Of a DNA stretch of 64,000 nt, positions 1 to 64,000 are shown in pieces. Below the pieces are notes generated by a model, which was not told where the DNA came from, made no database searches, and saw nothing but the letters and a program-made list of their open reading frames with translations. Within the stretch, counting starts at the first letter, position 1; each line of letters begins with the position of its first letter. The translations under genes were made by a program, and so were the position numbers. This stretch comes from an uncultured Porphyromonadaceae bacterium (lineage in GTDB: Bacteria > Bacteroidota > Bacteroidia > Bacteroidales > Muribaculaceae): the NCBI GenBank assembly GCA_947177635.1, contig CAMWVQ010000001.1, positions 80,640 to 144,639 on the forward strand. The letters are read 5' to 3'.

Positions 1-420
1 GCCGAAGGTGGCGACGATTACTATTACAACCATGAATTCAACGCTTATGCCAATTACGGCATGGCCATAGGTTCTCCCTTTATGGTCTCACCAATCTACA
101 ACACCGACGGATACCTGCAATTCGCCTCAAACCGCATCAGGGGATTCCATATCGGGCTGGAGGGAGACATCACCCCGCAGGTGTCATACAGGCTGCTCGG
201 AGGCTACCGCCGGTCATGGGGTAGCGGCCGCATCCCTTTCATCAATCCCAAGGATGACACCTCTTTCATGGCGGAAGCTTCCTACTCCCCCGTCAGGCTT
301 CCCGGCCTGACCGTCAAGGCGGCATTCGGTCTCGACCACGGGGAATTATACGGCAACACGGCAGGCGGAATGGTCACAATATCATACACCGGCCTTATCA
401 CAATACCCAGAAAACGATGA
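1..420 (+). CDS. C-terminal fragment of capsule assembly Wzi-family outer-membrane protein (5' truncated by window edge)
   Basis: Frame 1 is open from base 1 to the TGA at 420; beta-barrel-like alternation (GLEGDITPQVSYRLLGGYRRSWG, GMVTISYTGLITIP) and polysaccharide-locus neighbours. Confidence 0.6.
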   Translation, partial: AEGGDDYYYNHEFNAYANYGMAIGSPFMVSPIYNTDGYLQFASNRIRGFHIGLEGDITPQVSYRLLGGYRRSWGSGRIPFINPKDDTSFMAEASYSPVRLPGLTVKAAFGLDHGELYGNTAGGMVTISYTGLITIPRKR

Positions 421-917
421 TTATGAACAACTCCACATATTCCTCCCTGACGAAAGCCCTGAGCCGGCCCGTATCTCTTATGGGCCTGTTTGTCGCGGCG
501 ATGCTCCTGGGGGGATGCACCCGGAACAACGGCGACATCGGCGACTGGTTCGGGAAATGGCAGGTGATGGAAATCCGCGTTGACGGGGTCGCAGAAACCG
601 ACTATGAGCCTCGTCATTTCTGGGAATTCCAGAATGACATCATCCGGTTGGTTTGGGTCGGCCCTAACGGCTACGACCGCGACACATATTACTGCTTCGG
701 CACGTGGAAGCAACCATCTGACAACGCCATGGTCTTCGACTTCTCACACAGCGATGACAGCGGACGTCTGCTTTACCGCCCGTTCAGCGCGATGCACTTC
801 CCCGGCGACAGGCCTTTCACCCTGACCATCTCGGATGTCTCCGGCAAAACCTGCACGATGAAGTATGTAGAGGAGTCCACCTCGACAGAATACACCTACC
901 TGCTGCGCAAGCGATAG
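417..917 (+). CDS. Lipocalin-like lipoprotein
   Basis: Signal peptide with lipobox LLGGC; FGKWQVMEIRVDG...YCFGTWK resembles Bacteroidales lipocalin-like proteins; overlaps the previous stop by 4 nt. Confidence 0.55.
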   Translation: MIMNNSTYSSLTKALSRPVSLMGLFVAAMLLGGCTRNNGDIGDWFGKWQVMEIRVDGVAETDYEPRHFWEFQNDIIRLVWVGPNGYDRDTYYCFGTWKQPSDNAMVFDFSHSDDSGRLLYRPFSAMHFPGDRPFTLTISDVSGKTCTMKYVEESTSTEYTYLLRKR

Positions 918-1003
918 GTTTTCATAAAGGGAAGCAACCATTGCCCTAAGGCTCCTCTTTCTCTCTGACTCTCCCATTCACAAACAAGCAAAACAAGCCC
1001 AAT

Positions 1004-1993
1004 ATGCCACGCAACATACAACACGCCCTCGTCACCGGAGCCGACGGTTTCATCGGCTCGCATCTCGTCGACCTGCTCCTCTCCCGGGGAATCAAGGTCA
1101 GAGCCCTATGCCAGTACAACTCATTCAACAACTGGGGATGGCTCGAAGGGAAATCCGACCCCAATCTTGAGATTGTCTGCGGAGATGTGCGCGACGCGGC
1201 CTTCTGCCGTCATATCGCGAAAGATGTGGACACGATATTCCACCTCGCGGCCCTCATAGCGATTCCTTACAGCTATGTCGCTCCCGAAAGCTATGTCGAC
1301 ACCAACATCACAGGCACACTCAATATGTGCCAGGCCGCCAAAGACCTCAATACCGGACGGTTGATTGTCACCTCAACCTCCGAGGTCTACGGAACAGCCC
1401 AGTATGTGCCTATTGACGAAAAGCATCCCCGTCAGCCGCAGTCACCCTACTCCGCTACGAAAATCGGAGCGGACGCAATCGCCAAGAGTTTTTTCAACGC
1501 GTTCAACCTCCCGGTGGTAATAGCGCGGCCCTTCAACACCTACGGCCCGCGCCAGAGCGCCAGGGCAATCATCCCCACCATAATCTCTCAGATTGCCAAC
1601 GGCGAACGCCGTATCAAGGTCGGAGACCTCTCCCCCACCCGTGACTTCAACTTCGTGGAAGACACCTGCCGCGGATTCCTGGCTCTCGCCCAGGCCGACG
1701 GCATCGAGGGGGAGGAGATAAACATCGCCACAGGCACAGAGGTCACCATGGCGGAAACCCTCAGGCTTATCGCCGAACTGATGGAGGCTGATGTCGAATA
1801 TGTGGTTGACCCCGAGCGTCTGCGCCCCTCCAAGAGCGAGGTGTTCAGGCTCTGCGGCGACAACACCAAAATCACCGGACTCACCTCCTGGCGTCCGGAA
1901 GTGACTTTGCGTGAGGGGTTGGCCCACACGATTGCGTGGTTTACCGACAGCGGCAACCTGTCGCGATACAAGTCCGACATATACAACCAATAA
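1004..1993 (+). CDS. NAD-dependent epimerase/dehydratase, LegB-like UDP-sugar 4,6-dehydratase
   Basis: SDR Rossmann motif VTGADGFIGSHL, YSATKIGAD (YxxxK), RPFNTYGPRQSARAIIPTII. Confidence 0.8.
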   Translation: MPRNIQHALVTGADGFIGSHLVDLLLSRGIKVRALCQYNSFNNWGWLEGKSDPNLEIVCGDVRDAAFCRHIAKDVDTIFHLAALIAIPYSYVAPESYVDTNITGTLNMCQAAKDLNTGRLIVTSTSEVYGTAQYVPIDEKHPRQPQSPYSATKIGADAIAKSFFNAFNLPVVIARPFNTYGPRQSARAIIPTIISQIANGERRIKVGDLSPTRDFNFVEDTCRGFLALAQADGIEGEEINIATGTEVTMAETLRLIAELMEADVEYVVDPERLRPSKSEVFRLCGDNTKITGLTSWRPEVTLREGLAHTIAWFTDSGNLSRYKSDIYNQ

Positions 1994-1998
1994 GCCGT

Positions 1999-2943
1999 AT
2001 GGAGAAAGTCGGAATACTTTTCCTTGGTGGGGCCAAACGTGTCTCGATGGCAGAGAAATTCATCTGCGCCGGACGGAAGCTCGGCATCCAGGCGGAGATT
2101 TTCAGCTATGAACTGTGTCGGGAAGTGCCTGTCGCATCGGTGGCCGGCATAATCACCGGCCTGAAATGGAGCGACCCAGCCATATACGACGACCTCCACA
2201 GAAAAGTGGCCGAATATGGCATACGGCTCATGGTGCCGTTTGTCGACGGAGCCGTGGAGGTGGCCGCCCGCTACCGCGACCTATACGGGGATGTCACAGT
2301 TCCGGTCGGAGACGCCGTTGACGCCGCCCGGATGTTCGACAAAATCGAGGCTGACCGCCTGTTCCGTGAGAAAGGGTTGCCCGTACCTGCCGCCAATGGA
2401 TTTCCCCTCATTGCGAAACCCCGTTTCGGATCCGCATCAAAAGGGATAAAGGTAATCACCGACAGCGACGCCCTCCGCTCACTCAAGCATCCTGAAGACT
2501 ACCTCATACAGGAATATATATCCCCCCGCAAGGAAATCACGGTTGACTGCTATGTGTCGCTGGCAGGAGAAACCATAACCGCCGTGCCGCGTTACCGCCT
2601 TGAGACCCAGGGTGGCGAAGCTTCTGTCACAGAAACATTCCGCGACCCGGAGGTCGAACGGCTCGCCCGGGAAACTCTCGCGGCCACCGGGCTGCGCGGC
2701 GCGGTGACGATACAGATGCTGCGCGACACCCGCGACAACAGGCTGATGCTTATGGAAATCAATCCCCGTCTGGGGGGAGGGGCGGTCTGCGCGTGCCGTG
2801 CCGGAGCCGATTTGCCGGGATTCATCCTGCGCGACACCCTCGGCATTCCGGTTGAGCCTTGTGATGGCTGGAAAAGCCACATTCGTGTATGCCGCTATTT
2901 TTCAGAAGTTGCGTTTGACATGGGCACACCCCAGAATAACTGA
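1999..2943 (+). CDS. ATP-grasp domain protein (CarB-like ligase) in nonulosonate cassette
   Basis: ATP-grasp motifs PLIAKPRFGSASKGIKVI and MLMEINPRLGGG; ATG at 1999 chosen over the ORF-track start at 1936, which overlaps the upstream gene. Confidence 0.75.
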   Translation: MEKVGILFLGGAKRVSMAEKFICAGRKLGIQAEIFSYELCREVPVASVAGIITGLKWSDPAIYDDLHRKVAEYGIRLMVPFVDGAVEVAARYRDLYGDVTVPVGDAVDAARMFDKIEADRLFREKGLPVPAANGFPLIAKPRFGSASKGIKVITDSDALRSLKHPEDYLIQEYISPRKEITVDCYVSLAGETITAVPRYRLETQGGEASVTETFRDPEVERLARETLAATGLRGAVTIQMLRDTRDNRLMLMEINPRLGGGAVCACRAGADLPGFILRDTLGIPVEPCDGWKSHIRVCRYFSEVAFDMGTPQNN

Positions 2944-2951
2944 ACATCGCT

Positions 2952-3956
2952 ATGAACAAAGTCATAATAATCGCCGAAGCGGGCGTGAACCACAACGGAG
3001 ACTATGGCCGTGCCGTGGAGATGGTGCGGGCGGCCAAAGAGGCCGGAGCCGACTATGTGAAATTCCAGACTGCCGTACCCGAACTTGTCATCTCTTCCGT
3101 GGCCCCTAAAGCGGAATACCAGAAGGAAACCACCGGCAACAGTGAAAGCCAGCTGGAGATGTGCCGGAAAATCCACCTCAAACTCGACGACTACCTTCCG
3201 CTGGCAGAACTCTGCCGTGAGGAAGGCATAGGGTTCATGTCCACCCCGTTCGACCTGGTCTCCATCGACTGCCTCGCCCCTCTCGGGATGGACTTCTGGA
3301 AAATACCCTCCGGAGAAATCACCAACCTCCCCTACCTTAGGAAAATCGCCGGGAAGGGTGGAAAGGTAATACTCTCGACCGGCATGTCGGAATTGCCTGA
3401 AATAGAGGCTGCAATGGCTGTGTTGGAATCAGGAGGAATCCCCCGCCGCGACATATCCCTGCTGCATTGCAACACCCAGTATCCGACCCCCATGCGCGAT
3501 GTCAACCTCAAGGCAATGGAGCAGTTGCGGTCACTGAATCCCGGTATGGTAGGCTACAGCGACCACACCGTCGGAATCGAGGTGCCGGTGGCGGCCGTAG
3601 CCTTGGGTGCCTCCATCATTGAGAAGCATTTCACACTCGACAAGTCGCTTCCCGGCCCCGACCACCGCGCGTCGCTTGACCCCGCCGAACTGAAAGCTAT
3701 GGTCAAGGCAATAAGAAACATAGAGCAGGCCGTAGGTGACGGAGAAAAGCATGTCTCTGACTCCGAACGCCCCAACATCGAGGTCGCCCGCAAGAGCATC
3801 ATCGCCGCCCGCGACATAAAGGCAGGTGAAATCCTTTCGGAGGAGAACCTGACCGTGAAACGCCCCGGCAACGGTATATCCCCTATGCGCTGGGACGAGA
3901 TAATCGGCACCCGCGCCATCCGTGATTTCCAGGCCGACCATCTTATCGAGGTCTGA
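2952..3956 (+). CDS. N-acetylneuraminate synthase family protein (NeuB/LegI-like)
   Basis: IIAEAGVNHNGD, KIPSGEITNLPYL, GYSDHT, IIEKHFTLDKSLPGPDHRASL plus a C-terminal SAF-like domain (VARKSIIAARDIKAGEILSEENLTVKRPG). Confidence 0.88.
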   Translation: MNKVIIIAEAGVNHNGDYGRAVEMVRAAKEAGADYVKFQTAVPELVISSVAPKAEYQKETTGNSESQLEMCRKIHLKLDDYLPLAELCREEGIGFMSTPFDLVSIDCLAPLGMDFWKIPSGEITNLPYLRKIAGKGGKVILSTGMSELPEIEAAMAVLESGGIPRRDISLLHCNTQYPTPMRDVNLKAMEQLRSLNPGMVGYSDHTVGIEVPVAAVALGASIIEKHFTLDKSLPGPDHRASLDPAELKAMVKAIRNIEQAVGDGEKHVSDSERPNIEVARKSIIAARDIKAGEILSEENLTVKRPGNGISPMRWDEIIGTRAIRDFQADHLIEV

Positions 3957-4010
3957 AAGTTTCAAGCCAGATACCGGGCCATCCGGTGATGATTGATTGT
4001 TATAATCGAT

Positions 4011-4907
4011 ATGGATAACGACAACAGACAAACCGAAGAATCCGCAACCCCACTGAAGAGTGTGGTTGCAGGAATTATACAACGGCTTGCCCCGAAATAT
4101 GGAACCGGGGAGGCCCGCGAGATGTCGCGTATCATTTTCGAGAACCTGAAGGGATGGAATCCTGTAGAGCTCGCCATACGCCAGGATGAACCGGTCAGCA
4201 ACTTCATCACCGGGAAAATAGAGGGCATAATCACCCGTCTCCTTGACGACGAGCCTATACAGCAGATTTTCGGGAACACCTGTTTTTACGGGATGAAACT
4301 CAAAGTGACACGCGACACCCTCATTCCACGTCCTGAGACGGCCGAACTGGTAGACATCATCGTGAAGGAGAACCAACAGAAAGACCTCCGCGTGCTTGAC
4401 GCAGGCACCGGCTCGGGATGTATCGCCATCGCCCTGTCGCGCAACCTGCCGTTCCCGCAGGTCACTGCCATAGACATCAGCGGAAAAGCCCTGGAGGTGG
4501 CGTCTGAAAACGCCGGGAATCTCCACGCCCGCGTAGGTTTCCTCAACGTCGACATCCTCACCCTTCCGGCCGGCCTTGACGGCAAGGTCTTCGACATCAT
4601 TGTCAGCAATCCCCCATACATAGCCGAGAAGGAGAAAGCCGCCATGGAGCGCAATGTGGTCGACTTCGAACCGGCTTCGGCTCTCTTCGTCCCTGATTCC
4701 GACCCGTTGAGATTCTATACCGCCCTGCTCCGGAGTGCCGACGGCGCCCTGCTTGCTCCCGGTGGAAGAATATATTTTGAAATCAACCCCGAATATGCCG
4801 CCGACCTGAAAAAGGAGGCGGAAAATCTCGGGTTCATCGACGTCACACTTATCCGCGACACATATGGCAAGCTACGCTTCCTTACGGCCAAAAAAGAAAA
4901 TATCTGA
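4011..4907 (+). CDS. prmC: Peptide chain release factor N(5)-glutamine methyltransferase
   Basis: VLDAGTGSGCIAIAL and NPPYI motifs, LIPRPETAELV; ATG 4011 (MDNDNRQ) preferred over 3993. Confidence 0.88.
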   Translation: MDNDNRQTEESATPLKSVVAGIIQRLAPKYGTGEAREMSRIIFENLKGWNPVELAIRQDEPVSNFITGKIEGIITRLLDDEPIQQIFGNTCFYGMKLKVTRDTLIPRPETAELVDIIVKENQQKDLRVLDAGTGSGCIAIALSRNLPFPQVTAIDISGKALEVASENAGNLHARVGFLNVDILTLPAGLDGKVFDIIVSNPPYIAEKEKAAMERNVVDFEPASALFVPDSDPLRFYTALLRSADGALLAPGGRIYFEINPEYAADLKKEAENLGFIDVTLIRDTYGKLRFLTAKKENI

Positions 4908-5382
4908 GGCCACGGCCATGCAGCGGCTGGAGTCTCTTTGCGTCGCCGGGGAACATTGCCGCCATGAGCTGCTTGAGAAACTGCGCAAATGGGGGATGTC
5001 TGCCGATGAATGCGACAGGATTCTCGATTCCCTGGAGACCCGCAGGTTCTTCGATGACTCACGGTTCGCCTCGGCTTTCGTGCGCGACAAACTCCTATAC
5101 AACAAATGGGGCCGTATGAAAATCTCGGTCGCGCTGAAAGCCAAACGTATTCCCACCGGACTGATTGATGAGGCTTTCGACGAGATTGAGGAGGAGGAGT
5201 ATGCAAGAGTTGCGCGCGATTTCCTGACCGCAAAAGCCCGAACCATCAAGGAGGGATACACTTACGAGGGACGAACGAAACTCTATCGCGCCGGACTGGC
5301 ACGGGGATTCGAGTCGTCACTTGTCGCAAGAATCGTGAAATCGCCTGCCACATGGGGCGAACATCCGGAATGCGATGAATGA
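4864..5382 (+). CDS. recX: Regulatory protein RecX
   Basis: RRFFDDSRFASAFVRDKLLYNKWGRMKISVALKAKRIP is RecX-like; overlaps the prmC 3' end by 44 nt if 4864 is the start. Confidence 0.75.
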   Translation: MASYASLRPKKKISEATAMQRLESLCVAGEHCRHELLEKLRKWGMSADECDRILDSLETRRFFDDSRFASAFVRDKLLYNKWGRMKISVALKAKRIPTGLIDEAFDEIEEEEYARVARDFLTAKARTIKEGYTYEGRTKLYRAGLARGFESSLVARIVKSPATWGEHPECDE

Positions 5383-6136
5383 CCCCGCCGCTCACCGACA
5401 GGGAGGTTTCATCCGTACACTGCCTCTGCTTGCAAAAGACCTCGCCTCCGATCTGACACGGATGCTGTTCCCGGCGTGTTGCCCCGTGTGTCACAGGGCC
5501 TTGGTCAAGGGGGAAAATCTACTATGCCTGGAATGCCGGTGGAAGCTTCCCCGCGCCAACTATCATCTCACCTCAGACAACCAGTTGCTCCACAAGCTTG
5601 TGGATATAAACGCGCCGATTGAGAAAGCCGCATCGTTTTTCTTCTACAAGAACAGCAGCCCATACAGCCGCCTTATCCGCGACGCCAAATACAATGGACG
5701 CCCGGCAATCAACCGTGAGCTGGCGCGGACCTTCGCCCGCGAACTGCGTCCAACCGGATTTTTCGATGATATCGACCTGATAATCCCGGTGCCGCTCCAC
5801 TGGTTCAAACGGCTGCGGCGCGGTTACAACCAGACTGAATACATAGCCCGGGGAATCAGCGACATAACCGCGCTGCCTGTGTCCTACAACCTGCGTGCCG
5901 GCAAAAGCCATTCCACACAAACCCATAAGACAGGAAAGGAGCGCCGCACGGCGGCACTCCTTGATGTGTTCAAAGTAATCGGAGCTGACGAACTTGACGG
6001 ACGTCACATTCTATTGGTAGATGACGTGATAACCACCGGTTCAACAATTCTCTCCTGCGCGCGTGCGTTGCACGGTGGCGTAAACGACCTGCGCATCTCC
6101 GTGCTGTCACTCGCCACAACCAGACTCGGGCAATAG
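5375..6136 (+). CDS. ComF family protein (phosphoribosyltransferase)
   Basis: N-terminal CPVC...CLEC zinc motif, C-terminal ILLVDDVITTGSTI PRPP motif. Confidence 0.85.
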   Translation: MNDPAAHRQGGFIRTLPLLAKDLASDLTRMLFPACCPVCHRALVKGENLLCLECRWKLPRANYHLTSDNQLLHKLVDINAPIEKAASFFFYKNSSPYSRLIRDAKYNGRPAINRELARTFARELRPTGFFDDIDLIIPVPLHWFKRLRRGYNQTEYIARGISDITALPVSYNLRAGKSHSTQTHKTGKERRTAALLDVFKVIGADELDGRHILLVDDVITTGSTILSCARALHGGVNDLRISVLSLATTRLGQ

Positions 6137-6140
6137 CCGG

Positions 6141-6659
6141 TCAGCGGTCGAAGAACGGCGACTTGGAGGACGCAGAGACGGGTATCGCGAAATACTGGCT
6201 GCATCCGGGCAACAAGCCCATACGCTCCGCACCCATCCCGGCCGAGAACATGACACGGGTGTCTACCCTCTCGTCGGCGGCCGTTGCGACGGCCGAGCCT
6301 ATGGCGATTCCAACATCGGTCGGATTGAACGCACAAGGCACATTAGCAGGCTTTTCACCGCAGGAGGGGAATCCGCAATGACGGCAGTTAAGCCCCATCA
6401 CCTGTGAACGGGTGGCAATCACCAGCACACAGTCGGCCTGCAGGATGTTGCCGCTGTCGCGCTTGTAGACCGGGCGCCCGGTCTCCTCGTGAAGTTCCAT
6501 CATCACCTCCGACAACCGCTTGATGTCATCCCCGGTCAGCAGACAGCATTCAAGGATGTCGACACCTTTCGCTTTCGGGGCGGTTCGGGCGGCGGTCATC
6601 ATCCGGCGTCCGGCCTCGATAACCCGCTCGCGGCGGCTTTCTCTCTCTTCGATAATCAT
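6141..6659 (-). CDS. DUF2148 ferredoxin-domain protein
   Basis: Cys motif CRHCGFPSCGEKPANVPCAFN and AIGSAVATAADERVDTRVM. Confidence 0.75.
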   Translation of the reverse strand: MIIEERESRRERVIEAGRRMMTAARTAPKAKGVDILECCLLTGDDIKRLSEVMMELHEETGRPVYKRDSGNILQADCVLVIATRSQVMGLNCRHCGFPSCGEKPANVPCAFNPTDVGIAIGSAVATAADERVDTRVMFSAGMGAERMGLLPGCSQYFAIPVSASSKSPFFDR

Positions 6660-6696
6660 AATGTTGTCGTGTATGTGTGGTCAACAGACCGGAACA

Positions 6697-7749
6697 TCAA
6701 TCGATAATCAGCATCGCGTCGCCGTATGCGCCGAACTTGTATCCCTCATTGACAGCCATATCATAGGCTTTCATCACCAGCTCGTATCCGCCGAAGGCGC
6801 AAACCATCATCAGCATGGTGGAGTAAGGCATATGGAAGCCGGTGATCAGGGAGGTGCTGACGGTGAAGTCATACGGAGGGAAGATGAACTTGTTGGTCCA
6901 TCCGGTATAAGTTTTCATATGGCCCCCCATGCTGACCGCGCTCGCGATTCCGCGCAGGGTGGATGTGCCGACGGCGCATACCTGTTTGCCGTTGTCCTTC
7001 GCCTGATTGACCATGTCGACAAGCCCCTCGGTGACAGACATGTCCTCCGAGTCCATACGGTGCTTTGTAAGGTCCTCGACATCGATTTCACGGAAAGCCC
7101 CGAGTCCGCAGTGTACGGTGAGGAATCCCTGCTCGACACCTTTGATTTCAAGGCGTTTCAACAGCTCGCGGCTGAAATGGATTCCGGCAGAAGGGGCAAC
7201 CACCGCACCTTCGTTCTTTGCGAAGATTGTCTGGTATGCCTCGGCATCCTCCTCGTTGGCCTCACGCTTGATATACTCGGGCAGCGGGGTCTGTCCCAGG
7301 GCGTAAAGCGCGCCCTTGAACTCTTCGTGGGGGCCGTCATAGAGGAAACGCAGTGTGCGGCCTCGCGAGGTCGTGTTGTCAATCACCTCGGCAACCATCG
7401 ACTCATCCTCGCCGAAATACAGCTTGTTGCCGATACGAATCTTCCGGGCCGGCTCGACAAGCACATCCCAAAGTTTATGCTCGGGATTCAGCTCCCTGAG
7501 CAAAAATACTTCGATACGCGCACCGGTCTTCTCCTTGTTGCCGTAAAGACGGGCGGGGAATACCTTGGTATCGTTGAAAACCATCACGTCGCCATCGTCG
7601 AAATACTGGATGACATCTTTGAACTCCTTATGCTCGATTTCTCCGGTCTTGCGGTGGACTACCATCAGGCGGCATTCGTCACGATGGATGGCCGGGGTCT
7701 GGGCAATGAGGGCTTCGGGAAGCTTGAATTTGAACTGTGAAAGTTTCAT
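6697..7749 (-). CDS. queA: S-adenosylmethionine:tRNA ribosyltransferase-isomerase
   Basis: [58 protein letters not shown]. Confidence 0.92.
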
Positions 7750-7827
7750 ATGAAGTAATTGGGGATATTTTGTGTTGGGTGGGGAATGTTTCTTAATTCT
7801 TTGAGAGAGCCGTTTTCGGCTATCCGG

Positions 7828-8703
7828 TCAGTCGCCGAGGGATTCCCGCGACATACGTTCCTGGTATGAGAGGATGTCGCGGCTGTCGGCACAATCTGTT
7901 TTTCCGGACGCGACATACTCCCCTGCGGGAACAATGACGGACTCTCCTCCGTCTGGCTGGGGTATCTCTATTTCCGAGCGGTAGATTCCGGCGACAGCAT
8001 CCTCTATCTCGAGGCAGTCTTCGATTCTGTAGTCACCGACACGGGTGCGCCTTAAAGCCGCCAGATGCGCCCCGGAGCCGAGTGCCAGGCCGATATCGCG
8101 GGCAAGCGCACGTATATATGTTCCTTTTGAGCAGACAATGCGCAATGTAAGCAGCATTTTGTCCGGGTCAAACCCGAGTATCTCTATCTGGTCGATGACG
8201 AGTGTCTTTGGCTTCAGTTCGACCTCCTCACCTCCTCGGGCCATCTTGTAGGCACGTTTTCCATCCACCTTGCAGGCGGAATATGCCGGAGGCACCTGGC
8301 TGATTGTGCCGACAAAGCGGGCAACTGCCCCGTCAACCATCTCGCGGTCTATATGGGCGGTGGGGAAAGTGGCGTCAACCGGAGTCTCCAGGTCAAACGA
8401 GGGGGTGGTTGAGCCAAGCTGCAGTGTGGCCACATATTCCTTCACTCCGGCCTGCAGGGTGTCAATCTGCTTGGTGGCTTTCCCGAGGCAGATCAGCATC
8501 ACGCCGGAGGCCAACGGGTCAAGAGTGCCCGCGTGACCGACTTTGAGTTTGCGGATGCCGTGATGGCGCACACGTCCGAGCAACGCCCCGCGCAGCTTCT
8601 TGACCACATGGAACGATGACCAGCCCAACGGCTTGTCGACAGCCCACACTCGGCCTTGCTGGAGGTCGAGGCGGCTTGTCACCGATTTATTATTGTTGTC
8701 CAA
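7828..8703 (-). CDS. truB: tRNA pseudouridine(55) synthase
   Basis: DKPLGWSSFHVVKKLR, KLKVGHAGTLDPLASGVMLICLGKATK, CSKGTYIRALARDIG. Confidence 0.93.
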   Translation of the reverse strand: MDNNNKSVTSRLDLQQGRVWAVDKPLGWSSFHVVKKLRGALLGRVRHHGIRKLKVGHAGTLDPLASGVMLICLGKATKQIDTLQAGVKEYVATLQLGSTTPSFDLETPVDATFPTAHIDREMVDGAVARFVGTISQVPPAYSACKVDGKRAYKMARGGEEVELKPKTLVIDQIEILGFDPDKMLLTLRIVCSKGTYIRALARDIGLALGSGAHLAALRRTRVGDYRIEDCLEIEDAVAGIYRSEIEIPQPDGGESVIVPAGEYVASGKTDCADSRDILSYQERMSRESLGD

Positions 8704-8748
8704 TGAAAAATAGTTGTAACGTTCTTAACAGGCGTGAGTATGGCTGTG

Positions 8749-9624
8749 TTACCAGCATATACACAATATGCCGACCAGCACGCAGTAAACCGAGAACCAG
8801 ATAAGTTTCCCTTTCTTGACAATCTCAAGCATCCACTTGCAGGCGATGCAGCCGACGATGAATGCCGCAAGGAATCCCACCAGCAGCGGAAGCCATCCAA
8901 GGGCGGCCTCGTCGGCGGGAGCCTCGAGCATCTTGCGGAAATCGAGCAACGCTTCGCCAAGAATCGGAATCACAACCATGAAGAAGGAGAACTGGGCCAC
9001 CTGCTCTCGGCGGTCGCCGATTATGATGCCGGTGGCGATGGTGGTGCCCGAACGGCTCAGGCCGGGCAAGACGGCGACGGCCTGGCTGCATCCGATGATG
9101 AACGCGTCATACCATGTGATGTTGCGCCCGGGAGTAGCCCCGGTGTCACCCTTGAGCATCGGCGCACGTCCACGCGATTTGACGGCTGTGCCACCCCTGC
9201 GGTTTGCGAAATAGGCGAACGCGAGAAGACTGGCGGTCACACACAGGCAGACACCTATCAGGGTCAGGTTGTCGCCTCCCCCCTCTTTGACGCCGAAAAA
9301 CTGCTCAACCTGCTCTTTGAATAGCACCCCGACGATTCCGACAGGCACACAGGAGAGAAGTATCTTCCAGACGTAGCGGCTGTTGGCGTCGTTGCGGAAT
9401 GTGAAGAATGATGTGCAAAGAGGCACGAACTCGCGCCACAATACCACCAGTGTCGACAACACCGTGGCCACATGCAGCACCACATTGAGCTGCAGGGCCT
9501 CCTCGCCGGGGAGGTTAAGGCCGAGGATTTCGCGGAATATCTCGATATGTCCGCTTGAGCTTATGGGGAGATACTCGGCGAGTCCCTGGACTATGCCAAG
9601 TATCAATGCGTCTAACCAATCCAT
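8749..9624 (-). CDS. uppP: Undecaprenyl-diphosphatase
   Basis: LGIVQGLAEYLPISSSGHIEI and LPGLSRSGTTIATGI signatures. Confidence 0.93.
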   Translation of the reverse strand: MDWLDALILGIVQGLAEYLPISSSGHIEIFREILGLNLPGEEALQLNVVLHVATVLSTLVVLWREFVPLCTSFFTFRNDANSRYVWKILLSCVPVGIVGVLFKEQVEQFFGVKEGGGDNLTLIGVCLCVTASLLAFAYFANRRGGTAVKSRGRAPMLKGDTGATPGRNITWYDAFIIGCSQAVAVLPGLSRSGTTIATGIIIGDRREQVAQFSFFMVVIPILGEALLDFRKMLEAPADEAALGWLPLLVGFLAAFIVGCIACKWMLEIVKKGKLIWFSVYCVLVGILCICW

Positions 9625-9657
9625 TTATAATCCTTGTTTTTTCAATTCCGGTTTGCG

Positions 9658-9993
9658 TCAGCTGGCACTCTCTTCTCCATTCCCGGGAGCATCACCCTTC
9701 GCTGGGGAAGGACGACGTATTATGGCATATCCCATCGACAGGAAGCCCAGGAACGCTATCGTCGGGCCGACGACAACACGCCTCGCGCTGAATATGTCGG
9801 GGTTGAACGCTTCCTCCGTGGAGCTTCCGCCAAGCATGAGCAGGAAGCCGACCACAATCAGCGCGCCGGCCACCGCCATCATCACGAAATTCTTCTTTCC
9901 CAAGGGAAACTGGGAAGCGGTTTCCTTGTCGAGCCTGCTGTCAGGCTGTTGTTTCCCGGCTCCCGAGCCGGGTCTATTCTGTTGTTTTACCAT
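9658..9993 (-). CDS. DUF3098-like small membrane protein
   Basis: Two TM helices (MMAVAGALIVVGFLLMLGG; VVGPTIAFLGFLSMGYAI), between ftsX and uppP. Confidence 0.7.
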   Translation of the reverse strand: MVKQQNRPGSGAGKQQPDSRLDKETASQFPLGKKNFVMMAVAGALIVVGFLLMLGGSSTEEAFNPDIFSARRVVVGPTIAFLGFLSMGYAIIRRPSPAKGDAPGNGEESAS

Positions 9994-10032
9994 TTGGAAA
10001 CTTCAATATAGTTTTTGTCTTGTGGTTCTCCC

Positions 10033-10905
10033 CTATTCAAACATGTCGTCGTAGTCCGCACGAAGATAGCGGTTGGTGGCGAACAGGGCAGCTATCGCGC
10101 ATATGGCCATCCCCACGATGAAAATAGCCACGAATATCAGGCCGACTGTGGCCCAGGGGAGCAGCGGCTCCAAGGCCTCGTCCCAGTTCTTTCCCCAGGC
10201 GATAAGGGCCGCCAACAGTCCGGAGGCCATTATCCCGGCGATGACACCCTGGATGAGGTTGGAGAGAATGAACGGGCGTCTTATGAAGCCCGGGGTGGCC
10301 CCGACAAGCTTCATAGTATGTATGAGGAAACGGCGGGAATACACTGTCAGACGTACCGTATTGTTAATCAGCACAAAGGAAATCAGCAACAACGCGGCGG
10401 CTATGACAAGCATCACGGTGTTGAACATTCGGGCATTGCGGGTCAGGTTCTCAACCATGTCTGTGTTGACCGACACCTCGTCAACCCCCTCGAAACCACT
10501 CCAGACGCTTACGAGCGACGATATGCTGTCGACATTCGCCCAGTCTTTCCTCACGCGGATGTCAAACATCGGGGAGTAAGGGTTGACCCCCAGCATCTCC
10601 ACCAGGGCCGGGCCGTCGCTGCCGGCCTCCTCCTTGAGGACATCCTCCGGTGAGAGGTATTTGTATTCCGACACGTATGGGGCCGACGCGCACAAATCCC
10701 GGAGCTTCCCTACATTCTCGGAAGGCACCGAATCGCACAGCACGACGGTAAATCCCATCTTCTCTTTCAGCTCCCTGTCGAGGGTGCTGAACGTGATATT
10801 TATTGAGGCCACGAGGCCGAGGATAAACAACACGAGGGTGACGCTGATAGTTGAAGTCACCCGGTCGCCCATCCCGGCCATACGGGAGTGATTCTTTTTC
10901 TCCAT
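10033..10905 (-). CDS. ftsX: Cell division permease FtsX
   Basis: TISVTLVLFILGLVASI TM, extracellular domain, then RRFLIHTMKLVGATPGFIRRPFI typical of FtsX. Confidence 0.85.
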   Translation of the reverse strand: MEKKNHSRMAGMGDRVTSTISVTLVLFILGLVASINITFSTLDRELKEKMGFTVVLCDSVPSENVGKLRDLCASAPYVSEYKYLSPEDVLKEEAGSDGPALVEMLGVNPYSPMFDIRVRKDWANVDSISSLVSVWSGFEGVDEVSVNTDMVENLTRNARMFNTVMLVIAAALLLISFVLINNTVRLTVYSRRFLIHTMKLVGATPGFIRRPFILSNLIQGVIAGIMASGLLAALIAWGKNWDEALEPLLPWATVGLIFVAIFIVGMAICAIAALFATNRYLRADYDDMFE

Positions 10906-10935
10906 ATTTGTCGTGCAAAATTACAACATCAGGAA

Positions 10936-10957
10936 GCCCTTGTCAATAGGCAAGGGC
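10936..10957 (-). terminator. Hairpin downstream of miaB
   Basis: GCCCTTG-cctattga-CAAGGGC on the minus strand between miaB and ftsX. Confidence 0.45.
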
Positions 10958-10994
10958 ATTTAAATGTATTAAAATTCCTAAAAGGGGGTCGCCG

Positions 10995-12353
10995 TCACTC
11001 GGCCAGGTCGCATATCAGCGTGGCCGAGGATGCGTCGCGGACAATCACCTTCACCAGGTCGCCTGTATGGTAGTCGCCCCGGGGGAAGACACAGGTCTTG
11101 TTCTGCTGTGTACGTCCCACCCACTGGTCGGTGCTGCGTTTCGACACACCCTCTACAAGCACCTCGAACACCTTGCCGATGTCGCGGCGGTTAGACTCCG
11201 CTGAGAGACGGTTCTGAAGGGCAATCATACGGTTCAGTCGGTCAATCTTCACATCCTCAGGGACATTGTCAGGCATGGTGCGCGCCGCCAGAGTGCCCGG
11301 ACGCTCCGAGTACTTGAACATGAAGGATGAATCAAACGCGGCCTCCTCCATCAGCGAAAGGGTCTGCTGGAAATCCTCCTCGGTCTCATCGTGGAATCCG
11401 GTGAAAAGGTCTGATGATATGCCGCAATCAGGGATGCGGCTGCGGATGGCCGCGACGCGCCCCAGATACCACTCACGTGTGTATTTGCGGTTCATCGCCT
11501 TCAACACGCTGTCTGAACCTGACTGTACCGGCAGATGGACGTGGTTGCAGATGTTGGGATAACGGGCGATAACATCTATCGTGTTGTCACTCATATCCTT
11601 GGGATGGGAAGTTGTGAACCTGATTCGCATATCGGGAGCCGCGAGGGCAACGAGCTCAAGGAGGCGCGGGAAGTCGACCTCGTCACACCCCTCGGCGGCG
11701 TATTTGGCCGCCTCATCCCCTTTGTAACGGTAAGAGTTGACATTCTGCCCCAAAAGGGTCACCTCGCGGAAACCGCGCTCGCGCAGGTCGGCAACCTCGT
11801 TGAGGATGCTTCCGGTTTCTCGGCTGCGCTCGCGTCCCCTGGTGTAAGGCACGATACAGTATGAGCAGAAGTTGTTGCAGCCGCGCATGATGCTGACAAA
11901 GCCGCTCACGCGGTTGCCTCCGATACGCGAAGGTATCACGTCGCGATAGGTCTCGGTGGTGCTGAGTTCCACATTTATCGCTTTCTGGCCGGCCTCCACG
12001 GCCGCGAAGAGGTTGGGAAGGTCGAGATAGGCGTCAGGGCCCGCCACGAGGTCCACCCCGTGGTGCTCGATCAGAGAGTCCCTTACGCGCTCGGCCATAC
12101 AGCCGATGACTCCAAGTATCAGCCGACCCGACTTCTTGCGGCGCAATGAGGCGAGATACTGCAGGCGGTTGACAATCTTCTGCTCGGCGTTGTCACGTAT
12201 CGAGCAGGTGTTCAGCAATATCGCGTCTGCCTCCTCTGGGGCTGAGGCCTGGATGTAGCCACAGACCCCGAGAATCGAGGCCACAACCTCGCTGTCGGCC
12301 ACATTCATCTGGCAACCGTAGGTCTCTATGAAGAGTTTCTTGTCTTTTTCCAT
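10995..12353 (-). CDS. miaB: tRNA (N6-isopentenyl adenosine(37)-C2)-methylthiotransferase
   Basis: YGCQMNVADSE, radical-SAM GCNNFCSYCIVPYTRGRERSR, TRAM-like C-terminus. Confidence 0.93.
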   Translation of the reverse strand: MEKDKKLFIETYGCQMNVADSEVVASILGVCGYIQASAPEEADAILLNTCSIRDNAEQKIVNRLQYLASLRRKKSGRLILGVIGCMAERVRDSLIEHHGVDLVAGPDAYLDLPNLFAAVEAGQKAINVELSTTETYRDVIPSRIGGNRVSGFVSIMRGCNNFCSYCIVPYTRGRERSRETGSILNEVADLRERGFREVTLLGQNVNSYRYKGDEAAKYAAEGCDEVDFPRLLELVALAAPDMRIRFTTSHPKDMSDNTIDVIARYPNICNHVHLPVQSGSDSVLKAMNRKYTREWYLGRVAAIRSRIPDCGISSDLFTGFHDETEEDFQQTLSLMEEAAFDSSFMFKYSERPGTLAARTMPDNVPEDVKIDRLNRMIALQNRLSAESNRRDIGKVFEVLVEGVSKRSTDQWVGRTQQNKTCVFPRGDYHTGDLVKVIVRDASSATLICDLAE

Positions 12354-12482
12354 CTGATTTTTACGGCGTTATAAAGCGACACACCTGAAATATGCCGAAA
12401 AACACCTGAATAAATTTGTCAGTGATGCACAAATACTTTATTTTTGCGCAAAATTACGAAAAAAACCTGAAACCAATCTATC

Positions 12483-13976
12483 ATGGGATACGAATTTATC
12501 TCGCCGGCTGAAGCAGCCGAAATGATTTGCAACGGGAACACCCTCGGCCTATCGGGTTTCACTGCACCCGGCAACCCCAAGAGCATCACAGAAGCGCTGG
12601 CAGCGAAAGCCGCACGCGAGCATGAACAGGGAAGAGAATTCAAGGTGAACATTTTCACCGGGGCCTCCACAAACGACCATGTGGACGGCATCCTGTCACG
12701 CAACAACGCCATAAACATGCGCGCGCCATACCAGAACACCCCTGACCTTCGCAAGCGCATCAACTCCCACGACACCCACTACTTCGACCGTCACCTCTCA
12801 GAGATGGCCCAGGAGATGCGTTACGGCTTCTACGGCGATATCGACTTCGCGATTATCGAGGCTGCCGCCATTGACGAGAACGGAGAGATCCTGCTCGGAT
12901 GCGGGGTGGGCAACATCCCCACATATGCTCCCCGGGCCAAGAAAATATTCATCGAGCTAAACGAGGCGCTGCCCCAGGCTCTGATGGGTATGCACGACAT
13001 ATATCTCCCCGCCGATCCCCCTTACCGCCGCGAGATTCCCATCTACACACCCAAGGACCGCGCCGGACGCCCCACCCTCAAGGTTGACCCCTCAAAGGTC
13101 GTCGGAATCGTGCGCACCAACTCCCTTGACGGCGTGAAAGCTTTCACCAAGCCCGACGAGGTTTCGGAACGCATCGGCGCCAATGTGGTGAACTTCCTGA
13201 TTTCAGAATACCGCAAGGGACGCATCCCCAAGGAGTTCCTCCCCCTCCAGAGCGGCGTGGGCAATGTTGCAAACGCAGTGCTCCATTACCTCTGCCTCGA
13301 CAAGGAACTGCCCAACTTCATGATGTACACCGAGGTCGTGCAGGACTCTGTGCTCGAACTGCTGCGCCGTGGCAAATGCTCCTTCGCCAGCACCTGCTCG
13401 ATGACCTTCTCAGATGAGGTGGAAAGCCAGCTCTTCGCCGACATGGATTTCTTCCACGACAAAATCATGCTGCGTCCTGCCGAGATTTCCAACAATCCCG
13501 AGGTGATACGCCGACTCGGAGTCATAGCCATGAACACCGCCCTCGAAGCTGACATCTTCGGAAACGTCAACTCCACCCATGTGCTCGGCACAAAGATGAT
13601 GAACGGCATCGGCGGCTCGGGAGACTTCACCCGTAACGGCTTCCTCTCGATTTTCTCCTGCCCCTCAATCACAAAGGAGGGCCTGATAAGCAACATCGTC
13701 CCCCACGTGTCACACCACGACCATTCAGAGCACTCGGTAGACATCCTCATCACAGACCAGGGTATCGCCGACCTCCGCGCCAAGGATCCCGTGCAGCGCG
13801 CGGAAACCATAATCGAGAATTGCGCCCACCCGATGTACCGCGAGCTCCTTTGGGACTACCTCAAGATGGGCAAGGGAGGCCAGACCCCGGCCACGCTCCA
13901 CGCGGCCTATGCTTTCCACACCGCATTCGCCGAAACAGGGGATATGCGCAATGTGGATTTCGCCAAATACCTCTAA
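12483..13976 (+). CDS. Acetyl-CoA hydrolase/succinate CoA-transferase family protein
   Basis: GLSGFTAPGNPKSITEALAAKA, SGVGNVANAVL, NGIGGSGDFTRNGFLSIF. Confidence 0.88.
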   Translation: MGYEFISPAEAAEMICNGNTLGLSGFTAPGNPKSITEALAAKAAREHEQGREFKVNIFTGASTNDHVDGILSRNNAINMRAPYQNTPDLRKRINSHDTHYFDRHLSEMAQEMRYGFYGDIDFAIIEAAAIDENGEILLGCGVGNIPTYAPRAKKIFIELNEALPQALMGMHDIYLPADPPYRREIPIYTPKDRAGRPTLKVDPSKVVGIVRTNSLDGVKAFTKPDEVSERIGANVVNFLISEYRKGRIPKEFLPLQSGVGNVANAVLHYLCLDKELPNFMMYTEVVQDSVLELLRRGKCSFASTCSMTFSDEVESQLFADMDFFHDKIMLRPAEISNNPEVIRRLGVIAMNTALEADIFGNVNSTHVLGTKMMNGIGGSGDFTRNGFLSIFSCPSITKEGLISNIVPHVSHHDHSEHSVDILITDQGIADLRAKDPVQRAETIIENCAHPMYRELLWDYLKMGKGGQTPATLHAAYAFHTAFAETGDMRNVDFAKYL

Positions 13977-14010
13977 TCCCCCAGCAGACCAGACCATCAA
14001 CCACTAATAC

Positions 14011-14057
14011 CAGGGACGTAACGCGCCGGATTCTTCCATCCGCGCGTTACGTCCTTG
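14011..14057. terminator. Long intergenic stem-loop, possible terminator
   Basis: CAGGGACGTAACGCG-C-CGGA / TCCG-CGCGTTACGTCCTTG: about 19-bp stem with one bulge and one G-U pair; no T-tract. Confidence 0.5.
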
Positions 14058-14080
14058 TCGCCTGAAATAGCCGCCTGAAA

Positions 14081-15010
14081 ATGAAAATAGCCGCGCTGAG
14101 ACAAAAAATAAAGCCCTGGATGCTCCCGATAGCAATGCTGACCGGACTGGTGTTCCACGAATATATCCACCACATCGCATTCCTGTCGAAATACCTCATC
14201 TTCACAATGCTGCTTATCACCTACTGTAGGGTGAGACTCAGCGACTTCCACACAGGGCCCTACATATGGTGGCTTCTCGGCGTGCAGATTCTGGGAGCGG
14301 CGGCCGTCTACCTGGCCATCGCACCCTTCAGCCGCGAACTCGCCCAAGGGGCATTCATATGCATCTTCTGCCCGACAGCCACGGCAGCCCCGGTGATAAC
14401 CGGGATGCTCGGAGGCTCCGTCTCGAAGGTCGCCACCTACTCCCTGTTCAGCCACATATCCGTAGCGTTCCTCGCCCCGTTGCTGCTTTCATATATGGAA
14501 CCGGGCGCGGAGACAACCTTCCTTGAGTCCACAGTGTCGATAAGCACGAGTGTGCTTCCGCTAATCATCGGCCCCCTCGCACTGGCGTTGTTGCTTCAGC
14601 GGTTCGCCCCCAAGGCTCATTCCGGAATAGCGAACCACCAGGGACTGTCATTCTACATCTGGGCCGTGGCCCTCATCATAGTTGTAGGCAACTCTGTCAG
14701 CTTCCTGCTCAGACAACCAGCCGACAAGCTTCCCGAAATCCTCTGGCTGGGCGCGATATCATTAGCGGCATGCCTATTGCTGTTCTACACGGGCAGAAAA
14801 ATCGGAGGACATTTCGGAGACAAGGTCTCCGGAGCCCAAAGCCTCGGGCAGAAAAACACGGTGCTCGCCATTTGGCTCGCCCTGACATTCCTCAACCCTG
14901 TGGTGTCAGCGGCCCCGGCGGCCTATGTGGCCTGGCACAACACCGTCAACTCCTACCAGATTTACCGTCAGGAGAAAAAGAAATCAGCTGGCAGAATCCG
15001 ACGCGCCTGA
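14081..15010 (+). CDS. BASS-like transporter (bile acid:sodium symporter superfamily)
   Basis: Eight to ten predicted TM helices; FCPTATAAPVITGMLGGSVSKVATYSLFSHI. Confidence 0.55.
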   Translation: MKIAALRQKIKPWMLPIAMLTGLVFHEYIHHIAFLSKYLIFTMLLITYCRVRLSDFHTGPYIWWLLGVQILGAAAVYLAIAPFSRELAQGAFICIFCPTATAAPVITGMLGGSVSKVATYSLFSHISVAFLAPLLLSYMEPGAETTFLESTVSISTSVLPLIIGPLALALLLQRFAPKAHSGIANHQGLSFYIWAVALIIVVGNSVSFLLRQPADKLPEILWLGAISLAACLLLFYTGRKIGGHFGDKVSGAQSLGQKNTVLAIWLALTFLNPVVSAAPAAYVAWHNTVNSYQIYRQEKKKSAGRIRRA

Positions 15011-15184
15011 TAACTTTAGCCCACCCGTGATTGTTAATAACACAAGATAAGATGTGTCAAGACTAAACCGGCGCGGAACGTCGACAGGCACATCCTCTCA
15101 GCTCTGACCGCTTCTCTCCGGCCATCGCCGGCACCGGGCGCATTGGCCATAGCCATAACATACATCAACCATTCAACACCCCTG

Positions 15185-15865
15185 ATGATGGACAGCATGT
15201 TCCAGACATTGATGCGAATGCCGCTATTCCACGGCGTGTCATACAACAAACTATCCGAGATTCTCGGCAAACATCGGTTTCACTTCCTGAAATACGCCGA
15301 CAATGACAGAATCATCTCGGCCGGAGACCTGTGTACTCACCTCTCCACTGTGGTCTCCGGGAAAGTCAGGATGACTGTCGCCAACGCGGACGGCCGCGTG
15401 AAGGTTTCACAGACCCTTGAATCTCCCGAGCCAATCGCCCCCGATTTCTTTTTCGGGCGCACCACCCGTTATCCGGCCTCTGTGACAGCCATCGGCCAGT
15501 GTGGAATCATGCAGATTGAGAAGAAAGATTACATCGAAATCATAAATTCAGACAGCGTCTTCCTGTTCAATTACCTGAACATGCTCTCGATGAACGCGCA
15601 ACTCTCTACCGACGGGGTACTGGCCCTGACCTCCGGAGACCTCCGCAAACGCATCGCCTACTGGATTGTCGCCTTGACCCAACTAAACGGCAAGGATATT
15701 GTGATGGAATGTCGCCAACGCGACCTCTATTCCGTCTTCGGTGTCCCCAGACAGTCGCTCACCGCGGCTCTGTCTGAAATGAAAGCTGCCGGACTGCTCG
15801 ATTTCTCCACTTCAAGCATCGAGGTCAACGACCGTCGGAAACTTCTCGACCTACTCGAATCATAA
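15185..15865 (+). CDS. Crp/Fnr family transcriptional regulator
   Basis: cNMP-binding-like N-terminus and C-terminal wHTH RDLYSVFGVPRQSLTAALSEMKAAGLL; ATG 15185 preferred over 15143. Confidence 0.8.
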   Translation: MMDSMFQTLMRMPLFHGVSYNKLSEILGKHRFHFLKYADNDRIISAGDLCTHLSTVVSGKVRMTVANADGRVKVSQTLESPEPIAPDFFFGRTTRYPASVTAIGQCGIMQIEKKDYIEIINSDSVFLFNYLNMLSMNAQLSTDGVLALTSGDLRKRIAYWIVALTQLNGKDIVMECRQRDLYSVFGVPRQSLTAALSEMKAAGLLDFSTSSIEVNDRRKLLDLLES

Positions 15866-15881
15866 CACCGTTTTTTCTTCA

Positions 15882-15908
15882 GAGCATCATACGATGATGC
15901 TCTTTTTT
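15882..15908 (+). terminator. Rho-independent terminator after Crp/Fnr gene
   Basis: GAGCATCAT-acg-ATGATGCTC followed by TTTTTT. Confidence 0.85.
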
Positions 15909-15924
15909 ATATGGCATCTGAATA

Positions 15925-16037
15925 AATATAGATTGATTTTGCCTATATAAACATCTATATATGTCTATATTAAAAAATACATATATCACTGAGTATCAAC
16001 ACTTATATCCTAATTAGCCCCTATATCAATCTATATT
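15925..16037. repeat. AT-rich block bounded by 13-bp perfect inverted repeats
   Basis: AATATAGATTGAT (15925-15937) and ATCAATCTATATT (16025-16037). Confidence 0.7.
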
Positions 16038-16062
16038 ATAGTCATATCATAGGTTTCAACTC

Positions 16063-16093
16063 TTGACAAACCCGACTTTCTGTTATAATTTTG
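16063..16093 (+). promoter_or_regulatory. Bacteroidetes-type promoter for candidate ncRNA
   Basis: TTG (16063-16065), 20-nt spacer, TAATTTTG (16086-16093), matching the -33 TTG/-7 TAnnTTTG pattern; also contains TTGACA and TATAAT. Confidence 0.7.
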
Positions 16094-16097
16094 CATT

Positions 16098-16340
16098 GTG
16101 AAATTTTTCAGACACCCCGGCAAATCCGGGCATCTGAATAGGATTAAAGACAAAAGGATTTGTTTGATTTATTTTAAGGAATTAGTTTTTAGGGTTAGTA
16201 TTAGTGATTCAGGCTACGACCCTGTATCACGTTTCTAAGAAGATAATAATCGTGTTTTATGTTAGGTTTGTTATCCATCGGCTGAAAACGCCGAGGAAAA
16301 ACTAAAGGACTGGTCCGCGAGGGTCGGTCCTTAGTTTTTT
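16098..16340 (+). ncRNA. Candidate structured noncoding RNA of unknown class
   Basis: Promoter at the 5' end; hairpins at 16107-16138, 16204-16230 and 16278-16294; terminator at 16297-16340; no ORF over 60 aa. Confidence 0.55.
16297..16340 (+). terminator. Rho-independent terminator of candidate ncRNA
   Basis: AAAACTAA(a)GGAC ... GTCCTTAGTTTTTT. Confidence 0.85.
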
Positions 16341-16357
16341 ATGTCGGCCACATAACA

Positions 16358-16392
16358 ATATACGATATGCACGATAATATACGATATACACG
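16358..16392. repeat. Short direct repeat (ATATACGATATRCACG x2)
   Basis: atatacgatatgcacg (16358-16373) and atatacgatatacacg (16377-16392). Confidence 0.7.
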
Positions 16393-16411
16393 CATAGGAG
16401 AAGGAATACGG

Positions 16412-16447
16412 GTATTGGAGGGATACGAGGTATTTGAGGGATACGTT
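16412..16447. repeat. 18-bp imperfect tandem duplication upstream of ompA
   Basis: gtattggagggatacgag followed directly by gtatttgagggatacgtt. Confidence 0.7.
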
Positions 16448-16607
16448 GGCGAAAGACCCTCCCCGTTAACATTTACTTCATGAACCAAAAAAAAGACAAT
16501 GGTGTTTATCTGATAACTTTGCTTAAAACCCTATTTTCAGAACCGGCCACAGACCGGCTGATTCAATCAACAGCTCTATGAATTGTAGAACCAAAAACTT
16601 ACGAGTG

Positions 16608-17816
16608 ATGAAAAAACAACTATTTTTTGCCACGACAGCTCTTTGTTGCGGGCTTCTGACATCCTTCAATGCCAACGCCCAGGACGCCGTTGTTGTCGAG
16701 GAAGAGAGCGTCAGTGTGGTAGATGTCGCCAACTGCAAGACAAATTACGCCGTCAACGGCCATGACAACTGGTTCATCCAGCTGGGTGCAGGTATCGATG
16801 TGCCTCTGTTTGAGAACGAACTCGCCGTCGGCGATGCCAAACGCCATATCACCGCCACCTACAACGGTGCTGTCGGCCGCTGGTTCTCTCCCTACATGGC
16901 ATTCCGCATCAGCGCCTACGGCGGCGCATGGCACTGGGACAACGTATCATACTCCAAAGCCAAATTCGCCAACGTAAACTTCGACTTCATGTGGGATATG
17001 TGCAATTCCCTCGGCGGCGTCGACCCTGACCGTCCTGTCAGCGTGATTCCATTCGTGGGTATCGGAGGAACATATGTTTGGGGCATCGAGTCTGACGGCA
17101 CGAACGTTTACCGCGAAGGGAAATCCCGCAACCGCCAGTGGGCGCTCCCTGTGTCAGCCGGTATCCAGTTCCGCTTCCGCCTCTGCCGCTATTGCGACTT
17201 CTTCCTTGAAGGACGCGCCTCATTCTACGGCGACAATGTCAACGGCGCGGCCATCGACGCTCCTGTCGACATCAACATCCAGGCCATCGGCGGTTTCTCA
17301 TTCAACCTCGGCGGCGTGAACTACCAGGCCTACAACGCCTGCAAGGATCAGGCTTACATCGCTTCGCTCAACAATCAGGTCAACAACCTCCGTGGCGAAC
17401 TGGCCACTACCGCAGCCGCCCTCGCAGCCGCCCAGTCTCAGCTCCCCTGCCCCGAGGTGACACAGCCCGATTGTCCCGAGTCAACAGCAGCGCCCCTCAT
17501 GTCGACCGTACGCTTCACCATCAATTCCGCCAAGATTTCAGACGAGGAGATGGTCAACGTCTACAACACCGCTGAATACCTCAAGAGCAATCCTGACGTG
17601 AAGGTCCTCATCAAGGGTTACGCCGACAAGGACACCGGCAGCTCGGAATACAACCAGAAGCTCTCTGAGCGTCGTGCCCAGGCAGTCTATGACACCCTCA
17701 CCAAGACCTACGGCATCAACGCCAGCCGTCTCTCCATCGACGCCGAAGGCAGCACCCAGCAGCCTTACTCGACCAACGACTGGAACCGAATCGTAATCTT
17801 CGTTCCCGGAAACTGA
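16608..17816 (+). CDS. OmpA family outer membrane protein
   Basis: Signal peptide MKKQLFFATTALCCGLLTSFNANAQ, beta-barrel, C-terminal OmpA domain (VKVLIKGYADKDTGSSEYNQKLSERRAQAVYDTL). Confidence 0.9.
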   Translation: MKKQLFFATTALCCGLLTSFNANAQDAVVVEEESVSVVDVANCKTNYAVNGHDNWFIQLGAGIDVPLFENELAVGDAKRHITATYNGAVGRWFSPYMAFRISAYGGAWHWDNVSYSKAKFANVNFDFMWDMCNSLGGVDPDRPVSVIPFVGIGGTYVWGIESDGTNVYREGKSRNRQWALPVSAGIQFRFRLCRYCDFFLEGRASFYGDNVNGAAIDAPVDINIQAIGGFSFNLGGVNYQAYNACKDQAYIASLNNQVNNLRGELATTAAALAAAQSQLPCPEVTQPDCPESTAAPLMSTVRFTINSAKISDEEMVNVYNTAEYLKSNPDVKVLIKGYADKDTGSSEYNQKLSERRAQAVYDTLTKTYGINASRLSIDAEGSTQQPYSTNDWNRIVIFVPGN

Positions 17817-17858
17817 CAAAAATCTCATAACGATTGACAGACGGGCGTAAGCCCGCAG

Positions 17859-17895
17859 GCTCCCGGCGCCGCCATCGGCTCCGGGAGCTTTTCTG
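17859..17895 (+). terminator. Terminator after OmpA gene
   Basis: GCTCCCGG...CCGGGAGC followed by a short T-run. Confidence 0.7.
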
Positions 17896-17938
17896 TGATT
17901 ATTCGCCTCGGACGGAAAAAAAGATGTAACTTTGCACC

Positions 17939-19078
17939 GTGAATAATCCCGACCATACACATAAATATATAAATGACCTCCCGGAAGAGCTGTTCCCGGG
18001 ACTGATGCCCGCCATCGAACCTCTATCGGCCCGACAGCCGGTCATAATCGCCGGCCCCTGCAGCGCGGAAAGCGAGGAGCAAGTGATGGAAACAGCCGAA
18101 GACCTCGCGAAGATTGGAGTGGCTGCTTTCAGGGCCGGAGTGTGGAAACCGCGCACCCATCCGGGATGCTTCGAGGGGAAGGGAGCTGACGCCCTCAAAT
18201 GGCTTGCGGCGGCGAAAAGGGGAACCTCGCTACAGACCGCCACCGAGGTGGCATCGGCCCAGCATCTTGAGGAGGCCCTCGACAGCGGAGTCGACATCTT
18301 GTGGCTCGGGGCGCGCACAACCACAAATCCGTTCGCCGTACAGGAAATAGCAGATGCCGCGCGCGACTGGGCCAGCCGACACGGGGTGGACATCGCCTCC
18401 CTGCGCTTCCTTGTGAAAAACCCGGCCAATCAAGACCTCGAATTATGGATCGGAGCCATACAGAGGCTTTATAATGCGGGGATAAGGAGAATCACGGCGA
18501 TCCACCGGGGATTCAGCGCATACGGGAATCCTTACTACCGTAATCCGCCACAATGGGAGATTCCGATGGAACTGAGACGACGCGCCGGCAGCGCATTGCA
18601 GATTCTCTCAGACCCGAGCCACATCGGAGGCAAACGCGAACTTGTGGAGACCATTGCCCGCCAGGCTCTCGGCCGAGGCTTCGACGGCCTTATAATCGAG
18701 GTGCATCCGCGCCCGGCTGAAGCCTTGAGCGACAGCAGCCAGCAGATAACTCCGGCCGAACTGGAGGAGATGCTCGGGCGTCTGCAACGCAGAGGATGCA
18801 ACGCAGAGGAGGATTCTTCAGAACTGAACTTGCTCAGGAACCGGATTGACCAGATTGACGACGAACTGATGACCCTGATACAACGGCGCATGGAGGTTGC
18901 CCGGGAAATAGGCAATTTCAAAAAATCCCACTCGATGACGGTGGTGCAGCCCGAACGTTACGGCAAACTCATGAGCCGACGCGTCGCCGAAGCTGAAGCG
19001 CTGGGACTATCCCCTGATTTCATAAAATCGTTGCTCGCGGTCATCCACGAGGAATCGGTGCGCCAGCAGCTCTCATAA
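17939..19078 (+). CDS. Bifunctional DAHP synthase/chorismate mutase
   Basis: IIAGPCSAESEEQVMETA, FRAGVWKPRT, DPSHIGGKRELV; C-terminal type II chorismate mutase LLRNRIDQIDDELMTLIQRRMEVAREIG. GTG start at 17939 or ATG near 18005. Confidence 0.9.
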   Translation: MNNPDHTHKYINDLPEELFPGLMPAIEPLSARQPVIIAGPCSAESEEQVMETAEDLAKIGVAAFRAGVWKPRTHPGCFEGKGADALKWLAAAKRGTSLQTATEVASAQHLEEALDSGVDILWLGARTTTNPFAVQEIADAARDWASRHGVDIASLRFLVKNPANQDLELWIGAIQRLYNAGIRRITAIHRGFSAYGNPYYRNPPQWEIPMELRRRAGSALQILSDPSHIGGKRELVETIARQALGRGFDGLIIEVHPRPAEALSDSSQQITPAELEEMLGRLQRRGCNAEEDSSELNLLRNRIDQIDDELMTLIQRRMEVAREIGNFKKSHSMTVVQPERYGKLMSRRVAEAEALGLSPDFIKSLLAVIHEESVRQQLS

Positions 19079-19122
19079 GAGACGCGCGAAACGCCACGTG
19101 AGGGACACACCGCTCCACCCCC

Positions 19123-19150
19123 CCCGCCGCGCGGAAGTCCGCGCGGCGGG
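19123..19150. terminator. GC-only perfect palindrome between convergent genes
   Basis: CCCGCCGCGCGGA-ag-TCCGCGCGGCGGG, 13-bp perfect arms. Confidence 0.5.
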
Positions 19151-19183
19151 ATGATTCAAGCCACAATCACAAGATTATGTGTT

Positions 19184-19924
19184 TCAGAATGCCGAGTCGT
19201 TGAACACCCTCCCCGACAATTTCGCCGAGTGGCGGCGATAATCCTTCGACTCAAGGTAGTCCTCAAGTATGGTGCAATGCCTGTGGTTGTGCATATCCGT
19301 GCCCACGAAGTCGACCATGTCGCAATCTATGAGATGCTCGGCCATCTGCCTCACCTCCTTGCCGTAATTCCCGGCGAGGCTGAGCATATTGACCTGGAAA
19401 AGAGTGCCGGCGTCGTGGAGCTGGCGGTAACGTTCCTTTTTCTGGAAATAATAGACATACCGCTCCGGGTGGGCGAGAATCGGCTTGTACCCCCTCATCT
19501 TTAGGTCAAACAGCATCTTGTCGAGGTTCCAGGCCTCCTGTATGAAAGAGTTCTCGACCAGCAGGTAATTGTTGGGCATGGGCCTCACCTGCCCTTTTTC
19601 AAGCTGGGAGGTGAAGAATGCGTCCATGCGGTACTCAGCGGAATGGAGCAGCTCGACAGCCACACCCTTTTTCTCGACCGCCTCTTTAAGTTTATTGAAA
19701 GCCGGAAGGATGGTTTCGGGGGTGTTCTCGAAAGTGTCCTGGGTAACATGCGGGGTGGCTATGATTCTCTCTATACCCCACTCCTTCTCATGGGCCACAA
19801 GATCAGCGCCGCCCTCAGCATCACGCTGGCCGTCGTCGATACCCGGAATCAGATGGCAATGAATGTCGGTATGGAAAAAAAGCTCAGGCCGTCCGGCAGG
19901 CTTCTTCCTGAAGAAATTAAACAT
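19184..19924 (-). CDS. CpsB/YwqE-type tyrosine-protein phosphatase (PHP superfamily)
   Basis: FHTDIHCHLIPGIDDG, IATPHVTQ, ILAHPERY, DFVGTDMHN motifs. Confidence 0.85.
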   Translation of the reverse strand: MFNFFRKKPAGRPELFFHTDIHCHLIPGIDDGQRDAEGGADLVAHEKEWGIERIIATPHVTQDTFENTPETILPAFNKLKEAVEKKGVAVELLHSAEYRMDAFFTSQLEKGQVRPMPNNYLLVENSFIQEAWNLDKMLFDLKMRGYKPILAHPERYVYYFQKKERYRQLHDAGTLFQVNMLSLAGNYGKEVRQMAEHLIDCDMVDFVGTDMHNHRHCTILEDYLESKDYRRHSAKLSGRVFNDSAF

Positions 19925-20152
19925 CTCTAACTTCTTAATACTTTTAGGTTTTCAATAAATTCCAATAGGGAACCCCCCGGCCTTTTCCAACTCGCGAGAA
20001 GAACGGCAGGGATATTTGATTGGCAATTGCAAAGTTAAGTAGAATTTCCGAAATTTTCGCTATATCAACGCTATTTTTAACCAAGTGTGTTGAAAATTCA
20101 AAAAAAATCATTAAGTTTGCATGTAGTTTTATACCATAAAGAGCTATCAACT

Positions 20153-22054
20153 ATGGAGAAGAAGTTAAAAATCAGGGATTTAACCCTGCGCGACGGCCAG
20201 CAGTCACTGTTTGCCACCCGTCTGAAACAGCAAGACATCGACCCTCTGCTTCCCCTTTACAAGGATGCAGGTTTCTACATCATGGAAGTGTGGGGCGGCG
20301 CTGTGCCCGACTCGGTGATGCGTTATCTCGACGAATCACCCTGGGAGCGCCTGCGCACCATCTCCAAGGCAATCGGCGGGAAATCGCTCCTGTCGGCGCT
20401 CTCCCGCGGCCGAAACCTTTTCGGCTATGTCCCTTACCCCGACACCGTACTCGAAGGATTCTATAAGGAGGCCATCAAGAACGGCCTCAACATCATGCGT
20501 ATCTTCGACGCGCTCAACGACATCGACAACGTCAAGGAGTCTATCCGCCTGATCAACGAGCTCGGCGGAATCGCCGACGCAGCCGTGTGCTACACAGTCG
20601 ACCCCAAGGAGGAAGCTCCCGCCGAGGCCCCCAAGAAGAAAGGATTCTTCAGCTCACTCTTCGGCAAGAAGGAGGAAGCTCCCGCAGCTCCCAAGAAGAT
20701 TTTCACCGACGAGTATTTCGTCAACCTCGCCATCGAGATGGAGCGTCTCGGCGCGAAGATCATCACCCTCAAGGACATGGCCGGCCTGGTAAACCCCACC
20801 CGCGCCGCCTCGATCATCGGCAAGCTGAAAGCAGCCGTGAAGGTTCCCGTGGACTTCCACACCCACTGTACCCCCGGCTACGGACTGGCATCCTCGCTGA
20901 TGGCCATCCTGAACGGCGTCGACATCCTCGACACCAACATCTGGTGGTTCGGCGAAGGCTCCGCAGCTCCCGCAATCGAGCTGGTCTACATCTTCTGTAA
21001 GAAACTCGGCATCGAAGTCGACGTCAACATGGAGAAGGTAGGCGAAATCCGCGAACGTCTCGAGGGCATCCGCCGCAACCTGGCCGACTTCGACCTCAAC
21101 AAAGACCATTTCCCCAAGAAATTCGATCCCCTCAAGGATACCCTCCCCGCCGAAGTGGACGCCCTCTTCGACAAGGCCATCGCTGCCGCCAAAGCCGGCA
21201 ACGAGGAGGAACTTCTGGCTGCCTGCCACGCCATCGAGGCACACTTCGGATTCCCCAAGCCCAACCTCCTGGTCAAGGAAGCAGAAGTCCCCGGCGGTAT
21301 GTACTCCAACATGGTCGCCCAGCTCAAGGCCCTCCAGGCAAGCGACCTGCTTGACGACGCCATGCGCCTGATTCCCAAAGTACGCCGCGACGCCGGTCTG
21401 GTGCCCCTCGTGACCCCGACCAGCCAGATCGTAGGCTCTCAGGCCGTGCTGCTCGCCATGGACCGCCGCAAAGGCAACCCCGACTACACCCAGGCAAACA
21501 ACCAGTTCATTTCACTGGTCAAGGGTGAATATGGCCACACTCCCGTCGCCATCGACCCCGCCTTCCGCGAGAAAATCACCGGCAACGCCGCCGAGAAGCC
21601 TTACGACGTATCCTCTTACAAAAAGCCGGCCAACCCCGAAGTCGCCGACCTCGGTGGTGTGCCCCTGGCTTCCAACTCAGAGGAATACCTCCTGCTCGAA
21701 CTGCTCCCCAACGTGGCCAACAAGTTCCTCCGCAACCGCCGCGAAGAGGAATACAAGGCAAAGCAGCCCGCCGAAGCCCCCAAGGCCGAGAAAGCTGCCG
21801 AAGCTCCCGCGAAGAGCGCAGAAGATGAGGAACCCATCACCGGTGAAGTGTTCCGCGCACCGATGGGTGGCCGCATCATCGAAATCAACGTCAAGCCCGG
21901 CGACAAGGTGAAGAAAGGCCAGATAATGATGGTCTACGAGGCCATGAAGATGGAGAACGACCTTGAGGCCGACCGCGACCTGACTGTCAAGCGCGTATTC
22001 GTGGCTCCCGACGAAGTTGTCGGCACAGACGCCATCCTCATCGAGTTTGAATGA
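20153..22054 (+). CDS. Biotin-dependent carboxyltransferase subunit (oxaloacetate decarboxylase alpha/pyruvate carboxylase subunit B type)
   Basis: RDLTLRDGQQSLFATR, ITLKDMAGLVNP, VDFHTHCTPGYG, C-terminal biotinyl motif YEAMKMEN; ATG 20153 preferred. Confidence 0.88.
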   Translation: MEKKLKIRDLTLRDGQQSLFATRLKQQDIDPLLPLYKDAGFYIMEVWGGAVPDSVMRYLDESPWERLRTISKAIGGKSLLSALSRGRNLFGYVPYPDTVLEGFYKEAIKNGLNIMRIFDALNDIDNVKESIRLINELGGIADAAVCYTVDPKEEAPAEAPKKKGFFSSLFGKKEEAPAAPKKIFTDEYFVNLAIEMERLGAKIITLKDMAGLVNPTRAASIIGKLKAAVKVPVDFHTHCTPGYGLASSLMAILNGVDILDTNIWWFGEGSAAPAIELVYIFCKKLGIEVDVNMEKVGEIRERLEGIRRNLADFDLNKDHFPKKFDPLKDTLPAEVDALFDKAIAAAKAGNEEELLAACHAIEAHFGFPKPNLLVKEAEVPGGMYSNMVAQLKALQASDLLDDAMRLIPKVRRDAGLVPLVTPTSQIVGSQAVLLAMDRRKGNPDYTQANNQFISLVKGEYGHTPVAIDPAFREKITGNAAEKPYDVSSYKKPANPEVADLGGVPLASNSEEYLLLELLPNVANKFLRNRREEEYKAKQPAEAPKAEKAAEAPAKSAEDEEPITGEVFRAPMGGRIIEINVKPGDKVKKGQIMMVYEAMKMENDLEADRDLTVKRVFVAPDEVVGTDAILIEFE

Positions 22055-22079
22055 CACCAGGCGCCCCAAGCGCAACCAT

Positions 22080-22118
22080 AAAAAATGGATTCCGGATACC
22101 CCGGAATCCATTTTTTTT
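22080..22118 (+). terminator. Rho-independent terminator after carboxyltransferase gene
   Basis: AAATGGATTCCGG-atac-CCCGGAATCCATTTTTTTT. Confidence 0.88.
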
Positions 22119-22121
22119 AAT

Positions 22122-22129
22122 TATTTTTG
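22122..22129 (+). promoter_or_regulatory. Putative -7 box (TATTTTTG) for the glycosyltransferase operon
   Basis: TAnnTTTG match directly after the terminator, about 33 nt before the ATG. Confidence 0.4.
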
Positions 22130-22161
22130 CAAAGTTGTTACCAAAGTCAAAACGCAGAAGC

Positions 22162-23121
22162 ATGCACCCCGCCGTCTCAGTCATAATCCCGAACTACAAC
22201 CACGCTCCCTATCTCAGGGAGAGGATAGACAGTGTCATAAATCAGGATTTTGACGATATGGAGGTGATTCTGCTCGATGACTGCTCGACCGACAACAGCC
22301 GCGACATTCTAAACCAGTACGCCTCACACCCCAAAGTCAGCCGTGTGGTTTTCAACGAGAAGAATTCCGGCACCACCTTCGCCCAATGGAAGAAGGGCCT
22401 CGCCCTCGCAAGGGGGGAATATGTGTGGATAGCCGAAAGCGACGACTACGCGTCGCCCGATTTCCTCTCCACCCTCGTCGGGCTGCTGGAATCCCATCCA
22501 GGAGCCGTGATGGCGTTTTCCGGTTCAAACATCATCGACTCCCTCGGAAACCCCATCCCCGGCGAAGACTGGGACAAGTTCGGCAGACGGCTCGGCTCGA
22601 CAGCGACATACTCAGGTAAAGAACTGACTTTCGGCAAATTGCTGCGCAACAATCTGATATACAACGCGTCGATGGTTGTTTTCCGCCGTGAGGCCGCCCC
22701 CGAGATAACATCACGCCATCTTGAAATGAAATTTTGCGGCGACTGGCTGTTCTGGTCTCAGCTGGCGCACGAGGGTGACGCGATAGAGGTCTGCCGGAAA
22801 CTCAACAACTTCAGGCAGCACCCGAGAAAAGTGTCGGCGTCAGCCTCCAAAGAGGGGAAAACCTACACCGAGGGGATGGGGATTGTGGCCGAGATGGCCG
22901 ACTGGCTCGACCTGTCCCCGCTGCAACGCAAAGTCATCGCCGGCAGAATATGCAAGAGGCTCAAGAAATACCCGGGGCTGCTTGAGTCTGACCCTGGTCT
23001 AAAGGAGGGGCTTGCGAAAATCGCCGCGACCCCGACACTACATCCCCCATTGCTCTCGCTGCTGTATGAGATAGACAAACTGCTCCATATCTCACACCTC
23101 CCCCCTCAGAAAAGAGGATGA
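22162..23121 (+). CDS. Glycosyltransferase family 2
   Basis: VSVIIPNYNHAPYLRERIDSVINQDFDDMEVILLDDCSTDNS; ATG 22162 begins the GT-A fold. Confidence 0.88.
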   Translation: MHPAVSVIIPNYNHAPYLRERIDSVINQDFDDMEVILLDDCSTDNSRDILNQYASHPKVSRVVFNEKNSGTTFAQWKKGLALARGEYVWIAESDDYASPDFLSTLVGLLESHPGAVMAFSGSNIIDSLGNPIPGEDWDKFGRRLGSTATYSGKELTFGKLLRNNLIYNASMVVFRREAAPEITSRHLEMKFCGDWLFWSQLAHEGDAIEVCRKLNNFRQHPRKVSASASKEGKTYTEGMGIVAEMADWLDLSPLQRKVIAGRICKRLKKYPGLLESDPGLKEGLAKIAATPTLHPPLLSLLYEIDKLLHISHLPPQKRG

Positions 23122-23161
23122 TAATAACGGCGGCAACTTTAACCTGTACAATTTCAATCCG

Positions 23162-23968
23162 ATGAGAATCTCCCTGATTATCTCCACATATAATTCCCCG
23201 GTCGCGCTTGAGGCGTCCCTGAAAAGCGTACTGCGACAGACCACCACCCCTTATGAGGTCATAATTGCCGACGACGGCTCGACAGACTCCACCCCGGAGG
23301 TAATAGGCCGCTTTGCCGGCGAGGCTAAATGCCCCGTGGAACATGTATGGCAGGAGAACAAAGGTTTCAGGCTCGCCACTATCCGCAACAAGGCGATTGC
23401 AAAAGCCAAAGGGGATTATATAGTGCAGATTGACGGCGACATCGTGTTGCATCCCGATTTCATCGCCGACCATGCGGCTGTTGCCCGGCGCGGCCATTTC
23501 GTCTGCGGAAGCCGGGTGCTGATCGAGAAAGAACTCACCGGGAAGATTTTCGCCGATCCGTCGATTACCATAAACTCCTGGACCAACGGCATCTCAAACC
23601 GCAAGAATGCCATTCGTTCCCAATTCCTGGCCAAGACCATCAACCTCCTGTCCCCCTCGAAACTAAAGTACCGTGGATGCAACATGGCATTCTGGCGCAG
23701 CGACCTGCTGGCCGTCAACGGCTATGATGAAAGCTACCTCGGATGGGGATGTGAAGACCACGACCTCGTGGCCCGCCTGATGAACCACCGGATAAAGCCC
23801 CTGCAGGTGCGACACCGCGCCATATGCTACCACTTATGGCATCCGTCTTCGAAAAAAGAGGACACATTCCAGCGCAACAACGACCTGCTGGAAGCCACCC
23901 GCCGCGACAAACGCATCCGAAGCAACGACGGCCTCGACAAATATCTCAACGGCAACATCACCCTGTAA
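23162..23968 (+). CDS. Glycosyltransferase family 2
   Basis: RISLIISTYNSPVALEASLKSVLRQTTTPYEVIIADDGSTD, GCNMAFWRSD, GWGCEDHDL. Confidence 0.88.
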   Translation: MRISLIISTYNSPVALEASLKSVLRQTTTPYEVIIADDGSTDSTPEVIGRFAGEAKCPVEHVWQENKGFRLATIRNKAIAKAKGDYIVQIDGDIVLHPDFIADHAAVARRGHFVCGSRVLIEKELTGKIFADPSITINSWTNGISNRKNAIRSQFLAKTINLLSPSKLKYRGCNMAFWRSDLLAVNGYDESYLGWGCEDHDLVARLMNHRIKPLQVRHRAICYHLWHPSSKKEDTFQRNNDLLEATRRDKRIRSNDGLDKYLNGNITL

Positions 23969-24717
23969 TGAGGAAAACCATACACCCCGAATACCGCCAC
24001 TTGGACGCCGACCTCTCGGCACTCCCCCGGGGAGAATACACCCCGATCAAGACCTTCTGCAACAACCGCAACAAGGTTGAGCTTGTCTCAATCCAGGGCA
24101 CACAGGCCGTAGTGAAGATTTACAAGAAGACCAACCTCATAACCGGGCTGATATACACTTTCTTCAGGAAATCGAAAGCGCGCCGCGCCTATGAACACGC
24201 GCTCGAACTCCTGTCGCGCGGAATCTCAACACCCTTCCCGATAGCCTATTTCGAGGAACGCCGATGGGGCATCTTCCGCAATGGTTATTTCGTTTCGGAA
24301 TATGTCGACCTCCCTCCGGTCAGCGAGTATTTTTATTCCGGACACCTTGACGACCAGGAGCATGACCTTATGGCCGACAACCTGTCGCGTTTTACCCTGA
24401 CGCTCCACAGCAAGGGAATAATACCTCTTGACTACAACACCACCAACATACTTTTCAAAAAGGAGGAAGGGCGCTACAAATTCACCCTCATAGACATCAA
24501 CCGAATGAAAATCGGACGTGTGCCAAAAATCAAGGCTGCGATGATGTCATTTTTCCAGCTCGGGACTTATCCTCGTGATTATTACCACCTTCTGGCGCCG
24601 TATGTCAACGAACGCAATTTCGACTTTGAAGACGCGCTGTATCACGTGATTCTCCACCGTCGCAACCAGAAGAGGCTGCGCCGATTCAAACGGCTGTTCA
24701 GGCCCTCACGCCGTTAA
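23968..24717 (+). CDS. Lipopolysaccharide kinase (WaaP/Kdo kinase) family protein
   Basis: VVKIYKKTN, TLHSKGIIPLDYNTTNILFKKEEGRYKFTLIDINRMKIG kinase-like catalytic region; ATG overlaps the upstream stop (TAATG). Confidence 0.75.
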   Translation: MRKTIHPEYRHLDADLSALPRGEYTPIKTFCNNRNKVELVSIQGTQAVVKIYKKTNLITGLIYTFFRKSKARRAYEHALELLSRGISTPFPIAYFEERRWGIFRNGYFVSEYVDLPPVSEYFYSGHLDDQEHDLMADNLSRFTLTLHSKGIIPLDYNTTNILFKKEEGRYKFTLIDINRMKIGRVPKIKAAMMSFFQLGTYPRDYYHLLAPYVNERNFDFEDALYHVILHRRNQKRLRRFKRLFRPSRR

Positions 24718-24744
24718 AGGGGGGGCATCGCGGGCCAGACAACA

Positions 24745-25872
24745 TCAGACAGGGATTACCATCATCGGCACATCCGCCCTGAACAGTATCTTATGGGCGA
24801 TGGATGGATTGAAGACCCGGGCGAACACATTCCGCTTCTTGTTGGGAACGCATATGAGATTGTATGGCCCCTCCTGTATGATTCCCTTGAAATCATCGAT
24901 GAGCGTGTCAAGGCGCACTGTCCGCATATCGAACCCATAGCGGGGGAAATGCTCCCGGCAATAGCTGAGCAGGTTGAGCTGAGCCTGCCCCCTCTTTGAG
25001 TCGGAATCACCCCTGTCTCTCCTGCCCGGAATGTAAATCAGCATCACATCAAGCGACTGGTCAGGGAACAGCCGATAAAGGGTGTCGAGAGCAATCATAT
25101 CCTCCTGGTCGAGATTGCAAAGGAACGCCACACGGCGCAGCCCGGCGAGTTCGGAAGCATCAACGCTTTCAGGCACCGTGAACGCCGGAATCCGGCAGGA
25201 GTCCAACACCTCGGCGGTCACACTGCCTATCAGCTCCGCCTCCTTCTTGTCAGCTCCCCTGGTACCCATTACTATAAGCTGGGGCTTCTTGTCGCGGGCA
25301 TAACAGAGTATCGACTCTTCAGGGATACCCTCTGTCACCATCGTGGAGAACTTGACTGCAGGCACCTCTCCGGATTTAATCCAAGACCTCACCCTGGCCG
25401 TGTAGTTTTCCATCATCAATTTGGCTTCCTCCTCAATGGTCTGCCTCTCGGCCATATCGGCCAGTTCATAGTCATAAGAGTCCATCAACTGCACACCGCG
25501 CGGAGAGGCGGGGGCGATAAACGAATGAAGCATCTCGATAGAGAATCCAAGCCTTGAGGCAAGCCGGAAAGCGACTTTCGCCGCGTTGTCAGAGTGGGGG
25601 GAGAAATCCGTCGGAAGCAGCACCACACCACCGGCCTCCCCCTCCTCCCCTGTGGCGGGAATGTTGAAAATCTCTATATTCTCGATAATCCTCAGAGCGA
25701 GCGGGAGGTCAGACTCCTTGATTCTGATTCTGACACCGGCGGCCACCGTCGGAGAGGCGAGATTGACATTGTTAAGTTCCACATATATGCCTTCCCGCTC
25801 AAGCAGGTTCTTTAGCGGCAACGCCTTCTCCACAGTGTGGATGGCTATGGTAATCAGTCTGTTTGGTGTCAT
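24745..25872 (-). CDS. Universal stress protein with N-terminal DUF2007-like region
   Basis: VVLLPTDFSPHSDNAAKVAFRLASRLGFSIEMLH and LIVMGTRGADKKEAELIGSVTAEVL; second degenerate Usp half; N-terminal ITIAIHTVEKALPLKNLLEREGIYVELNNVN. Confidence 0.75.
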   Translation of the reverse strand: MTPNRLITIAIHTVEKALPLKNLLEREGIYVELNNVNLASPTVAAGVRIRIKESDLPLALRIIENIEIFNIPATGEEGEAGGVVLLPTDFSPHSDNAAKVAFRLASRLGFSIEMLHSFIAPASPRGVQLMDSYDYELADMAERQTIEEEAKLMMENYTARVRSWIKSGEVPAVKFSTMVTEGIPEESILCYARDKKPQLIVMGTRGADKKEAELIGSVTAEVLDSCRIPAFTVPESVDASELAGLRRVAFLCNLDQEDMIALDTLYRLFPDQSLDVMLIYIPGRRDRGDSDSKRGQAQLNLLSYCREHFPRYGFDMRTVRLDTLIDDFKGIIQEGPYNLICVPNKKRNVFARVFNPSIAHKILFRADVPMMVIPV

Positions 25873-25930
25873 ATCGGTTTTACTGGATGGGAGCAGGTCA
25901 GTTTTTAGTCGGGTCGGGGGTGTATAAAAG

Positions 25931-25973
25931 CTATGACGCGCACAACTGTGTGAAACAGGCTGGCGCGTCATAG
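25931..25973 (-). terminator. Terminator for the small gene at 25999-26265
   Basis: CTATGACGCGC ... GCGCGTCATAG 11-bp arms followed on the minus strand by CTTTTATA. Confidence 0.65.
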
Positions 25974-25998
25974 ATAATGTCATCAGATGACGGAAAGT

Positions 25999-26265
25999 TC
26001 ATTTTTCCTTTTTCATCTCCTCTTCCTGGAGGATTTCCACGGCCATATCATAAATGGTGGTGTCGTCAAGAACGACGATACCTCCGTCAGGACCCGGTTC
26101 GATGTGTAACCCGCAATTCTTGCCGAACTCATAGTTGGTGCCGCCGAAGTAGTTTCGGATTGTCTGTGGGGTCGTGTTGAGCTTGTCGGCGATGCGGGCA
26201 ACGGCGCCATCAGGCAGTGCGTCTTTGATACGACGGAGATCGTTGAAGGATATTGTCTTTGTCAT
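25999..26265 (-). CDS. Small putative DNA-binding protein
   Basis: HTH-like VARIADKLNTTPQTIRNYFGG; ATG 26265 (MTKTISFNDLRR) preferred over the longer ORF. Confidence 0.5.
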   Translation of the reverse strand: MTKTISFNDLRRIKDALPDGAVARIADKLNTTPQTIRNYFGGTNYEFGKNCGLHIEPGPDGGIVVLDDTTIYDMAVEILQEEEMKKEK

Positions 26266-26434
26266 TCTCGTATGGTTTTGGGGGTTTGTAACTGCTATAT
26301 CAAGGGGCAGAGAGGAATTTGCCCTAAATTTATACACTTAATTTGAGTTATCCAAATTTTTACGGTATGTTATAAAACATATCCAACAGCTTTTATCTGT
26401 TAATCTTGCTAAAGTCAACTACTTATCAAGAATA

Positions 26435-27310
26435 TCAGATTCTCTCGACTTCGGAGGCCTTCACCCACGCCCGTTCACCGTGGCCAACAAGCACCTCATA
26501 CCACATCCCTTCGCCGGGATTTGCGATTGAGTCTATAATCTCGACCTTCGTACCTTCATGGAGAAGGAAAGCCTGCTCCGCGTGGCTCCTGGCTTCCCTC
26601 GGGGAGGTTGAAAGCTGGGATGAGGGGGGAAGTATTATGGCGTATCTGTCGGAATTCACGCGGTTGGCGGCCGCGAAAGAAACTATCACGGCGCAAACGG
26701 TGAGCGCGAACACCACCAGTCCTCCGAAAAAGCTCGCTTTCTTCACAGCCACGGCTGATGAGAAGATATAGGCCGCGATGGCACCGAGGAAGATGGCAAA
26801 CAGCACCAAGGCGACAATGGCCCAGGTGTCGGCGTGGAACATCCCGACCGTACCTTCCCAAACCGAGTCCATATATGAACCGCTGTCAATCTGCTTGTCG
26901 GTAATCTTGGAATTGACAAACTCGAGATTGGCGCGGGCGTCGGCGTTAGTGGGGTCAAGCTTGAGCGCGCGCTCGTAGTTGACAATGGCCTTGCCGAGAT
27001 TGCCCTGGCGGTAGTAGGCATTGCCGAGATTGTAGAACAGGGTCGAGGAACTTCCTCCGGCCTCCAGAGCCTTGAGGTACAGGGCCTCGGCCATCACGAA
27101 GTTGTCTGCGCTGTATGCCGAGTCTGCCTGCTGGGCGAGGACCTCACCCGAAATTATGGCGGACGGCTCCTCAACCCCCTCTTCCGGGAGAGTATCCGCC
27201 ACCTGGGCGGGACCTTCTGCCGGATTCTCTGCCACTACGCTGTCTGTGGCCTGGGCACCCATGGTCAGCACTGCGACCATCAAGAACAATATGCTGTATA
27301 TGAGTTTCAT
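26435..27310 (-). CDS. batE: BatE: TPR and SH3-like protein of the Bat operon
   Basis: TPR (LFYNLGNAYYRQGNLGKAIVNYERALKLDPTNADARANLEFV), TM pair, C-terminal SH3-like domain; last gene of the bat cluster. Confidence 0.8.
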   Translation of the reverse strand: MKLIYSILFLMVAVLTMGAQATDSVVAENPAEGPAQVADTLPEEGVEEPSAIISGEVLAQQADSAYSADNFVMAEALYLKALEAGGSSSTLFYNLGNAYYRQGNLGKAIVNYERALKLDPTNADARANLEFVNSKITDKQIDSGSYMDSVWEGTVGMFHADTWAIVALVLFAIFLGAIAAYIFSSAVAVKKASFFGGLVVFALTVCAVIVSFAAANRVNSDRYAIILPPSSQLSTSPREARSHAEQAFLLHEGTKVEIIDSIANPGEGMWYEVLVGHGERAWVKASEVERI

Positions 27311-27314
27311 CGGT

Positions 27315-29177
27315 CTACTTGCGTTTGCTTATGTTGCTTTTCTCAAGTTCATTGATTGAGGAGGTAGCCTCGTTGTAGACAGCCTCCACGGATGCCTCGG
27401 ACGATGAATCCGGAGTGTAACGGGCCATCTCACACTGGTCGAGCACACCGATGACACGGCTGGCCGCATCCTCGCTCACCCCCCGGTCTACCAGGGTCTG
27501 TGAAATGTTCTGGCGCGTAAGCTGCGAGACTGGCATTGAAAGCTTGTCGCCAAGATAGCCCCACATCGCCTTCAGCATAGCCTCATAAAATTTCTCGGGC
27601 TGGCGGGTTTTCATAAACCCTTCCGCCTCACGCAGACGTTTGCGGGCCACCTTGCTGGCGCGGGCGTTGCGGCGCCCGGCCACATCGGCGTTAAGCCTAA
27701 CCTGACGGCCATAGATAGCCGTGGCTCCAATCAACACCACCACAAGCACCCCTGCAAGCGCCCAATACCACCAGTTGTAAATCAGCGGCTCATGGGTCTT
27801 CGACAACTGCTTGTCGCCGGTCTTGATATGAAGTATGTCGGTGTTGCGGGCCTCGATTTCACGCTGCTCGGCGCTGATTGTAGTGCCGCTACCCTTGGCT
27901 ATTTCCATATTATAACCGGGGGCGGTCAGAGTCACATACGCTTTCTTCGAGGGGTCGAAATAAACGAACTTCTGTTCGGGAATCTTGAATGTGCCGACAC
28001 TCTGTGGCACGATAGTGTAGTCCACCATCATCGTGCCGGTCACCGTCGAGCCGCTTACGCGTGTCCGGTAATCGGTCTTGGGGGTGAACTGCTCGAAATC
28101 ATCCGGAATCTCAGGTTTCGGCTCGTGGATATACTTGATGTTGCCCGTACCGGTAACGATATATTCCAGCGAGGCGGCCTCTCCGGTTTTCAGCTTCTCG
28201 GGAGCCAGACGGCTCTCGAATGTGAACTGCCCTACGGCGTTGTCAAATCCCGCAGGACGGGGCTCAGGCAGCGGAGTGATATTGACCGACGAGGAGTAGG
28301 GCTGGAGATGCACCTCCTTCTCCACCGGACGTCCGGAGACAAACCAGCCGTTGCTGACACGCTCTATCTGAACTACACTGAGGTCATACTTGCCGGAGTT
28401 TATTGTGAGCTTGCCTGATTTCTGGGGGAAGATGATACACTTCTTCAAGACAGCCGTGACGTAGTTCTGCCCGTTGTAATTCTCAACCGCGTTGAGGGCC
28501 GCCTGTGTGTCGACCTCCTCGATGAGGAACCCGTCAAATGTTGGCGGGGTGGTCATCATGAATGAGTTGATACGCTGGAATTTGGTGTAGAGTTTGATTG
28601 TACACTCTATCGCCTCCTGCTCGTAGGCGTGGCTCTTGTTGAGGATTATCCTGACAAAGATGTCATCCTTGGAAATCGGACGCGAGGTGTCATCCTGCGA
28701 CGCGAGGTCATCCACATGCACACTCTGCTGCGGCGCGCTTCCCCCGTAACCGTAACCATACCCACCCCCCTGTTGCGACTGGGGTGCTTTGTCGGCAGGT
28801 AGAACTGTGAATTTGGCGGACTGCGATGTCAGCTTCTTGCCGTCAACCACGATTGAAGCGGCTGGGATGGTGAACGTCCCTTCATTTTCCGCGCGGTAGA
28901 TGAATGTATATTCCACAGTGCTGGAAGATGAGGCCTGGCCGTTGATTATCTGGTAGCTCTGCGAGGTGCTAACCCCCGGCTGAGGATTGAGCAGCTTACA
29001 CCCGCTGATGGCCGGGGCGTTAAGGCTTGTCCCCTCCCCGTTGGAGAGGCGGTAAGTGACGGCGAAACGGTTCCCTGCGATGACATTTCGCGGAGGAATG
29101 ACCTGGAAAGAGGTCTGCGCCGCCATTGTCGCGCAAAAAATCAAGAATGCCGTCAATATCGAAAACAACTTCTTCAT
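27315..29177 (-). CDS. batD: BatD: oxygen-tolerance family protein
   Basis: FQVIPPRNVIAGNRFAVTYRLSNGEG, repeated Ig-like domains, C-terminal TM; position in operon. Confidence 0.88.
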   Translation of the reverse strand: MKKLFSILTAFLIFCATMAAQTSFQVIPPRNVIAGNRFAVTYRLSNGEGTSLNAPAISGCKLLNPQPGVSTSQSYQIINGQASSSSTVEYTFIYRAENEGTFTIPAASIVVDGKKLTSQSAKFTVLPADKAPQSQQGGGYGYGYGGSAPQQSVHVDDLASQDDTSRPISKDDIFVRIILNKSHAYEQEAIECTIKLYTKFQRINSFMMTTPPTFDGFLIEEVDTQAALNAVENYNGQNYVTAVLKKCIIFPQKSGKLTINSGKYDLSVVQIERVSNGWFVSGRPVEKEVHLQPYSSSVNITPLPEPRPAGFDNAVGQFTFESRLAPEKLKTGEAASLEYIVTGTGNIKYIHEPKPEIPDDFEQFTPKTDYRTRVSGSTVTGTMMVDYTIVPQSVGTFKIPEQKFVYFDPSKKAYVTLTAPGYNMEIAKGSGTTISAEQREIEARNTDILHIKTGDKQLSKTHEPLIYNWWYWALAGVLVVVLIGATAIYGRQVRLNADVAGRRNARASKVARKRLREAEGFMKTRQPEKFYEAMLKAMWGYLGDKLSMPVSQLTRQNISQTLVDRGVSEDAASRVIGVLDQCEMARYTPDSSSEASVEAVYNEATSSINELEKSNISKRK

Positions 29178-29270
29178 AGTCGTTTCAGGAATATCTCATT
29201 AAAAATAGTTGTCTGTTATCAACATCCGGCCCTTAGGGACGAAAGGCCGCAGGGGGGATGTCTGTCTCAG

Positions 29271-29290
29271 CAATCAATCAATCAATCAAT
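29271..29290. repeat. Tetranucleotide SSR (CAAT)x5
   Basis: caatcaatcaatcaatcaat, two bases downstream of the batC stop codon (minus strand). Confidence 0.95.
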
Positions 29291-29292
29291 CG

Positions 29293-30105
29293 TCACCAAG
29301 GCTTGCCGGTCTGACGCTGGCGCGACTGCTTCTCCTGGTTCTGCTTCATCTGCTCGACCTTCATTCTTGTGGCCGACTCCTTGTCGTCCATAGCCTTCAG
29401 AATCTGAGCCGCGCTTTGTTCGCTCAGGCCACCCTGCTGTTGCTGCTGCTGTTGTTGCTGTTGTTGCTGCTTGTCCTGGTCCTGCTGATCTTTGTTCTGA
29501 TCCTGCTGGTCCTGGTTCTGCTGCTGTTGCTGCTGATCCTGGTTTTGATCCTGATTCTGGTCCTGCTTGTCATTGTTGTCCTGGTTCTGGTCTTGCTCCT
29601 GTTTTTTAAGCTGGGCCAGACGCAGGTTCTCGCGGGCCTGGTTGTTCTCGGGATTACGTCGCAGCGCATTCTTGTACATCTCTATCGCCGAGGCATAATT
29701 CTCACCCTTGTAGGCGATGTTGCCACGGTCATAGAAAGACAGCTCGGCAAGTTCCACATCAGGGTTGCCCGCCGTGGTGGCGAGAATCTGATCGGCCTGT
29801 TTTATGAGCGAGTCACCCTTGTTTGAAAGGTCTTCACCCCTCTGCTTGAGATATGAGGATGCGAGGTTGAACTGCGCACGGGCATTGTCGGGATTCTCTC
29901 CGAGTGCTTTCTTGAAATTCACCTCAGCCTCGGCGTAACGCTGCTTGTCGAAGAGGCTCTTGCCATCCTTCATATAGTTGCGTTCGCGCTTGGTGGATGG
30001 ACGCGCCGCACCGGTGGATTCCTCTTTCGAGGAGCATCCGGCCACAACGCCTCCCGTCACCATGACGGCTACGGAAATCGCTAATATCTTTAAGAACTGC
30101 TTCAT
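29293..30105 (-). CDS. batC: BatC: TPR lipoprotein with Q/N/D-rich tract
   Basis: Lipobox VVAGCSS; TPRs; LSEQSAAQILKAMDDKESATRMKVEQMKQ C-terminus. Confidence 0.85.
   Translation of the reverse strand: MKQFLKILAISVAVMVTGGVVAGCSSKEESTGAARPSTKRERNYMKDGKSLFDKQRYAEAEVNFKKALGENPDNARAQFNLASSYLKQRGEDLSNKGDSLIKQADQILATTAGNPDVELAELSFYDRGNIAYKGENYASAIEMYKNALRRNPENNQARENLRLAQLKKQEQDQNQDNNDKQDQNQDQNQDQQQQQQNQDQQDQNKDQQDQDKQQQQQQQQQQQQGGLSEQSAAQILKAMDDKESATRMKVEQMKQNQEKQSRQRQTGKPW
29433..29605 (-). repeat. Low-complexity Q/N/D-coding tract in batC
   Basis: Encodes QEQDQNQDNNDKQDQNQDQNQDQQQQQQNQDQQDQNKDQQDQDKQQQQQQQQQQQQ. Confidence 0.9.
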
Positions 30106-31199
30106 TTTGACAATTCCTTGTTGACGGTTGATTTGTTTTTCAGGCTTTCACCACCCTTGGCGGCTATTTTCTGCCGCGAGAAGAAGGTGTACCTCTTGAG
30201 CCAGCCAATCTTGGTAGGCAGGATTACCGCGTCTATGACCAGGAGAATCAGGGCAATCCATATGAACATAGGGAACTGCTCGGCACTGGCCTTGTAAGAC
30301 ACATGCTGCAGGTCGCTCTTTTTAATCTTGTCGAGCTGACCGACCAGGTTCGACAAGGCCTTCGACGATGAGCCGTTGATATAGACACCTCCACCGGCCT
30401 CGGCTATCTCCTTGGCCATCTTCTCATTGAGGAAAGTGGTCACAGGCGCGCCGGTCTCATCCTTCAGGAAGTCGCCGTTGCGGTTTACAGGAATCGGGGC
30501 CCCCTTGATCGAGCCTACGCCCATCACATCCACTTCTATGCCGAGGCTTTTGGCATACTTGGCCATCTCCACGGCGTCACCCTCGTGGTTCTCGCCGTCA
30601 GTGATGACGATTATGGCTTTGTTGATATCCTCGGCGGGGGAGAATGAATTGATGGCCATATTTATGGCGGTGCCGATGGCAGTGCCTTGGGTGGGAACCA
30701 TCTCGGTGGAAATTTCGTCGAGATACATCCTGGCCGACACAAAGTCGGTTGTGATCGGAAGCTGTGTGTATGCCTCCCCGGCGAAGACAATCAGGCCGAC
30801 TTTGTCGTTGCCGAGCTTGTCTATCAGATTGCCGAGAAGATACTTCGCGCGGTCGAGACGGGCGATGCCCCGGGTGTCGTCGGTCGAGGAGGCGAGCATG
30901 GAGCGCGACACGTCGAAGGCAATCATAACCTCGATACCTTCAGTCGACTCCATCTCCTCCTTCTCCCCTGCCCTGGGACGCGCCACGGCAATCACAAGCG
31001 AGGCCAGGGCGAGAAGTTCAAGGGTAATCTTGACGGCAGGTTTGTATTTTGACGCCTCCGGCATCAGCTGTTCGAGATGACGGGGATTGCCATAACGGCG
31101 CAGTTTTATCCTGCGGGCCACACGCGACCAGTACCACAACCCGAAAATAACCGGGATGAGCAGGAGCAGATATAGCAATGATGGATATGCGAACGACAT
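30102..31199 (-). CDS. batB: BatB: VWA-domain protein
   Basis: MIDAS-like VMIAFDVSRSMLASSTDD, IVITDGENHEGDAVEMAKYA, TM at both ends. Confidence 0.88.
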   Translation of the reverse strand: MSFAYPSLLYLLLLIPVIFGLWYWSRVARRIKLRRYGNPRHLEQLMPEASKYKPAVKITLELLALASLVIAVARPRAGEKEEMESTEGIEVMIAFDVSRSMLASSTDDTRGIARLDRAKYLLGNLIDKLGNDKVGLIVFAGEAYTQLPITTDFVSARMYLDEISTEMVPTQGTAIGTAINMAINSFSPAEDINKAIIVITDGENHEGDAVEMAKYAKSLGIEVDVMGVGSIKGAPIPVNRNGDFLKDETGAPVTTFLNEKMAKEIAEAGGGVYINGSSSKALSNLVGQLDKIKKSDLQHVSYKASAEQFPMFIWIALILLVIDAVILPTKIGWLKRYTFFSRQKIAAKGGESLKNKSTVNKELSK

Positions 31200-31206
31200 A
31201 ATCTGG

Positions 31207-32193
31207 TTACGGAATAGTGCGGAGCCAAGTCTGGCGGATTACAAGTTCAAGGAGCAGCAGCCCGAGGGCGGCCAGCGCCCAAGGAAGATAGCAGTCCTCG
31301 GTATGGGAAAAATGCTTCACATCAAGCTCGGTCTTCTCAAGCTGGTCGATTTCAGCGAAGATATCCTGGAGGACACGGTTGCCGGTGGCGCGGAAATATT
31401 TGCCTCCCGTGATGTCGGCAATCTGCTTGAGGGTAGCCTCGTCGATTACCACCGGCTGGGGCTGGTATTCGATGCGGCCAAACATGTTGTACATCGGGTA
31501 AAGGGCGGTGCCGTTGGTTCCGATGCCGATGGTGTAGACCTTGATGCCGAGCTTCTTGGCGATTTCGGCTGCGGTCAGCGGCGCCACGATGCCGGTGTTG
31601 TTGGAACCGTCGGTAAGCAGGATGACACTTTTCGACTTGGCCTTTCCATCCTTGATGCGGTTTATGGATGTTGCCAGACCGTCGCCGATTGCGGTGCCGT
31701 CTTCAAGCATGTCGCGGTTGAGCGCGGTAACATAATTGGCGAGTGTGGCGCGGTCGGTAGTCATCGGAACACCAGTGAAGGCCTCGCCGGCGAACACCAC
31801 CAGGCCCATGTTGTCATTTTCACGCCCGTTGATAAAGTTGGCGGCAATCTTCTTTGCGGCCTCCAGGCGGTCGGGCTTGAAATCGCGGGCGAGCATCGAG
31901 GAGGATATGTCAAGGGCGATGACCATGTCGGTGCCTTCGGTCTTCGAGGTGCGCCATGCGTCACGGGTCTGCGGCCGGGCCAGGCAGACCACAAGGCAAC
32001 ATATGGCAAGCAGCCTGAGGAGATACATCGCATACAGGCCATATTGGCGGGCGGGCCTCCCCAATGAGCGGAACGGCCCGGTCGTGGAAATCTGGAGGGA
32101 GGGATTGGCAGTATGTCTTCGCCATATCCACCATCCCGCGAGGGGAAGGCAGACAAGCATCAACCATAACATGCCGGGATTAGCGAATTGCAT
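31207..32193 (-). CDS. batA: BatA: VWA-domain protein
   Basis: MVIALDISSSMLARDF, VILLTDGSNNTGIVAPLTAAEIAKKLGIKVYTIGIG. Confidence 0.9.
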   Translation of the reverse strand: MQFANPGMLWLMLVCLPLAGWWIWRRHTANPSLQISTTGPFRSLGRPARQYGLYAMYLLRLLAICCLVVCLARPQTRDAWRTSKTEGTDMVIALDISSSMLARDFKPDRLEAAKKIAANFINGRENDNMGLVVFAGEAFTGVPMTTDRATLANYVTALNRDMLEDGTAIGDGLATSINRIKDGKAKSKSVILLTDGSNNTGIVAPLTAAEIAKKLGIKVYTIGIGTNGTALYPMYNMFGRIEYQPQPVVIDEATLKQIADITGGKYFRATGNRVLQDIFAEIDQLEKTELDVKHFSHTEDCYLPWALAALGLLLLELVIRQTWLRTIP

Positions 32194-32221
32194 CTTATAT
32201 GTTCTCTAAATTAGGTTAGAT

Positions 32222-33184
32222 TCATTTTGCAGGAGCGGGAGAGCCGTCTTCAGCGACAACCTCAACAGGCTTGGTCTCCTCGACGAAACGGACAGCCTCG
32301 GCCAGAGCGCGGTGGTTGTCGTCGGGAAGCGGCCTTACCTTTGCGAACTTCACGAAGTCGGCGATTTCGAGAATCCGTTTCATCCGCGCGTTGGGCATAC
32401 GTGTGGTCTCGTTTTCATTGAGCACTCGGGTAATCTGCTGTGATGTCATCTCCATGGCGTTTATGCCGAAACGTCCCTGGAGGTAATCGCGCAGGATGTC
32501 AGTCAGGCGGGTGTAGTACTCCTTCTCCTGGCCATTCTGCCACAGATTCTGTTCACGCAGGCTTTCAAGCCGCTGCATGGCAAGCTGGTAAGGGGGCACA
32601 GGCTTCTTCTTGGGGATAAGCGGCACCTCGACCTTGCGGGTCATAATCAGGTATCCGCATATGCCGGCGGCTATGATGAGCAGCCCGGCCAGAATCCACT
32701 GCCAGTAATCCGTAAGCCAGTCGGGGAGGAAGTCATACCATTTCGATTCGAAATCCATCGCCGGGGCAATGGGGTTTATATCCTCCAGCTGGCTGACATC
32801 CACCGGGTTGACTTTCAGCGTTATCGGCTCGGTGCGGAGAGTGTCGGGGCCGCTGACCATCAGGAAGGGGGGTATGGTGTATAGCCCCGAGTCAAACGAC
32901 TGGATGATCAAAGCCCGTTTCATCTCGACCAGCCCGTTGCCGAGGTCGGCCGTGTCGCCATAGACCCAGTCAATCAGTTCCACTTCGGCAGGGACGGCAT
33001 CCTTGTCGACAAGGATTTCCGATGGGGCGCCGGCCTGGTCGACAATCTCAAAGCGAATCGCGGTCTGATAACCCATCGTAATCTGCGACGAGTCTACAGC
33101 CGCCTTTATCGAACGGGCCGAGGCTTCCCCTCCGAACAGGAGGGCAACAAATAATATCGATATGTATGTCAGCCTTTTAAGCAT
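32222..33184 (-). CDS. Bat-operon membrane protein (between DUF58 gene and batA)
   Basis: Signal peptide from M at 33184, single TM WILAGLLIIAAGICGYLIM, cytosolic C-terminal helical domain; conserved operon position. Confidence 0.65.
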   Translation of the reverse strand: MLKRLTYISILFVALLFGGEASARSIKAAVDSSQITMGYQTAIRFEIVDQAGAPSEILVDKDAVPAEVELIDWVYGDTADLGNGLVEMKRALIIQSFDSGLYTIPPFLMVSGPDTLRTEPITLKVNPVDVSQLEDINPIAPAMDFESKWYDFLPDWLTDYWQWILAGLLIIAAGICGYLIMTRKVEVPLIPKKKPVPPYQLAMQRLESLREQNLWQNGQEKEYYTRLTDILRDYLQGRFGINAMEMTSQQITRVLNENETTRMPNARMKRILEIADFVKFAKVRPLPDDNHRALAEAVRFVEETKPVEVVAEDGSPAPAK

Positions 33185-33241
33185 CAGACAAGCTTCTTTT
33201 TTTGGAGGTTGGTTTTTCAAGAGAATCAATGGCGGGGGGAA

Positions 33242-34111
33242 TCAGAGCCTTTTCCGGAACAGCCCCATCAAGGCGGTGACGAAATCCTCGTCGGTTGCCA
33301 CGGAGCAGGAATTGACCCGGCTCCGCTTGAATGTGTCGGACATCACCTGCTGACGCTCGTACCACCAGCGGTTGTATTGGTTGCGAACCTTCTTCGAGGA
33401 GGTGTCGACCCATTGCTCGGATCCGTTTTCAAGGTCTTGCACCCTCATCAGCCCGACATCCGGCAACTGGGCGTCACGTTTGTCATAGACCTGCACACCG
33501 TAGACGTCGTGCTTGTTGGCGGCGATTGAGAGCGCCTTGTGGTAATCCTTCTCGTCGATGAAGTCTGAGATGACAAATGTGGTGCAACGCTTCTTGAGGG
33601 CGTCGGTGAAATATCTCAGCACCATCCCGATGTCAGTGCCGCGATGGTCAGGAGTGAAGTCAATCAGCTCGCGGATGATGAACAGGATATGTTTCTTCCC
33701 TTTCTTCGGCGGGATGAATTTCTCGATTTTGTCGGAAAAGAATATCACCCCGATTTTGTCGTTGTTCTGGATGGCAGAGAACGCGAGGGTGGCGGCAATC
33801 TCCGCTATCATCTCACGTTTCTCCTCACCCACGGCACCGAACAGGCGGGAACCGCTGACATCGACAAGCAGCATGACCGTAAGCTCGCGCTCCTCCTCAT
33901 ATATCTTCACATACGGGCGGTTGTGGCGCGCGGTCACATTCCAGTCGATGTCGCGTATGTCGTCGCCATACTGGTACTCCCTGACTTCCGAAAAGGTCAT
34001 GCCACGCCCCTTGAACGCCGAATGGTATTCTCCGGCGAAGATATTCTGTGAAAGCCCGCGGGTCTTTATCTCGATACGCCTGACTTTCTTCAACAGTTCG
34101 TTGGCATCCAT
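33242..34111 (-). CDS. DUF58 domain protein
   Basis: GRGMTFSEVREYQYGDDIRDIDWNVTARHNRPYVKIYEEERELTVMLLVDVSGS. Confidence 0.92.
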   Translation of the reverse strand: MDANELLKKVRRIEIKTRGLSQNIFAGEYHSAFKGRGMTFSEVREYQYGDDIRDIDWNVTARHNRPYVKIYEEERELTVMLLVDVSGSRLFGAVGEEKREMIAEIAATLAFSAIQNNDKIGVIFFSDKIEKFIPPKKGKKHILFIIRELIDFTPDHRGTDIGMVLRYFTDALKKRCTTFVISDFIDEKDYHKALSIAANKHDVYGVQVYDKRDAQLPDVGLMRVQDLENGSEQWVDTSSKKVRNQYNRWWYERQQVMSDTFKRSRVNSCSVATDEDFVTALMGLFRKRL

Positions 34112-34154
34112 CTTCTATGGTTTTATTTGAATTAGTGACCCTGTCGGGGGTATA

Positions 34155-35150
34155 TCAGGGAACGACCACCTTGTCGAGGATTTCCGAAATAATCTCGTCG
34201 GCGGAGATGTTGTTTGCCTCAGCCTCGTAGGTAAGGCCGATGCGGTGGCGCATCACATCGTGGCATACCGCACGGACATCCTCGGGGATTACATACCCGC
34301 GCTGACGCAGGAATGCGTAGGCCTTTGCGGCACGGGCCAGGGAGATTGACGCACGGGGTGATGCCCCGAAAGCGATGATGCTCTGCAGTTCGGGCAGCCC
34401 GCATTCGGCGGGGAAACGGGTGGCGAACACGATGTCGACGATGTAACGCTCGATTTTCTCGTCGATGTAGATTTTCTCCACCACCTGCTGGGCGTCGATT
34501 ATATCTTCCGGGCGCAGCAGGGGCTGCACCTTTGTCTTCTTGTTGGATAGGTTCTGGCGTATGATGAGTTTCTCCTCCTCGCGTGTGGGATAACCGATCA
34601 CCACTTTCAGGAGGAAACGGTCAACCTGCGCCTCAGGCAGGGGATATGTACCCTCCTGCTCGATGGGGTTCTGGGTCGCCATTACCAGGAAAGGCTCGTC
34701 GAGGGGGAAGGTGTGGTCGCCGATGGTCACCTGGCGCTCCTGCATGGCCTCAAGCAACGCGGCCTGAACCTTGGCGGGAGCACGGTTGATTTCATCAGCC
34801 AGGACGAAGTTGGCGAATATCGGGCCGCGCTTCACCTGGAACTGCTCAGACTTCACGCTGTAGACCATCGTACCGGTCACGTCGGCGGGAAGGAGGTCGG
34901 GGGTGAACTGGATGCGGCTGTATTTTGCGTCAATCAGCTGGGAGAGGGTCTTGATGGCCAAAGTCTTGGCAAGACCGGGCACACCTTCGAGAAGGACGTG
35001 TCCGTTGGAGAGCAACGCGATGAGGAGGGATTCCACGAGGTGCTTCTGGCCGACAATCGTCTGGTCCATACCCTGCGTGATCAGGCTTACAAAGTTGTTG
35101 CGGCTGGCCACGAGGTCGTTGAGTTCTCTGATATTTACAGTTTCACTCAT
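34155..35150 (-). CDS. MoxR family AAA+ ATPase
   Basis: HVLLEGVPGLAKTLAIKTL Walker A, DEINRAPAKVQAALLEAMQE Walker B, ATQNPIEQEGTYPLPEAQVDRF. Confidence 0.95.
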   Translation of the reverse strand: MSETVNIRELNDLVASRNNFVSLITQGMDQTIVGQKHLVESLLIALLSNGHVLLEGVPGLAKTLAIKTLSQLIDAKYSRIQFTPDLLPADVTGTMVYSVKSEQFQVKRGPIFANFVLADEINRAPAKVQAALLEAMQERQVTIGDHTFPLDEPFLVMATQNPIEQEGTYPLPEAQVDRFLLKVVIGYPTREEEKLIIRQNLSNKKTKVQPLLRPEDIIDAQQVVEKIYIDEKIERYIVDIVFATRFPAECGLPELQSIIAFGASPRASISLARAAKAYAFLRQRGYVIPEDVRAVCHDVMRHRIGLTYEAEANNISADEIISEILDKVVVP

Positions 35151-35351
35151 AAGTTTTTATAGTTGGTTTTGTTATTATGCAAATTTGACAAATGGAGAAC
35201 CGGATTCCCGGCCCTGCAAAGCATTCAAGGCTCGGGAGCGGTTTACAATGCAAATGTATGGAAACAAAACAGGTAAACGTTAAAACAGAGTGTTAAATTT
35301 ATCTATCAACCGTTTACCTCTTTTAAGATTTAATCATTTTTAAGCAAAAAA

Positions 35352-36647
35352 CTACTCTGACAGAGCCTTGTAAGACTCACGGTCGGCATTGCGCAGCGAC
35401 TCTTTGCTGGCGGGGTCTATGCCGTATTTGGAGGCAGGAGGAATGACCAGCACCATCCCGTTCTCGAGATTGTCGGGGTCACGGATTTTGTCTTTGTTCT
35501 CAAGGTAAATGTAAACCCAGAATTTCGCGTTGCCATAATGACGGCGCGCCATAACCGAGAGGTAATTGCCCGGCCTGACGGTGTCTGTCACCACCTCCGG
35601 CACAGCAGCGGGGGGAGTCGTCTCCACAACAGCCACGGCAGTGTCAGTCAAGTTTACGTCGTCTGAGGGGACAACCGTCTCTACGGAATCTGATTCGGCA
35701 TCACAGCCGGCTTCACCGGCCCCATCATCAACCACGCTGCCCGCGTTATGGCGGATGAGAATCCCATCCTCCAATACTTCAACGTTTGCAGGCATCCCAA
35801 TGTTTGAATACCTGTAAGCGAGATACCCTGCGACAAGTCCGAGAAGACACGCGGCAATGGCCGTCACCACCAAAGTGAGGGTGGTGTGCCCCACCCGTTT
35901 GATTGTAACACGGCTCTCCGGCTCAAGCCTCACGGCAACGGGAGAATCATATCCCTGTTGCGCAACCGGTTGTTGTGCGGGCATATGCATCACCGGCTCA
36001 ACTACCTGAGGAGCGGGAGCGGATGGAGCGACTGGGGGAGTCGTCGATTGGGAGGGAGAGGTATTGGCGGAAACCACCTTTTTGCCTCCGGTGAAACGTG
36101 GAGGCAGTGGCGGAGGGGTAGACACCTCCGGTTCGGCTATAATTTCCGGCTCAGCTTCCACCGGCGCATCAGCAATCTCCGCTTGCTGGTTCTGAACATC
36201 GACAGCAGTCTCATCCGCCTCCGAGGCAGTGACAGCCACCTCTGAATCAACAGCATTTTCCTCTGATTCAGCGATTTCCTCAGCCGTAGGCTCCGGAAGC
36301 ACCGGTTCCTCCACTGCGGTCTCTGCCTGCGAGTCGAAGAAACTGTCAAGCTCTTCATCTGTCAATGATTCGGCGACCTCGACTGACTCAAACATCGCGA
36401 ATGGCTCGTTGACCTTAGCGGCCAACGAGGTCTCCGGAGCGAAATCAACTGTCGGATTTCCGTCGACATCTGATGAAACTTTGAACACACCGAGACCTTC
36501 GACCCTGACAACGCCGTCGGCTGTCAGCCCCTGGGTCACGACAACAGAGAATTCTTTCAGGAACGCCCCGGCGACATCGTCGCCACAATTCACCCTCGAC
36601 GCGAGCCGGGTGATTATCTCTGGCATAGGTATCGTGGACGCGCTCAT
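35352..36647 (-). CDS. HU-domain / transmembrane / LysM-domain protein
   Basis: N-terminal HU/IHF-like MPEIITRLASRVNCGDDVAGAFLKEFSVVVTQGLTADGVVRVEGLGVFKV; acidic linker; TM LTLVVTAIAACLLGLVAGYLAY; C-terminal LysM-like RPGNYLSVMARRHYGNAKFWVYIYLENKDKIRDPDNLENGMVLVIPP. Confidence 0.75.
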   Translation of the reverse strand: MSASTIPMPEIITRLASRVNCGDDVAGAFLKEFSVVVTQGLTADGVVRVEGLGVFKVSSDVDGNPTVDFAPETSLAAKVNEPFAMFESVEVAESLTDEELDSFFDSQAETAVEEPVLPEPTAEEIAESEENAVDSEVAVTASEADETAVDVQNQQAEIADAPVEAEPEIIAEPEVSTPPPLPPRFTGGKKVVSANTSPSQSTTPPVAPSAPAPQVVEPVMHMPAQQPVAQQGYDSPVAVRLEPESRVTIKRVGHTTLTLVVTAIAACLLGLVAGYLAYRYSNIGMPANVEVLEDGILIRHNAGSVVDDGAGEAGCDAESDSVETVVPSDDVNLTDTAVAVVETTPPAAVPEVVTDTVRPGNYLSVMARRHYGNAKFWVYIYLENKDKIRDPDNLENGMVLVIPPASKYGIDPASKESLRNADRESYKALSE

Positions 36648-36931
36648 TTCCGTGGATCCTCCGAAATCCCTTTCTTAAGCCTTCCGGCAGGTGTGAATTC
36701 CAGTTCTATGGCGGGGGGAAGCAGCACGCGTCGCCCCGTGGAGAGGTCTCTGACCACTGCCTCCTTACGCTTGATGCCCTGAAAGGAACCCAACGACGGG
36801 AGCGCCAGCCGGTTGAGGTTTCCACACTCCTCCCCTATCACCCCGACGAATCCTTCCAGCAGCTTTTCAGCCGTGGAGGTCTCAAGGTTGAGGCGCTTAG
36901 CCATTATATTTATGAATTGTCTGCTGTCCAA
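36644..36931 (-). CDS. HU-family DNA-binding protein
   Basis: DSRQFINIMAKRLNLETSTAEKLLEGFVGVIGEECGNLNRLALPSLGSFQGIKRKE is HU-like. TTG start at 36931 inferred (ATG at 36904 possible). ATGA overlap with the next gene. Confidence 0.7.
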   Translation of the reverse strand: MDSRQFINIMAKRLNLETSTAEKLLEGFVGVIGEECGNLNRLALPSLGSFQGIKRKEAVVRDLSTGRRVLLPPAIELEFTPAGRLKKGISEDPRK

Positions 36932-36948
36932 TGTGTGAAGAATTTTGG

Positions 36949-36956
36949 CAAAGTTA
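36949..36956 (-). promoter_or_regulatory. Putative -7 box TAACTTTG for the HU / HU-LysM operon
   Basis: Minus-strand TAACTTTG 17 nt upstream of the proposed TTG start. Confidence 0.5.
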
Positions 36957-37035
36957 ATAAAATTCCACCAAAAAACCGCGCCGACTCCCAAAAGAATCGG
37001 CGCGGATGAGATATCAGGTAATCAGACGTCAGCTA

Positions 37036-38373
37036 TCAGATAACGCCCTGTTCCATCATAGCGTTTGCGACTTTCATGAAGCCTGCGATGTTGGCTCCCT
37101 TCATATAGTTGAGGTAGCCGTCTTCCTGCATGCCATACTTGAGGCACTGCTCGTGGATGGCAGCCATGATCTGGTGGAGCTTGGCATCCACCTCTTCGCC
37201 TGTCCACTGGAGATGCTCGGCGTCCTGGGTCATCTCAAGGCCGGAGCAAGCCACGCCGCCTGCGTTTACAGCCTTGCCGGGAGCGTAGTTCACGCGGTTC
37301 TCGATGAAGCAGTCGATAGCCTCGGGGGTGCAACCCATGTTGGAGACCTCAGCCACCAGCTTGACTCCGTTTGCGACCATCTGCTTGGCGTCTTCGCCGT
37401 TGACCTCATTCTGGGTAGCGCAGGGGAGGGCGATGTCAACCTTCTGCTCCCAGGGTTTCTTGCCGGGGAAGAAGGTGGCGTTGGGATATTTCTCTGCGTA
37501 AGGAGCTACGATGTCGTTGCCTGACGCGCGGAGTTCGAGCATATACTCGATCTTGTCGCCGCTGATGCCGTCGGGATCATAAACATATCCGTCGGGACCG
37601 GAGATGGTGACAACCTTGGCGCCAAGTTCGGTTGCCTTGATGGCGGCGCCCCATGCCACGTTGCCGAAGCCGGAGATTGCGACAGTCTTTCCCTTGAGGT
37701 CTTCATTCTTCAGGGCCAGCATGTTCTGCACGAAGTAGAGGGCACCGAAACCGGTAGCCTCGGGACGCAGACGCGAACCGCCGAAGTCGAATCCCTTGCC
37801 GGTGAATGTGCCGGTATGCTCGTCGACAAGTTTCTTGTACATTCCATACATATAGCCCACCTCGCGGCCGCCTACGCCGATATCGCCGGCGGGAACGTCA
37901 CGGTCGGGACCGAGGTTCTTCCAGAGGCCGAGGATGAAGGCCTGGCAGAAGCGCATGATTTCGCGGTCGCTCTTGCCACGGGGGGAGAAGTCTGAACCAC
38001 CCTTGGCTCCACCCATCGGGAGAGTGGTGAGGGCGTTCTTGAAGGTCTGCTCGAAACCGAGGAATTTCAGAATCGACAGGTTGACGGACGCGTGGAAACG
38101 GATACCTCCCTTGTACGGGCCGATGGCGTTGTTGAACTGCACTCGGTAACCGATGTTGTTCTGCACGTCACCCTTGTCGTCGAGCCAGGTCACACGGAAG
38201 GTGACAATCTTGTCAGGTTCGACCATACGCTCGATGATTTTGTTGCGTTCAAACTCAGGATGCTGGTTGTAAACGTCAACTACCGACATAAGAACCTCGC
38301 GGACAGCCTGCAGGTACTCTTTCTCACCCGGATGCTTTGCCTCCAGGGCGTTCATGATATTATTTATATCCAT
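37036..38373 (-). CDS. gdhA: NADP-specific glutamate dehydrogenase
   Basis: GPYKGGIRFHASVNLSILKFLGFEQTFKNALTTLPMGGAKGGSDF; ISGFGNVAWGAA. Confidence 0.95.
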   Translation of the reverse strand: MDINNIMNALEAKHPGEKEYLQAVREVLMSVVDVYNQHPEFERNKIIERMVEPDKIVTFRVTWLDDKGDVQNNIGYRVQFNNAIGPYKGGIRFHASVNLSILKFLGFEQTFKNALTTLPMGGAKGGSDFSPRGKSDREIMRFCQAFILGLWKNLGPDRDVPAGDIGVGGREVGYMYGMYKKLVDEHTGTFTGKGFDFGGSRLRPEATGFGALYFVQNMLALKNEDLKGKTVAISGFGNVAWGAAIKATELGAKVVTISGPDGYVYDPDGISGDKIEYMLELRASGNDIVAPYAEKYPNATFFPGKKPWEQKVDIALPCATQNEVNGEDAKQMVANGVKLVAEVSNMGCTPEAIDCFIENRVNYAPGKAVNAGGVACSGLEMTQDAEHLQWTGEEVDAKLHQIMAAIHEQCLKYGMQEDGYLNYMKGANIAGFMKVANAMMEQGVI

Positions 38374-38651
38374 AACGTATGTATGAATTGGTTGAACTTT
38401 CAGTTGATTTCAGGCACAAATAAGATTTTATGCTATAAAGCATTATTTTTGAGCAGTCTTTAAGGAGATGACCCTTAATCGACTAACACCACCGCAAATA
38501 TAGCACTTAATAATTGAATATAGCAAGAAAAAAATGAAATATTTTTCACCTTTTTTCGCCCCCCTGATCCCACCCCGGAATCGTTTTTCCATGTTTTTGG
38601 CAAGATGTTTGCATTATTGTTTGTTATATTTGCAAAAACTTTACCCGCTGA

Positions 38652-40949
38652 ATGAAAAAAGACCTCTTTGCCGAGATTAAAGAAAACGTGAAAAAATGTG
38701 TGGCGCAATCGCGTCTGCGCGAGGCGTTCACATTAGCCCGGTCACTCTCCGAAGGCAACATGGCCTGGGAGATTTCAGACGCCCTCAATGAGGCGGAACA
38801 ATCTTACAGGAGACTGCTGTCATACGCCGTTTCCGGGGCTGAAGACCCCGCCAGGGATGAGATGACGGCGGAAATCGGCGAAACCATACTGACTATCACA
38901 GACCGACTCCAGCGCGACAACACCGCCAAGGAGGAGCCTACATTATATTACAACAACCTGCGCTATCTCCGCGCGAACCCGTCGGAGACGATTCCCTCGC
39001 TGATGGAAAGCTACCGCAAGGACTGCTCTGAAAGGTCGCTGCTCGACCTGGTGGCCTCAGGAAAGCATTCCGCCCGGTTCCACTCCACCACCTCAGAGAG
39101 GGAATTGCTGGAGCGCAAGATATTCAACATACTGTGGGTGTCGTTCCCCTTGTCTCGAGGCGACGCCGAGTCAATCGGTTCCACCCTCGGATCCAAGGTG
39201 TTGCCCGAACACGCCGTGGTGCTTTTCACATGGGCACTGGTTCTCGGCGGCCTGGAATTCTACGACTCGCGCAGGCTTGAACTGCTTTGCGACCTGTACA
39301 CCGACGGGGGCGCACAGGTCTCGGCCGTCGCCCTTATCGGACTGCTGACGGTGATGCACCGTTGGCGTGACCGCCGTTTCCCGCGAAGACTGACAGACCG
39401 TTTCGCCGCTGTCAGGGAACTGCCATCCTGGCAGTCTGACCTGAAGACCGCCTATATGGAGCTTACACGCACCCGCGACACTGACCGTATTTCCGCCAAG
39501 ATTCGCGACGAGATAGTGCCGGAAATGATGAAGCTGCGCCCCGAATTCGAGCGCAAGCTCTCAACCCCGGAGACCGTCACCCCAGAGGAGATGGAGGAAA
39601 ACCCCGAATGGCAGGAGATGCTCGACAAATCCGGACTCGCAGACCGCCTCAAGGAGATGAGCGAAATCCAGGAAGAGGGGGGAGACATAATGATGGGCAC
39701 ATTCTCCCATCTCAAACAGTTCCCATTCTTCAACGAGATTGCAAACTGGTTTGTCCCCTTCCACTGCGACCGCAGCGAGTTCGCAGACATCCCCGGCAAC
39801 GGCGGCCTCGACAAGATCGCGGGGATGTTCGAACCGCTCAATTTCCTTTGCGACAGCGACAAGTATTCACTCCTTATGTCACTGTCGCATGTGCCTGCCG
39901 CACAGCGCGAGATTGTGATGGGGCAGCTAAACGCACAGGCAGACCAGTTCAACGCGCTGCGCGCCGCCTCGCTCGACCTCTCCACTGACAGCCGACGCGA
40001 CTTGATTCGCCGCCAGATACAGAACCTGTACCGCTTCTTCCGCCTCTTCCGCCGCAAAGGTGAGTTCTACAACCCGTTCGGCGAAGGTGTGAACCTGGTG
40101 GCGGTGCCGGCGCTGGTCGATGATGTAAAGGAGCCGGAGATGCTCACCCTCATCGCGGAATTCTATTTCTCCCACCAATACTGGCAGGAAGCACTCGATG
40201 TGTTCGGCATCGTGGACTCCATATCCGCCCCCTCGGCGGCCATCTACCAGAAAATGGGCCACTGCCTGATGAGACTCGGGCGCACCTCCGCCGCCCTTTC
40301 CTGCTTTGAAAAGGCCGACATGCTCGACAACAGGAGCGTGTGGACAATCACGCGACTGGCCAAATGCCACTCCTTGCTGGGCAACCACTCCTCAGCCCTG
40401 GCCGCCTGCGAACGACTCGAGGAATTGCGCCCCGACCTCCCCTCGACATCCATGACGATGGGGCGCGCCCATCTCGCCCTCAGGCATTACCCCGAGGCCG
40501 TCAACGCCTTCTACAAGGCTTTCTATCTCGACGAGGAGTCGGGCAAAGCCCTTCGGCCGCTGGCGTGGAGCCTGCTGATGGACAAGCAGTTTGACCAAAG
40601 CCGAAAATACTACGAACGTGTCATTTCCGACTTCGACCCCCGTCCGGAAGACTTCCTCAACATGGGCCACCTCTCCCTCGCCACCGGGAAATTCGCCGAG
40701 GCCCAGAACTTCTACCGCCTCAGCATTCTCTCCCGTCCCCGACCCGCCGGAAGCTCAGGCAACCCGGTTGTCAACACGGCAACTTCCGCCATCAGAGCCG
40801 CATCCGCGGCGGCAACAGACATCCCCCGCTCATCCATCGAGGGATTCATCGCCGACATGAAAGCCGACTCCGCCGCGCTTTCCCGCCTGGGAGTGTCCCC
40901 GGCCCTGATTCCTCTCATAACAGACGCGCTGCTCTACTCCCTGTCGTGA
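38652..40949 (+). CDS. Large TPR-repeat protein
   Basis: C-terminal TPRs (AIYQKMGHCLMRLGRTSAALSCFEKADML, SSALAACERLEELRPDLPSTSMTMGRAHLALRHYPEAVNAFYKAFYLD). Confidence 0.75.
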   Translation: MKKDLFAEIKENVKKCVAQSRLREAFTLARSLSEGNMAWEISDALNEAEQSYRRLLSYAVSGAEDPARDEMTAEIGETILTITDRLQRDNTAKEEPTLYYNNLRYLRANPSETIPSLMESYRKDCSERSLLDLVASGKHSARFHSTTSERELLERKIFNILWVSFPLSRGDAESIGSTLGSKVLPEHAVVLFTWALVLGGLEFYDSRRLELLCDLYTDGGAQVSAVALIGLLTVMHRWRDRRFPRRLTDRFAAVRELPSWQSDLKTAYMELTRTRDTDRISAKIRDEIVPEMMKLRPEFERKLSTPETVTPEEMEENPEWQEMLDKSGLADRLKEMSEIQEEGGDIMMGTFSHLKQFPFFNEIANWFVPFHCDRSEFADIPGNGGLDKIAGMFEPLNFLCDSDKYSLLMSLSHVPAAQREIVMGQLNAQADQFNALRAASLDLSTDSRRDLIRRQIQNLYRFFRLFRRKGEFYNPFGEGVNLVAVPALVDDVKEPEMLTLIAEFYFSHQYWQEALDVFGIVDSISAPSAAIYQKMGHCLMRLGRTSAALSCFEKADMLDNRSVWTITRLAKCHSLLGNHSSALAACERLEELRPDLPSTSMTMGRAHLALRHYPEAVNAFYKAFYLDEESGKALRPLAWSLLMDKQFDQSRKYYERVISDFDPRPEDFLNMGHLSLATGKFAEAQNFYRLSILSRPRPAGSSGNPVVNTATSAIRAASAAATDIPRSSIEGFIADMKADSAALSRLGVSPALIPLITDALLYSLS

Positions 40950-41024
40950 CGTTTTCCGCCGATTCAGACAAGGATGTCGGGAAAAAATAGTAAATTTGCA
41001 GTCTAATCAAAACTGACAGACTAT

Positions 41025-41465
41025 ATGGTAATTCAACGTTGGCAATCCGTGTGGTTGCTTGTAGCGGCAATCCTTGTCGCCCTCTTCTGTTTCCTCCCGA
41101 TGGCTTATGTCAGCGCGGAAGGGCCTGAGATTATGGATGCCAATTCCGTGACTTTCATGTATCCCTCAGACAACTGGGTTATGCTTATTGTCGGGCTGCT
41201 TGTCGCAGTATTGCTGATTCTCAACATCTTCTCATTCAAAGACACCCGCCGTCAGAAGATGATGACCATAGTGGCGGTGGTGCTGATTGCCGTCCTCGCG
41301 GCCTGCGCCTGCCTAATGGTCTACGGCTACCAGAGTGAAGGGGCCCGCGCCGAATGGATGGGCAGCATCCTGCTGCTTGCCGGAGCGGTGATTTTCGCCC
41401 TGCTTGCCTACCGGGGCATAAGCCACGACGAGAAACTGCTGAAAGCCGCCGACCGCCTGCGCTGA
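41025..41465 (+). CDS. DUF4293-like membrane protein
   Basis: MVIQRWQSVWLLVAAILVALFCFLPM; four TM helices; TAAATTTG box at 40991-40998. Confidence 0.75.
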   Translation: MVIQRWQSVWLLVAAILVALFCFLPMAYVSAEGPEIMDANSVTFMYPSDNWVMLIVGLLVAVLLILNIFSFKDTRRQKMMTIVAVVLIAVLAACACLMVYGYQSEGARAEWMGSILLLAGAVIFALLAYRGISHDEKLLKAADRLR

Positions 41466-41520
41466 TTCTCCGCCGCCACAGGGCGGCGACATCAGATGAG
41501 CGCGGATTGTTATACCACTG

Positions 41521-43602
41521 ATGGATTTCAAACTAACATCCCAATACAGCCCGACAGGCGACCAGCCGGAAGCCATCGCCGAACTTGTCAGGGGGGTCAA
41601 TGACGGCCTCCCCGCCCAGGTGTTGCTCGGCGTCACCGGCTCCGGAAAGACGTTCACCATGGCCAATGTCATACAGCAGGTGAAACGCCCTACCCTGATA
41701 TTGAGCCACAACAAGACCCTGGCCGCCCAGCTCTACAGCGAGTTCAAGCAGTTCTTCCCCGAGAACTCCGTGCAGTATTTCGTCTCATATTACGACTACT
41801 ACCAGCCGGAGGCCTACATCCCATCCGTTGACAAGTACATCGAGAAAGACCTCTCGATCAACGACGAAATCGAGAAACTGCGGCTGGCCACAGTGTCGGC
41901 CCTCCTGTCAGGACGCCGCGACGTGGTGGTCATAAGCTCAGTGTCATGTCTCTTCGGCATGGGAAATCCCGAGGACTTCGACGCCAATGTCATTGAAATC
42001 AAAGAAGGGCAACGCATATCACGCAACGCTTTCCTGCGCCGCCTCGCCGAATCCCTCTACAGCCGCAACGAGATAGAACTCAACCGTGGCAACTTCCGCG
42101 TGAAGGGTGACACGGTAGACATCCGTCTGGCTTATGAGGAAATAATCCTGAGAGTGATTTTCTTCGGTGACGAGATAGAATCCATCGCCACCCTCCATCC
42201 GCTCGACAACACCCCGCTCGGCCGTCACGACCGTTTCCAGATTTACCCGGCCAACCTGTTCGTGACCTCAAAGGAGCGCCAGGCATCGGCACTGGCGCAG
42301 ATGGAACTTGACCTCGGGGAACAGGTGGAGTTCTTCAACAAGGAGGCGAAGCTTCTTGAAGCCAAACGCCTCTATGAGCGCACCACCTACGACATCGAGA
42401 TGATACGCGAGGTCGGCCATTGCCCGGGCATCGAGAATTACAGCCGTTATTTCGACGGCCGCGAACCGGGTATGCGCCCGTTCTGCCTTCTCGACTACTT
42501 CCCGAAAGACTACCTGACGATAATCGACGAGAGCCATGTGACAGTGCCGCAGATAAGGGCCATGTATGGCGGCGACCTCTCGCGAAAGCAGAACCTTGTC
42601 GATTACGGATTCCGACTGCAGTCGGCACTCGACAACCGCCCGTTGCGCTTCGAGGAGTTCGAACGCCTCACCGGGCAGATAATATATGTAAGCGCGACCC
42701 CTGCCGACTACGAGCTGGAGAAGAGCGAGGGTGTGGTGGTCGAACAGGTCATCCGACCCACCGGCCTCCTCGACCCCCTTATTGAAGTGGAGCCTACATT
42801 ACACCAGATCGACCACCTGCTCGAACAGATCGAGCAACGGCGAGAGAGGGGGGAACGTGTGCTGGTGACAACCCTCACCAAACGCATGGCCGAAGAGCTG
42901 AACGATTATTTCCTCAAACTGAAGATAAAGACCGCCTACATCCATTCGGATGTCGACACCCTCGACCGAATAAAGATACTCGACGACCTCCGCGCCGGGG
43001 TCTACGACGTGCTTATAGGCGTCAACCTCCTCCGTGAGGGTCTCGACCTTCCGGAGGTGTCGCTTGTCGCCATCATCGACGCCGACAAGGAGGGTTTCCT
43101 GCGCTCCCACCGGTCATTGACACAGACTGTCGGACGCGCCGCCCGAAACCTCAACGGAATGGTGATAATGTATGCCGACAAGATGACCGACTCGATGAAG
43201 CTCACCATCGAGGAGACACGTCGCCGCCGGGAGAAACAGATGGCCTACAACGAGGCCCACGGCATCACGCCGCAGGCCATCGTCAAAGCCAGGGCGTCGC
43301 TGGTCGGCCTCGACACGGAAGACCTCACCCCCGCCTGCTCACCGCAACGCGCCGGAGACCGCCGCCGTTCGGCATCAGCACAGGCGGCCAAGGTCATCCC
43401 CTACGCCGAGGAATACACCTCATCGACAGACATCGCCGCCGACCCGGTGATTCCCTACATGAGCAAGGGGGAAATCGAACGATACATCACCCGTATGCGT
43501 TCAGAGATGATGCAGGCCGCGAAGAACATGGAGTTCATGGAAGCAGCCCGCCTGCGCGACGAAATCCTGAAAATGGAGAAACTCGCGGCCTCGATGGCGT
43601 AA
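41521..43602 (+). CDS. uvrB: Excinuclease ABC subunit B
   Basis: PTGDQPEAIAELVRGVNDG, LLGVTGSGKTFTMANV, YYDYYQPEAYIP, C-terminal UVR motif. Confidence 0.97.
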   Translation: MDFKLTSQYSPTGDQPEAIAELVRGVNDGLPAQVLLGVTGSGKTFTMANVIQQVKRPTLILSHNKTLAAQLYSEFKQFFPENSVQYFVSYYDYYQPEAYIPSVDKYIEKDLSINDEIEKLRLATVSALLSGRRDVVVISSVSCLFGMGNPEDFDANVIEIKEGQRISRNAFLRRLAESLYSRNEIELNRGNFRVKGDTVDIRLAYEEIILRVIFFGDEIESIATLHPLDNTPLGRHDRFQIYPANLFVTSKERQASALAQMELDLGEQVEFFNKEAKLLEAKRLYERTTYDIEMIREVGHCPGIENYSRYFDGREPGMRPFCLLDYFPKDYLTIIDESHVTVPQIRAMYGGDLSRKQNLVDYGFRLQSALDNRPLRFEEFERLTGQIIYVSATPADYELEKSEGVVVEQVIRPTGLLDPLIEVEPTLHQIDHLLEQIEQRRERGERVLVTTLTKRMAEELNDYFLKLKIKTAYIHSDVDTLDRIKILDDLRAGVYDVLIGVNLLREGLDLPEVSLVAIIDADKEGFLRSHRSLTQTVGRAARNLNGMVIMYADKMTDSMKLTIEETRRRREKQMAYNEAHGITPQAIVKARASLVGLDTEDLTPACSPQRAGDRRRSASAQAAKVIPYAEEYTSSTDIAADPVIPYMSKGEIERYITRMRSEMMQAAKNMEFMEAARLRDEILKMEKLAASMA

Positions 43603-43633
43603 GCCGTCACTCTCCCGGCCGCACCAATGCCTT

Positions 43634-45673
43634 ATGCCTAAAAATTTCCGACATACATCCGACAAGAATCCCACAGGGAAGACTTCCGCTCCCGGCAAAC
43701 GGTTTACGGCAGGCTCTTCCGGCAGGAGAAGCGGGGACGCTCCCCGGAAACCCCAATCCAAAGAGCCGGCCAAGAAAGATGGCGCCCGCCACTGCGGCGG
43801 CACTGTCATCGAGTACCCGCGTCGTCCTCTGACCGACTGGCTTCCGACCTCCGTCAAGGAGATGAAAGCCCACGGATGGGATGAGGTTGACATCGTGCTC
43901 TTCTCGGGAGACGCGTATGTCGACCATCCTTCGTTCGGCGCGGCGTTGCTCGGGCGACTGCTTGTGGAAGTCGGAGGCTATAAAGTGGCCATTGTCCCAC
44001 AACCCAACTGGCAGGACGACCTGCGAGATTTCCGCAAATTCGGCAGACCAAGGCTTTTCTTCGGAGTGTCGGCGGGAGCCATGGACTCGATGGTCAACCA
44101 TTACACCGCCGCCCGCCGCAGACGCAGCGATGACGCGTACACCCCCGACGGGCGCCACGGAATGCGTCCCGACTACCCCACCATAGTCTACTCGAAGATT
44201 CTGCGCGAGCTGTATCCCGATGTCCCGATAATCGCCGGAGGCATAGAGGCCTCCCTGCGACGCCTGTCGCATTATGATTACTGGCAAGACCGGCTGAGAC
44301 CGTCGATTCTCGTCGATGCCCCCGCCGATATGCTCATTTACGGAATGGGGGAACTCCCCTTGCTGGAACTCGCGCGCCGTCTCGACGCCGGGGAGAAAAT
44401 CAGGGATATACGCGATATTCCCCAGACTGTGATTTTCGAGTCTCCTGAAAGGATGAAGGACATCATCGGAGACAATGCTGACACCGGGAAAGCCTTGTCA
44501 GACCACATAATACTGAATTCCTGGAAGGAGTGTCTCCGCGACAAGAAAGCCCAGGCGGCAAACTTCAAACATATCGAGCAGCAGAGCAACCGCTTCACCG
44601 GGGCGACCTTATGGCAACAGATTGACGACAAACGTGTGGTGAGGGTCAACCCTATGTACCCGCCGATGACGACAGAGCAGATTGACCGCTCTTTCGACCT
44701 CAACTACACCCGTCTCCCCCACCCCCGCTATATCGGGAAGAGGATTCCGGCATTCGACATGATACGCTTCTCCGTCAATCTCCACAGGGGATGTTTCGGA
44801 GGATGCGCATTCTGCACCATATCGGCCCATCAGGGGAAATTCATCGCCTCCCGCTCCAAAGAGTCCATACTGCGCGAGGCAACGCAGGTAACCCAGATGC
44901 CCGGTTTCAAAGGTTACATCTCAGACCTCGGAGGGCCCTCGGCCAACATGTACTCGATGGGGGGGCGCGACAGGAATATCTGCGCCAAATGTCTCCGTCC
45001 GAGCTGTCTGCACCCGAAGCCCTGCCCGAACCTCCACAACGACCACAGGCCGTTGCTCGACATTTACCACTCGGTGGACGCCCTCCCCGGCGTCAAGAAA
45101 TCTTTCATCGGCAGCGGTGTGAGATATGACCTGTCGATGCACAAGTCAGGAGACAAGGAGATTGACGCCGCATCCCGGCGTTACAACGAGGAACTGATAA
45201 CCGACCATGTAAGCGGACGTCTGAAAGTCGCCCCCGAACACACCGAAGAGGGGGTGCTCGACATCATGCGCAAACCGCCGTTCAGCCAATTCGAGGAATT
45301 CAAACGGCTGTTTGACACCGTCAACCGACGCCACGACCTGAGACAGCAGCTTATTCCATACTTCATCTCCTCGCATCCCGGATGCCACGAAATCGACATG
45401 GCGCAACTCGCCGTGAAGACCAAACGGCTTGACTTCCATCTCGAACAAGTCCAGGACTTCACACCGACGCCGATGACGGTCGCGACTGAAATATATTACA
45501 CCGGTTACCACCCCTACACCCTTGAGAAGGTGTTCACCGCCACCACGGCAGAAGAGAAACTCGCCCAACGCCAGTATTTCTTCTGGTATGACCGCACCTA
45601 CCGCTCATCAATCACCTCATCCCTCAACCGTCTCCACCGCCCCGACATCCTCCGCGCCCTCTTCTCCCGCTGA
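43634..45673 (+). CDS. YgiQ family radical SAM protein
   Basis: RRPLTDWLPTSVKEMKAHGWDEVDIVLFSGDAYVDHPSFG; CFGGCAFCTISAHQGKFI radical-SAM motif. Confidence 0.93.
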   Translation: MPKNFRHTSDKNPTGKTSAPGKRFTAGSSGRRSGDAPRKPQSKEPAKKDGARHCGGTVIEYPRRPLTDWLPTSVKEMKAHGWDEVDIVLFSGDAYVDHPSFGAALLGRLLVEVGGYKVAIVPQPNWQDDLRDFRKFGRPRLFFGVSAGAMDSMVNHYTAARRRRSDDAYTPDGRHGMRPDYPTIVYSKILRELYPDVPIIAGGIEASLRRLSHYDYWQDRLRPSILVDAPADMLIYGMGELPLLELARRLDAGEKIRDIRDIPQTVIFESPERMKDIIGDNADTGKALSDHIILNSWKECLRDKKAQAANFKHIEQQSNRFTGATLWQQIDDKRVVRVNPMYPPMTTEQIDRSFDLNYTRLPHPRYIGKRIPAFDMIRFSVNLHRGCFGGCAFCTISAHQGKFIASRSKESILREATQVTQMPGFKGYISDLGGPSANMYSMGGRDRNICAKCLRPSCLHPKPCPNLHNDHRPLLDIYHSVDALPGVKKSFIGSGVRYDLSMHKSGDKEIDAASRRYNEELITDHVSGRLKVAPEHTEEGVLDIMRKPPFSQFEEFKRLFDTVNRRHDLRQQLIPYFISSHPGCHEIDMAQLAVKTKRLDFHLEQVQDFTPTPMTVATEIYYTGYHPYTLEKVFTATTAEEKLAQRQYFFWYDRTYRSSITSSLNRLHRPDILRALFSR

Positions 45674-45711
45674 ACCATCCCCGATTCACAAATTTGACAT
45701 CCTGTGAGAAG

Positions 45712-47253
45712 TCATCTCTTTGTCTCGTGGTAGTCTTCCTCGGTGTTGACATTCCATATGGCGGACTTGTCGGGGTTGTGGCTTCCTGAAAGGATGGCAT
45801 CGGCGGCCTCCATAGCCGTCAGCATCGAATGGTCCATATTGTTGTAGCGGTGCTGTCCGTTGCGGCCTATGCAATAGAGATTCCCAATGCTGTCGAGGAA
45901 GGCCCTGATGGCGTGGAGTTCGGAATATGCGCCGTAATAGGCGGGATACGCCTTCTTGACCCGTATCCTGACCGCATCCTCAACATTCCGGCGGTCTATG
46001 ATGCCGATTTTCTCAAGCTCCGAGACAGCCATGTCGATGAAAGCCTTGTCTGACATCTCCCACATCGCATCCCCCTCGCGGCAGAAATATTCCAGGCCTA
46101 TCCACATCTTGCGGTCATTGTCGGCCACCATATATGGCGACCAGTTGTTGAACACCTGGATGCGCCCGAGCCTCACATCCCGCTCCTGGACATAAATCCA
46201 TGTGTCAGGGATACGGTCCCGGAAAGTCTCGATATCGGTCTGGTTGCTTATTTCAAGCTTGTCTACAAGCAGTCCGACCGTGATGAAATCCCGGTAAGGC
46301 AACTGGGCGGCTGCTTTTCTCACATTGTCAGGTATCTCAACACCTTCTATCGCGGCGATCAGGTCTTTCAGCGGCATCGACGAGAGGAGAAGGTCACACT
46401 TTTCACGATGCGAAGAACCGTCGGCACTTTCCACGGTGACGGCGACAACACGCCCATCCTCTACATGCACTTTCCTGACGCCGCAATTCATCTCCACAAG
46501 TCCACCTTTTTCACGGACCTCATCCGCGACGGTCTCCCACAGCTGTCCCGGCCCGAATTTGGGATAAACGAACTCCTCGATAAGGGATGTCTCCACCTTC
46601 CGGCCTTCTTTCTTGCCCAGCATGCTGGAAAACATATCCTTGACAACGCCGAGCAGCGACAGCCCCTTGACCCTCTGCGCGCCCCATTCGGCACCGAGGC
46701 GCGAGGGGTGCTGTCCCCACACCTTCTCGGTATAGTCCTCGAAGAACATACGGTATAGCGTCTTGCCGAAACGGTTGATGTAGAAATCCTCCAACGAAAC
46801 TTCAGGCCGCTTGACCACAGCAGATTTCAGGTAACTGAACCCCGCCGCGGCCGTCCGCGCCAGTCCGAGGTTCCTTATCGTCTGGAAACTCATCCTGACC
46901 GGATAGTCAAAAAATCGTCGCAGGTAATAGATACGGCTCACACGCCGACGTCGCAACATCGCCAGGTCTGTCTCCTCCGGATTCCCCTCCAGCGGCATGA
47001 CACGGTTCCACCATCGTGTAACCCTGTCACTCTTGCTGAAAAAACGGTGTCCCCCGATGTCGATACGGTTCCCCTTGTACAGCTCCGTACGCGATATTCC
47101 CCCGATTTTGCCGGATTCCTCAAAAACAACAGGGGTGACCTTGCCGCTGCTGGCCAGCTCATACGCGGCCGTAAGCCCGGCGGGGCCGGCCCCGGCGATA
47201 ACCGCGAGCCGCCTCTTATCTGTCTCATCCTTGTTGCTCCGACACTCTTTCAT
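45712..47253 (-). CDS. NAD(P)/FAD-dependent oxidoreductase (UDP-galactopyranose mutase-like)
   Basis: [48 protein letters not shown]. Confidence 0.8.
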
Positions 47254-47289
47254 TCTGCAAAAATACGAAAATTTCCCCTTTACTCCGCA

Positions 47290-48540
47290 TCAGGCCCAAG
47301 GAAATTTCACCGTGAAGCGTGTCAGGCCGTCTTCCACGGAGGTAGCCAGGGAGAATCGCGCGTTATGCGCCACGAGAACCTCGCGTATGAGCATCAAGCC
47401 GATTCCCTGACCGTGAGGTTTGTCGGTGAAGAAGGGGGTGAACAGCCTTGAAGCCTTTTCGGCAGAGATGCCGACCCCGTTGTCGGTCACCGTAAGTTCA
47501 TTGTCGGCTACCTTGATGGTTATCCTCCCTTGCGCGCCACCCATAAGTATGCTCTCAACCGAGTTCTTAACGATGTTGACCAGCACCTGCACCAGCAGGT
47601 CTGAGTCGCCGGATATTTCCCGGGCCTCCTCATCAAGCCCGATGAATTCCATCGCAACCCCTTTCGGCACACCGAGCGACTCCAGGAAACGCCTCTCGCC
47701 GCAGACGAGAGCCGGGAGGCTGAGCGGGCGCAGTTTTGGCGCGGGAAGTTTCACCACCTCAGCGAAACGGGCAGTGAAGGCAGACAGTTCTCCGCTACGC
47801 TGCCAGCAGGCTTTCAGCACCTCCCTGATTTCCTCATCCTCGATTTCAGGCATCGCGGTTGACAGAGCGGAAGAGAACCCGGCCATAGTGTTGTTCACCT
47901 CATGGGCCATCACCCTGATAACCTTCTCATACGCTGCACGCTCGGCGGCTGTAACCGACCCTGATATATCCTCCGCGAGATAAAACCGATGCTCCACACC
48001 ACGGTCGATGAAACTGCGGCAGGAACAACGAATCACCGCGCCAGAGGATGTGCGGTAATCACGCGACACCCCTACAGGCAAATCACAGAGGTCTTCGGGC
48101 GACAGGCCAAGCTCAACCGCAGCCGGATTCCTGACCACCTCGTGACCGTCGAAGTCGAGTATCACCACCCCGATCGGGGCCGACTCAATCAGCAGGTTCA
48201 GGAAATGGGTGCGTTCCTCATACCGTATTCTCTGCTGTTTAAGCTTCAGCAGCATCTCATTGAACACCCCGGCGATTTTGTCAACCTCAGGCTGCCCCAC
48301 ATTGCGGAGCGAACTGTTCCAGTCCTGGGCGCGAAGCATATCAAGTCCGCCCGAAAGGGTGTCGATAGGACTCAGCACCTTCCGGAAGAAGAACCATAAA
48401 AGGACACATCCGGCCACGGCGAGAAGTTCGAGCAGATAGAAACACCCGACCTCCATCTTGCCGCTGCCGAAATAAAACAGCAGCCCCCAGGGGAGCAACT
48501 GCATCACCGCCAGTATGACAAACAGATAACGGAGCCTCAT
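47290..48540 (-). CDS. NtrB/NtrY-like sensor histidine kinase
   Basis: Two TM helices, HAMP/PAS-like region, VMAHEVNNTMAGFSSAL H-box, VTDNGVGIS / GQGIGLMLIREVL ATPase motifs. Confidence 0.88.
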   Translation of the reverse strand: MRLRYLFVILAVMQLLPWGLLFYFGSGKMEVGCFYLLELLAVAGCVLLWFFFRKVLSPIDTLSGGLDMLRAQDWNSSLRNVGQPEVDKIAGVFNEMLLKLKQQRIRYEERTHFLNLLIESAPIGVVILDFDGHEVVRNPAAVELGLSPEDLCDLPVGVSRDYRTSSGAVIRCSCRSFIDRGVEHRFYLAEDISGSVTAAERAAYEKVIRVMAHEVNNTMAGFSSALSTAMPEIEDEEIREVLKACWQRSGELSAFTARFAEVVKLPAPKLRPLSLPALVCGERRFLESLGVPKGVAMEFIGLDEEAREISGDSDLLVQVLVNIVKNSVESILMGGAQGRITIKVADNELTVTDNGVGISAEKASRLFTPFFTDKPHGQGIGLMLIREVLVAHNARFSLATSVEDGLTRFTVKFPWA

Positions 48541-49871
48541 CGCAAGCCGAATTTTTCCATTTTGCGATACAGGCTCTGCCGGGTAAGCCCCAGCTCGGCG
48601 GCAGCCTTGGAGATATTCCCCTCATGGCGGCTAAGAGCGGCCTTGACGCGCGAACGCTCGACCTCCTCCAATGTGCCGCCCGACACCGGCGCGGAGCCGA
48701 CGCCTCCCGGCGGTGTCACCCCCATCGCCTCACAGTTCCTGAAATCATCAGCCGTGAGGAAATCTTTCCCTGAAATCAGCATCGTGCGCTCGACCTGGTT
48801 TTTCAGCTCACGGATGTTTCCGGGCCACGGCCGCCCGCTCAGCCACGCCTCGGCATCGGCCGAAAGACGTGGCACCTCCATTCCGTGGGCCTCCGCCCCC
48901 TTGACAAGGAAATGCCGGGCAAGCGCCGGAATGTCGCCGCTGCGCTGGCGCAACGGCGGGAGTTCGATGTTAACCAGACTTATGCGATAGAACAGGTCTT
49001 CACGGAATTCACGCGAAGCCACCATACTCGGCAAATCGGCATTGGTGGCACACACAATCCTGACATCCACTGATTTGGTCTCGCTCGACCCAAGAGGTTC
49101 GAATTTCTGCTCCTGCAAAACCCTCAGCAGCTTGACCTGCGAACCTGAATCGAGTTCTCCGATTTCGTCAAGGAAGATGGTGCCTCCATCGGCAGCCTCG
49201 AATCGCCCCACCCTGTCTGCCACCGCATCGGTGAACGCCCCTCGCTTGTGGCCGAACATCTCGCTTTCGAAAAGAGATGAGGACAGCCCCCCGAGATTGA
49301 CCTTGACAAAAGGTTTGCCGTTTCGGCGGCTGTTGCGGTGAAGGGCCTCGGCGATAAGTTCCTTGCCGGTGCCGCTCTCTCCGGTGACAAGCACCGGGGC
49401 GTTGGTGGGCGCAACCTTCGCCACCGTCTTCAACACAGCCTCAAGCCTCGGGTCAGACCCGATTATGAAGTCTCTGACAAGCCCTTCCGAAACCGGCGCC
49501 GGGCGCTGCATCTCCAACGCGACACCGATTCGTTCCAACAGGCGCCGGTTGTCCCACGGCTTGGTGATGAAATCGAAAGCCCCGGCCCGCATACCCTCGA
49601 CGGCAAGCTCGATGGAGCCCCACGCGGTCATCAGTATCACCGGCAGGGATGGGTGGAAGAGCTTTATCTGCCTGAGAAGGGTCAACCCCTCCTCCCCCGA
49701 GGTGAAACGGGAGAAATTCATATCGAGAAGCACCAGGGAGGGGGCCTGCTTCCTGACCTGCTCCATCGCCTCGGCGGGAGAGGCCGCGAACCTCGTGGCG
49801 TAACCCGCCCTGCGCGTCAGCAACGCGAGGGATGAACGGATTGCGGCATCATCGTCAACTATCAGAATCAT
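48537..49871 (-). CDS. NtrC-family sigma-54-dependent response regulator
   Basis: Receiver (MILIVDDDAAIRSSL), AAA+ GESGTGKELIAEALHRNS, GAFTDA (sigma-54 contact loop), C-terminal Fis-like HTH. Confidence 0.95.
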   Translation of the reverse strand: MILIVDDDAAIRSSLALLTRRAGYATRFAASPAEAMEQVRKQAPSLVLLDMNFSRFTSGEEGLTLLRQIKLFHPSLPVILMTAWGSIELAVEGMRAGAFDFITKPWDNRRLLERIGVALEMQRPAPVSEGLVRDFIIGSDPRLEAVLKTVAKVAPTNAPVLVTGESGTGKELIAEALHRNSRRNGKPFVKVNLGGLSSSLFESEMFGHKRGAFTDAVADRVGRFEAADGGTIFLDEIGELDSGSQVKLLRVLQEQKFEPLGSSETKSVDVRIVCATNADLPSMVASREFREDLFYRISLVNIELPPLRQRSGDIPALARHFLVKGAEAHGMEVPRLSADAEAWLSGRPWPGNIRELKNQVERTMLISGKDFLTADDFRNCEAMGVTPPGGVGSAPVSGGTLEEVERSRVKAALSRHEGNISKAAAELGLTRQSLYRKMEKFGLR

Positions 49872-49914
49872 AACACAAAATTAACGTTTTCCCCTCTGAC
49901 ATACAACAGTTGCG

Positions 49915-51411
49915 TCATTTTCCTGAGATAACATGCCGGAAATCCGCCTCAAGCGGCATCCCTGCCTCGAAATCCCACAATGTCAGGCTGCGCAGCTGAT
50001 AGTAATAATACCAGTAAAGGTAAAGCTCGTTGAGATACTTCAGCTTCGCCGAGTCTTTGTTTTCCTGGGAATTGTTGAGGTCAAGAGCCGACAGGCGCCC
50101 TATGATGAAAGTCTCGACCGAACTGTCATAGCGCTTGGTGGCAATCTCGTCAGCCCGCAACGCCATTCCCAGCTGCGACTGCTGATTGTTGAACCGCTCC
50201 ACCAGCACGAAAAGATTCTGGCAGAAGTCAGACCTCTCTTTCCTCAGCGTGCTCTCGGTGAGCATCCGGCGGGAGCGGGCAGTCTCCACATTCCCTTTCC
50301 GTTTTCCCCAGTCGAGAATCGGGATAGACACCCCGACCTCTATGACCTGATTGTCACGCAGATTGCGGTAAGTGCCGCTCAGGTTGCTGTCGGTGCCGGT
50401 GAAACCGACCTGGGCGAAGAGATTGACCTGACGCAGCTCCCCCTTTGCCTTGGCCACCTCATAATCAGCCTCAAGCTGCCTGCGCCTTATGTTCAGCGCA
50501 AGCGGATTGTTGGCCAACGCAAGCTCAAGCGCGCGGTCATACTCGACAGCCGCGGCCCCGCCGTTGTCGGGAGTAACCGGAACAAGCTCCTCTGTTTCCG
50601 GCAGGTCGAGAAACGACCTCAACTGAAACATCGCGCTCTTCACCTCACTCTCACCCTCCATGTATTCCGACCGTGATGTTATGAGGTTCAGCTCAATCTG
50701 CAACAGGTCATTGCCGCTTATACGCCCCATCTCGCGCTGCACCTTGGCGGCATCATACATCTTCTCGGCATTGGCCACATTCTGGGCCGCGTTGGCCAAT
50801 GTCTCACGGGCGGTCAGCAGTGTGAAGAAATACCGGATTGCGGTCAGGGCCACCTCCTCGGTGGCCATTATGTATGTGGCCTTCGCCTCGCGGTAACGCA
50901 CCGGTTCTATCCGGCGGTCCCACTTGACATCATTGACCCCGAAAAGCGGCTGGTTCAACTTCAAGGCCACCGGCACCGACATATACAGGTTGCCCGTCTC
51001 ACCCGACAGCTGCCGGATGAAATCAAGCGACGAGGTCAGCGACAAAGTGCCGCCGGTGAGCCACACCCTCTGCTCCACATTCAGGCTACCCTGCAGCTGC
51101 AGGTTGTCGTCACGCAGGAATGTGTAGGAACCATCGGAATTCTGCCACGGGTTGTAACGCTTGTTGTAAGAGGGGATGGTGCCCGAGAAAGTGACCTCCG
51201 GCAACAGCTTGGCGCGGTAAGTGCGGTATTCCCAATAGGCCGATCTCAGGGAGTTTGCCGCCACCTCGGCGTCGACGCTCCTCTCGCGGGCCAAAGCTAT
51301 CGTTTCGGCGAGGGTGATGGGCCTCTCGCCATAAACTCCCGCAGTAGCGAGCAACCCCGCCAGAAACAACACGACAATCCGGGGCGACACATATGTAAGT
51401 TTTCTTGTCAT
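49915..51411 (-). CDS. TolC family outer membrane efflux protein
   Basis: Signal peptide, ITLAETIALARERSVDAEVAANSLRSAYWEYRTYRAKLLPEVTFSGTIPSYN. Confidence 0.88.
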   Translation of the reverse strand: MTRKLTYVSPRIVVLFLAGLLATAGVYGERPITLAETIALARERSVDAEVAANSLRSAYWEYRTYRAKLLPEVTFSGTIPSYNKRYNPWQNSDGSYTFLRDDNLQLQGSLNVEQRVWLTGGTLSLTSSLDFIRQLSGETGNLYMSVPVALKLNQPLFGVNDVKWDRRIEPVRYREAKATYIMATEEVALTAIRYFFTLLTARETLANAAQNVANAEKMYDAAKVQREMGRISGNDLLQIELNLITSRSEYMEGESEVKSAMFQLRSFLDLPETEELVPVTPDNGGAAAVEYDRALELALANNPLALNIRRRQLEADYEVAKAKGELRQVNLFAQVGFTGTDSNLSGTYRNLRDNQVIEVGVSIPILDWGKRKGNVETARSRRMLTESTLRKERSDFCQNLFVLVERFNNQQSQLGMALRADEIATKRYDSSVETFIIGRLSALDLNNSQENKDSAKLKYLNELYLYWYYYYQLRSLTLWDFEAGMPLEADFRHVISGK

Positions 51412-51417
51412 AATCTC

Positions 51418-52746
51418 TTATTCCCTGCTTCTTATCGCGTCCACAATCTGAACACGGCTGACCGCCAACGCCGGAATCAGCGTCCCGACAATGACACAGA
51501 CCGCTATCAGCCCGTAGACAATCAATGACACAAACATAAAATGCTCTCCAAAACTACCGATCCAGTTGTCGACTACATTCTGCTCAAGGTTCACATCATC
51601 ACCGTAGGACAATCCGTTATGGAGGGCATATTGCCAGTAAACCAGAAAGCCGACGAGACACCCTACGGTCGACAGCAGCAGGTTTTCCGCCACCAGCATT
51701 CCTACAAGCGAACCGCGCGCGGCCCCGAAAGCCCTGCGGATACCCATTTCGGGGATACGTTTGCGGGTCTGCAGCCAGAATGTGCCGATTACACCGAGAA
51801 TCAGATTTATCAGGAAAAATCCCGCAAGGACATATGACAGACGCAACTGACCTATAGCCCCATACAGTCCGGCAGTCCGTTCTATCAGTTCGTCATAAGT
51901 CCTGACTGTCCGAATATGATAGTTTCCGGCCTTCAGCTCCTTCCGCGCCCAGGTGGTGATTTCATCCTTGAGTTCCCTGATGTCCTTCCCCTCACGCGCC
52001 CTGGCAATGAGATAGAAACTGGTGCTTCCCCCCTCTTTGAGCCAAGCGTCATCACTTGTGCGGAAAATCTGTGTGTATGACCTGGAAACCGGCACATGGC
52101 GCACATCGCCGACCACACCGACCACTGTCGAGAACACAGTGTCGCCGGTGGCCTGGTTTATTCCCTCCATCAGACGTTTCCCCATCGGATTCTCTCCGGG
52201 CCAATACAGGTCAGCAAACGCTTTTGTGACAACCGCCTCCTGCCACATTGGCACATAACGGTCAGAAAGCTCCTCGACCGTCGGGGATTCCTCCACAGAC
52301 TCTATGCCGTAGGTCTGGAAAAAGTCAGTACCCTTGAAATAGTAAAACTCGAACGACCTCTTTCTGATGGTATCTGCGGCAAGATTTCCCGTCCCCGGGC
52401 AAACCACTGTGCGTGTGCCTCCTCCAATCATCGAATTATTAAGGTTTATGGTCACAAAGCTGATATCGGGATGATTGCGCAGCTTCATCATCAGATTGCA
52501 TATGTCGGCATATCTTCTTTCCGGAGTGACGGCTGTGGAATCATAAGATGGGGCTGTCTTTGGATATGAAACGACATCCACCACCAGCATATGGTCATTG
52601 TCATAACCGGTAGGCATATTCAGGTCTGACAGACCGACAGCCACCGGGTCGATGATGACCCAGGATATAATCGCAACCAACACCAGCTCGATGAAAATCC
52701 AGGCATTAGTGCGCCTGTGGTTCCAGATATTTTTTAGAATCGTCAT
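51418..52746 (-). CDS. MacB/FtsX-type ABC transporter permease
   Basis: RKRIPEMGIRRAFGAARGSLVGMLVAENLLL; C-terminal TMs. Confidence 0.85.
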   Translation of the reverse strand: MTILKNIWNHRRTNAWIFIELVLVAIISWVIIDPVAVGLSDLNMPTGYDNDHMLVVDVVSYPKTAPSYDSTAVTPERRYADICNLMMKLRNHPDISFVTINLNNSMIGGGTRTVVCPGTGNLAADTIRKRSFEFYYFKGTDFFQTYGIESVEESPTVEELSDRYVPMWQEAVVTKAFADLYWPGENPMGKRLMEGINQATGDTVFSTVVGVVGDVRHVPVSRSYTQIFRTSDDAWLKEGGSTSFYLIARAREGKDIRELKDEITTWARKELKAGNYHIRTVRTYDELIERTAGLYGAIGQLRLSYVLAGFFLINLILGVIGTFWLQTRKRIPEMGIRRAFGAARGSLVGMLVAENLLLSTVGCLVGFLVYWQYALHNGLSYGDDVNLEQNVVDNWIGSFGEHFMFVSLIVYGLIAVCVIVGTLIPALAVSRVQIVDAIRSRE

Positions 52747-52763
52747 AGTCGCGTTAATTTTGT

Positions 52764-54044
52764 TTATTCAATGTTTGATATGACAGGTTTGCGCAATGAG
52801 AACCATGCAGGAACCAAAGCCGAAAGTATGTTGAGAACCACACACAGCAGGAACGCCACGATAAAAATTGCCGGGGCATAGAGGATTTCGGGGGTGAGGT
52901 TGAAGGAAACCACTTCGTTGGAATTATTACTGTCAAGGAGTGTCAGCAACTGCCCGGAGGAAGATAGGACGCAGAGCCATACGATGACAAGCCCCAATAC
53001 GCCTCCGGAAATTGTCAGAACCAAGTTTTCCCACAGCACCTGTTTCAGAAGCTGAAAACGGGTTCCACCAAACGAGCGACGTATCCCTATCTCGGATGAA
53101 CGCATATCCATACGGCTCGAAATCAGACCGCTCAGGTTAAGGGCAGGAATCAGCAGCAACACCAACAGAATCAGCAGATTCTTTTTCACCACCGACCGGA
53201 TAGGCACAAACTCCTCTTGGTATATACCTGAGTTGAACACATTCACAATATGGGAACGAGGCAAATCAAGGAAACCCACTTCATAATCCGGATTCGAGCT
53301 GTTGAATTTACGGGCTATCTCATCAACCTCCTCTTTCAAGGCTTTGCCGTCGTCGGAGACAAAAGTCACGGAAACCCCTCCCACAAACGGGCGCCACTCC
53401 TCGTCGTACTCCTCATCAGTCGTTAGCGGCAGAATCACCTGGGCGTATGAGTCCGGCAGAAGCTGACTGCCCTCCCTGAAAACCCCGCATACGCGGTATT
53501 CCTGATAGTTGAGGCTGAATGTGCGCCCGACGATGCCGGTATCTGTACCGAATATATCCATTGCCAGCCGGTCGGAGATTGCTCCGGTAAGCACACCTCC
53601 TTCGAATTCCTCCGCAGTGAATGGTCTGCCTTCCAGAAAGTCATATTCATACAGCTTGAAAAATTCCGGGTCTGTCAACTTCAAGTCGACCTCGATTTCC
53701 CGGTCATCTCCTGGCAGCTGGACATAATCATCCCATCCGGAGGTTTCCGCACTGACAATTGACGCGCTTTTCAACTTCCGCAAGTGATCCCTCACAAGAG
53801 GATAGCTGGGATTGCTGACATTCTTGCGGGGGCTCCCCTTCTCTCCATTCTCGATATACCTGAGATAATATGTCTTCATACGATTGAATTCAGGGTATAT
53901 CGGCGCGACCTTGACATAGTAGATGAGGGCGAACAATGTAGTGGTGGCGATGGCCAAAGCTGTCCCGCAGATATATATCGCGGAAAACAGCTTGTTGGCC
54001 AGCATCATGCGCCACGCTTGTTTTACATAAAAAGATAGTCTCAT
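52764..54044 (-). CDS. MacB/FtsX-type ABC transporter permease
   Basis: LFSAIYICGTALAIATTTLFALIYYVKVAPIYPE; MDMRSSEIGIRRSFGGTRFQLLKQVLWENLVLT; ATG 54044 preferred. Confidence 0.85.
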   Translation of the reverse strand: MRLSFYVKQAWRMMLANKLFSAIYICGTALAIATTTLFALIYYVKVAPIYPEFNRMKTYYLRYIENGEKGSPRKNVSNPSYPLVRDHLRKLKSASIVSAETSGWDDYVQLPGDDREIEVDLKLTDPEFFKLYEYDFLEGRPFTAEEFEGGVLTGAISDRLAMDIFGTDTGIVGRTFSLNYQEYRVCGVFREGSQLLPDSYAQVILPLTTDEEYDEEWRPFVGGVSVTFVSDDGKALKEEVDEIARKFNSSNPDYEVGFLDLPRSHIVNVFNSGIYQEEFVPIRSVVKKNLLILLVLLLIPALNLSGLISSRMDMRSSEIGIRRSFGGTRFQLLKQVLWENLVLTISGGVLGLVIVWLCVLSSSGQLLTLLDSNNSNEVVSFNLTPEILYAPAIFIVAFLLCVVLNILSALVPAWFSLRKPVISNIE

Positions 54045-54097
54045 AATTATGGCGGGGAGAGTTTTGTTTGGACGAATGGGAAAAGGGGGGAAGGAAA

Positions 54098-54766
54098 TCA
54101 CAATACCAGGTGGCCGTCGAAGAGATGGATGACACGGTCGGTGTCTCTGGCCTGGGCTTCGTTGTGGGTCACCATTATTATGGTCTTACCTTCCCGGTTG
54201 AGTCCGTGGAGAAGCTGCATCACCTCCTCGCTCATCTTTGAGTCGAGGTTGCCGGTAGGTTCGTCGGCCAGGATTATGGATGGATTCCCCACTATCGCAC
54301 GGGCGATGGCCACACGCTGGGCCTGGCCGCCTGACAGCTGGGAGGGGAAATGGGTGGTGCGGTGTGAAAGCCCTACCTTTTCGAGGGCCTCGCGGGCAAG
54401 TTTCCGGCGGTCTCCGGCCCCCTTGCGGTAGGTCAGGGGCACCATCACGTTGTCAATCACGTTGAGCGTCGGTATCAGATGGAAGCTCTGGAAGACGAAG
54501 CCGAGATTCTCGTTGCGGAACCGGGCCATTTCTTTGTCGCGCAGCCCTACAAGCTGTTTCCCGAAAAGTTTTATCTCCCCTCCCGAGGGACGGTCGAGCA
54601 GCCCGATGATGTTGAGCAGGGTTGACTTGCCGCAGCCTGAGGGGCCCATTATCGAGAGGAATTCACCTTTGTTGACTTCAAGATTGATTCCTTCGAGAGC
54701 CTGGGTCTCGATGGTCTTGGTTGTGTAGACTTTGCTGATGTCTGTGAGTTTGATGACAGTTTCCAT
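54098..54766 (-). CDS. MacB/LolD-type ABC transporter ATP-binding protein
   Basis: GPSGCGKSTLLNIIGLLDRPSGGEI, LSGGQAQRVAIARAIVGNPSIILADEPTGNLDS. Confidence 0.95.
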   Translation of the reverse strand: METVIKLTDISKVYTTKTIETQALEGINLEVNKGEFLSIMGPSGCGKSTLLNIIGLLDRPSGGEIKLFGKQLVGLRDKEMARFRNENLGFVFQSFHLIPTLNVIDNVMVPLTYRKGAGDRRKLAREALEKVGLSHRTTHFPSQLSGGQAQRVAIARAIVGNPSIILADEPTGNLDSKMSEEVMQLLHGLNREGKTIIMVTHNEAQARDTDRVIHLFDGHLVL

Positions 54767-54814
54767 ATGCTGAGATGTTTTGTTTTTATCGTTGTTGTCA
54801 AAAGTTTAGGTTTT

Positions 54815-56137
54815 TCACTCCTTACTGCGGAGGGTGTCGACTATGTCAACGCGGCTGACACTCGTCGCCGGAATCAATGTCCCGACAACCACGCAGAGTA
54901 TTATCAGCAGGTAGACGATGGCAGAGACTATGGCGAAATGCTGGCCGAAATGTGTGATCCAGTTGTCTATGACATTCATCGCGCCGTTGTTGACATACCC
55001 CTCCTCAAGGCCGTTGCGCAGGGCATACTGCCAGTAAAGGAGGAAGCCGCATAGACAGGCGGCCGTGGCCAGCAGGAAGTTCTCCCCAACCATCATCCCT
55101 ACGATGCCGCGCCGGGCAGCCCCGAACGCCCGGCGTATCCCCATCTCCGTGATGCGTTTCCGGGTCTGGAGCCAGAAGGTGCCGACGACGCCGAGTATCA
55201 GGTTGACGAGGAAGAATCCGGCAAGTATGTAGCGGAGTCTGATCTGATTGGGTATTCCAAGCGACCTGTCGGTGTCTTCAAGGAAATCATTGTAGGTGTC
55301 GATAGTGCGGAGATAGAAGTTGCCTGTGACAAGTTCCCGGCTCCCCCACTGGGAGAGTTCCTCGGCCTGCGCCTTGATGTTGGCGGGATTTTTCAGCCTT
55401 ATGACAGCATTGAACGTGCGCTGGGGCTCATCGTCAAAAATGCCGTCGGCGCTGTAAAACATAGCGCAGTATGAGCGATAAGGCAGCTGGTGGCGGATTC
55501 CTTCGACCACACCGACCACGGTCTTATACTTCTCCTCTCCATCCTGCCTGGAGTTGTAGACGAATTTCTTACCGACCGCGTTCTCCCCGGGCCAGTACAG
55601 CTCACCCATCTCGCGGGTGATGATGACCTTATCAGGCCCCTTAGCCTCCATATCAGACAGCTCCTCGGCCGAGGGTGAGCCTTCGGCGGATTTGATTCCG
55701 AGGGTCTGGAAGAAGTCTGTCCCACGGTGGTAATAAAAGACATTCGTCATATTGACAACCGTGTCTACCGCATCATTGCCACTTCTCGGACAATCGAAGG
55801 AGACCGACATATTTCCCGGCAGCCCGAATCCTTTGTCTATTGTGACAGCTTCCACCAGGGGATGGTTACGGAGCTTCATCAAGACGGTCTCGACATCGGC
55901 GGCATTCACCGACAGGGTGTCACGCGCGCCATCATACCCGGGTGCTTCCGGGTCGAGATGGGCGATGCCGGCTATCAGGAGGCGGTCGTTGTCATATCCG
56001 GTGGGGAGCATCGAGTCTGACACGGCCACCGCCACCGGGTCGGTGATTATCCAGGTCACGATGGATATTATGACCAGTTCGATGAATATCCAGACGTTGG
56101 CACGTCTGTTGTTCCATAGGTTCTTAATTCTTGACAT
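54815..56137 (-). CDS. MacB/FtsX-type ABC transporter permease (paralogue of 51418-52746)
   Basis: NNRRANVWIFIELVIISIVTWIITDPVAVAVSDSMLPTGYDNDRLL parallels NHRRTNAWIFIELVLVAIISWVIIDPVAVGLSDLNMPTGYDNDHML. Confidence 0.87.
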   Translation of the reverse strand: MSRIKNLWNNRRANVWIFIELVIISIVTWIITDPVAVAVSDSMLPTGYDNDRLLIAGIAHLDPEAPGYDGARDTLSVNAADVETVLMKLRNHPLVEAVTIDKGFGLPGNMSVSFDCPRSGNDAVDTVVNMTNVFYYHRGTDFFQTLGIKSAEGSPSAEELSDMEAKGPDKVIITREMGELYWPGENAVGKKFVYNSRQDGEEKYKTVVGVVEGIRHQLPYRSYCAMFYSADGIFDDEPQRTFNAVIRLKNPANIKAQAEELSQWGSRELVTGNFYLRTIDTYNDFLEDTDRSLGIPNQIRLRYILAGFFLVNLILGVVGTFWLQTRKRITEMGIRRAFGAARRGIVGMMVGENFLLATAACLCGFLLYWQYALRNGLEEGYVNNGAMNVIDNWITHFGQHFAIVSAIVYLLIILCVVVGTLIPATSVSRVDIVDTLRSKE

Positions 56138-56150
56138 TGCGGGGAAGGGT

Positions 56151-57434
56151 TTATTTGAGACAGTTGGTGATCTGTTTGCGGATTGAGAACCACGCGGGGA
56201 TGAGGGCTGAGAAAAGGTTGAGAATCACACACAGCAGGAAGGCTGTGGCGAACACCGCCGGGGCGAAAAGTATGCCTGAGGTCAGAGCCGAGGATGTGGC
56301 AACCGAGTCGACCTCCTCATTCATTATAGTCAGCAGCGAGCCGGAGGTGGCCCAAAGGCTGAACCAGACAATCAAAAGGCCCACGAAACCTCCCGCGAGG
56401 GTGAGGAACAGGTTTTCCCACAACACCTGGCCGAGGAGCCTCGGTCTGGTAGCCCCGAAGGAACGCCTGACTCCAAGTTCGGAGGAACGCATGTCCATAC
56501 GGCTTGAGATAAGGCCGCTCAGGTTGAGCGCGGGTACGAGCAGCAAGACAAGCAACACAAGCAGGTTCTGGCGCAGGATGCTCTTCCAGGTCACTGTGTC
56601 TTCTACCCTGTCGGGGTTTATCGCCCAGGCCAGGTGAGGTTTCGGGAAATCGAAGAAGTCGACCTCCTCATCGGTCTGCGAGCTGTTGTATTTACGGGCG
56701 ATTTCGTGTATCTCCTCACTCAGGGCGTCTCCGTCTGAGGCGGTAATCGTCACCACCATCGATCCGATGAATGTGGCGCGGTCATTGTTGTAGTTTCGGT
56801 CGGTGGTGTATGGCATGATTACTTCGGCGTATGAATCGGAAAGCAGCGAGCTCCCTGACTCGATTACCCCGACGATACGGAAATCACGGAAATTGATTTT
56901 CAGGGTCTTCCCCACTACTCCGGTCTCGCTCCCGAACATCCTGAGGGCGGTCTCTCCGGTGATAACGGCCACAGGTGTCCCGGCCGCCAGGTCATCTTCG
57001 GAGAATGGGCCTCCTTCGATGAAATGATAGGGGTAAATCTCAAAATACGCCGGGTCGGTCTTGCGGGTGGAAATCTTGATGTCCTGGAGGGTCTCGGGAT
57101 GCTGGGCGTAAATCTGCGGCATCCACTCGTCGTAAGTGGCAGACACATGTTCGGCACTTTTCAGTTTGTAGAGATGGTCTCTGACAAGGTCATAGCCCAG
57201 GCAGCTCTGCATCATGTGTCCGGTGCTGCGGATGGAGTTCTGCACACTGCGGAAATAATATGTCTCCATGCGGTTGGTCTCGGGATATATCGGCGCGATC
57301 TTGACATAATATATCACAGCGAAGAGGGTGGTCGTGGCTATCGCCAGGGCTGTCCCGCTTATGTATATCGCCGAGAAAAGCTTGTTGGCGAGCATCAGCC
57401 GCCAGGCTTGTCTGATGTGGGTAGTGATTGACAT
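56151..57434 (-). CDS. MacB/FtsX-type ABC transporter permease (paralogue of 52764-54044)
   Basis: QAWRLMLANKLFSAIYISGTALAIATTTLFAVIYYVKIAPIYPETNRMETYYFR parallels the 54044-start gene. Confidence 0.87.
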   Translation of the reverse strand: MSITTHIRQAWRLMLANKLFSAIYISGTALAIATTTLFAVIYYVKIAPIYPETNRMETYYFRSVQNSIRSTGHMMQSCLGYDLVRDHLYKLKSAEHVSATYDEWMPQIYAQHPETLQDIKISTRKTDPAYFEIYPYHFIEGGPFSEDDLAAGTPVAVITGETALRMFGSETGVVGKTLKINFRDFRIVGVIESGSSLLSDSYAEVIMPYTTDRNYNNDRATFIGSMVVTITASDGDALSEEIHEIARKYNSSQTDEEVDFFDFPKPHLAWAINPDRVEDTVTWKSILRQNLLVLLVLLLVPALNLSGLISSRMDMRSSELGVRRSFGATRPRLLGQVLWENLFLTLAGGFVGLLIVWFSLWATSGSLLTIMNEEVDSVATSSALTSGILFAPAVFATAFLLCVILNLFSALIPAWFSIRKQITNCLK

Positions 57435-57460
57435 TTCTGTGGTTATTGATTGGTTTTCGG

Positions 57461-58714
57461 TTATTTACGCAGGTTGATACGGCGGGAGTTGCCGAATGAG
57501 GCGGTCGAGGAGGCCACAACCTCATCGCCGGGTTGCATTCCGCTTACGACCTCTATGTAGTCGTAACCGGCGCTGCCGAGCTTCACACTGCGGCGTTCGA
57601 GGTAAGAGGCCCCCTTTGGCCTTACATACAGGGTGTAATTGTTCGGGCCGGTGTAAAACGACAGGTTCGGAATCCTGACCACCCCCTCTTTCACACCGTT
57701 GGAAATCTTTATGTCGGTCTTCACTCCGGGGCGCAACGATGGCAGGCTGTCATTGTCAAGGGTCACTTTGACCTCGATCATCCCGTTGACGGCCGTCGGG
57801 GCGACAGAGCTGACAAATCCTTCGGTATGGTTGCGGCCGAAAGAGATGTGGGTGCGGCTGCCTGCCCTAACCTCCTGGGCGGTGCTCTCGGTGATTGTCG
57901 CGTCAATCCGGTAATGTCCCAGGTCGGCGATGACGGCCACCTGCTGTCCCTGGCTGACGGTAGTGCCGAGGCGGTCTGAGATAGACGTCACCGTGGCGCG
58001 GCGCGGCGACCTGATTTCGGCGTCGGCCAGTATCCGGCTTGTCTGGGCGAGGTTGTTCTCTTTTATTGAAATCTCCAGCAGTTTGGCGTCACCCTCGGCC
58101 CTGAGCATCCGTTGTTCGTTGGCAAGCTGTTCGCGCAGCTGCTCAAGCTCGAGACGCTGGGTGCGCAAGGCGAACTCCGCCTCACGGACACGGTCGGTCG
58201 TTCCGCTTCCGATACTGTCGAGGTAACGCTCGTTGGCAAGCTCCACCTCCTGGCGGCGCAGCTTCATGTCGGCCACCTTTATCTGCATCTTCAGGTCTGA
58301 GAGGCGCGTCATATGCGAGGCCTGAAGTCTCTGGTATTCAAGACGCATCATCGCGAGCTCGTCGCGTTCGGCAGCCTCGCGGGTGGAGGCCTCCCCGAGA
58401 TCGAGTTTCAGCAACGGGGTACCGGCATCCACGATGTCGCCGCTATGGTGATACACCTCAAGGATGCGCGAGTTCACAGGCGACACTATCACCTCCTCGA
58501 AAGCTGCCACAATCGTGCCGTTTCCATTCACGGCGGCATCGATGTCTCCCCGGTCAGCAGCAGAAAGCCTGATGTCGGCGAGGTTGACGCTCTCCTCTGT
58601 CAGCGAGCCTATACCTATCACCGCCCCCGCCGCCAGCGCGACAGCCGCTCCCCCAAGGAGCCACCGCCGGCGCCGGCGCTGCTTCAGCTTCTGTTTCGGA
58701 ATTTCTCTATCCAT
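57461..58714 (-). CDS. HlyD/RND-type periplasmic adaptor
   Basis: N-terminal TM, coiled coil, VYHHSGDIVDAGTPLLKLD and AEIRSPRRATVTSISDRLGTTVSQGQQVAVIAD. Confidence 0.88.
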   Translation of the reverse strand: MDREIPKQKLKQRRRRRWLLGGAAVALAAGAVIGIGSLTEESVNLADIRLSAADRGDIDAAVNGNGTIVAAFEEVIVSPVNSRILEVYHHSGDIVDAGTPLLKLDLGEASTREAAERDELAMMRLEYQRLQASHMTRLSDLKMQIKVADMKLRRQEVELANERYLDSIGSGTTDRVREAEFALRTQRLELEQLREQLANEQRMLRAEGDAKLLEISIKENNLAQTSRILADAEIRSPRRATVTSISDRLGTTVSQGQQVAVIADLGHYRIDATITESTAQEVRAGSRTHISFGRNHTEGFVSSVAPTAVNGMIEVKVTLDNDSLPSLRPGVKTDIKISNGVKEGVVRIPNLSFYTGPNNYTLYVRPKGASYLERRSVKLGSAGYDYIEVVSGMQPGDEVVASSTASFGNSRRINLRK

Positions 58715-58771
58715 TTATGTTAATCTTTAGTGTATGATGGTCTGTTTTGTGATGACGCCATACGTTATCTG

Positions 58772-59929
58772 TCATAATGCCAGATATCGTTTGTCTGCTT
58801 TGTCGGCCCTGGTGATACGGAGGTTGCCCTGCTCCCCATTGCTGACACATATCTGGCTGTCCCAGCTTCCACGGGTGAACTTGAACTCAGCCGGCAGGGT
58901 CAGACTCAGGTCAATCACTTTGGTAGAACCGTCTATGGTTTGCATCTTTATCCCTTGCGGGTTCCAGTTGGCAAGGGCCTCCTGGTTGCCAGTTATATAT
59001 ATGTCACCATTCATATCGCTGCCTGAAAGCTCAATATGCACAGCCACCGGCTCCGAGCCGGAGTGAGAAGTTTCCGAACTACGGAATTTTGCATATTCAG
59101 CCAATGTTTGCGTCAACGCGGGCAGCACAGACTGGCTATGGTCATATTCCGGGAACTCGGAGACTCGGACGACCACTCCGGCAGGAAACTTCAAGGAGTC
59201 AGTGAAGGCCTTGACTTTCCGCCACGCGTTGCCCCATTGCTCCCCCCACATATTGGCCGCGTCGCCGACCTCGTCGGCCATTGTGAGGCAGATGAAACGG
59301 GAATCACCGTTTTTTGAGAAATCATAACTCAAAAATTCGTCGGCAAACCGATCGTTGTCCCAGGAAAAGTTTGGAGACATCGCTATGCAGTCGTCAAACA
59401 TTTCGTCACTCACCATTGCATCGATGATGAACGAGGCTCCCAGAGAATGCCCCACGGCAAGTGTGCGCCCTGTCGTGCGGTAATTGGAGTCAATCCAAGG
59501 CATCAACTCCCCACTGATGAATCTCTTGAATTCTGAGGAATTACCATAATAAATGTAATCCGAAGGAAGTTCCATTGACTGTGGCACAGGAAGGAAATCA
59601 TTGTTGCGGTTGTAATCCTCCTCCTGAGGAGACGCAATGCCGACCACAATATAGTTTCTCAGGTCATCGATTCCATATTGGGCAAAATAATGCATCAGGG
59701 ATGTCACAAGGTCGAAACGTTCTCTCCACTGGCTGTCAAACACATAAATGACATCATAATCGGTCTGGGTCATCTCGTCATATTGCACGGGAGTGTAGAT
59801 GAGAATATTGCGCGGATACCTTACCATATCCGATGTGAATTCTTTCTCAATTACACGGGCTGTCGGCTGGGCAAGCGAAGCCATGCACCCTGAAATAAGG
59901 CAGATGATGAATGGAACTATTTTTTTCAT
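58772..59929 (-). CDS. Secreted esterase (alpha/beta hydrolase) with C-terminal CBM20-like module
   Basis: Signal/lipobox-like ISGCMASLAQ; AVGHSLGASFI nucleophile elbow; C-terminal VHIELSGSDMNGDIYITGNQEALANWNPQGIKMQ...AEFKFTRGSWD. Confidence 0.7.
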   Translation of the reverse strand: MKKIVPFIICLISGCMASLAQPTARVIEKEFTSDMVRYPRNILIYTPVQYDEMTQTDYDVIYVFDSQWRERFDLVTSLMHYFAQYGIDDLRNYIVVGIASPQEEDYNRNNDFLPVPQSMELPSDYIYYGNSSEFKRFISGELMPWIDSNYRTTGRTLAVGHSLGASFIIDAMVSDEMFDDCIAMSPNFSWDNDRFADEFLSYDFSKNGDSRFICLTMADEVGDAANMWGEQWGNAWRKVKAFTDSLKFPAGVVVRVSEFPEYDHSQSVLPALTQTLAEYAKFRSSETSHSGSEPVAVHIELSGSDMNGDIYITGNQEALANWNPQGIKMQTIDGSTKVIDLSLTLPAEFKFTRGSWDSQICVSNGEQGNLRITRADKADKRYLAL

Positions 59930-59981
59930 ATTTATTGATTGTTTTGTTTAATCCGGACAATGCCCGGGCTGCATAATATGT

Positions 59982-59997
59982 TTCAAACACCGTGCCA
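59982..59997 (-). promoter_or_regulatory. Candidate sigma-54 promoter (TGGCACGGTGTTTGAA)
   Basis: Matches TGGCACG-N4-TTGC-W except C-to-A in the -12 GC; about 53 nt upstream of the esterase start. Confidence 0.5.
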
Positions 59998-60043
59998 AAA
60001 CACTCAATACACTATTAATCACAGAGTTACCACTCAGGCAACG

Positions 60044-60089
60044 TGTACGAAATCGGACATCATATGGTTTTTCCGTACATTCCGTACAT
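60044..60089. promoter_or_regulatory. Candidate enhancer-binding sites upstream of the sigma-54 box
   Basis: TGTACGAAAT (60044-60053) and ATTCCGTACA (60079-60088) form a 9/10 inverted repeat; extra CCGTACAT copy at 60073-60080. Confidence 0.4.
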
Positions 60090-60115
60090 CCGACAGGCAA
60101 GCTGAATGACAAAAA

Positions 60116-60147
60116 TTTGCATATTCCGTTGATAATTCGTAACTTTG
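60116..60147 (+). promoter_or_regulatory. Bacteroidetes promoter for rplM operon
   Basis: TTTG (60116-60119), 20-nt spacer, TAACTTTG (60140-60147). Confidence 0.75.
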
Positions 60148-60257
60148 CAGTCCGATTGCTATCCAAATCTCGTTTTGGCCATAGTTGCAGCCCTCCTTTG
60201 GCCGGGAAGACTGCGGCGAAAGGTCACGTTAAACATTTATTAATCAAACTTTAAGAA

Positions 60258-60737
60258 GTGGATACTTTAAGTTACAAGACCCTTACCCCCAATGCCGAGA
60301 GCATCCAGAAGGAATGGATCATCGTCGACGCTACCGACCAGGTCCTCGGCCGACTCTGCTCTAAGGTGGCAAAGATCCTCCGCGGCAAAAACAAGCCCAG
60401 CTACTCCCCCAATGTGGCCTGCGGCGACAATGTGATCATCATCAACGCCGACAAAGTCGTCCTGACCGGCAACAAGATGACCGAAAAGATTTACTACCAC
60501 TACACCGGATATCCCGGCGGTCAGCGCATGGAGACCCCCGAGGTTCTGATGAAGAAATCTTTCAACAAGCACCTCAAACCGGGTATGCACCCCCTCTACC
60601 TCCGCGTAGTGAAGGGTATGCTCCCCAAGAACCGTCTCGGACGTCAGCTTCTCAAGAACCTCCACGTCTACAACGGCCCCAACCATCCCCACGAGGCTCA
60701 GAACCCCAAGGTGATTGACATCAACACTATCAAGTAA
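60258..60737 (+). CDS. rplM: 50S ribosomal protein L13
   Basis: WIIVDATDQVLGRLCSKVAKILRGKNKPSYSPNVACGDNVIIINA; GTG start. Confidence 0.96.
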   Translation: MDTLSYKTLTPNAESIQKEWIIVDATDQVLGRLCSKVAKILRGKNKPSYSPNVACGDNVIIINADKVVLTGNKMTEKIYYHYTGYPGGQRMETPEVLMKKSFNKHLKPGMHPLYLRVVKGMLPKNRLGRQLLKNLHVYNGPNHPHEAQNPKVIDINTIK

Positions 60738-60770
60738 CATTTGCCAACCTAAACAGAACCCGAAACCTCT

Positions 60771-61169
60771 ATGGAATCAGTTAATGCAGTAGGCCGCCGT
60801 AAGGCCGCCATCGCCCGCGTTATTGTCAAGGAAGGCAACGGCGCAATCACCATCAATTGCAACCACGACCGTCGTCCCCTCGACAAGTACTTCCCCTCCT
60901 CCATCCTCCAGTACATCGTTCTTCAGCCCCTGAAGACCCTCGACTGCGTTGAGAAGTATGACATCGCCGTGAACATCGACGGCGGCGGCTACAAAGGCCA
61001 GGCCGAGGCCCTCCGTCTCGCCATCGCCCGCGCCCTCGTGAAAATCAACCCCGAGGACAAGCCCGCCCTCCGCGCTGAAGGCTTCATGACCCGCGACCCG
61101 CGCGTCGTTGAACGTAAGAAGCCCGGTCAGCCCAAGGCCCGCAAGCGCTTCCAGTTCTCCAAGCGTTAA
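60771..61169 (+). CDS. rpsI: 30S ribosomal protein S9
   Basis: AVGRRKAAIARV...RDPRVVERKKPGQPKARKRFQFSKR. Confidence 0.96.
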   Translation: MESVNAVGRRKAAIARVIVKEGNGAITINCNHDRRPLDKYFPSSILQYIVLQPLKTLDCVEKYDIAVNIDGGGYKGQAEALRLAIARALVKINPEDKPALRAEGFMTRDPRVVERKKPGQPKARKRFQFSKR

Positions 61170-61293
61170 TATCATCCTCATCTTTCTCTCCTCCTCCCCC
61201 TCCAAGTTTAGCATCTAAATCCCGCGGATGGACCACACGTTCCCTACCCCGGGGTTGTAATCCAAAAGAACGTAAACACTACTTTACAAAAAA

Positions 61294-62130
61294 ATGGCTA
61301 CACCCAATTTTGACCAGCTCCTCGAAGCAGGTTGCCACTTCGGCCACCTCAAACGCAAATGGAACCCCGCGATGGCTCCTTACATCTTCATGGAGCGCAA
61401 TGGTATCCACATTCTTGACCTCTACAAGACTGCTGCCAAGCTCGACGAAGCTGCCGCAGCTCTCAAATCGATAGCAAAACAGGGCAAGAAGGTTCTCTTC
61501 GTTGCCACCAAGAAACAGGCCAAACAAGTTACCGCAGACAAAGCACAGAGCATCGGCATGCCCTACGTGATCGAGCGCTGGCCCGGCGGTATGCTTACCA
61601 ACTTCCCCACCATCCGCAAGGCCGTAAAGAAAATGGCCAACATCGACAAGATGACCAAGGATGGCACATTCGACAACCTCTCAAAGCGCGAGAAACTCCA
61701 GATTTCCCGTCAGCGCGCCAAGCTCGAGAAGACCCTCGGCTCCATCGCCGACCTCAACCGTCTTCCCTCAGCCCTGTTCGTGGTTGACGTGCTGAAAGAG
61801 CGCATCGCCGTCGCAGAGGCAAACCGTCTCGGTATCCCCGTGTTCGCCATGGTCGACACCAACTCAAACCCCAACGACGTTGACTTCGTAATCCCCGCCA
61901 ACGACGACGCATCCAAGTCAATCGAGCTCATCCTCGACACCGTTTGCGCCGCTATGGCCGAAGGTCTCGAAGAGCGAAAGGCTGAGAAGGTTGACACCCA
62001 GGCTGCCGGCGAGGGCGAAGCTCCCCGCCGCGAGCGCCGTCGTGCCGTTCGCCGCAACGAAGGCGACGCCGAGGCTCCCGTAGCCGAGACCGAAACCGCT
62101 GAGGCTCCCGCCGAAGAGGCCGCCGAATAA
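61294..62130 (+). CDS. rpsB: 30S ribosomal protein S2
   Basis: LLEAGCHFGHLKRKWNPAMAPYIF, RWPGGMLTNF, FAMVDTNSNPNDVDFVIPANDDASKSI. Confidence 0.97.
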   Translation: MATPNFDQLLEAGCHFGHLKRKWNPAMAPYIFMERNGIHILDLYKTAAKLDEAAAALKSIAKQGKKVLFVATKKQAKQVTADKAQSIGMPYVIERWPGGMLTNFPTIRKAVKKMANIDKMTKDGTFDNLSKREKLQISRQRAKLEKTLGSIADLNRLPSALFVVDVLKERIAVAEANRLGIPVFAMVDTNSNPNDVDFVIPANDDASKSIELILDTVCAAMAEGLEERKAEKVDTQAAGEGEAPRRERRRAVRRNEGDAEAPVAETETAEAPAEEAAE

Positions 62131-62154
62131 TCGGAAACACCCCCATTGAAACGG

Positions 62155-62185
62155 ACTCAACGGGGGCATTGCGCCTCCGTTGAGT
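62155..62185 (+). terminator. rpsB-tsf intercistronic stem-loop
   Basis: ACTCAACGGGGGC-attgc-GCCTCCGTTGAGT, 13-bp stem with one G-U pair; no T-tract. Confidence 0.5.
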
Positions 62186-62232
62186 TCTACATTAAAAAAG
62201 AAATCAATAACAAGCTAAAAACACTCCAAGAT

Positions 62233-63225
62233 ATGGCAGTAACAATGGCAGAAATCACCAAGCTGCGCCACCTCACATCGGCCGGCCTGATGGACTGCAA
62301 GAAAGCTCTCGCCGAAACCGACGGCGACATCGAAGCCGCTGTTGAGATCCTCCGCAAGAAAGGCCAGGCAGTAGCCGCCAAGCGCGAAGACCGCGTGGCT
62401 GCTGAAGGTTGCGTTCTCGCCAAGAACGAAGGCAACTTCGCCGCTATCGTCGCCCTCCAGTGCGAGACCGACTTCGTGGCCAAGAACGCCGGCTTCGTGG
62501 AACTCACCCAGAAGCTCCTCGACCTGGCTGTAGCCAACAAATGCAAGAGCCTCGACGAACTCAAGGCTGTCACCGTTGACGGCCGCACCGTTGCCGACCT
62601 CGTCGTAGAGGAAGGCGGCAAGACCGGTGAGAAGACCGAACTCGGCGCATACGAGTACGTTGAAGCCCCCTCGACCACCTCATACAACCACCTCGGCAAC
62701 AAGCTCGCCACCATCGTGGGCTTCAACCTCGAAGGCGTAGACTTCCAGGTAGGCCGCGACGTGGCAATGCAGGTAGCCTCCATGAACCCCGTAGCCGTAG
62801 ACCGCCAGAGCGTGCCCCAGGCAACCGTCGAGGCCGAATACAACGTGGCCGTGGAGAAAACCAAAGAAGAGCAGGTCAAGAAGGCAGTTGAAGCCGCCCT
62901 CAAGAAAAACGGCATCAACCCCAACCTCGTTGACTCCGAAGACCACATCAACTCCAACATCGCCAAGGGATGGCTCACCGAAGAGGAAGCCGCCAAGGCC
63001 CGCGTCATCGCAAAAGAGACCGCAGAAGCCAAAGCAGCCAACCTTCCCGAGCAGATGATCAAGAACATCGCCGAAGGCCGTGTAAACAAATTCTACAAGG
63101 AAAACTGCCTTATGGAGCAGGAGTTCATCAAAGACGGCTCCCTGACCATCGGCAAATACCTCGAGCAGGCTCAGAACGGCCTCCTCGTTGCCTCCTTCAA
63201 GCGCGTCAACCTCAACGAGGACTAA
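62233..63225 (+). CDS. tsf: Translation elongation factor Ts
   Basis: MAEITKLRHLTSAGLMDCKKALAETDGDIEAAVEILRKKG; ORF-track start 62146 is too far upstream, ATG 62233 (or 62245) fits. Confidence 0.95.
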   Translation: MAVTMAEITKLRHLTSAGLMDCKKALAETDGDIEAAVEILRKKGQAVAAKREDRVAAEGCVLAKNEGNFAAIVALQCETDFVAKNAGFVELTQKLLDLAVANKCKSLDELKAVTVDGRTVADLVVEEGGKTGEKTELGAYEYVEAPSTTSYNHLGNKLATIVGFNLEGVDFQVGRDVAMQVASMNPVAVDRQSVPQATVEAEYNVAVEKTKEEQVKKAVEAALKKNGINPNLVDSEDHINSNIAKGWLTEEEAAKARVIAKETAEAKAANLPEQMIKNIAEGRVNKFYKENCLMEQEFIKDGSLTIGKYLEQAQNGLLVASFKRVNLNED

Positions 63226-63237
63226 TCCTCGCTCAAC

Positions 63238-63285
63238 ATAACAAAGAGACAGCCTCTTGCTTACAGGAGTCTGTCTCTTTGTTAT
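63238..63285 (+). terminator. Strong terminator after tsf
   Basis: ATAACAAAGAGACAG ... CTGTCTCTTTGTTAT, 15-bp perfect arms. Confidence 0.8.
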
Positions 63286-63310
63286 ATCAGAAATATTTCT
63301 CCACACAAGA

Positions 63311-63952
63311 ATGACAGAGACATCCTCCTCCAGAAGAATAGATTGGATTGATTACGCACGAGTAATCTCAATCATTCTAATCATCATCGCACATTCACAC
63401 TATCTGTCTATTCGTACCACTTTCGGAGGTATTCCTGCCCAGCAAAGCGATGTTTTGTTTTCTGCAATCGGCTCCTCCCCTTATTTCCATTACGCCAATA
63501 AAATCATCTATGAAATCCTGTCTACATTCCGCTTGCCATTATTGTTTCTGATAAGCGGCATCGTATATTCACAATCCCGTAAGAAACGAACTATTGCAGA
63601 ACTGACAAGAATTAAGTTTAGACGTCTGATAATCCCATTTATATTCAGCACATTATTCCTTTCAGTGCCGATAAAATATCTCTGCGGTTACTTCGATAAA
63701 AGCCAAAACCTTATATATGACATAGTATGCGGGCACATATTACTAATGAGCAATTCACATTTATGGTTCCTTGTCACATTATTTGTGATATTCATAATAT
63801 ATCACATCATTGACCTTATACTTAAACGTATTGCAATAAACGCATCAATTAATCAATCAATCATAATATTGCTTGGAGCATTCATGCTTTTCTTCTCAGG
63901 AAGAATGCCCGAACTATTGGCGATAGACCAGCTATTTAATTATTTTCATTAG
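63311..63952 (+). pseudogene. Acyltransferase-3 family protein, apparently truncated
   Basis: RIDWIDYARVISIILIIIAHSHY, FRLPLLFLISGIVYSQS; ends at 214 aa whereas the family is usually 330-380 aa; the stop coincides with an IS-end-like sequence. Confidence 0.6.
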
Positions 63953-64000
63953 TGTCCACTAAAAAATCATAAGAGTTCTTTGAAATTATTGAAATTCAAT
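63949..64000. mobile_element. Possible insertion-sequence terminus running off the window
   Basis: TAGTGTCCACTAAAAAATCATAAGAGTTCTTTGA at the truncation point; begins with the palindrome TAGTG-TC-CACTA. No transposase is visible. Confidence 0.35.

Follow-up and report, generated by a model that had tools for sequence, protein, structure and literature searches.

A conserved pair of HU-fold proteins, one carrying a transmembrane helix and a LysM fold, as a candidate connection between DNA and envelope in Bacteroidota

Can a bacterium hold its chromosome to its envelope by means of one small protein complex? To our knowledge, no single DNA-to-cell-wall complex has been demonstrated in bacteria, and the question is raised by two overlapping genes in the stretch of 64,000 nucleotides analysed here (the window), which comes from an uncultured Porphyromonadaceae bacterium of the gut, with a Bacteroidales genome whose relatives are Muribaculaceae and comparable uncultured members of the order. 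One encodes a short HU protein (HU1), and the other a membrane protein (HU2-TM-LysM) in which an HU fold (HU2) is followed by a disordered linker of 170 residues, one transmembrane (TM) helix, a further linker and a LysM fold. An earlier note on this DNA had claimed two overlapping minus-strand reading frames; both were found at that place, and the HU1 start at 36931 coincides with the end that the note had given (Table 1).

Table 1. Features of the HU1/HU2-TM-LysM locus (window coordinates)
Feature	Position	Strand	Remarks
HU1 (short HU), 95 aa	36644..36931	−	TTG start; HU fold, intact beta-arm, conserved PP motif
HU2-TM-LysM membrane protein, 431 aa	35352..36647	−	ATG start inside HU1 stop
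Armless HU domain + LAxxVNxPFxxFExVEL extension, aa 1-95 of HU2-TM-LysM	36363..36647	−	
Single transmembrane helix, aa 255-281 of HU2-TM-LysM	35805..35885	−	
Kbp-type LysM fold, about aa 353-406 of HU2-TM-LysM	35430..35591	−	
Bacteroidetes-type -7 box TAACTTTG, 5' of HU1	36949..36956	−	Direct reading
Intrinsic-terminator-like hairpin + T-run, 3' of gdh	36971..37004 (approximate)	−	-24.7 kcal/mol
TACATTTG box, 5' of moxR	35251..35258	−	
MoxR AAA+ ATPase, first gene of moxR-bat operon	34155..35150	−	Conserved downstream neighbour

The stop codon of HU1 and the ATG of HU2-TM-LysM share four bases (ATGA), and the same offset of −4, judged by domain start, is the commonest among homologues (42 cases, followed by −8 in 14 and −11 in 10), which fits the translational coupling suggested earlier. 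Most relatives have an ATG where the window HU1 has its TTG codon, followed by similar MDxKQF-like residues (MDNRQF/MDSKQ), and since the proteins of these relatives begin at that codon, TTG 36931 was taken as the start. The TAACTTTG box lies 18 bases upstream of it, and the terminator-like hairpin stands between the upstream gdh gene and the pair. Together with the second box in front of moxR, these signals make the two HU genes look like an operon of their own, and the TACATTTG box probably provides the moxR-bat operon with a separate promoter. Across the window as a whole, TANNTTTG boxes were over-represented (30 against 16.8 expected), as fits Bacteroidetes promoters.

HU1 is readily recognised as a member of the HU/IHF family, matching the Pfam profile Bac_DNA_binding (PF00216) with an E-value of 3.5e-12 and 46.8 bits, against a gathering score of 22.4. 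Its AlphaFold model, made with the family alignment as input, reached a mean pLDDT of 90 and matched HU and IHF crystal structures in Foldseek with E-values down to 5e-7. The beta-arm was kept in the HU1 homologues scored (n = 114), with approximately 5.6 lysine or arginine residues per 24 arm residues, a PP motif in 113 of the 114 and an invariant glutamate. The charge of the domain averages +5.8, and is +4 in the window. The arm tip of the window HU1 reads RDLSTG instead of NPxTG and lacks the arm-tip proline, the DNA-bending residue in HU and IHF, which suggests that this HU1 may bend DNA more weakly. Loss of the arm from both HU domains across homologues had been named beforehand as an outcome that would refute the reading of this pair, and the arm kept by the HU1 homologues scored speaks against such a loss.

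The membrane protein was modelled by AlphaFold, again from the family alignment, as three confident parts separated by disorder, namely the HU body (aa 8–71), the TM helix (at high confidence) and the LysM fold (about aa 353–402). The HU2 domain of the window is a divergent one, reaching only E = 0.004 and 17.8 bits against PF00216, which is under the gathering score, while other members of the family match with E-values down to 7e-23. Its predicted fold nevertheless resembles E. coli HU, with a TM-score of 0.78–0.84 depending on the target in Foldseek, so that the HU fold claimed for both proteins is borne out. A conserved VNxPFxxFE motif comes after the fold, the DNA-binding arm is absent and the domain is acidic (charge −8). 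The proposal that a single chain combines a DNA-binding fold with a LysM thus holds for the HU fold and needs correction for DNA binding, as the membrane-bound HU domain of this species is armless and acidic and contact with DNA would have to be made by HU1.

At the other end of the protein, the Pfam LysM profile (PF01476) was not reached by the window HU2-TM-LysM, while the NCBIfam LysM model PRK11198 matched all 29 members compared (the window protein at 4.6e-7), with scores under the cut-off set for that model. The predicted fold superposes on the LysM of Kbp with 1.2 Å over about 53 columns at 36% identity (AlphaFold/Foldseek), and a profile search with the LysM alignment as query matched the Kbp chain at 4.5e-10. 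The LysM-like C-terminus that the earlier note had read is accordingly of the extended YG...W..IY..N...DP...PG..V.IP subtype seen in Kbp/YgaU (PRK11198) and LipL71, and is the best-conserved part of the protein (57% mean column identity). Kbp is a BON-LysM protein with neither an HU domain nor a TM helix, whereas here the LysM forms the C-terminal, predicted periplasmic, end of an HU protein that has such a helix. The same LysM subtype also ends outer-membrane-type proteins at three other loci (L143, L162 and L167), with OmpA confirmed by Pfam in L143 and assigned by reading in the other two.

The single hydrophobic helix described from the first reading was predicted in the window and recurs between HU and LysM in all 138 homologues (138 distinct HU-TM-LysM proteins after removal of duplicates). 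Counting lysine and arginine within 15 residues of the helix gave higher numbers on the HU side in 106 of these, equal numbers in 19 and lower ones in 13, in agreement with the proposed topology in which the HU end is inside. The LysM is likely to be periplasmic.

How widely the arrangement is conserved was assessed among relatives at several distances. The search of close relatives found HU2-TM-LysM in 39 of 61 genomes, comprising 13 of the 14 genomes of the genus and 22 of the 23 from other genera of the family, with a patchy distribution in the order beyond that family. Across the order, the LysM module was present in 78 of 295 genomes (51 of 184 genera), and inspection of the loci placed an HU domain in the LysM-bearing chain in about 52 of those 78 genomes, from about 19 families; in a phylum-wide sample, most LysM matches were generic. 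Such conservation over many genera rules out a chance occurrence. The neighbourhood survey that had been proposed found HU1 directly upstream in 127 of the 138 homologues, six further proteins being natural single-chain HU1-HU2-TM-LysM fusions and only five being unpaired, two of them at contig ends. An overlapping HU1/HU2 pair was likewise present in all 14 loci examined from family f143, which belongs to a different class of the phylum, and the idea of a purely local curiosity was consequently rejected. Three contigs titled Paenibacillus, Staphylococcus and Lachnospiraceae (L110, L119 and L125) carry Bacteroidales-type HU-LysM/moxR-bat loci and are probably mislabelled metagenome-assembled genomes.

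A tree of 98 HU domains, which is built on few columns and leaves many inner forks open, separated HU1 from HU2 with 99/99 support. The HU1 side holds the short proteins and the first domains of the tandem and distant proteins, together with the canonical HU of the genome, and the HU2 side holds the membrane proteins and the second domains of the tandem and distant ones. This division is clear and indicates that the two subunits probably share a common inheritance dating from before the split of the classes. The HU2 domains carry an average charge of −4.9 and have kept the arm in 71 and lost it in 59 of the 130 scored (a loss of about 45%), with about 11 changes of state on the best tree. In the distant class the arm of HU2 is complete and of NPQTGE type, which makes a secondary loss in the clade of the window probable. 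In the window species, contact with DNA is expected to come from HU1, since it keeps both arm and charge while HU2 is armless and acidic. There is a hint that the two domains change in step, as presence of the HU2 arm went with presence of the proline at the arm tip of HU1 (Fisher p = 2e-18 for 64/1/12/37, raw counts that ignore kinship); with relatedness allowed for, five independent pairs on starred branches remained, which never ran in the opposite direction and did not reach significance.

Taken together, these observations lead to a model in which HU1 and the HU2 domain would be the two halves of an obligate cytoplasmic heterodimer; IHF and HU-alpha/beta are heterodimers as well. HU1 would hold DNA through its basic beta-arm, which HU1 alone keeps in the window species, while the armless and acidic HU2 would serve as the dimerisation half and continue through the flexible linker into the inner-membrane helix. 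The periplasmic LysM would bind peptidoglycan, and the complex could in this way anchor the nucleoid, or a region of DNA, to the envelope. We assign this reading as a whole, a heterodimer that anchors DNA to the envelope through the helix and the LysM, a probability of just under 0.6. The heterodimer itself, already considered in the earlier note, is a good deal safer, and we regard it as likely from the natural fusions, the co-inheritance, the pairing of the genes and the two mirror-image HU lineages, all of them strong though indirect indications. The folds and their order along the chains, the helix, the gene pairs, the fusions and the conservation are established here by prediction and comparison. 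Peptidoglycan binding and the DNA-to-wall tether are reasonable proposals, for which the main cautions are the Kbp-like character of the LysM and two loci from the family of the window, L177 (G021:C3) and L178 (G036:C23), that retain HU1 and HU2-TM and have no LysM. The existence of these loci indicates that the wall end is dispensable. Their membrane frames, of 285 and 251 aa, end directly after the TM helix and are sited upstream of moxR-bat. The wider proposition, that a transmembrane HU heterodimer couples nucleoid to peptidoglycan across much of the Bacteroidota, is tentative, and we would give it a little less than an even chance.

The genomic neighbourhood brings in a different role for the pair. 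With split genes, the usual order is ftsY–rimO–HU1–HU2-TM-LysM–moxR–bat, and the six fusions also adjoin rimO, four of them lying directly upstream of moxR as the split genes do. HU2-TM-LysM might then sense the wall or envelope and capture or release HU1 as a regulator, plausibly of moxR-bat, with no structural tether at all. The proximity of moxR (which in 81 of the 135 readable loci follows on the same strand at no more than 800 bp), its own promoter-like box, the armless and acidic HU2 of the window and the moxR synteny retained by the LysM-less relatives would all suit such a regulator. However, no moxR is adjacent in the other 54 loci, none was found near the pair at the distant-class loci examined, and single targets are rare among HU proteins. 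A constant association of the pair with moxR-bat was thus rejected, and regulation of bat is not its general role given the 54 loci and the distant class without a neighbouring moxR. We consider the regulator rather unlikely.

Less probable still is a scaffold function, in which HU2 would be a protein-protein scaffold with no part in DNA binding, HU1 a cytoplasmic adaptor, and the complex an organiser of envelope or division proteins. A protein-protein scaffold role has been proposed for CCDC81 HU domains, and the repeated losses of the HU2 arm, the extra VNxPFxxFE motif and the missing arm-tip proline of the window HU1 could be read in the same way, but HU1 retains its arm and basic charge, and about half of the HU2 domains, as well as those of the distant class, have kept theirs. 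We judge it highly improbable that both ends of the membrane protein lie on the same side, or that its LysM binds ions or proteins instead of peptidoglycan, as in Kbp or phage baseplates. The nearest solved LysM structures are indeed those of Kbp, which binds potassium and is no wall protein, and of phage tail and baseplate proteins; against this stand the universal TM helix with its positive-inside bias, the sharing of the subtype with an OmpA-type outer-membrane protein, and a parallel protein of the window genome that has SPOR at the same position.

The anchoring model finds its closest counterpart in this parallel protein, a tandem HU-HU-TM-SPOR (PF18174, PF18175, SPOR) encoded elsewhere in the genome (L213; G000:C31, about 11174-12076). 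Burroughs et al. reportedly described HU-CCDC81_bac_1/_2-TM-SPOR proteins of Bacteroidetes in 2017, which we take to be the combination PF18174 + PF18175 + PF05036. The order of the parts is the same in both systems, a first and a second HU domain being followed by a single TM helix and then, at the C-terminus, a domain of peptidoglycan-binding type, and by reading the arms also correspond, with a PP arm in the first HU and a short second HU without an arm. The window module differs in having LysM and not SPOR, and in its separate, full-length HU1; tandem HU domains in one chain occur in the HU-CCDC81_bac-SPOR proteins and in the six fused relatives, in contrast to the split genes of the window. 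Several HU1 homologues match PF18174 and several HU2 homologues PF18175, weakly (18 of 29 relatives at E ≤ 1, best 1.6e-6 and 3.2e-6), while neither window protein matched either profile at E ≤ 1. HU-LysM cannot be the same gene as HU-SPOR, as the window genome has both and its SPOR matches lie elsewhere. Because the family tests failed, the LysM replaces SPOR and HU1 is split off, we regard HU-LysM as a parallel variant and not as a member of the HU-CCDC81_bac-SPOR family. Its distribution is also far narrower, as almost every genome of the order has PF18174 (256 of 291). Compared with canonical HU/IHF (PF00216), the fold is shared, as are the complete arm and basic charge in HU1, while the window HU2 departs in being armless, acidic and membrane-anchored and HU1 in the PP motif and invariant glutamate of its arm.

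Literature searches found no published description of an HU-LysM protein, although a 2017 paper on HU clades, which lay outside them, may mention LysM. HU1/HU2-TM-LysM is a small and testable candidate, consisting of two genes that are conserved as a pair, occur naturally fused and encode clearly bounded domains. Together with HU-SPOR it suggests that at least two parallel kinds of HU-fold protein may link chromosome and envelope in Bacteroidota, a point of relevance to nucleoid positioning in lineages that the E. coli and Bacillus systems leave unexplained.

The bat region of the window gave Pfam matches to a MoxR-type AAA protein, DUF58/VWA, BatD (weak), two BatA-type VWA proteins and one TPR protein. 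A TPR lipoprotein-like gene of this operon, at 29293-30105, contains a long tract rich in Gln, Asn and Asp (QNQDQNQDQQQQ...).

Follow-up and report, generated by a model that had tools for sequence, protein, structure and literature searches.

We asked how transcription of a long run of minus-strand export genes is controlled in the window (the whole 64-kb stretch of DNA that was analysed), and whether the NtrC-type regulator encoded near the end of this run could act on its beginning. The sequence makes it highly likely that an enhancer-dependent sigma-54 promoter drives this MacAB-TolC-like operon, whose genes include that of its own activator. This reading agrees with a preliminary description of the locus and is supported by the presence of rpoN, by a promoter geometry that is conserved in relatives and by the position of the regulator in the same gene run.

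The export operon and its putative regulator

The genes of the run lie on the same strand, in the order esterase, HlyD, two permeases, ATPase, two permeases, TolC, regulator, kinase and then an amine-oxidase-like gene:

58772-59929, minus strand: secreted IroE-like esterase, 385 aa (GHSLG at residue 160, signal-peptide-like N terminus, CBM20-like C terminus)
57461-58714, minus strand: HlyD-type adaptor
56151-57434, minus strand: MacB/FtsX permease P1
54815-56137, minus strand: MacB/FtsX permease P2
54098-54766, minus strand: ABC ATPase, a separate 222-aa protein
52764-54101, minus strand: MacB/FtsX permease P3
51418-52746, minus strand: FtsX permease P4
49915-51411, minus strand: TolC-type outer-membrane efflux protein
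48537-49871, minus strand: NtrC-family response regulator (receiver, AAA+ with GAFTDA loop, Fis-type HTH)
47290-48540, minus strand: HAMP histidine kinase, overlapping the regulator by 4 bp
45712-47253, minus strand: flavin amine-oxidase-like gene, 36 bp after the kinase

TolC and the regulator are separated by 43 bp, and the divergent upstream neighbour on the plus strand is the ribosomal run rplM-rpsI-rpsB-tsf. The MacAB-TolC tripartite exporter consists of an HlyD adaptor, a MacB/FtsX permease, an ABC ATPase and TolC. The window operon resembles it in holding an HlyD adaptor, MacB-type permeases, an ABC ATPase and TolC all together, but differs in that ATPase and permeases are separate, that there are four permeases, and that an esterase stands in front and a two-component system behind. 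Since the ATPase is a separate protein and is not fused to a permease in the manner of MacB, the exporter was classified as MacB-like and not as MacB itself. Gene content at the edges of the operon varied among relatives: P3 and P4 (51418-54101), intact in the window, are reduced to a short fused remnant in G008 (L169:8719-9261) and are missing in G004 and L053, while homologues of the amine-oxidase-like gene occupy the same place in G008 and G004, with none found in L053.

The preliminary description had placed an NtrC-type regulator and its kinase in the same gene run, and the domains agree with this: the regulator carries a receiver (PF00072), an AAA+ sigma-54 interaction domain (PF00158) and a Fis-type HTH (PF02954), the recognition helix of the latter being strongly conserved across the family. 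The loop of the AAA+ domain reads GAFTDA and not GAFTGA, as it also does in 56 of 80 relatives, and GAFTDA is listed among the variants of activators regarded as functional (PMC4641369). The genome also encodes RpoN (PF04552 at E=1.4e-42, with an intact RpoN box ARRTVAKYRE), on whose presence the promoter assignment had been made to depend.

Elements of the predicted promoter

Inspection of the region between the esterase and rplM yielded the following features:

60117-60147, plus strand: sigma-A-type promoter TTG-N20-TAACTTTG of the divergent rplM (consensus match only)
60083-60088: further half-site, TGTACG on the minus strand
60074-60079: half-site, TGTACG on the minus strand, possible second activator site
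60059-60044, minus strand: putative activator palindrome TGTCCGATTTCGTACA, 16 bp, 46 bp upstream of the sigma-54 box
60021-60005, minus strand: IHF-like element TGATTAATAGTGTATTG, matching 11 of 13 positions of TGATTATCAR-N4-TTR, upstream of the -24 box
59997-59982, minus strand: sigma-54 box TGGCACGGTGTTTGAA, with the -24 GG at 59996-59995 and the -12 pair GA at 59984-59983
59971, minus strand: predicted +1 of transcription, set by sigma-54 geometry at 12 nt past the -12 position

The near-consensus sigma-54 box with a single deviation, noted earlier, was thus recovered: TGGCACGGTGTTTGAA agrees with the consensus TGGCACRNNNNTTGCW at 15 of 16 positions and has the -24 and -12 elements 10 bp apart, the -12 GC reading GA. 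A transcript from the predicted start would have a leader of about 42 nt before the esterase ATG at 59929. A search of the minus strand between esterase and rplM gave no consensus match to a sigma-A-type promoter. The sigma-A-type match of rplM on the other strand comes within 40 bp of the activator half-sites.

Taken alone, the 16-mer TGGCACGGTGTTTGAA occurs at chance frequency. With up to two mismatches the box was matched 17 times in the window (16.6 expected), and with up to one mismatch 29 times genome-wide, compared to 31 times for the reversed pattern. Searching by the box alone therefore returned only chance-level matches and was given up.

The inverted repeats reported upstream of the box were there in part. 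On the plus strand there are indeed half-sites of the form TGTACG/CGKACA at 60044-60049, 60054-60059, 60074-60079 and 60083-60088, but the proposed pairing of TGTACGAAAT with ATTCCGTACA joins halves of two different sites, and what is conserved in relatives is instead the 16-bp palindrome TGTCCGATTTCGTACA at 60044-60059. In the family this palindrome reads TGTCCG-N4-CGGACA and lies mostly 43-46 bp upstream of the box; the window copy has one changed half (CGTACA). It is the sole perfect TGTMCG-N4-CGKACA in the 2.64-Mb genome. None of the one-mismatch palindromes elsewhere in this genome has a good sigma-54 box downstream, so no second regulon member was found there. The two outer half-sites are located about 20 and 29 bp further upstream, near the place of a second site in many relatives, 63-65 bp from the box.

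Conservation of the composite promoter in relatives

We then compared the promoter across an orthologue set of 80 contigs or loci carrying a relative of the NtrC-type regulator. Boxes with at most one mismatch were found 64 times in these loci and 17 times in reversed DNA; 17 of the 64 were perfect, and many stood directly ahead of the first exporter gene. The scan for the repeat in orthologous promoters, proposed in the preliminary description, gave 81 pairs of palindrome (TGTMCG-N4-CGKACA) and box, spread over 54 loci; reversed DNA gave 3 pairs, and 6 had the two elements in inverted order. Spacing between palindrome and box was quantised, nearly all pairs falling into narrow classes of 31, 43-46, 53-54 and 63-65 bp. 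A second promoter class was observed ahead of TolC in Bacteroides-type loci (L055, L056, L058, L061, L062, L063, L066, L070, L073 and L132), with palindromes at 31 and 54 bp from the box and without the IHF-like element.

A strict composite (palindrome, 42-47 bp, then TGGCA as a looser -24 element) occurred 26 times in 119 genomes of the family, compared to no occurrence of the reversed pattern, so that conservation of the box in related species, which had been named as a check, was confirmed with the same geometry. A strict composite sought across the order, without this loosening of the -24 element, matched just 2 of 295 genomes drawn evenly from it. Among 28 loci taken from pattern searches, 25 had HlyD or, in the window genome, the esterase as the gene directly downstream.

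When 72 non-redundant promoters were aligned on the -24 box, the motif TGATTATCAR-N4-TTR appeared at one fixed place. It contains the IHF consensus WATCARN4TTR, which was perfect in 23 of the 72 promoters (0.5 expected with shuffled linkers), and 46 of 59 matches to this consensus with at most one mismatch start at the identical position. In the window the element stands where expected, with two mismatches, a quality that shuffled linkers equal about 0.04 times per 72 promoters. We propose 60021-60005, from its motif, as a candidate IHF-like site for a DNA-bending protein of the HU/IHF family, two genes of which are present in the genome. Ten promoters with the 31-bp spacing lack the element, none of them showing a match with fewer than five mismatches, which fits the notion that a bend might be needed only at longer palindrome-box spacing. 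As judged from these comparisons, the 110 bases before the operon hold a predicted activator site, a bend-like site and a promoter at fixed positions, and this arrangement is repeated before the corresponding operon of dozens of related species. Because the switch recurs in this way, it is very probable that the operon is activated by the regulator that it encodes towards its end.

Might another enhancer-binding protein activate a genuine sigma-54 promoter here, the linked regulator acting elsewhere? Besides the linked regulator, the genome does encode at least one clear sigma-54 activator; it lies on contig C80 and adjoins unrelated genes, and no receiver domain was seen in the open reading frame read. 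Moreover, the linked regulator (E <= 1e-130) was found in 22 of 25 genomes with the composite, compared to 22 of 94 without it (Fisher p=4.5e-9, relatedness not corrected), and the palindrome stays ahead of the exporter in L107 and L129, where the regulator is divergent. We thus regard activation by another protein as unlikely. The arrangement in L107 and L129 also implies that feedback by co-transcription is not universal.

Activation by the linked regulator could proceed as follows. The membrane kinase (47290-48540) would sense a signal and phosphorylate the regulator (48537-49871), which would bind as a dimer to the palindrome at 60059-60044, the upstream half-sites probably aiding assembly. 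Bending at 60021-60005 by an HU/IHF-family protein would bring the regulator to RNA polymerase-sigma-54 at 59997-59982, where its AAA+ ATPase would remodel the holoenzyme and open the promoter for transcription from near 59971. A single transcript would then extend from the acquired esterase through the exporter and TolC genes to the regulator and kinase, so that the operon would feed back positively on itself. In this scheme the binding of the regulator, the bend, the start site, the co-transcription of the genes and the nature of the signal are all inferred from sequence; by analogy with MacB-type exporters, our guess is that membrane-active compounds are the signal. Counting against the scheme are the A in place of the -12 C, the changed half of the palindrome, the two mismatches of the IHF-like copy and the GAFTDA loop.

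The slight departures of palindrome, IHF-like site and -12 from consensus could also mean that the promoter serves only the older export operon, that the esterase and the operon need a housekeeping promoter as well, and that the window box is decaying. However, the nearest relatives also have GA at -12: the 16-mer is identical in L053/L135 and reads TGGCACGGTCTTTGAG in G008 and TGGTATGATATTTGAC in G004. Box and palindrome survive within otherwise diverged DNA, and the minus strand of the intergenic region lacks a sigma-A-type element. This reading is accordingly very unlikely. In 69 promoters picked by palindrome, spacing and -24 element, without regard to -12, this position read TTGC in 31, TTGT in 14 and TTGA in 8. 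Since GA is common to the nearest relatives, the C-to-A change is a clade trait, ordinary in this family of exporter-operon promoters, and not damage to the window copy.

The GAFTDA loop was considered as a cause of the -12 change and rejected, since regulators of either loop type, GAFTDA or GAFTGA, are found with C, with A and with T at that position. GAFTGA regulators were more often accompanied by a degenerate -12 TTG, which is intact in 35 of 36 cases with GAFTDA and 6 of 13 with GAFTGA (p=1e-4, relatives counted as independent).

That box and repeats match by chance and have no role, as the frequency of the single 16-mer might suggest, is effectively refuted for the promoter family by a composite conserved far above its controls; for the window copy, which fits the spacing of the composite, it is highly improbable.

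Known promoters, the probable gain of the esterase and possible dual-use terminators

Classical NtrC/NifA-type promoters comprise an upstream activator site, an intervening IHF site and a downstream sigma-54 box, and are served by a two-component activator. The window promoter shows the same order of elements and the same kind of activator, but here the palindrome is close to the promoter, its distance from the box is quantised into classes, and the bend-like element directly adjoins the -24 region. For Bacteroidia, sigma-54 control of FtsX-type ABC permeases (COG0577) has been predicted in bulk by scoring matrices (PMC12316311). That study concerns the same phylum class, sigma factor and transporter type as the window operon, but reports enrichment by gene family only, whereas we describe regulator, operator, spacing and bend-like element for one operon family; TGTCCG was looked for in it and not found. 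In Flavobacterium psychrophilum, sigma-54 promoters (motif SM4) have experimental 5'-end support, with reporter mutagenesis at one operon (PMC9723704). They likewise are Bacteroidota -24/-12 promoters with envelope-related targets, but the genes differ, and the passages on SM4 name no activator site (PMC9723704). Bulk prediction for FtsX permeases and Bacteroidota sigma-54 promoters were thus already known, while no report of the operator TGTCCG-N4-CGGACA was found in the literature searched, which took in few subscription papers. Little literature on sigma-54 activators was found for gut Bacteroidales, for whose widespread export system our data suggest a concrete regulatory rule consisting of regulator, operator, spacing, bend-like site and sigma-54 box.

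The term esterase/export operon, used in the preliminary description, held for the window genome but not for relatives: between promoter and HlyD the esterase is present only in the window genome and absent in G008, G004 and L053/L135. In G008, whose HlyD is 90% identical, the DNA is 97% identical to the window from 60108 outward through rplM-rpsI; beyond a diverged stretch that keeps both palindrome and sigma-54 box, HlyD follows the promoter directly. The HlyD leader ATACACTAAAGATT still stands directly ahead of HlyD in the window. The simplest history is that the esterase gene, which matches IroE-like hydrolases, was inserted between HlyD and a promoter already in place and so came into the regulon; that every relative has lost it is conceivable but less parsimonious. 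Insertion behind an established promoter may thus be a way for an incoming gene to enter a regulon. Esterase orthologues were uninformative as a guide to the promoter, the 50-53% homologues lying in other contexts. A homologous esterase gene in G007 and G008 (L039, L040) is probably regulated differently, because its leader is not the same and contains a long inverted repeat (CCATACCCAAAAGTGTA ... TACACTTTTGGGTATGG in G008).

In 22 of about 64 promoters, the arms of the palindrome reach 4-14 bp past the 16-bp core, frequently with a T-run after them, so that the palindrome is nested in a longer stem (L057:903, L067:3674, L076:8325, L077:2987, L093:3796, L100:3357 and others). Terminator-like hairpins were predicted in L077 (-25.8 kcal/mol, z = -7.4) and L100 (-27.6 kcal/mol, z = -8.5). 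As would be expected, the window palindrome, whose neighbour is divergent, shows no arm extension; it folds at only -11.4 kcal/mol (z = -0.6). Among promoters with a neighbour that could be scored by codon usage, the upstream gene was co-directional in 18 of 19 extended and 16 of 36 unextended cases (p = 3e-4), and a T-run of at least 4 followed the palindrome in 12 of 19 and 4 of 36, respectively (p = 1e-4); related species are not independent, which makes both p-values optimistic. We tentatively propose, at slightly short of an even chance, that in about one-third of the orthologous promoters, the window not being among them, the same palindrome serves in the DNA as the enhancer site and in the RNA as the stem of an intrinsic terminator that closes the co-directional gene before it. 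The same bases would then carry readthrough insulation and activation of the export operon.
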